22,240 nucleotides of DNA, taken from a virus. This document shows positions 1-22,240 of the stretch, piece by piece. The notes under the pieces were generated by a model. The model was not told the DNA's origin. It did not search any database and worked only from the letters and a program-made list of their open reading frames with translations. The stretch is from positions 1 to 22,240 of IMG/VR virus record IMGVR_UViG_3300027917_000185; one strand, written 5' to 3'. The position numbers were made by a program, and so were the translations under genes. Each line of letters opens with the position of its first letter. The first letter of the stretch is position 1.

Positions 1-233
1 TCACAATTCAACGAATGGGGTGATAGGGATGATAGTTGGCAAGGAATTGATACTCAAACAATTGACTTATGTTGGCAAAGAGAAAACACATTCATAAGAT
101 TTGATTTGGCAAATGTTAATTTGGGACTATCCGTCTATGATGTATATTGGTCTGATTATATTGAATTGATATATGATAAGTCCTCAAGAAGATATACGGG
201 TTATTTCATACTATCTGCGGAAGATTTGAATGA
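1..233. repeat. Left copy of 233-bp terminal direct repeat (circularisation overlap)
   Basis: Positions 1-233 match 22008-22240 except at 45-46 (aa here, tg there) and 135 (c here, g there). Both copies lie inside the same reading frame of one tail gene, and joining them restores an uninterrupted 766-codon gene. This is what a circular or circularly permuted genome looks like when cut at an arbitrary point. A physical terminal repeat of the virion DNA would more often sit near the packaging genes. Confidence 0.9.
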
Positions 234-447
234 CTTTAATTTTGATGATGTTATATTTGTTCAAGACACATATTTTTATGTTGAAAAGATATATGATATT
301 GTCATAGGTGATAAGACATCAGTCAAAGTTGATTTGATTAAGTTAATAAATTATACCCCTCCACAAGGTGGATATATACCTCCAGGAAATATTTGGAACG
401 AAGTATCTGATACTTGGAACGGAACAACTTTCGGTTGGGACGACTGA
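1..447 (+). CDS. Tail hub/baseplate-like structural protein, C-terminal part (gene continues from 20154)
   Basis: This is the C-terminal part, 148 codons plus stop, of the gene that starts at 20154. The frame is open from position 1, there is no start codon, and joining it in frame after base 22007 gives a 766-residue protein. The fragment ends in an aromatic tail rich in Gly, Pro and Trp that finishes NGTTFGWDD. An internal TTG at 106 could be mistaken for a start, but the sequence before it is identical to coding sequence in the right-hand copy. The tape measure gene follows 24 bases downstream, which fits a tail-tip or hub role. The full protein is described at 20154. Confidence 0.88.
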   Translation, partial: SQFNEWGDRDDSWQGIDTQTIDLCWQRENTFIRFDLANVNLGLSVYDVYWSDYIELIYDKSSRRYTGYFILSAEDLNDFNFDDVIFVQDTYFYVEKIYDIVIGDKTSVKVDLIKLINYTPPQGGYIPPGNIWNEVSDTWNGTTFGWDD

Positions 448-458
448 TTTTTAAAAAT

Positions 459-466
459 TATATTTA
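459..466 (+). promoter_or_regulatory. TATATTTA box upstream of the tape measure gene
   Basis: TATATTTA lies in the 24-base gap between the hub stop and the ATG at 472, within AAAAATTATATTTATAGAT. It resembles the Bacteroidota -7 element (TAnnTTTG), though no clear TTTG -33 element is visible. If used, transcription would start almost at the ATG, giving a nearly leaderless mRNA. It could equally be an AT-rich translation enhancer. Similar 8-mers also occur by chance in coding DNA of this AT-rich genome. Confidence 0.3.
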
Positions 467-471
467 TAGAT

Positions 472-2127
472 ATGGAAAGAGATGTGAAAATATATTTCAA
501 GGTTGATGGTATAGAACAATACATCACCTCACTTGACGAACTACAAGATGTCTTACAAGAGGTTGAAGGGGCTACGGAAGATGCAACCAAAGCAACCAAA
601 GAACTACAAGAACAGGCGGAAGATTTTGATAAGTTTCAACAAAAGTTGGATACTATTGAAGGGGGTGTGAAAGTATTGGCGGGTTCATTTCAGGCTCTTG
701 CGGGGGCTGCAGGTTTGTTGGGTTTGGAAGATAATGAATTCTTCAAAGAACTTGAAGAAAATGTTGTAAGTGTCATCGCTCTTGGTGAAGGTGCAAAAAA
801 TATGGCGGAGGGTGTCCGTCTTCTTGCACAAAACCAAAAGTTGGCTACGGCTGCACAAAGGGCGTTCAACTTGGTTGCAAACGCAAACCCCTATGTATTA
901 TTGGCAACCGCTGTCATCACATTAACGGGGGCTATTGCTGCGTATGTCGCATTTATGGATGATGAAGCCATACCAACTGAAGAAGAACTTGCACAACAAA
1001 GAGAAAAAAATAGAAAGGCCGTTGAAGATGCAGAAGCACAAGAAAAGTTGGCAAAAGAGGCGGAGGACAAACGAATTGGAACATTACAGAAACTCAAAGA
1101 TGAACTTGATAGGGTAAGAAGTGCGGAAGAAAAGAAGAACGAAACAACTCTTGATGGTGCAATTGCAACAAATGAAGCCTTACTTGCGGAACAACAAAAG
1201 GCGTTGGATACGACCAATACATTAATTGAAGCGATGCAATTTAGAACTGATGCGACTGAAGAAAGTTTGCAAAGTTTGATTGACCAAGGCTTGAACCTCA
1301 CAAAAGAAGAACAGGACTTATATGACTTATATCAACAAAGAAACCAACAACAAGAGTTATTAACACAGACATCAGACCAATTGAATGAAGCGTATATAAG
1401 AAGAAATCAGATTATATACGACCAAAATCTTGTTGAAACGGAACAGATTGACCGAATGGATAAGATGGCAACGGGTCTTGAACGAATTAATAATGAACTT
1501 GATAAGACAATAGAAAAGAGGGGGTTAATTATCAATCAAGGTGGAAATGTATTCCAACCTATGCAAGATGATTTGGATGATTTTGCAACACAATATTTCA
1601 AAGCGTTCAATCAGTTTGCAGAAGAACCTGAAGTATGGCGTGATTTGTTGGTAAGGGACACAACTGCAGCGTTTGGTTTTATGTCTGATATTGCAACCAT
1701 ATTCACCAAAGACGAAGAGTTAAGAGCGAGAAGACAATTCAATATAAATAAGGCGTTGTCATTATCAAATGCGGTTATTAACACCGCTGCGGGTATAACA
1801 GACGCACTCGCAAAAGATGGTGTGGCTCCAGGTTCAAGGTTTGTATCTGCGGCTCTTGTGGCGGCTTCAGGGGCTGCACAAATCGCAACTATATTAAGAC
1901 AACAATATGAAGGCGGACAACAAGATGTTAATCCACAAACACAGGGAGGTTTCAATCCAAATGCGGCAATCAATTATAACTTTGGTCAAGACGCAGGACA
2001 AGAAATACAACCTGGACAATTATCAACAGGACAAGAACCCGAACCAATTCAAGCCTATGTGTTGGTAAGTGATGTGAATAATGCACAACAAGCAAATAAT
2101 CAAATTGAAAATCTTGCAAGATTATGA
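472..2127 (+). CDS. Tape measure protein
   Basis: This protein probably sets tail length and occupies the tail lumen. It has 551 residues with no strong enzymatic motif. It starts with an acidic coiled-coil-like stretch (about 20-60) and then a Gly/Ala-rich region. A hydrophobic segment follows at about 139-161 (NPYVLLATAVITLTGAIAAY), then a long charged helical region (165-360) rich in Gln, Glu and Lys. The C-terminal part (about 425-480) has the alternating Ala/Gly helix ending GAAQIATI and a QQYEGGQ motif that is common in tape measure proteins. At the usual rough ratio of 0.15 nm per residue it would specify a tail of about 80 nm (inference). It follows the hub gene, and its stop overlaps the next start (ATGA at 2124), suggesting translational coupling. 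Confidence 0.8.
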   Translation: MERDVKIYFKVDGIEQYITSLDELQDVLQEVEGATEDATKATKELQEQAEDFDKFQQKLDTIEGGVKVLAGSFQALAGAAGLLGLEDNEFFKELEENVVSVIALGEGAKNMAEGVRLLAQNQKLATAAQRAFNLVANANPYVLLATAVITLTGAIAAYVAFMDDEAIPTEEELAQQREKNRKAVEDAEAQEKLAKEAEDKRIGTLQKLKDELDRVRSAEEKKNETTLDGAIATNEALLAEQQKALDTTNTLIEAMQFRTDATEESLQSLIDQGLNLTKEEQDLYDLYQQRNQQQELLTQTSDQLNEAYIRRNQIIYDQNLVETEQIDRMDKMATGLERINNELDKTIEKRGLIINQGGNVFQPMQDDLDDFATQYFKAFNQFAEEPEVWRDLLVRDTTAAFGFMSDIATIFTKDEELRARRQFNINKALSLSNAVINTAAGITDALAKDGVAPGSRFVSAALVAASGAAQIATILRQQYEGGQQDVNPQTQGGFNPNAAINYNFGQDAGQEIQPGQLSTGQEPEPIQAYVLVSDVNNAQQANNQIENLARL

Positions 2128-3446
2128 TAGAAGAAAACGAAGAGTTATACTCACTTGAAATAGATATTGACGACGAAGTTATAGATGAAACTGGTATTGA
2201 AGTCATTTCCTTTGTGGAAGACCCCGCCGTCCAAATAGATTTCCATTACTTCAGTAAGGAAGAGTTTGTTGAACCAAGAGTTGGTGAAAACGAAGATGAA
2301 TTTATTGGAAGATGTATGTCATCACTCAAAGGGGAGTTTCCTGACGAAGACCAAAGATATGCGGTATGTAAAAATATGTGGAGCGAGCAATTTTGTGATG
2401 GTGATTGTCCTATTGAAGATGATAGTGTGAAGGAATATGTGGATAGTATATTGAAACTTGCGTCATCTGATGAATATGGTATTCAATTGACACCTGATGA
2501 TGTAATGTTGAACCTTAATTCAACTTCATTTGGTGCAGTAAGTGATTTGATACAAGCGATAAGGGGTCTTGATATACTCAAGAGGTTTTCAATTAAGAAA
2601 GACCAAGAGGCGGAAGTATATTGGAAATATACGGGTCGTCCTGCACAGAGAACATTTTGTAAAGGTATGTTGGGACTATCCAAAGCGGGTAAGATATTCA
2701 CAAGAGAAGAAATAGATAAGATGTCAAGAAAAAGTTGGCAACCCCGTATGGGACCCAGAGGTGCGGCCACATATGACTTATTTAGATTTTGTGGTGGTGT
2801 GTCGTGTGTCCATTTTTGGAGTAAGATGTTGGTTTTCAAGAGTGAAACAGGTAAGAAAGTTGTTATTGAAGGAAATCCATCCAATTTTGACGAAGAACAG
2901 GCTATGTCATCACAGAACGCAAACTTTCCATCACCATACGGATACATATCCAATAATGCAAGAGTTCAATTATCCAACTTTCAGTTTGCTGTGGATGACG
3001 AAAAAAAGGTTGTAGTTGGTGTTGTGATGTTGCCTGGAAAACAAATCAAACGAATTGACGAAGAGGGTAATACCTTTAGTATTATATTCACAGAAGACAC
3101 TATAAGAAAAATGTCTGAAAAGTTCTTCAAAGATAATGTTCATAACAATACCGACCAAAATCACGACTTCAATATTTCAACTGAAAACACTTTGTTGGAA
3201 AGTTGGATAGTTGAAGATGTGGAATACGACAAATCAAGGTTATATGGTTTTGATGTTCCTGTCGGAACTTGGTTGGTGAAATATAAGATTAATGATGATA
3301 AGTTATGGTCTGATATTAAGAGTGGAACCCTCAAAGGTTTCTCACTTGCGGGGTCATTCATCAAAAAATTATTGAAGAAAAAGAAGGAAGAAGTGCAGTT
3401 TCAACAGATAGTGAATATACTAAAAAATGTTGAAATACCCGATTAA
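2124..3446 (+). CDS. Minor head-like protein fused to XkdF-like prohead protease (peptidase S78_2)
   Basis: This 440-residue protein is predicted to mature the prohead by cutting scaffold and capsid proteins. Residues 51-86 carry the EDEFIGRCM...FPDEDQRYAVC motif often found in phage head proteins. Residues 165-232 resemble the end of minor head (MuF-like) proteins: YTGRPAQRTFCKG, then FTREEIDKM, then FCGGVSCVHFW. Cys179, Cys223, Cys228 and His230 could bind metal. Residues about 275-415 match the XkdF-like serine protease family, with candidate catalytic His347 (NHDF) and Ser407 (GFSLAGSF). The N-terminal phrase VISFVEDPAVQ is also typical of this family. The gene overlaps the tape measure stop by four bases and precedes the scaffold and capsid genes. 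Catalytic residue assignment is by motif position only. Confidence 0.82.
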   Translation: MIEENEELYSLEIDIDDEVIDETGIEVISFVEDPAVQIDFHYFSKEEFVEPRVGENEDEFIGRCMSSLKGEFPDEDQRYAVCKNMWSEQFCDGDCPIEDDSVKEYVDSILKLASSDEYGIQLTPDDVMLNLNSTSFGAVSDLIQAIRGLDILKRFSIKKDQEAEVYWKYTGRPAQRTFCKGMLGLSKAGKIFTREEIDKMSRKSWQPRMGPRGAATYDLFRFCGGVSCVHFWSKMLVFKSETGKKVVIEGNPSNFDEEQAMSSQNANFPSPYGYISNNARVQLSNFQFAVDDEKKVVVGVVMLPGKQIKRIDEEGNTFSIIFTEDTIRKMSEKFFKDNVHNNTDQNHDFNISTENTLLESWIVEDVEYDKSRLYGFDVPVGTWLVKYKINDDKLWSDIKSGTLKGFSLAGSFIKKLLKKKKEEVQFQQIVNILKNVEIPD

Positions 3447-3455
3447 GAAACAAAT

Positions 3456-3463
3456 TATATTTG
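3456..3463 (+). promoter_or_regulatory. TATATTTG -7-like promoter element before the scaffold gene
   Basis: TATATTTG exactly fits the Bacteroidota -7 consensus TAnnTTTG and lies in the 48-base AT-rich gap before the scaffold-like gene. A TTG at 3430-3432 is 23 bases upstream, a little farther than the usual 19-21. It would transcribe the scaffold, capsid and tail tube genes, which must be made in large amounts, and the run ends at the terminator at 5577-5604. Confidence 0.45.
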
Positions 3464-3494
3464 TTAATAAATAAAATATAAAAATTTATAAAAA

Positions 3495-4067
3495 ATGACA
3501 ATTGAAGAAGCAATTAGTAAAATCCGTGTGATGTTGGGTAGTCAGGAACAAGACACCAAAACGGAAACGGAATTTGAAAAAGAGCAAGAAGTATCAGTTG
3601 AACTTGAAAGTAAAACTTTGGTTGATGGAACTATTGTTGAAACCGAAGGTGCGTTGGAAGTTGGGTCTGTCCTATATGTCCAAACACCTGAAGGTGAAAA
3701 GGTTCCTGCACCCGCAGCGATACATCAAACAACTGATGACCTTTTGATTGAAGTGGATGAAAACGGAATTATAATTTCTGTTGAACCATTTGTTCCAGAA
3801 GAACAATCAGAAGAGAAGACAGAAGAAAGTTTTGATAGTGAAGCACTATTGGGACAGATTTCTGACTTATTAACACCATTCAAAGAAGAAATTAACTCTT
3901 TGAAAGAACAAATTTCCAAGATGGATACAGAGTTTTCTATTTTTAGAGACGAACCCGCTGGAAAGAAAATAACCAACAACTTGGAAGAAAACAAGAAGTT
4001 GGATGGTTCATTATACGACGCAAAAATGGCGAAGTTATATGAAATAAGAAAAAATAAATTTAAATAA
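3495..4067 (+). CDS. Scaffold-like / prohead core protein
   Basis: This acidic, low-complexity protein of 190 residues lies directly between the prohead protease and the major capsid gene, the normal place for a scaffold. Residues 40-95 form a small beta-rich repeat-like unit (LVDGTIVETEGALEVGSVLY, then DENGIIISVE) seen in prohead core proteins of related phages. Residues 100-150 are Glu-rich and predicted coiled coil (LLTPFKEEINSLKEQISKM). The C terminus is basic (YEIRKNKFK), as expected for a segment that contacts capsid protein. It probably directs shell assembly and is then cleaved by the upstream protease. The role is inferred from position and composition, with no enzymatic motif. Confidence 0.65.
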   Translation: MTIEEAISKIRVMLGSQEQDTKTETEFEKEQEVSVELESKTLVDGTIVETEGALEVGSVLYVQTPEGEKVPAPAAIHQTTDDLLIEVDENGIIISVEPFVPEEQSEEKTEESFDSEALLGQISDLLTPFKEEINSLKEQISKMDTEFSIFRDEPAGKKITNNLEENKKLDGSLYDAKMAKLYEIRKNKFK

Positions 4068-4069
4068 AA

Positions 4070-4084
4070 ATAGAAATTATGGCT
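4070..4084 (+). promoter_or_regulatory. A-rich translation initiation leader of the capsid gene, identical to that of the tail tube gene
   Basis: The 15 bases ATAGAAATTATGGCT span the capsid start codon and are repeated exactly at 5004-5018 around the tail tube start. Both are preceded by AAATAAAAA tracts. No Shine-Dalgarno motif is present, consistent with Bacteroidota, where A-rich unstructured leaders favour initiation. The shared leader probably sets strong expression of the two most abundant virion proteins. Confidence 0.55.
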
Positions 4085-4975
4085 TTTAATATTAGTGCAA
4101 TTTCAGGTTATATTGATGAAAATTCATATGACCTTATCAGTAAGGCGATTTTAGAAACAGATTTGTCTCCTTACTTTAATGTGAGACCTGGCTTGGAAAG
4201 CAAGCAGGTTGATATTCCTGTTATGGAAAATGACTTTGTCGTTCAAGATGGCGATAGTTGTGGCTTCACCGCTTCAGGTGATACGACTTTCAGTCAAATA
4301 AATATGAAGATTTCAAACTTGAAGGTCAATATGGAATTTTGTCCTCAAACTTTGAGAGACACTTTCTTAAGTAAGGCTATGTCTTCAGGTGCATTACAAG
4401 AGAGTTTGTCTTTTGAAGAGTTGTTGGCAACTGATTTGGTTTCAAGATTGCAAAAGAAGAACGAAGAAATCATCTGTCAAGGTTATGGTTCAAATAATGG
4501 TATAGAAGATATTATCACAACTGGTAATGGTGCGGTGACCATCGGAAAATCAACTTGGACATCTTCAAATGCAATTGAAAAAGCAACTGATATGTATTTG
4601 GCAATGACAGGCGATACTCAAATGAGAGACGACTTGGTCTTGATTGTATCACCTGCAACATTCAAAACTATCAAGGTTGCTTTGGTTGAACAAAACTTAT
4701 ATCACTTCACACCTCAAATGACAGGTTCTGATGGAACACAAAGATTGTTCATACCTGGTATTGATGTGGAAGTTGCCGCTACAAGTGGATTGTCAAATGC
4801 AAACAAAAAATACTTGGGTTCAAGAAGAGACCTATATATGGGCACTTCATTAACAAGTGATTTTGAACAATTTAGATTGTTCTATGACCAAGGTGAAGAC
4901 ACCATAAAAGGAATGTTCCGTTGGAGATTAGGCGTTGCCGTTAATAACATTAATGGTTGGGTATATGAAGCGTAA
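4079..4975 (+). CDS. Major capsid protein (HK97-fold, inferred)
   Basis: This 298-residue protein probably forms the icosahedral shell. It starts directly after the scaffold gene with a strong A-rich leader. The N-terminal region (about 10-40, YIDENSYDLISKAILETDLS) is helical and is followed by a beta-rich part with PVMENDFVVQDGDSCGF. A long helix around residues 105-140 (LSFEELLATDLVSRLQKKNEEI) and the C-terminal RWRLGVAVNNINGWVYEA fit capsid proteins of Bacteroidota phages. The size is at the small end for HK97-fold capsids. No separate decoration protein is obvious. The fold is inferred from order, length and the general motif pattern, not from a search. Confidence 0.75.
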   Translation: MAFNISAISGYIDENSYDLISKAILETDLSPYFNVRPGLESKQVDIPVMENDFVVQDGDSCGFTASGDTTFSQINMKISNLKVNMEFCPQTLRDTFLSKAMSSGALQESLSFEELLATDLVSRLQKKNEEIICQGYGSNNGIEDIITTGNGAVTIGKSTWTSSNAIEKATDMYLAMTGDTQMRDDLVLIVSPATFKTIKVALVEQNLYHFTPQMTGSDGTQRLFIPGIDVEVAATSGLSNANKKYLGSRRDLYMGTSLTSDFEQFRLFYDQGEDTIKGMFRWRLGVAVNNINGWVYEA

Positions 4976-5003
4976 TCAAACCATAAACTATAAATAAAAA
5001 AAT

Positions 5004-5018
5004 ATAGAAATTATGGCT
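5004..5018 (+). promoter_or_regulatory. A-rich translation initiation leader of the tail tube gene (second copy)
   Basis: ATAGAAATTATGGCT is identical to 4070-4084 and spans the ATG at 5013. It lies in the 37-base gap after the capsid stop, behind AAATAAAAAAAT. The shared start region also gives both proteins an Ala codon (GCT) at position 2, which often accompanies strong expression. Confidence 0.55.
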
Positions 5019-5549
5019 TGTGAAACTTTGTCAAATGGAATAACCCTTGACTGCAGAGTAGCGGTCGGCGGAATTAAGGAAGTATATGTTGCCGCTTTGA
5101 CGGGTGGAACAGATGCAATTGTCGGAACTCCAAGTGCGGGTGTTGTTGCAACATTCACCGCAGATGGAACTTCAGTATCGGCGTATGCAGGTTTGGAGGC
5201 CTCACCTTTTGTGAAGGTTGAAGTTCCTGTTGAAACTGCATCATTCACCGAAACAGCGACATATTCAAATGAAAACGGGACAGCGTATTATACAAATGTA
5301 TTGTCGTTTCCTGTGAATACTTTAGATAGTTCAACTCAAGAGTTCTTAAGAGTTGTCGGACAATCAAAAAAGTTATGTGCTTTGGTTCTTGACCAAAATG
5401 ATACTTACTGGTTCATCGGCAACGACAACGGATGTGTTGCAACATCTTCAACTGGCGGTTCTGGAACAGCGATGACTGATAGGTCAGGTTTTGTTTTGGA
5501 ATTAACAGGGCTACACACAGACCCCGCTTGGGAGTTTGTTGTCGCATAA
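5013..5549 (+). CDS. Major tail (tube) protein
   Basis: The 178-residue beta-rich protein begins MACETLSNGITLDCRVAVGG, followed by IKEVYVA, a signature I recognise from the tail tube family of Bacteroidota siphoviruses. Mid-protein features support this: VPVETASFTETATYSNENGT (about 71-90), then a stretch about long-term mutual packing (TQEFLRVVGQSKKL), YWFIGNDNGC, and a C-terminal DRSGFVLELTG strand. These proteins stack as hexameric rings around the tape measure. It follows the capsid gene and shares its strong leader, which fits a high copy number. A terminator directly follows. A head decoration role is the main alternative but fits the sequence less well. Confidence 0.72.
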   Translation: MACETLSNGITLDCRVAVGGIKEVYVAALTGGTDAIVGTPSAGVVATFTADGTSVSAYAGLEASPFVKVEVPVETASFTETATYSNENGTAYYTNVLSFPVNTLDSSTQEFLRVVGQSKKLCALVLDQNDTYWFIGNDNGCVATSSTGGSGTAMTDRSGFVLELTGLHTDPAWEFVVA

Positions 5550-5576
5550 TCTTTTAAAAGGGGATTATAATCTATG

Positions 5577-5604
5577 AAAGGGTCGGGTAGTTCCGACCCT
5601 TTTT
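5577..5604 (+). terminator. Rho-independent terminator after the tail tube gene
   Basis: A perfect 10-bp stem (AAAGGGTCGG / CCGACCCTTT) closes a GTAGTT loop and runs into TTTTT. It lies 27 bases after the tail tube stop and ends the scaffold-capsid-tube transcription unit. A new promoter-like region follows at once. Confidence 0.9.
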
Positions 5605-5606
5605 CA

Positions 5607-5640
5607 TTTGCAAAACCCGAAACTTTTATATTTATATTTA
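5607..5640 (+). promoter_or_regulatory. Promoter candidate before the 5653 gene/portal operon
   Basis: TTTG at 5607-5610 is followed by two overlapping TATATTTA boxes at 5627-5634 and 5633-5640, with gaps of 16 and 22 bases. The Bacteroidota consensus is TTTG, 19-21 bases, TAnnTTTG, so neither spacing is perfect. Its position directly after a terminator and before a long gene run supports a real promoter. Confidence 0.5.
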
Positions 5641-5652
5641 TAAGAAAACATT

Positions 5653-6045
5653 ATGGTTATTAACTTGCAAAATACCAACGACATCTTGTATTTTAGGGGT
5701 TCTTTGACGCCTTATCTTGAATATAGGATGCGTTTGGTCTCAAAATACAATAATAAAGGAATATTGAATGATGCGATTGTATATACTACAAATGATTATT
5801 TTCCATTAACAATTGTTGATGATTATGACCTTTGGTATTCCTTTTCAACAGATTTTTCAAACACAGATATTTCCAACTATGATATAGGGGGTTATTATGA
5901 TTGTATAATTGAAGGGTCAAATGATGGTTCAACTTGGACTGAAATAAATAGAAAACTTGTGAGGGTATTCAACAATTGGACAACCGATGTGTCATATACC
6001 TCAAATAACGAAAACAACGAACAATTCACATATTATGGACAATAA
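5653..6045 (+). CDS. Small beta-sandwich-like structural protein, unknown role
   Basis: This 130-residue protein is rich in Tyr, Asn, Asp and Thr, with alternating polar/hydrophobic strands (LEYRMRLVSKY, YYDCIIEGSNDGSTWTEINR) that suggest an Ig-like or jelly-roll fold. It opens the second structural operon behind a terminator-promoter pair, and its 3' end overlaps the portal gene start by 11 bases. Similar small beta proteins occur near portal or neck genes in Bacteroidota phages, so a head or head-tail accessory role is plausible. I cannot name a family, and no catalytic motif is visible. Confidence 0.65.
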   Translation: MVINLQNTNDILYFRGSLTPYLEYRMRLVSKYNNKGILNDAIVYTTNDYFPLTIVDDYDLWYSFSTDFSNTDISNYDIGGYYDCIIEGSNDGSTWTEINRKLVRVFNNWTTDVSYTSNNENNEQFTYYGQ

Positions 6046-7150
6046 ATATAATATTCAAACAATACAACTTGAAAGTATAAGAACACCCGAATTTAAAGAA
6101 GTAAGGGGTAAAGATTGGATAAGTTTTGGTGGAGACAACAAATTTCCTGATTTGTTGATTGACCTATATAATCAGTCATCAATTCATGCAACTTGTATCA
6201 ACTCAAAACACGACGCTGTTGTTGGTGAGGGGTTCTCTTTGGTTGGTGATGAAATAATAAATGCGGAAGGTGAGACCTTGAATGAAGTGTTGGATAAGGC
6301 CGCACTTGATAAGTTATTATATAACGGAATTTCTCTTAATGTGATATGGAACAGAGCGGGTGATAAGATTGTTGAAATATATCACATACCATTTGATAAG
6401 GTAAGGTCGGGACGAATGAACGAAGAAGATAGGGTGGATGAATATTTCTATAGTTCCAATTGGTCAAACACAAGAAAGTTTCCACCTGTGAGGTATGCGG
6501 CGTTTTCTTTGACAGATAATAAGGGGGACAATTCATCACAGATTTTTTATTCATTTGATTATACTCCAGGAAACTTCACATATCCACTTCCATCATATCA
6601 AGCCGCATTAAACGACATTCAATTGGATGGTCGTATTTCAGTATATCATAATTCAAACTTATCTAATGGAATATCGGCGGGTATGATAATCACCTTTACT
6701 CAAGGTTCTCCGTCTGAAGAAGAACAAAGAGTGTTATATAAGGACTTGACTGAAACCTTTTCAGGTGAAGAAAACGCAGGACGACTATTTTTAAATTTTG
6801 CAGATGGTGCAGAAAACAGACCTATTATAGAAAATCTTCCAAGTGTGAATGATGATTATTATTTGTTGGTTAATGACCGAATAGTATCAAATGTGATGAC
6901 ATCGCACCGCATCAGTTCTCCACTTCTTTTGGGTATTAAAGTGGAAGGGGGTATGGGACTTGGAAACAATTCAGAGGAAATAGAGACCGCATACACACAC
7001 TTTCTTTCTTCGGTGATACAACCTATCCAAAGGTCTTTAGAAAAGTCATTTTCAAGGGTCTTAAGACCTTTTGGATACAATATCAAGTTGGAAATACTTC
7101 CAAACAAACTTGATTTCAATAAAAGTATAGATGAAACAAATCAGTTATGA
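6035..7150 (+). CDS. Portal protein
   Basis: This 371-residue protein is probably the dodecameric DNA entry channel at one capsid vertex. The ATG at 6035 is preferred to one at 5987, because the earlier start would put 58 bases inside the upstream gene and add an untypical leader. Portal features include GDNKFPDLLIDLYNQSSIHATCINSKH (motif at about 33-59), GISLNVIWNR (about 97-106), YHIPFDKVR (about 117-125) and a long C-terminal helical region with HFLSSVIQPIQRSLEKSF (about 327-344). It is short for a portal, but this size occurs in Bacteroidota phages. The next gene starts in the ATGA overlap at 7147. It lies more than 10 kb from the terminase around the circle, which is unusual. Confidence 0.78.
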   Translation: MDNKYNIQTIQLESIRTPEFKEVRGKDWISFGGDNKFPDLLIDLYNQSSIHATCINSKHDAVVGEGFSLVGDEIINAEGETLNEVLDKAALDKLLYNGISLNVIWNRAGDKIVEIYHIPFDKVRSGRMNEEDRVDEYFYSSNWSNTRKFPPVRYAAFSLTDNKGDNSSQIFYSFDYTPGNFTYPLPSYQAALNDIQLDGRISVYHNSNLSNGISAGMIITFTQGSPSEEEQRVLYKDLTETFSGEENAGRLFLNFADGAENRPIIENLPSVNDDYYLLVNDRIVSNVMTSHRISSPLLLGIKVEGGMGLGNNSEEIETAYTHFLSSVIQPIQRSLEKSFSRVLRPFGYNIKLEILPNKLDFNKSIDETNQL

Positions 7151-7722
7151 GTTATACATTATTTATATCACCCGCCCGTGTGAAGAAATTAACGGGTATA
7201 TACGAAGTTTTCTATGATGAAGATATTGCTCCATATGTTCTTCAAGCACAAGACATCTATGTTCAAGAGAAGTTGGGGACAACTTTCTATCAAAGTTTGA
7301 AGACAAAGGTATTAAGTGGAACGACATCAAGTTATGAACAGGTGTTATTGAATGAATATATTGCACCTATGTTGGCACAATTCGCAGTATATTTGGCTCT
7401 TCCACATATCCACTACAAAATTAAGAACAAATCAGTTTTGAATGGAACAAGTGAAGATGGAACACCTGCAACTTTGGGGGACATTAAATACCTCAAAGCA
7501 CAAACCCTTGATACTGCACAATTTTATGGTGAAAGGATGCGTGAATACTTAAGAGCGAATGATGAACACTTTGATGACTATAGAAATTGGGACGAAGATT
7601 ATATGGCACCAAATAAATTCAACACCTATTCACAAGGAATATATATACCAAAACCATATGGTTGTGGAATATATGGAACCAAAGATGATAATGGTATAAG
7701 TAAGACAATAGATATATTATAA
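7147..7722 (+). CDS. Head-tail connector / adaptor protein
   Basis: This 191-residue, mainly helical protein starts in the portal stop (ATGA). The opening LFISPARVKKLTGIYEVFYD and the following YVLQAQDIYVQEKLGTTFYQ (about 35-54) match the N-terminal pattern of gp6-like head-tail connectors, where helices pack on the portal ring. Tyr, Glu and Asp are abundant in the C-terminal 70 residues (EYLRANDEHFDDYRNWDEDY). Location after the portal supports an adaptor that joins the portal to the tail. The family match is from memory of the pattern only. Confidence 0.7.
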   Translation: MSYTLFISPARVKKLTGIYEVFYDEDIAPYVLQAQDIYVQEKLGTTFYQSLKTKVLSGTTSSYEQVLLNEYIAPMLAQFAVYLALPHIHYKIKNKSVLNGTSEDGTPATLGDIKYLKAQTLDTAQFYGERMREYLRANDEHFDDYRNWDEDYMAPNKFNTYSQGIYIPKPYGCGIYGTKDDNGISKTIDIL

Positions 7723-7723
7723 G

Positions 7724-9478
7724 ATGGGCACAACACTTTTTGGAAAACAGATTAATCAGACATATGATGGTTTGATTAAGACAACAGATAATGACCCTAT
7801 AACAAGTGAAAAGAAATTAACTGATGGTTTGGGTAATGAAATACCTATGTTTGTTTCACAATCAGGGGTCAAATTCACGGGGGTAGTTAATCTTGCGGGT
7901 GTCACCAGTTATGTCGGTGCGCCGTGGGCAACATCCGCACAACTTGCAACTCTTCAAGGTGAGGTTGATACAAATACTGCGGACATATTAACCATATCAG
8001 GTGATGTTATAACAAACGCAACAAATATTGGAAACGAAGAAACTGCACGAATAAATGCGGATAGTGTTCTTCAAGGTTATATTGACGACTTGGAAGCGGG
8101 TGTTGGTAATGTGATTTCAGTTAATAGTTTGGATGGAGGTATAACACTATCAGGTGGAACGAATGTAAGTATCACAGACAACGGAACAGACACTATAACA
8201 ATATCTGCATCAGGCGGAGGGGGAGGTGGAGCCGTGGATGATGTGAATGGTTTGACAGGTAGTATAACCTTATCATCAACGGATTTGGATTATTTGACTA
8301 TAACTGAAGTCGGTAATGATATTCAATTTGAAGTTCTTGAACAAAGAACAATAACTGAAGATGTGAAAAATACAACTACGGGGACACTTTCAAAAGGAAC
8401 ACCCGTTCATATCACAGGTTCAACAGGAAACGAAGCCGAAGTTATTCCAGCAAACGCATCCACAGGACTTGCTGCACACTTGGTTCTTGACCAAGATTTG
8501 AATGCGGGACAAACAGGTAAGGCGGTTGCTGTTGGTTTCATTAATAATGTCTTTGTTGCCAATATGACAAACTTCCAACCTGGTCAAGAAGTATATCTTG
8601 CACCATCAGGGGGTTTCACACATATCAGACCAACAGGGACAAACATAGTTCAATATCTTGGTGTTGTTGTCAAGGCTTCGGGGACATCAGGCCCTGGTAC
8701 AATATCAGGTATAATACAAAATTTGGGTGTTGAAAATGAACTTCCAAATCTTCAACAAAATTATATATGGTTGGGTGATAGTAATGGAGTTCCTCAAGCG
8801 GTTGATTTTGCACCTTATACGGGGGGGACAGGAAGTGGAGTAAGTTCTTTGAACACATTAACGGGTGGATTAACACTATCAGGTGGAACTGATATAACTA
8901 TAACAGACAACGGAACAGATACTATCACAATCACTTCAACAGCAAGTGGAGGGGGTATATCTTGGAATGGTTCAACTGCGAATGGTATTGCGACATATGG
9001 TTCATCAACAACCGCAGATGTTGAAAGTAATTTGACTTTTGATGGTTCAACCAATTTATTAACCTTATCAGGTGATTTTTCATATAACGGAGGTTTGTTG
9101 CCACAGGTTCCAACGGGGACTGATTATACGGGTGAAATATCACCAAGGCTTGGTTCATCATTAACTATAGGTAAAGTATATTATATGAACTCAAGTGGAA
9201 CTTGGGTAGTGGCGGACAACACAGCGGAAGCGACAACACTTCCTATGTTGGGAGTTGCTATATCAACAACAGAGGTATTAATTTATGGATATATAGCAAA
9301 TGCTGCATACGCAGGTTATACAACAGGAACACCAATATACTTGGACGCTGGAGGGGGTATAACAAATGTAAGACCGACAACATCAACTCACTTCATAAGA
9401 AAACTTGGTTTCTGTTATGATGGTTCAACAAGGGTTATACATTTCAATCCATCAAACGAATATTATGAAATTGCATAA
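7724..9478 (+). CDS. Tail fibre / receptor-binding structural protein with internal duplication
   Basis: This 584-residue protein begins with a short anchor-like region (GTTLFGKQINQTYDGLIKTT), a form seen in fibre-like genes of Bacteroidota phages. Residues 70-125 form a helical, probably trimeric coiled region. Two Gly/Thr-rich beta repeats follow at 133-170 and 375-411, both containing the core DNGTDTITI. Each is succeeded by a similar domain: residues 213-335 (with GQEVYLAPSGGFTHIRP) and 472-575 (with GTPIYLDAGGGITNVRP). Poly-Gly linkers (GGGGGG at about 164-169) separate them. This modular pattern fits a surface fibre evolving by domain duplication. It lies between the connector and another adhesin-like gene. 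Which receptor it binds cannot be told. Confidence 0.65.
   Translation: MGTTLFGKQINQTYDGLIKTTDNDPITSEKKLTDGLGNEIPMFVSQSGVKFTGVVNLAGVTSYVGAPWATSAQLATLQGEVDTNTADILTISGDVITNATNIGNEETARINADSVLQGYIDDLEAGVGNVISVNSLDGGITLSGGTNVSITDNGTDTITISASGGGGGGAVDDVNGLTGSITLSSTDLDYLTITEVGNDIQFEVLEQRTITEDVKNTTTGTLSKGTPVHITGSTGNEAEVIPANASTGLAAHLVLDQDLNAGQTGKAVAVGFINNVFVANMTNFQPGQEVYLAPSGGFTHIRPTGTNIVQYLGVVVKASGTSGPGTISGIIQNLGVENELPNLQQNYIWLGDSNGVPQAVDFAPYTGGTGSGVSSLNTLTGGLTLSGGTDITITDNGTDTITITSTASGGGISWNGSTANGIATYGSSTTADVESNLTFDGSTNLLTLSGDFSYNGGLLPQVPTGTDYTGEISPRLGSSLTIGKVYYMNSSGTWVVADNTAEATTLPMLGVAISTTEVLIYGYIANAAYAGYTTGTPIYLDAGGGITNVRPTTSTHFIRKLGFCYDGSTRVIHFNPSNEYYEIA
8121..8225 (+). repeat. Fibre repeat unit 1
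   Basis: This coding repeat encodes NSLDGGITLSGGT, then the DNGTDTITI core and a Gly-rich linker. It pairs with 8841-8955. Identical stretches include 19 bases (8142-8160 = 8871-8889) and 17 bases (8174-8190 = 8903-8919). A degenerate related stretch (GLTGSITLSSTD) sits at about 8236-8335. Confidence 0.8.
8841..8955 (+). repeat. Fibre repeat unit 2
   Basis: This is the second copy of the fibre repeat, encoding NTLTGGLTLSGGT, DNGTDTITI and a Ser/Gly linker. It is about 730 bases after the first. The DNA similarity is high enough for recombination between the copies, which would delete one whole fibre domain. Confidence 0.8.
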
Positions 9479-10899
9479 TGGCTATAGATAAGATTAACGG
9501 AGAAAACAATTCCTTTTATGATAGTATTAATGGTGCATTATTGGCAACCATTGCAAAAATAAATGGAGAAAGTTTAGGGGCTCCTCCTCCACCATCTACG
9601 AATATCACATTTGATGATTTGACCTATAGTTGTTTTCCAAACCCGACTTGGGACAATACAAACCCTTTGGATTTTGATTTGCCATCAACCATTAAATTGA
9701 ATGATTTGGTATTTTTATTTGTGCAAACTGACGCACCTTTTTCAGGTGATAATATATTAACACCTGCGGGTTGGACTAAAGAGTTTGGATGGTATGGAAC
9801 AACAAGTGATAATGCGGGATACTTATTTTGGAAATTAATGGACGCTACGGATGTTTCAACGGGTGTTGCAAAAGTATATGCAACAGGTTCATATAACAGA
9901 GACGGACAAGCGTGGAGTTGGATAGGGGGTAATGTGGCAACATATCAACCTGTTGAAGTTGGAGTATGGACAGAAAGTGTTGGTATATCCAAAACAATTG
10001 CAGGTATAACACCAACCTTTGATGGATTGGCTGTTGGATTTTGGGGTTTTGACGGGGGTGATGGAGAACCAACTACAATAACCGCAGGATGGACAAAGGA
10101 AGCGGAACAAGAGTGTGATGGAACTTCATCAGGAACCTTTGGAGGTTTTGCATCTTTGCCAACAACAAATGGTGTTCCAACGGGTGATTTGGTCGTGACC
10201 GCATTAGTAAGTGATGGTTGGGGGGGTGTTATTGCAAATCTAAAGCAGTCCTCTTTTAATACTACAAATTTAATACACAGATACACACCAGCAAATTATT
10301 CGGGGACTGGTGATTTGTTAGATGAAGCGGGGACAAATGACTTAAGACCTTATGGCCCCAGTTATGTATCTTCATCACCTGCACACTTTTCTTATGATGG
10401 TATAAATGATTATATGGCCGCATCACCTATTACTTATAATGCAACTGATATAGCGTTTGGTGTTTGGATATATTTTGATGATGCAACAGGTCTTCAAGTT
10501 GTTGGTGGATTATGGGATGAAACAACTTTGGATGGATTTATAATATTTGTAAATACAAATATATTATGGTATAGATACAAAGAGCCAGGTGGAACATTTG
10601 CGAATGTCAATACAGGTATAACACCCGTCGCAGGAAAATGGTATTATATGTGTTTCTCTTATGCGGCTTCAACAACATATATAAATGGATGGTTGGGTGA
10701 TGACACAGGGTTCCAACAAATATTAACCGATGTTAATACCGGTATTGCTGCAACAACAGCCAATTTATATCCAGGTATAGGTGGAAGTGCGTATCCATTA
10801 AAGGGTGATAGTGGAAATTTCCATATATATACTCAAAATGTAGGCGATGCCAAATGGCTTGCGCAATGGACTAATCAACGAAAATATTATAACTACTGA
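9478..10899 (+). CDS. Adhesin-like tail protein with C-terminal LamG/ConA-like domain
   Basis: This 473-residue protein starts in the stop of the fibre gene (TAATG). The N terminus has short INGE/INGA repeats (about 6-32) and a Pro-rich hinge (APPPPS). Residues about 43-257 form a beta-rich domain with two related halves; both have a GWTKE motif (98-102 and 204-208). Residues about 266-465 resemble a LamG/concanavalin-like lectin domain: LIHRYTPANYSG, YDGINDYM, IAFGVWIYFDD, GKWYYMCFSY. Such domains bind carbohydrates, so it may recognise capsule or cell-surface polysaccharide, perhaps alongside the fibre. No glycosidase active site is evident. The overall role is inferred from domain pattern and position. 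Confidence 0.65.
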   Translation: MAIDKINGENNSFYDSINGALLATIAKINGESLGAPPPPSTNITFDDLTYSCFPNPTWDNTNPLDFDLPSTIKLNDLVFLFVQTDAPFSGDNILTPAGWTKEFGWYGTTSDNAGYLFWKLMDATDVSTGVAKVYATGSYNRDGQAWSWIGGNVATYQPVEVGVWTESVGISKTIAGITPTFDGLAVGFWGFDGGDGEPTTITAGWTKEAEQECDGTSSGTFGGFASLPTTNGVPTGDLVVTALVSDGWGGVIANLKQSSFNTTNLIHRYTPANYSGTGDLLDEAGTNDLRPYGPSYVSSSPAHFSYDGINDYMAASPITYNATDIAFGVWIYFDDATGLQVVGGLWDETTLDGFIIFVNTNILWYRYKEPGGTFANVNTGITPVAGKWYYMCFSYAASTTYINGWLGDDTGFQQILTDVNTGIAATTANLYPGIGGSAYPLKGDSGNFHIYTQNVGDAKWLAQWTNQRKYYNY

Positions 10900-11111
10900 T
10901 GAAATATTATAAGACATATCTATCAAGTGAATATGACAATCTTGATTTGACACTATTTGAACATAACATAAGATGGTCAAATGATAGAAGTGAATTTATT
11001 GTGGAGTTCTTATCACCTCCACACGGAAATACAATAACATTAACTCACCAAGAGGCTTTGTTATTAATGAACACAGATAAGTGGAAACCAATAAATACTG
11101 AATTAAATTAA
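10899..11111 (+). CDS. Hypothetical small protein (70 aa)
   Basis: This 70-residue protein is rich in Tyr, Asn, Leu and Asp and has no membrane segment. The start overlaps the upstream stop by one base (TGATG), so it is probably translated by coupling. Visible segments are YKTYLSSEYDNLDLTLFE and an amphipathic C-terminal part with LTHQEALLLMN. It lies between an adhesin-like tail gene and a holin-like gene. I do not recognise the family. Confidence 0.65.
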   Translation: MKYYKTYLSSEYDNLDLTLFEHNIRWSNDRSEFIVEFLSPPHGNTITLTHQEALLLMNTDKWKPINTELN

Positions 11112-11116
11112 ATATT

Positions 11117-11305
11117 ATGACAGAAAAATTTGAAGGTCTTTTCAGACACATACTCACATTTTTTGGGGGGTATTTCATCACCAAAGGTTGGTTGGATGAA
11201 CAAACATTAACAGAGTTGATTGGAGCAATCATAACACTCACAGGTTTTGTGTGGAGTTGGAAAACAAAAAAAGATAGTAATGGGAATGACGAAACGAATT
11301 CTTGA
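11117..11305 (+). CDS. Small membrane protein, holin-like
   Basis: This 62-residue protein has two hydrophobic stretches: ILTFFGGYFITKG (about 12-24) and LIGAIITLTGFVWSW (about 34-48). They are joined by a short polar turn (WLDEQTLTE), and the C-terminal tail is charged (KTKKDSNGNDE). This hairpin layout fits small phage holins, which form pores in the inner membrane at lysis. It sits at the end of the structural gene run, where lysis genes often lie. No endolysin is next to it, so the holin role is only a candidate; a structural membrane peptide is possible. Confidence 0.55.
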   Translation: MTEKFEGLFRHILTFFGGYFITKGWLDEQTLTELIGAIITLTGFVWSWKTKKDSNGNDETNS

Positions 11306-11429
11306 AAAAGAACAGATGGAAAATAAGGGGGTAAGAAAGAAAGATATTGACTTCCTCAAGGGTGAGATACATAGATTGAACGAAAAGGTCAAGGCACTAT
11401 GTGAAAACCCGAAACAGGTTATATCATAA
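11280..11429 (+). CDS. Small charged helical protein (49 aa), unknown
   Basis: Start choice is uncertain. ATG 11280 follows an A-rich tract (AAAACAAAAAAAGATAGTA) and overlaps the holin-like gene by 26 bases; ATGs at 11286 and 11316 are alternatives. The product is highly charged and predicted to be one long helix (KKDIDFLKGEIHRLNEKVKA), probably a coiled coil, with one Cys near the end. It could associate with the neighbouring membrane protein. The gene ends 6 bases inside the convergent minus-strand gene. I do not recognise the family. Confidence 0.5.
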   Translation: MGMTKRILEKEQMENKGVRKKDIDFLKGEIHRLNEKVKALCENPKQVIS

Positions 11430-11597
11430 GTTATACTTACGGGCAAACTGAATATGAATAGGTTCATCATCCGTATATCCAATACTCTTAAAAAAGTTTG
11501 CGACCGCATCTTTTTCCTCTTGGGTTATTGGTAGTTCTTTCATATAATGATTTTCTCTTTCTCTTGAATGTGGAAATTTTATTTTGTGTTTTGTCAT
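11424..11597 (-). CDS. Lone minus-strand small protein (57 aa), unknown
   Basis: This is the only convincing minus-strand gene. It reads MTKHKIKFPHSRERENHYMK at the N terminus, then ELPITQEEKDAVANFFKSIG, and ends DEPIHIQFARKYNL. It is helix-rich and soluble, with no Cys. The composition (no poly-Ser/Cys/Ile bias) is unlike the shadow ORFs opposite + genes. It converges on the 11280 gene with a 6-base overlap. Its start lies 6 bases from an AT-rich palindromic element at 11603-11623, and its start codon is inside a TTTGTCATA motif shared with sites near the repressor candidate. Being opposite to everything else, it may be expressed at a different stage, for example early or in a dormant state. 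Function unknown. Confidence 0.6.
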   Translation of the reverse strand: MTKHKIKFPHSRERENHYMKELPITQEEKDAVANFFKSIGYTDDEPIHIQFARKYNL

Positions 11598-11602
11598 ACC
11601 CG

Positions 11603-11623
11603 AAAATATAAAAATTATATTTT
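11603..11623. promoter_or_regulatory. Perfect AT-rich inverted repeat, possible bidirectional -7 pair
   Basis: AAAATATA, five bases, then TATATTTT forms an exact 8-bp inverted repeat. On the minus strand TATATTTT lies 6 bases before the 11597 ATG, giving a near-leaderless transcript. On the + strand TATATTTT would start a transcript of about 80 bases ending at the terminator at 11706-11712. Promoter function is inferred from similarity to TAnnTTTG only. Confidence 0.35.
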
Positions 11624-11669
11624 TGATTGTAGTATGTTGCTATTTTAGTGCAATAGTTTATTTTTGGTT

Positions 11670-11712
11670 CTCACCCTGAAGTTTCTCCTATTTCTTCAGG
11701 GTGAGTTTTTTT
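11670..11712 (+). terminator. Strong rho-independent terminator
   Basis: A perfect 12-bp stem, CTCACCCTGAAG / CTTCAGGGTGAG, has a 12-base T/C-rich loop and is followed by seven T. It reads only on the + strand; the minus side has no T tract. It would stop transcripts of the structural operon and isolate the regulatory genes downstream. Confidence 0.9.
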
Positions 11713-11718
11713 ATACCA

Positions 11719-11738
11719 TTTGTCATAGTTTTGTCATA
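11719..11738. promoter_or_regulatory. Tandem TTTGTCATA repeats, candidate operator
   Basis: TTTGTCATA occurs at 11719-11727 and again at 11730-11738, 11 bases apart start to start, about one helical turn. A third copy lies at 11590-11598 across the start codon of the minus-strand gene. Direct repeats spaced by one turn suit a ribbon-helix-helix dimer pair such as the product of the 11823 gene. The binding link is an inference. Confidence 0.4.
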
Positions 11739-11772
11739 TTCATTACTTTATTTTACTTTTTAATACTTTTTG

Positions 11773-11780
11773 TATATTTA
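11773..11780 (+). promoter_or_regulatory. TATATTTA box before the repressor/replication genes
   Basis: TATATTTA lies 43 bases before the ATG of the RHH gene and 35 bases after the TTTGTCATA pair. The -33 position is T-rich but has no exact TTTG. The leader would include the A-rich tract before the start codon. It is a likely promoter for the 11823-13828 gene run because the terminator at 11670-11712 cuts off upstream transcription. Confidence 0.4.
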
Positions 11781-11822
11781 TAGATGTGAGACAATCACAT
11801 TAACTTTCTAAAAACCAAAAAA

Positions 11823-11996
11823 ATGAAAGACAAAAAAACTATTCACATTCCGACAGGGTTGCACGAGGAATTCAAAAAAGAGTGCAAGAAAAGAGGTTTG
11901 GTATTACAATACCATATGGAGCGTATGATAATCAGACAACTTGATGAATGGATTATTGAAGAGCGTGATAATCAACAATACGGACAAGGGTTATGA
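11823..11996 (+). CDS. Ribbon-helix-helix DNA-binding protein, candidate repressor
   Basis: This 57-residue protein reads MKDKKTIHIPTGLHEEFKKE, then CKKRGLVLQYHMERMIIRQL, then DEWIIEERDNQQYGQGL. A short basic beta strand (KKTIHIP, 4-10) is followed by two amphipathic helices, the layout of Arc/CopG-type ribbon-helix-helix repressors, which bind DNA as dimers on tandem sites. The start is preceded by AAAAACCAAAAAA. Its stop overlaps the next start (ATGA). Tandem TTTGTCATA repeats lie about 85-105 bases upstream, suggesting autoregulation. It is the first gene of the replication region, which fits an early control protein. Another short alpha/beta protein is possible but less likely. Confidence 0.65.
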   Translation: MKDKKTIHIPTGLHEEFKKECKKRGLVLQYHMERMIIRQLDEWIIEERDNQQYGQGL

Positions 11997-12286
11997 AAAG
12001 AGAAGAGTATATCATCTATAAGGATTGGGGGTTTGGTGATGTATATATGAACTTAATATATTCATACATCAAAGGGTTTCCAAAGGACGCCGCATGTTAT
12101 GTATCAAACGAGAAACTATCAAGTTTGATGGGCTGTTCCATAATGACCATAAAAAGAAAAATCAGAGAGTTGGAAGAAGGGGGGTATATCAGAAGAAATC
12201 TTACTCAAAACAGACAGATAAGATACTTGAATATCACCAAGAAGAAACCTCAAAGATTTGAAATTAACGGGGAACAAATCATATAA
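11993..12286 (+). CDS. Winged helix-turn-helix protein (HTH_36-like), replication/regulation
   Basis: This 97-residue protein contains the pattern of HTH_36 domains used by phage and plasmid replication proteins: DVYMNLIYSYIKGF (about 16-29), then CYVSNEKLSSLMGCS (about 35-49), then MTIKRKIRELEEGGYIRRN (about 51-69), where the second helix and wing contact DNA. The C terminus is basic (KKKPQRFEINGEQII). It is short for a full replication initiator and lacks any catalytic domain, so it could be an initiator or a regulator. Start overlaps the RHH stop by four bases. A gap with palindromes follows before the helicase. Confidence 0.7.
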   Translation: MKREEYIIYKDWGFGDVYMNLIYSYIKGFPKDAACYVSNEKLSSLMGCSIMTIKRKIRELEEGGYIRRNLTQNRQIRYLNITKKKPQRFEINGEQII

Positions 12287-12323
12287 AAAAGGGGGGACAT
12301 TAAGTATCCACCCGTAGTATCAA

Positions 12324-12352
12324 ATTGTTCCACAATATTATATTAATAATAT
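12324..12352. promoter_or_regulatory. Short palindromes in the HTH-helicase gap
   Basis: Two inverted repeats lie side by side: ATTGT-tcc-ACAAT (12324-12336) and ATATTAT-atta-ATAATAT (12335-12352). The surrounding 12287-12378 stretch is AT-rich and has no convincing gene. The position between a DNA-binding gene and a helicase gene suits an operator or an origin component, but AT-rich DNA forms such palindromes easily. Confidence 0.3.
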
Positions 12353-12378
12353 ATAGATAAAAAAATAAAAATAAAAAG

Positions 12379-12492
12379 ATGAAAATGATTGAACTTTGTG
12401 TGAATGGAATATCCAAATTTGTTCCGTTTCACTACACAAATTTTTCCATTCACAAGTCCAATCTTAAAAAGAAAAAAAACCAAACAAAATGA
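12379..12492 (+). CDS. Possible 37-aa ORF upstream of helicase
   Basis: The ORF reads MKMIELCVNGISKFVPFHYT, then NFSIHKSNLKKKKNQTK. It has an A-rich leader (AAAATAAAAATAAAAAG) and a stop overlapping the helicase ATG (ATGA), the same coupling seen at most other junctions here. The basic tail (KSNLKKKK) could bind nucleic acid. However, the ORF contains a strong stem-loop at 12399-12454, so it may instead be a leader whose translation or structure controls helicase expression. Its small size and lack of known family make it uncertain. Confidence 0.45.
   Translation: MKMIELCVNGISKFVPFHYTNFSIHKSNLKKKKNQTK
12399..12454. other. Long imperfect stem-loop (possible origin or leader structure)
   Basis: TGTGAATGGAA (12399-12409) pairs exactly with TTCCATTCACA (12444-12454), and inside it AAATTTGT (12415-12422) pairs with ACAAATTT (12436-12443). 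One side has a 5-base bulge (tatcc), and the loop is 13 bases. No T tract follows, so it is not a terminator. It may be an origin hairpin, an RNA control element or a protein-binding site. Confidence 0.65.
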
Positions 12493-13691
12493 ATTATGAT
12501 AATTTACTATTAAAAGTGATACTTGAAGAAGGGGGTTTCTTCAAGAGGTATTCATCACAGATTAAAAAACTCCAATTGGACAACAAACATTTCAACTTCT
12601 TGTTGAATATCATCAAAGAACACTATGACGAATATAAGGTTGTTCCTGATTATGACATACTCAAAATTAAACTCACAGAGGAACTATCCAACGAACAGAT
12701 GGTGAAGGTATTAACCGACACCATTACATTTCAAATAGAAGAACGCAAAATAAGTGAGGGGGACATTAAGTATATCAAAGACAACTTGGTTCAACGAATA
12801 CAAAATAGTATGATTAAACAAGCGATGAATAATTTGGATAAGGGTAAGACAGATGGACTACATAACGACCTCAAGGAAATAGAAAAGGTTTCATCTTCAA
12901 CTGAAGAGTATGAAATCAAAATGTTGTGGGACTATGATGAACAATTGGAAAGAGAAGTTATTCCAACGAATATACCTATGGTGGATGAAAACGGCGGCGT
13001 AGGAAGGGGAGAAATAGGAATATTACTCGCTCCAACAGGTGTTGGTAAGTCAGTATTTCTTTCATACTTGGCAAACAATTTTATGTTGGGGGGTTCAAAG
13101 GTTCTCCATATTGTATTTGAGGGGGCAACAAACGACTATATCCGTCTCCATAGGGTCAAGTTAGGCAACCCGTCAAATGATATGTTAAAGAGGGGGAAAA
13201 CGACCTCAAACCTGAAGGTAGTTAAGATGCACTCGGGCAAGACAAACTTGTATGATATACAGGACTTATTGGACAGGTTCAAAGATGAGGGGTTTGTTCC
13301 TGATGTGATATGTCTTGACTATCTTGATTTGATTGCACCAACCAAAGTGAAGAAAGAAAGTTGGATGTCTGAAATTAATACTTCCAACGAACTTGAAGAG
13401 TTTTGCTGGAGAAACCATATTGTATTTTGGACGGCGGTTCAAACCAACAGGTCTGGTCTTAATAATGAAATACCAACACTTGGACAGATTGCTGGTAGTG
13501 TCTCCAAAGCACAGAAGGCTTCTATGATACTTGGACTATCAAGGAACAATCTTCAGATTGAAGACAACACCGCAGATGTTGCAATCATCAAGAACAGATA
13601 TGGTAAGACAGCAACAGCAAACAATTGTCTGTGGAACCCCGACGAAATGAAAATAAATATAACACCAAATGAAAATATAATACTCGGATGA
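12489..13691 (+). CDS. dnaB-like: DnaB-like replicative helicase
   Basis: This 400-residue protein is predicted to unwind DNA for replication as a RecA-fold hexameric ATPase. The first 150 residues are helical and would form the N-terminal domain. The Walker A motif is LLAPTGVGKS (179-188) and the Walker B region is VICLDYLDL (273-281, Asp277). A basic patch follows with QIAGSVSKAQKAS, then ILGLSRN, and the C-terminal NRYGK fits the arginine/lysine finger region of the family. It is shorter than bacterial DnaB (about 470). No primase or polymerase is encoded nearby, so host proteins must be recruited. It is coupled to the upstream ORF (ATGA) and to the next gene at 13688. Confidence 0.82.
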   Translation: MNYDNLLLKVILEEGGFFKRYSSQIKKLQLDNKHFNFLLNIIKEHYDEYKVVPDYDILKIKLTEELSNEQMVKVLTDTITFQIEERKISEGDIKYIKDNLVQRIQNSMIKQAMNNLDKGKTDGLHNDLKEIEKVSSSTEEYEIKMLWDYDEQLEREVIPTNIPMVDENGGVGRGEIGILLAPTGVGKSVFLSYLANNFMLGGSKVLHIVFEGATNDYIRLHRVKLGNPSNDMLKRGKTTSNLKVVKMHSGKTNLYDIQDLLDRFKDEGFVPDVICLDYLDLIAPTKVKKESWMSEINTSNELEEFCWRNHIVFWTAVQTNRSGLNNEIPTLGQIAGSVSKAQKASMILGLSRNNLQIEDNTADVAIIKNRYGKTATANNCLWNPDEMKINITPNENIILG

Positions 13692-13828
13692 TGGACGAAG
13701 AAACACTACGAAGAGAACAACTTCCACTTAATATGTGGTTTGATGTTTGGAGGTATAAGACAGAAAGAGAAAGGAAACTTCAACTTATTAAAGAAAAGTA
13801 TAATAAGATTAATAGGGACAAATTATAA
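13688..13828 (+). CDS. Small charged protein (46 aa), unknown
   Basis: The ORF starts at an ATGATGA overlap with the helicase stop. It reads MMDEETLRREQLPLNMWFDV, then WRYKTERERKLQLIKEKYNK, then INRDKL. It is a single highly charged helix with Trp residues at 17 and 21. The terminator at 13830-13856 begins two bases after its stop, marking it as the last gene of the unit. Tight coupling suggests a small partner or regulator of the helicase, for example a loader-like peptide, but this is only inference. Confidence 0.6.
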   Translation: MMDEETLRREQLPLNMWFDVWRYKTERERKLQLIKEKYNKINRDKL

Positions 13829-13829
13829 T

Positions 13830-13856
13830 AAAAAAGGCACGAAAAGTGCCTTTTTT
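13830..13856 (+). terminator. Rho-independent terminator of the replication operon
   Basis: Six A, GGCAC, a GAAAA loop, GTGCC and six T form an exact stem with flanking A/T extension (11 bp in all if the A/T pairs are counted). It lies directly after the 13688 gene and before a new gene block, and the A/T symmetry could let it work in both directions. Confidence 0.88.
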
Positions 13857-13863
13857 ATATTTA
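13856..13863 (+). promoter_or_regulatory. TATATTTA box before the membrane protein gene
   Basis: TATATTTA begins in the last T of the terminator and lies 17 bases before the ATG at 13881. No TTTG is seen at -33, where the terminator stem sits. A terminator directly followed by a promoter-like box also occurs at 5577-5640, which supports but does not prove promoter use. Confidence 0.35.
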
Positions 13864-13880
13864 ATAGATATTTATATATT

Positions 13881-14156
13881 ATGGAACATATAGTTGAATT
13901 ATTATTAACAACCGCACTTCCAACCATAATTGGTTTTGTTGTCGGTCATTATAAGAGAAACAGGGACAACGAAGCGTTGTATATACAAAATCTTAATGCG
14001 GCTATGGAAGCCTATAACAAATTGTTTGAAGACCTCACAAAGAGGTATGATGAAGAAATAGTCCAATTGACCAAAAAGTTGGACTTATATGAACAAACTA
14101 TTGAAGAACTAAAGCACAAAATAAGAGAACTTGAAAACGATAGAGACATATTATGA
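13881..14156 (+). CDS. Small membrane-anchored coiled-coil protein
   Basis: This 91-residue protein starts at ATG 13881. An in-frame ATG at 13740 would run through the terminator and is rejected. Residues 4-23 form a membrane segment (IVELLLTTALPTIIGFVVGH), followed by a basic stop-transfer (YKRNRDN). Residues 40-90 form a long coiled coil with heptad-like spacing (EEIVQLTKKLDLYEQTIEEL). This layout, N-terminal anchor and long helical tail, is seen in spanin-like and other phage envelope proteins. In the absence of an obvious lysis cassette it is a candidate lysis or membrane-remodelling protein, though a role in DNA handling is not excluded. Confidence 0.7.
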   Translation: MEHIVELLLTTALPTIIGFVVGHYKRNRDNEALYIQNLNAAMEAYNKLFEDLTKRYDEEIVQLTKKLDLYEQTIEELKHKIRELENDRDIL

Positions 14157-14916
14157 CCAACTTAAGGAAATAACAAAGAACATAACAAGAAACGAATACC
14201 CTGATATATTTGAGGACTTTTTCCACGATTGTATTATAATGTTAATGGAACATCCAAAGTATCAGGAACTTCTTGATAATGATGAAATCAAATTCTTCTA
14301 TACAAGAATTGTTATAAATAACTGGAGAAGCAAAACTTCACCAACACATAAAAAATATAGAAAAATGAAAACAACCGAAATAACGGACTACAACTACACA
14401 GATGATACGGACTATGACTATGACAAAGATATGTTAATAGAACGGACTATAATGGCTTTGGATAGTATGTTAATGTCCGAGAACGAAAGACACAGAGAAC
14501 TTGCAATCATAATCATACAATATTATTCAAATGGTGAGAACTTCACCAAACTTGGAAAGTTGATTAACCAAGATAGAAGTATGTTGGGTAAGAAATTTAA
14601 AAGAGGTATTAACATACTCAAAGAAGAGTATATGGATGAAAATGATTTCATTATACCAAAGAACATATCCAAGAAGATAATTGAGGCTGGGTTATTGAAA
14701 CACACAGAACCAAAGGAAACCTTTGAGGACTGGGTATTAAATAACAGAGTGAAGTTCTTTAATCCAAAGATGTTCAACGCAGAAGAGAAACGAAAGATAT
14801 ATAACGAATATAACACGACATATAATGTGAATGATATACCGGGAAAATGTGGAGCGTGTTTCTATAAGAGGGTCAGTCATTACAGAGAAATGTATTTTGA
14901 AAACGCAAAAAAATAA
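14131..14916 (+). CDS. Sigma-factor-like protein with C-terminal CxxC domain; start uncertain (TTG)
   Basis: This 261-residue protein probably controls late transcription. Residues 20-65 resemble sigma-70 region 2 (YPDIFEDFFHDCIIMLME, then FFYTRIVINNWRS), and residues 125-165 resemble a region-4 helix-turn-helix (FTKLGKLINQDRSMLGKKFK). An acidic linker with TDDTDYDYDKD lies between. Residues 205-261 form a separate small domain with IYNEYNTTYN and Cys240/Cys243 (GKCGACF). There is no ATG before the sigma-like region. The only near-cognate start is TTG 14131, giving a 26-base overlap with 13881. The ATG in the ATGA overlap at 14153 is in a different frame and stops after six codons, so a one-base indel is possible. 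It lies just upstream of the terminase genes. Confidence 0.65.
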   Translation: MKTIETYYDQLKEITKNITRNEYPDIFEDFFHDCIIMLMEHPKYQELLDNDEIKFFYTRIVINNWRSKTSPTHKKYRKMKTTEITDYNYTDDTDYDYDKDMLIERTIMALDSMLMSENERHRELAIIIIQYYSNGENFTKLGKLINQDRSMLGKKFKRGINILKEEYMDENDFIIPKNISKKIIEAGLLKHTEPKETFEDWVLNNRVKFFNPKMFNAEEKRKIYNEYNTTYNVNDIPGKCGACFYKRVSHYREMYFENAKK

Positions 14917-14928
14917 AAATTATATTTA
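14896..14928 (+). promoter_or_regulatory. Promoter for the terminase operon
   Basis: TTTG at 14896-14899, 21 bases, then TATATTTA at 14921-14928. This is the best match in the window to the Bacteroidota arrangement (TTTG, 19-21 bases, TAnnTTTG). It overlaps the end of the sigma-like gene. Transcription would begin near 14935, about 20 bases before the small terminase ATG at 14956. Confidence 0.6.
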
Positions 14929-14955
14929 CTTGAAGACAACAAATTGATACAAGTC

Positions 14956-15285
14956 ATGCCAAGAGGAAGAAAAGGACATACAAACAATCCAAACGGAAGA
15001 CCGAAGGGTGTTCCAAATAAGACGACAAAAGAAATCCGTGAAGCGTTTCAGATGTTGATTGAAAGTTCCTTGCCTGATATTCAAGATTGGTTGAAACAAG
15101 TGGCAAAAGACAACCCCGACAAAGCACTACAAATTGTGGAAAGATATGCGGACTACATACTTCCGAAACTACAAAGGACGGAATTAAACGGGGGAGAAAA
15201 CACCCCCCTCAAAAAAGTGATATTTGATTTTGGAACAGAAAATAATAGGAATAACACCGACGAAGAAACAGACGGAAATAATTGA
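14956..15285 (+). CDS. terS: Small terminase subunit
   Basis: This 109-residue protein probably recognises the packaging site and recruits the large terminase. The start is ATG 14956, not the upstream TTG at 14944. Its opening PRGRKGHTNNPNGRPKGVPN, with a basic Gly/Pro/Arg pattern, is followed by KTTKEIREAFQMLIESS (28-45), a typical opening for small terminases of Bacteroidota phages. The middle is helical (LKQVAKDNPDKALQIVERYA), and the C-terminal third is acidic and disordered (ENNRNNTDEETDGNN). It is adjacent to the large terminase, with which it overlaps by about 60 bases. Confidence 0.75.
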   Translation: MPRGRKGHTNNPNGRPKGVPNKTTKEIREAFQMLIESSLPDIQDWLKQVAKDNPDKALQIVERYADYILPKLQRTELNGGENTPLKKVIFDFGTENNRNNTDEETDGNN

Positions 15286-16456
15286 TGGTATAAAAAGTCC
15301 ATCAAAGTATCACATAGTTTCAATTGGAAGACAGACAGGTAAGTCATTACTGGCTATGAACCTTGTCTTATTTTGGGGTATTAACAATCCAAACTCCAAT
15401 ATACTATGGATAAGTCCAGTATATTCACAGACAACCAAAGTCCAAAAAGAGTTGTTCAAAGCAATTGTGGATACAAATCTTGTGGAGACCTGCAATTATA
15501 GTGAGAACTTTATAACACTAAAAAATGGAACTGAAATACTATTCAGGTCTGGTGAAAGGTATGACAACATCAGGGGTCTTACAATTGATTATTGTATCTT
15601 GGATGAAGCGGCGTTCTTGAAAGAAGAAGTATGGACTGAAGCCGTAAGACCAACACTATTGGTCAAAGGTAAGAAGGTGTTATTCCTATCCACCCCGAAA
15701 GGTAAGAACTGGTTCTATGAATTATATATGCGGGGACTATCAAGTGAGTTTGATGAATACCAATCATATAAGGGGAGTTCATTTGACAACCCCTTTGCCA
15801 ATCACAAAGAAATAGAAGATGCAAGAAAGACACTTCCACCAAATGTTTTCAGACAAGAGTATCTTGCCGAGTTCATAGATGATGGAGGCGAAGTGTTTTC
15901 AAACATCAATAACATAACATATGATGAATACCCCTCACCAAAGGGTAAGGTGTTTGGAGGTATTGACTTGGGACGACAGGTTGATTATTCGGTATTGACC
16001 ATAATGGATGAAGGGGGTAATGTAGTGGAAATGTATAGGTCAAATAAAAAAGAGTGGAGTATCATAGTGGATGATATGGTGAAGATACTTAAGAAGTATG
16101 ATGCATTCACATATGTGGAGGTCAATAGTATAGGTGATGTGATATATGAACAACTGAAGAAGAAGTATAATAGATTGTATCCATTCAAGACGACATCATC
16201 ATCCAAACAGGAAGTCATAGAAGGTTTGATATTGGACATTAATGAAGGAAACATACATATACCCTCCAAAGAGTTATTCACCCCCTTATACGAAGAGTTG
16301 GGGGTCTTCACATATGAATACTCACCAAAGACAAGAAATGTCAAATACTCAAGTCCAACAGGTTTTCACGACGACTGCGTTATGTCCTTGGCGTTTGCAA
16401 ACTATTCAAGAAAACAAAATAAATTCAAGGGGTCATATAACTACATAACAAGATGA
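15224..16456 (+). CDS. terL: Large terminase subunit (ATPase/nuclease)
   Basis: This protein packages DNA into proheads and cuts the concatemer. The N-terminal ATPase has Walker A GRQTGKS (35-41), Walker B ILDEA (125-129) and the coupling motif FLSTPKG (154-160). The RNase H-like nuclease has candidate catalytic residues Asp248 (GGIDLG), Glu299 (YVEVNS) and Asp383/Asp384 (HDDC). No ATG lies before the Walker A motif, so the start is probably TTG 15224 or TTG 15230, overlapping the small subunit by about 60 bases. Length (about 410 residues) is normal to short. It ends at an ATGA overlap with the next gene. Confidence 0.9.
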   Translation: MILEQKIIGITPTKKQTEIIDGIKSPSKYHIVSIGRQTGKSLLAMNLVLFWGINNPNSNILWISPVYSQTTKVQKELFKAIVDTNLVETCNYSENFITLKNGTEILFRSGERYDNIRGLTIDYCILDEAAFLKEEVWTEAVRPTLLVKGKKVLFLSTPKGKNWFYELYMRGLSSEFDEYQSYKGSSFDNPFANHKEIEDARKTLPPNVFRQEYLAEFIDDGGEVFSNINNITYDEYPSPKGKVFGGIDLGRQVDYSVLTIMDEGGNVVEMYRSNKKEWSIIVDDMVKILKKYDAFTYVEVNSIGDVIYEQLKKKYNRLYPFKTTSSSKQEVIEGLILDINEGNIHIPSKELFTPLYEELGVFTYEYSPKTRNVKYSSPTGFHDDCVMSLAFANYSRKQNKFKGSYNYITR

Positions 16457-17121
16457 TATTAAGTGTTGAAGGTAAGGACTACAAAGTTCCACAATATTTG
16501 ACTATTGACAAATGGTGTCAGTTGCAAAGATGGATAGGACACGAATTCAATAATGAACGAATTATCAGTATCGCTTTGGATATGGATATTCAAGATGTAT
16601 TGAAACTTCCTGATAAGATAGTGGAAACTTGTATGTTCCTATTAACCAATATGATGTTCTATAAGGACAAGACCCCTATTGGTGATATGATTGATTTCAA
16701 TAGTATGACCATAGGTCAGTTCATAGATTTGGAGGTATATATTGCGGGACACATACATAACCATATGGAACCTGTTGTGGAGTTATTATGGCAAGGGGTG
16801 GAGTATGACCCCGACTTTTCTTCACATCAAATATGGTTTGGTTTGACCAAATATTTCAACTTTCGGAAAACTATATTTAATAAATATAAGTCCTTATTCG
16901 GTTTGGACAGAAAACAAAAAGATAATGAAGAAATACATACAAATACTCAATCAGATGTTGCTCGGTCTTGGTATAGATTGCTCCTTATACTATCAGGTAA
17001 TGATTTCCTCAAAATGGATGAAGCGTCTGACAAACCCCTTATCGCGTCTCTTAATTATTTGGCGTATGATAAAGACCAGAAAACAGAAGAACTAAATAGA
17101 TTGAAAAAGATGAAGAAATGA
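16453..17121 (+). CDS. Possible tail assembly chaperone, unconfirmed
   Basis: This 222-residue protein opens MILSVEGKDYKVPQYLTIDK, followed by WCQLQRWIGH, a pattern like tail-chaperone N termini that bind tape measure proteins. The middle is helical with FIDLEVYIAGHIHNHMEP. The C terminus carries WYRLLLILSGNDFLKMDE and ASLNYLAYDKDQK, a Leu/Tyr-rich motif I recall from tail or baseplate chaperone-like proteins of Bacteroidota phages. There is no catalytic motif. It is coupled to the large terminase (ATGA at 16453) and to the next tail gene at 17118. Position among tail genes supports the proposed role, but confidence is modest. Confidence 0.6.
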   Translation: MILSVEGKDYKVPQYLTIDKWCQLQRWIGHEFNNERIISIALDMDIQDVLKLPDKIVETCMFLLTNMMFYKDKTPIGDMIDFNSMTIGQFIDLEVYIAGHIHNHMEPVVELLWQGVEYDPDFSSHQIWFGLTKYFNFRKTIFNKYKSLFGLDRKQKDNEEIHTNTQSDVARSWYRLLLILSGNDFLKMDEASDKPLIASLNYLAYDKDQKTEELNRLKKMKK

Positions 17122-18323
17122 CATATCAAGAGTTAATAAATACAATAAGTGCAACTTGTCTTAATCACAAGTTTGTGGAAAGTTTTGGGGTTGGAAAACT
17201 CACGGATATTAATATGGGCGAAGATAGTCCATCTGTGAAGTATCCACACCTTTTCTTAATACCGAATAACTTACTTTCAACGAAACAGAGTTCAACACTT
17301 AATTTCCAATTGATTGCGATGACCAAGACATATGAAAATATGAATGACTACATCACATCACAAAGTGAAATGACGACCATACTTCACGAAATAGTGTCAT
17401 TACTTGACAACTATAATGATGACTTTGTTTTGAGTGATAGTTTCACCATAACCCCTTTCTCTGAAAGTTATAAAGATGTATTGGTTGGTTCAACACTATC
17501 ATCATCCATCAAATTTAAATACCCCTTTGACAAATGTAATGCACCAACAACGGGACTTCCTATCACCCCCTCTGATTGTCCAACGACTTTGGTTATAGAT
17601 GGTGATGGTTCTGACCATTATGTGGAAGCGGGGGGTTCATATGAATGTCTTCCTGCAACTGCAAAATCAGGGGTGTTCTATCAAAGACAAATACCTTGGG
17701 ACGGAAACGACCCTGGTATTGTTGGTTCGGTATTTTGGCACATAGGACAAGGAACATATGATTATACCCCTCCAACGAACCCTTTAAATATCGCATTAAA
17801 GGCAAATGGATATGAAGGTAATGATGCAAGATGTTTGTTGCAACAGAAAAATAGATTTGATAATTTCTTTAGATTTACAAATGATGTTGGACAACAATTT
17901 ATTGAAGATTTTGATAGAAACCCCGCAAATACAAGCACTTATCCAAGTCTATGTATAGATAATTTGACTGGACTTATGTATTTTACTGAACCATATAATC
18001 CAGACATATATAGCACTTTAGTTGAAGCAATTGATTATGCAAATAACTTCAGTTATGGAGGTTTTGATGATTGGAGGTTGGCGGATGTTGGTGAATATTT
18101 AGATGCAGTAAGTTATAGTGATTGGACTAACTCTTATGGTGGAGTATATGCACCATTTGTTGATACAAGAGTAAGACAATATGGAGGGGGTATGTGGCTT
18201 GGTTCATTCACCAAAGATAATCAATACATCTATGTGAAGACAAATGGTGGAACAATATCACTCACCACTTCAACTACGGCGGGATATAGAAATAAATTGA
18301 TGGTGAGAAATTTTTATGAATAA
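17118..18323 (+). CDS. Tail-completion-like protein fused to DUF1566 (Lcl C-terminal-like) lectin domain
   Basis: This 401-residue protein looks like two joined parts. Residues 1-140 resemble a standalone minor tail or tail-completion family of Bacteroidota phages (FGVGKLTDINMG, YPHLFLIP, YDCITSQ-like helix, SSIKFKYPFDKCN). After a Pro/Gly linker (141-180), residues about 185-401 match the DUF1566 pattern: CIDNLTGLMYF (279-289), FDDWRLADVGEYLDAV (316-331), GGMWLGSFTKDNQYIYV (357-373) and LMVRNFY (394-400). DUF1566 is related to lectin-like beta folds and often occurs on cell or virion surfaces. The fusion suggests a display domain on the tail or neck that contacts host surface sugars. The gene lies between chaperone-like and HK97-gp10-like genes. 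Confidence 0.68.
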   Translation: MTYQELINTISATCLNHKFVESFGVGKLTDINMGEDSPSVKYPHLFLIPNNLLSTKQSSTLNFQLIAMTKTYENMNDYITSQSEMTTILHEIVSLLDNYNDDFVLSDSFTITPFSESYKDVLVGSTLSSSIKFKYPFDKCNAPTTGLPITPSDCPTTLVIDGDGSDHYVEAGGSYECLPATAKSGVFYQRQIPWDGNDPGIVGSVFWHIGQGTYDYTPPTNPLNIALKANGYEGNDARCLLQQKNRFDNFFRFTNDVGQQFIEDFDRNPANTSTYPSLCIDNLTGLMYFTEPYNPDIYSTLVEAIDYANNFSYGGFDDWRLADVGEYLDAVSYSDWTNSYGGVYAPFVDTRVRQYGGGMWLGSFTKDNQYIYVKTNGGTISLTTSTTAGYRNKLMVRNFYE

Positions 18324-18769
18324 TGGAAGAAGAAGGTTTGGATGAATTGATGAATGAACTTCTCAAAGAAGCGGAGTATTATGACAAGGACATAGATGCA
18401 AGGTTCTTTGATTTGGCTCGCGAAATTAAGGACGACTTGAGAAGGGGCAACTTCAAAGATAGAACAGGAAACCTCCGTCGTAGTATGGAGGTATATTATG
18501 TTGAAGACAAAGATGAAAACGCAATTGCTATTGAAATGTTGCGTTATGGATACTTTGTGTCATTTGGTGTTAATGGTTTCAAATACAAAGTTGGAATACC
18601 CCTCACCGAAGAAGTCCAAGCGGGTTTTGGAACAGACCCCTATACAAGACCGAACTATAAATTTGGTAATGCATCAAGTCCTGTTGTTGTTCCTGGAATA
18701 AGACCCCGAAGGTTCTATCCATTAAACATAGAAGAACGAATAATAGAAATTTTAAATAGAGACGAATAA
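18323..18769 (+). CDS. HK97 gp10-like head-tail/tail completion protein
   Basis: This 148-residue protein starts in the previous stop (TAATG). The region FDLAREIKDDLRRGNFKDRT, then GNLRRSMEVYYVED, together with YGYFVSFGVNG, fits the HK97 gp10-like family of tail completion proteins, which join the head connector to the tail tube. The C-terminal part is basic and Pro/Arg-rich (PGIRPRRFYPLN), a usual ending for the family. Its place among tail genes agrees, although it is far from the portal and connector genes. Confidence 0.68.
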   Translation: MEEEGLDELMNELLKEAEYYDKDIDARFFDLAREIKDDLRRGNFKDRTGNLRRSMEVYYVEDKDENAIAIEMLRYGYFVSFGVNGFKYKVGIPLTEEVQAGFGTDPYTRPNYKFGNASSPVVVPGIRPRRFYPLNIEERIIEILNRDE

Positions 18770-20157
18770 TGGCAAGTATAATTCAAACAAACACACCAAG
18801 TATATACAACTTATCATATGGTCATAATGTTCATAGTTTTTATGACAACGACACAGATGGTTATAGGTTTGTATCAAGGGTGTTCAACTCTGTTGATGAC
18901 ACACTTAAGGCGGATGTGAGACAACTTCCAAACCTTGCGGGGTATGCACACTTTGATGTTCAAAACATATTGAAGACATATACCAAGTCATCACCAAATT
19001 TGGAGGAAATAACAAAACTTCAAAGCGCACAAAACGAATGTTTTCAATATTATATTAACTATGGTGCATATGACGGGACATCCATCATAGCGACAGGAAA
19101 CACAACTGATTATGTTGTCTTCAACGGAAGAAAGAACTTTGATGAACTTGATTGGGACTATACCCCCTATGTTGCATTTGGCAAAACTTCAGCATCACCT
19201 GTTGGAGACGCATTAACTATTGATGATAAGATGATTGCTATGACAGACAGAACTCCAAACCAAACATTATTGGGGTCTGATATAACGGATGGAAAACCCT
19301 CAAGGTTGTCCAATAGTGATACTTGTTATGTATATGATATATGGTCTCACCAAGATTATACCTTGTCATATATTAACGGGGTTGTAGCAAGTCCAGGTGA
19401 AACACTTCCAACATTCACAAATGGTATTAATGGTTTCTTCATCGCAGCGTATGACGGAAATACTGAAATATTAAACACATCAATAGAAAACATTATATCA
19501 AATGGAGGGGGACAAGATACTGCACCAGGTGATGAAATACAACCAACGGGTGGATATAACGGAGTATCCATACAAACGGGTATAAGAAATTCATTATTAA
19601 ACGGACAGACATATACGCATATGTATATTTGTCCTTGGGCTTGGTTGAATGGTTATTCACCAACAACTCTTGGTGTTGTGGAACTTGGTGATTGGTATAG
19701 GTTTGAATTTAATGACCCCTCCGAATGTAATGACTTTGACCCTATTGAAGTGTCTTGGTTGAATTCATTTGGTTTCAGGGACTATTTTGTATTCCAAAAG
19801 AGAAAAGATTATAGTATTAATATAACAAGGGACACATACCAAAAGGTGAATGGAACTTGGAGTGAAGCAACTTTTGGTGTTAATCAATACGACAGGGGTG
19901 AGGCTGTGTTTTCACAACTTCTTGAAGAGAACTATACTATCAATACAAGATACTTAAAAGACGACGAAGCAACCTTTTTAAAGAACTTATTTATATCACC
20001 TGATGTCAGGGTTCGCTTCTATGGTGATACTGATTGGACACCTGTCGTATTGACCTCAAACACTTGGAATGAAAGAACCTTTAGAAAAGATAGATTGTTC
20101 CAAAACACAATAACATTCAAAACATCAAATAAATTAAATATACAAAGAGGGGTATGA
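18769..20157 (+). CDS. Distal tail / baseplate-like structural protein
   Basis: This 462-residue beta-rich protein starts in a TAATG overlap. The N-terminal region has NTPSIYNLSYGHNVHSFYDN and then LKADVRQLPNLAGYAHFDVQ and NILKTYTKSS, a pattern found in distal tail or baseplate proteins of Bacteroidota phages. The centre is rich in Thr, Asn and Gly, and the C-terminal part has DYFVFQKRKDYSINITRDTY and WNERTFRKDRLFQNTITFKT, typical of beta tail proteins. It precedes the hub gene through an ATGA overlap. It probably attaches the fibres or hub to the tube end. The family is inferred from pattern only. Confidence 0.6.
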   Translation: MASIIQTNTPSIYNLSYGHNVHSFYDNDTDGYRFVSRVFNSVDDTLKADVRQLPNLAGYAHFDVQNILKTYTKSSPNLEEITKLQSAQNECFQYYINYGAYDGTSIIATGNTTDYVVFNGRKNFDELDWDYTPYVAFGKTSASPVGDALTIDDKMIAMTDRTPNQTLLGSDITDGKPSRLSNSDTCYVYDIWSHQDYTLSYINGVVASPGETLPTFTNGINGFFIAAYDGNTEILNTSIENIISNGGGQDTAPGDEIQPTGGYNGVSIQTGIRNSLLNGQTYTHMYICPWAWLNGYSPTTLGVVELGDWYRFEFNDPSECNDFDPIEVSWLNSFGFRDYFVFQKRKDYSINITRDTYQKVNGTWSEATFGVNQYDRGEAVFSQLLEENYTINTRYLKDDEATFLKNLFISPDVRVRFYGDTDWTPVVLTSNTWNERTFRKDRLFQNTITFKTSNKLNIQRGV

Positions 20158-22240
20158 TACAAATAGAAATAGAAGGGGTGTTCTTGGACTTATACGACCT
20201 TGACCCTCCAAAATTAACATTAAGTATTGAAGATATATTAACAACTCAAACGACGACCCCTTATACCAAAGAGTTCCGTGTTCCTGCATCAAACAACAAT
20301 ACCGAACTATTCAAAGATTTGTTTGAGGTTAATGGTTATGACTTTGATGTCTCACAAGAAAGACCTGCAACCATCTTATATAATGGACAAGAGTTTGTGA
20401 GGGGTGAAATACGAATTAACAATATCTATAAAAATCATAGAACCAATAAGTTTGACTATGGTTTGATTTTTATTGGTGCGATAAGGGACTTCTCAAATAA
20501 CTTGGGTGAAACCCCCCTATGTGATTTGGACTTCTCTGATTGCGGACACGCTTTGACAAAAGCCAATATTGAAACAAGTTGGAACGCATACCCTGAAGGG
20601 GGTCTTAATGATGGATTATTCAACGGATGTGTTCTATATCCACTTGTTGATTTTGGAAACACCTATGACAGCAATATTGACCCTATTGAAGGTGTTATAC
20701 AAAACGGGGGGACATATGGTTTCACATCATCTTCAAATGCAATTGAATTAACTTATTTCAGACCTTGTGTGAGGGCAAAAGATATTATAGATAAGATATT
20801 TGCAAACGCGGGTTATACATATACTTCAAATTTTCTTGAAACAAGTCTTTTCAGACATTTGTATGTTGGCGCTTGGGGTGATGATAATGAATTTGAGTTG
20901 AACCCCTCTTTTTATGCGTATCCAAATACAATAGAACCAATTTATACATCAACAGGTGAATTTGTTGTTAATATTGATGAAGCAACAAATAACACAAATG
21001 ATTGGAACTTCATAACCAATAGATATGTCGTTCCACAAACGGGAGTATATGATATATTTGGACTTATATTAACAAATAATTTTTGGATTGACCCTCAAGA
21101 CCCAGGGCCGAAATCTGTTGAATGGACAACAAGATTGTATATTGCAGGAAACCCGACACCTATTGCCACAAATGTTCAAACTATTGAAAGTGATGGAAAC
21201 GCTTCAACAATTGGTATAACAAATGTGAGTGTTAATGATTATTCATTCACGGCGGGTGAAGAACTATATATCACATTAGAAGCAACCAACTCTTCAGATT
21301 GGGGTGGTAGTGATTTGCTTCCAAGTTATGGTAGTTCATTACAAACAAAGTTTGGAGTAAGATTTGAACCATCTTATAATGTCGGAGCGGGGTTAAGTTG
21401 TGAGTATTCACAGATACAATTTATAAGAGACATATTAACCAAATTTAGATTGGTTATGGTTCCTGATAAGTTTGACCCCTTAAACTTAATTATAGAACCC
21501 TGGAAGGACTATATTGGTTCGGGACAAGTATTGGATTGGACAGAGAAATTGGACTTAAATAAGGACATCCAATTGAAAGCGTTATTTCTTGAACAGAAAA
21601 GTGAAATTGACTTTTTAGATAAGGAAGGTAAGGACTTTTTAAACGCAGAAAATGTTAATGCGTTTGACGAAGTATATGGAACACTCAAGGTAAGACCAAA
21701 CAATAAATTATTGGAAGGTGATAGGGAAATCAAGACGGAGTTTGTTCCTGCAATTGTAAGACAGATAGATGGTTCATTTGAGGGGACTGCAGGTATGGAC
21801 AATACAATCATACCTCAAATATATAACCCCGAAGTTGAACAAGATACTTCAGGGACAGCAAAACTTAAGAAAAGTCCTGTTGTTCCAGGTGTGAGGTTAT
21901 TTTGGTATGATGGTTTGAAACATACGGGGACACTTGCGGCAAGAGACAGGGCTTGGTATATGAAAGACACATCAACTAACTATAGTTTCACAAAGTTTCC
22001 TATGATTTCACAATTCAACGAATGGGGTGATAGGGATGATAGTTGGCAAGGTGTTGATACTCAAACAATTGACTTATGTTGGCAAAGAGAAAACACATTC
22101 ATAAGATTTGATTTGGCAAATGTTAATTTGGGACTATCCGTGTATGATGTATATTGGTCTGATTATATTGAATTGATATATGATAAGTCCTCAAGAAGAT
22201 ATACGGGTTATTTCATACTATCTGCGGAAGATTTGAATGA
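20154..22240 (+). CDS. Tail hub/baseplate-like protein, N-terminal part (continues at position 1)
   Basis: The gene starts in an ATGA overlap and is still open at the right edge. Joining base 22007 to base 1 gives 766 residues, 618 before the join and 148 after. The N terminus (MIQIEIEGVFLDLYDLDPPK, then YTKEFRVPASNNNTELFKDL) and DFGLIF/YGLIFIGAIRDFSN fit the hub or distal-tail family of Bacteroidota phages, in which the protein inserts beta strands into the tail tip. Later parts contain ILTKFRLVMVPDKFDP and FFWYDGLK-like aromatic stretches (LFWYDGLKHTG). It sits between the 462-aa tail protein and the tape measure, as a hub should. The C-terminal part is listed at 1-447. Confidence 0.8.
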   Translation, partial: MIQIEIEGVFLDLYDLDPPKLTLSIEDILTTQTTTPYTKEFRVPASNNNTELFKDLFEVNGYDFDVSQERPATILYNGQEFVRGEIRINNIYKNHRTNKFDYGLIFIGAIRDFSNNLGETPLCDLDFSDCGHALTKANIETSWNAYPEGGLNDGLFNGCVLYPLVDFGNTYDSNIDPIEGVIQNGGTYGFTSSSNAIELTYFRPCVRAKDIIDKIFANAGYTYTSNFLETSLFRHLYVGAWGDDNEFELNPSFYAYPNTIEPIYTSTGEFVVNIDEATNNTNDWNFITNRYVVPQTGVYDIFGLILTNNFWIDPQDPGPKSVEWTTRLYIAGNPTPIATNVQTIESDGNASTIGITNVSVNDYSFTAGEELYITLEATNSSDWGGSDLLPSYGSSLQTKFGVRFEPSYNVGAGLSCEYSQIQFIRDILTKFRLVMVPDKFDPLNLIIEPWKDYIGSGQVLDWTEKLDLNKDIQLKALFLEQKSEIDFLDKEGKDFLNAENVNAFDEVYGTLKVRPNNKLLEGDREIKTEFVPAIVRQIDGSFEGTAGMDNTIIPQIYNPEVEQDTSGTAKLKKSPVVPGVRLFWYDGLKHTGTLAARDRAWYMKDTSTNYSFTKFPMISQFNEWGDRDDSWQGVDTQTIDLCWQRENTFIRFDLANVNLGLSVYDVYWSDYIELIYDKSSRRYTGYFILSAEDLN
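22008..22240. repeat. Right copy of 233-bp terminal direct repeat
   Basis: This matches 1-233 except for tg in place of aa at 22052-22053 and g in place of c at 22142. The first change gives Ile to Val plus a silent Gly change; the second is silent in Val. Differences of this kind suggest two related viral genomes in the sequenced population rather than sequencing noise, which would hit coding positions randomly. Confidence 0.9.

Follow-up and report, generated by a model that had tools for sequence, protein, structure and literature searches.

The closest described systems are small ribbon-helix-helix (RHH) repressors of phages and plasmids and the DNA sites of host response regulators; to our knowledge, little is known about early transcription control in small Bacteroidota phages. 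The Arc repressor of phage P22 is, like the protein described here, a small phage-encoded RHH protein of about 50 residues, and it binds neighbouring subsites about 11 bp apart. The Arc operator, however, is pseudo-palindromic and overlaps its promoter, whereas the repeats at the present locus are direct and lie upstream of the promoter, and the present protein matches Arc-like families below threshold. Omega (pSM19035) and CopG/ParG are RHH autoregulators that head replication or maintenance operons and occupy half-sites side by side, which is the arrangement that we propose here. Omega dimers bind heptad repeats in this way (PMC4803016); these units are 7 bp long, whereas the spacing at the present locus is 11 bp and plasmid functions are absent.

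Host regulators offer a second kind of precedent. A Pho box is built of two directly repeated 11-nt units, with CTGTCAT in E. coli (PMC4415409), and PhoB and OmpR-family sites share with the pair described below the 11-bp direct repeats and a TGTCAT core, but the probable host phylum shows no enrichment of the 11-bp spacing, and the window (the whole 22,240-nt stretch of DNA analysed here) carries no recognised phosphate gene. In cyanophage S-PM2d, host PhoB binds the replication genes (PMC10976474), which are preceded, as at the present locus, by a putative host regulator site, although the host phylum and the Pho-box sequence (PyTTAAPyPyT/A) are different.

Genome context and the early operon

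The window, a virus record, is 22,240 bases long, of which 1328 are noncoding. Its two ends (1–233 and 22008–22240) share an overlap of 233 bp (98.7% identity, a few differences), so that the window probably represents an almost complete genome with circular permutation, the overlap representing either a terminal repeat or a circular assembly with sequence variants. The phage is small, and its host probably belongs to the Bacteroidota, because a Shine-Dalgarno-like word is absent at 22 of the 24 gene starts, the leaders are A-rich and the early promoter box is close to the Bacteroidota −7 consensus TAnnTTTG (PMC7366714). From 10899 onwards, a small gene is followed by a holin gene (identified by its match to Pfam Phage_holin_10), a minus-strand gene, a strong terminator and a tandem repeat pair; then come the early promoter and the genes for the RHH protein, a winged-HTH protein and a DnaB-like helicase.

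The RHH gene occupies the same place at four related loci (L002, L030, L004/L022 and L006). The RHH proteins of L004/L022 are 46–49% identical to that of the window over the aligned part and that of L006 about 31%, and those of L002 and L030 carry a C-terminal extension. Relatives were not found when the RHH protein or the helicase served as a single-protein query against IMG/VR, nor among named phages by tblastn with the RHH, winged-HTH and 7147 products together with a distant DNA search; a capsid-protein query for prophages in genomes of the Bacteroidota phylum yielded two distant matches only.

The intergenic region 11598–11822 is best explained as the control region of an early replication operon. 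The operon comprises the RHH gene (57 aa, 11823–11996, plus strand), a gene for a winged-HTH replication-initiator-like protein (97 aa, 11993–12286, plus strand; Pfam HTH_36 at 3e-10, PHROG replication initiation at 8e-9), whose identity is 87% to L004, 61% to L002 and 48% to L030, and a gene for a DnaB-like replicative helicase (12489–13691, plus strand; PHROG 19 at 4e-54, Pfam DnaB_C at 5e-11). Within the control region, an intrinsic terminator with a 12-bp perfect stem and a T7 tail (11670–11712, plus strand; ΔG −20.6 kcal/mol, z −6.0) closes the upstream plus-strand (late) transcripts and insulates the early control region. This inverted repeat was missed by an automatic terminator scan because its loop is 12 nt long. 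In L002, L006 and L030, too, a terminator-like hairpin stands upstream of the promoter of the RHH gene.

The early promoter (11751–11782, plus strand) consists of a −33-like TTTTAC followed by the −7-like TATATTTATAG. Its box is conserved in relatives: TATATTTATDG is kept ahead of the RHH gene in the window, L002, L004 and L006, L030 has TATATTTATAA, and the box TATATTTAT is common to the window and all four relatives. In the window, TATATTTAT occurs on the plus strand at 459, 5627 and 11773, which is 13, 26 and 50 bp ahead of genes 472, 5653 and 11823, respectively, and it recurs in several related contigs; from this pattern, the boxes are likely to form a phage promoter set. At the expected transcription start lies a 17-bp palindrome, ATGTGAGACAATCACAT (11784–11800, plus strand). 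L002 has a palindrome of the same place and length, ATGTGGAAAGTCCACAT, in which both sides are changed; the element is also present in L030, weak in L006 and absent in L004. It is a candidate either for a rival operator or for an mRNA 5′ hairpin.

A long hairpin separates the winged-HTH gene from the helicase in four phages (window 12384–12470, L004 6390–6478, L002 17539–17639 and L030 1140–1230). Across these divergent phages, 7 of the 17 consensus pairs show compensatory changes and an unpaired AUCC-type bulge is kept, and a covariance model gave strong scores in the same four only, among 30 related loci. Rfam gave no match, and this hairpin has no family there. It is a candidate replication origin hairpin or mRNA leader.

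The first gene of the operon encodes a probable RHH protein

The sequence-only reading had assigned the 11823 product to the RHH family, which we consider very probable from family matches and modelling. Every match in Pfam and NCBIfam was under cut-off, as was that to the PHROG Arc-like repressor (0.008), and ParG, at 0.28, was a sub-threshold match among PDB sequences. Short divergent RHH proteins often fall below curated family cut-offs, and the RHH proteins of the relatives have sub-threshold matches to Arc-like, ParG and RelB/DinJ families. In the AlphaFold2 monomer (mean pLDDT 76), residues 1–10 are extended and helices are predicted at 11–24 and 28–54, which agrees with the RHH layout of a short N-terminal strand followed by two helices in about 45–60 aa; the strand itself is expected only in the dimer, and the model is of a monomer. 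The top-ranked PDB matches from Foldseek were RHH proteins (AmrZ, ORF56, StnY, Arc, CopG and CdbA), with E values of at least 0.6 that are individually not significant. After realignment of the structures, omega, PutA and TacA were among the RHH matches, and Z values went up to 5.6, with RHH antitoxins, ParD, omega and PutA at the top.

A tandem repeat upstream of the early promoter

Between the terminator and the promoter lies the tandem direct repeat TTTGTCATA-GT-TTTGTCATA (11719–11738, plus strand), with an 11-bp period, a candidate operator that ends 12 bp upstream of the −33 region. The sequence-only reading had reported the 9-mer at these two places, 11 bases apart, and a third time across the start codon of the minus-strand gene; exact copies are indeed found on the plus strand at 11719–11727, 11730–11738 and 11590–11598. 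Counted over the whole window, the 9-mer occurs five times against 0.83 expected, a total reached in none of 100 dinucleotide shuffles. The two extra copies are on the minus strand, at 8563 and 14419, both inside genes, where 1.5 would be expected from amino-acid sequence and codon use; because they match this expectation, the real excess is the pair in the intergenic region 11598–11822. An exact, non-low-complexity 9-mer pair with a period of 11 arose in 0.25% of dinucleotide shuffles of this 225-bp region, and any exact 9-mer pair with a period of 9–13 in 1.1%, both figures being post hoc since the region had been picked by an earlier reader. The window contains three such repeat pairs, of which 11719/11730 is the sole intergenic one. 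We regard the pair as probably a genuine site of protein binding; its likeliest ligand is predicted to be the 11823 RHH protein, and a host regulator of the OmpR/PhoB type is the main rival binder.

We propose, at a probability of about 0.45, that the RHH protein acts as an autorepressor of the early operon through this tandem pair. The ribbon of the RHH dimers would fit the near-symmetric TGTCA core, and dimers would bind both copies side by side. The bound protein, together with further dimers or contact with RNA polymerase, would then turn down the early promoter once the RHH protein accumulates, and the outcome would be a simple negative-feedback timer on the replication genes; control of the minus-strand gene and a two-state switch form no part of the proposal. 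Repression of its own operon had also been suggested by the sequence-only reading, and in the window the layout is as expected for an autorepressor, with the RHH gene heading the operon and non-random repeated half-sites beside its own promoter; the exact repeats, however, do not extend to the relatives. The tandem also lies upstream of the promoter and not over it, the conservation of the start-site palindrome in two relatives is equal or better, a family of large phages, described below, keeps the tandem without an RHH gene of the L094 type, and RHH-like neighbours were not seen among the frames listed beside the tandem in cellular contigs, all of which argue against an operator of the RHH protein.

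Conservation of the site in relatives

The exact TTTGTCATA pair is absent from all four relatives that keep the RHH gene. A degenerate tandem, scored on the 18 fixed bases of TTTGTCATANNTTTGTCATA across the whole contig sequence of each relative, gave a different picture for two of them: the best match in the contig lies ahead of the RHH gene in L004/L022 (15/18; Markov chance 0.001) and in L006 (14/18; Markov chance 0.011), whereas the 12/18 found upstream of the RHH gene in L002 and L030 is background. The match in L004 lies on the other strand, overlapping a −7-like box (TATATTTG) of a divergent gene, and just one half of the L006 match is recognisable. The likeness of the site to the tandem appears to fall with the likeness of the RHH protein, because the predicted DNA-contacting strands, KTIHI in the window, RTIHI in L004, STIQA in L006 and ANVKM in L002 and L030, parallel the tandem scores.

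These comparisons bear on an alternative that we regard as doubtful, although likelier than a host regulator, namely that the pair is a lineage-specific coincidence in AT-rich promoter-upstream DNA and that function resides in the conserved promoter and 17-bp palindrome, the latter being either the RHH operator or an mRNA 5′ hairpin. Coincidence would account for the loss of the exact repeats from every RHH-keeping relative, and the tandem also makes a chance −7-like box, TAGTTTTG; the palindrome, moreover, has the same place and length in the window and L002 and is similar in L030. Yet it is missing from L004, whose RHH protein is the closest, and chance explains poorly both the rarity of a period-11 exact pair in the shuffles and the recurrence of a contig-best tandem match at the equivalent place in L004 and L006.

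The tandem word in other phages and in cells

Across IMG/VR, the exact 11-bp tandem was found in 23 contigs, which correspond to about four independent loci. In phages of the L094/L134 type, TTTTGTCATACTTTTGTCATACTTA stands directly upstream of a 49–52 aa RHH-like gene, and the gene upstream of the tandem presumably encodes a T4-type tail sheath, which it resembles. This apparently T4-like family keeps TTTTGTCATACTTTTGTCATAC perfectly ahead of an RHH-like gene that is unrelated to that of the window; TTTTGTCATACTTTTGTCATACTTA is identical between the two lineages though their flanks have diverged and the identity between their RHH proteins is 67%. Such conservation may independently support a link between RHH proteins and the tandem, with a bias towards tandem conservation in that the loci were found by the exact pattern. 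In the large-phage family (L063, L065, L076, L086, L098, L115, L119, L155, L158, L165 and L167), TATTTGTCATAATTTTGTCATAA is kept with diverged flanks about 140 bp upstream of a gene of 392–395 aa (MTTF...), and the L094-type RHH gene had no match in the same contigs; this tandem is possibly a host response-regulator site. A looser scan of IMG/VR for tandem copies with 0–6 bp gaps returned at least 119 entries, mostly within open frames, and counted by cluster the 11-bp spacing was not preferred among the matches listed, so most such loose pairs are due to chance.

In cellular genomes, the TTTGTCATANTTTTGTCATA tandem occurs in 63 contigs, often between genes, and no RHH-like neighbour was seen among the neighbouring frames listed. 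Some neighbours we take to be PstS or phosphate-selective porins (L199 and L215). In five Bacillota contigs (L175, L176, L186, L200 and L229; four titled Lachnospiraceae), the tandem lies ~80–125 bp upstream of the gene for a related membrane-anchored protein (MDKKKW...), and the word thus appears to be in repeated use among cellular genomes.

It is conceivable, although we judge it improbable, that the tandem in the window is itself a Pho-box-like site for a host response regulator of the OmpR/PhoB type, through which the early operon would sense a two-component signal such as phosphate starvation. The cyanophage, whose replication genes are under host PhoB, makes the idea a reasonable one. 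TTGTCATAGTT-TTGTCATATTC forms a pair of direct 11-bp repeats whose core is CTGTCAT-like, as in the E. coli consensus. The idea also agrees with the 63 cellular contigs, in some of which TTTGTCATANTTTTGTCATA is beside genes resembling those for phosphate uptake, and with Gammaproteobacteria (274 genomes, the class of a SAR92 MAG), where 7 of 12 TTGTCATA pairs have an 11-bp period (p about 0.0001–0.003). The phage, however, looks Bacteroidota-specific by its gene starts and A-rich leaders, and in that phylum the 11-bp spacing is not enriched: it accounts for 14 of the 150 TTGTCATA pairs listed, over nine spacings, in 395 genomes from the phylum to which a Chitinophagales MAG belongs, the one inferred for the host of the phage. 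Among the Bacteroidota-phylum pairs listed, periods of 9 bp (30/150) and 15 bp (32/150) were commonest. The upstream regions of 30 pstC loci in Bacteroidota-phylum genomes yielded no TGTCA pair, a Bacteroidota Pho box was not obtained from pstC loci, and the phosphate link of L184 (Bacteroidota) amounts to one porin-like neighbour. The likely host phylum seems not to use the 11-bp TGTCA tandem word as a Pho box.

A broader scenario, to which we give very little weight, is that unrelated phages converged on the tandem TTTTGTCATA, which would be read by dissimilar RHH autorepressors, possibly because the word also fits a host OmpR/PhoB-type site; phage repressor and host stress regulator would then compete for a single element, coupling phage replication to the nutrient state of the host.

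The minus-strand gene and the third copy

Both 57-aa frames named by the sequence-only reading exist, the RHH gene on the plus strand and a second frame at 11424–11597 on the minus strand. By tblastn and alignment, the latter belongs to a small conserved family with members in L004 (5082–5270, minus), L006 (5623–5775, minus), L007 (5005–5178), L008 (2837–3022) and L013 (11237–11422). The family motif is GYxxxxxIHxQFxxK, and the gene is encoded on the minus strand in the window, L004 and L006, whereas L007, L008 and L013 carry it on the plus strand. The product of the window's gene forms two short helices in its AlphaFold2 model and had no PHROG family match.

The third copy of TTTGTCATA (11590–11598) lies over the start codon of this gene and reads TATGACAAA on the gene strand, that is, T followed by ATG ACA AA(A), or Met-Thr-Lys. 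Because a Met-Thr-Lys start dictates much of its sequence, this copy is largely explained and probably coincidental. In the L004 orthologue the equivalent position reads TATGCCAAA (Met-Pro-Lys), and no comparable site was found at the L006 minus-gene start. The start of the gene is 122 bp from the tandem pair, with the terminator in between. As the terminator is located beyond the minus-strand gene, late plus-strand transcripts would run antisense to it, which is possibly a simpler link to late transcription than repression from the tandem pair.

Lysogeny genes (an integrase or an opposing repressor pair) were not recognised among ten window proteins scanned, a set that did not include all structural genes; the only match of this kind was a weak, coiled-coil-type 'integrase' match of the 13770 product (E 0.008). 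We can hardly credit the full model of the sequence-only reading, in which the RHH protein, bound at all three sites, would repress its own operon and the minus-strand gene alike as a developmental switch: the three exact copies do flank two divergent genes and the position of the minus-strand gene is conserved in L004 and L006, but the third copy is a single half-site that follows from Met-Thr-Lys and has no counterpart in L006, the pair is distant and behind a terminator, and the scanned proteins included no recognised integrase or further repressor.

Implications

An RHH operator word that matches a Pho-box word calls for caution in operator prediction. If the autorepressor reading is right, the promoter, the tandem operator and the 57-aa repressor would together constitute a short element that sets the timing of replication, and this compact regulated promoter would be usable in Bacteroidota.
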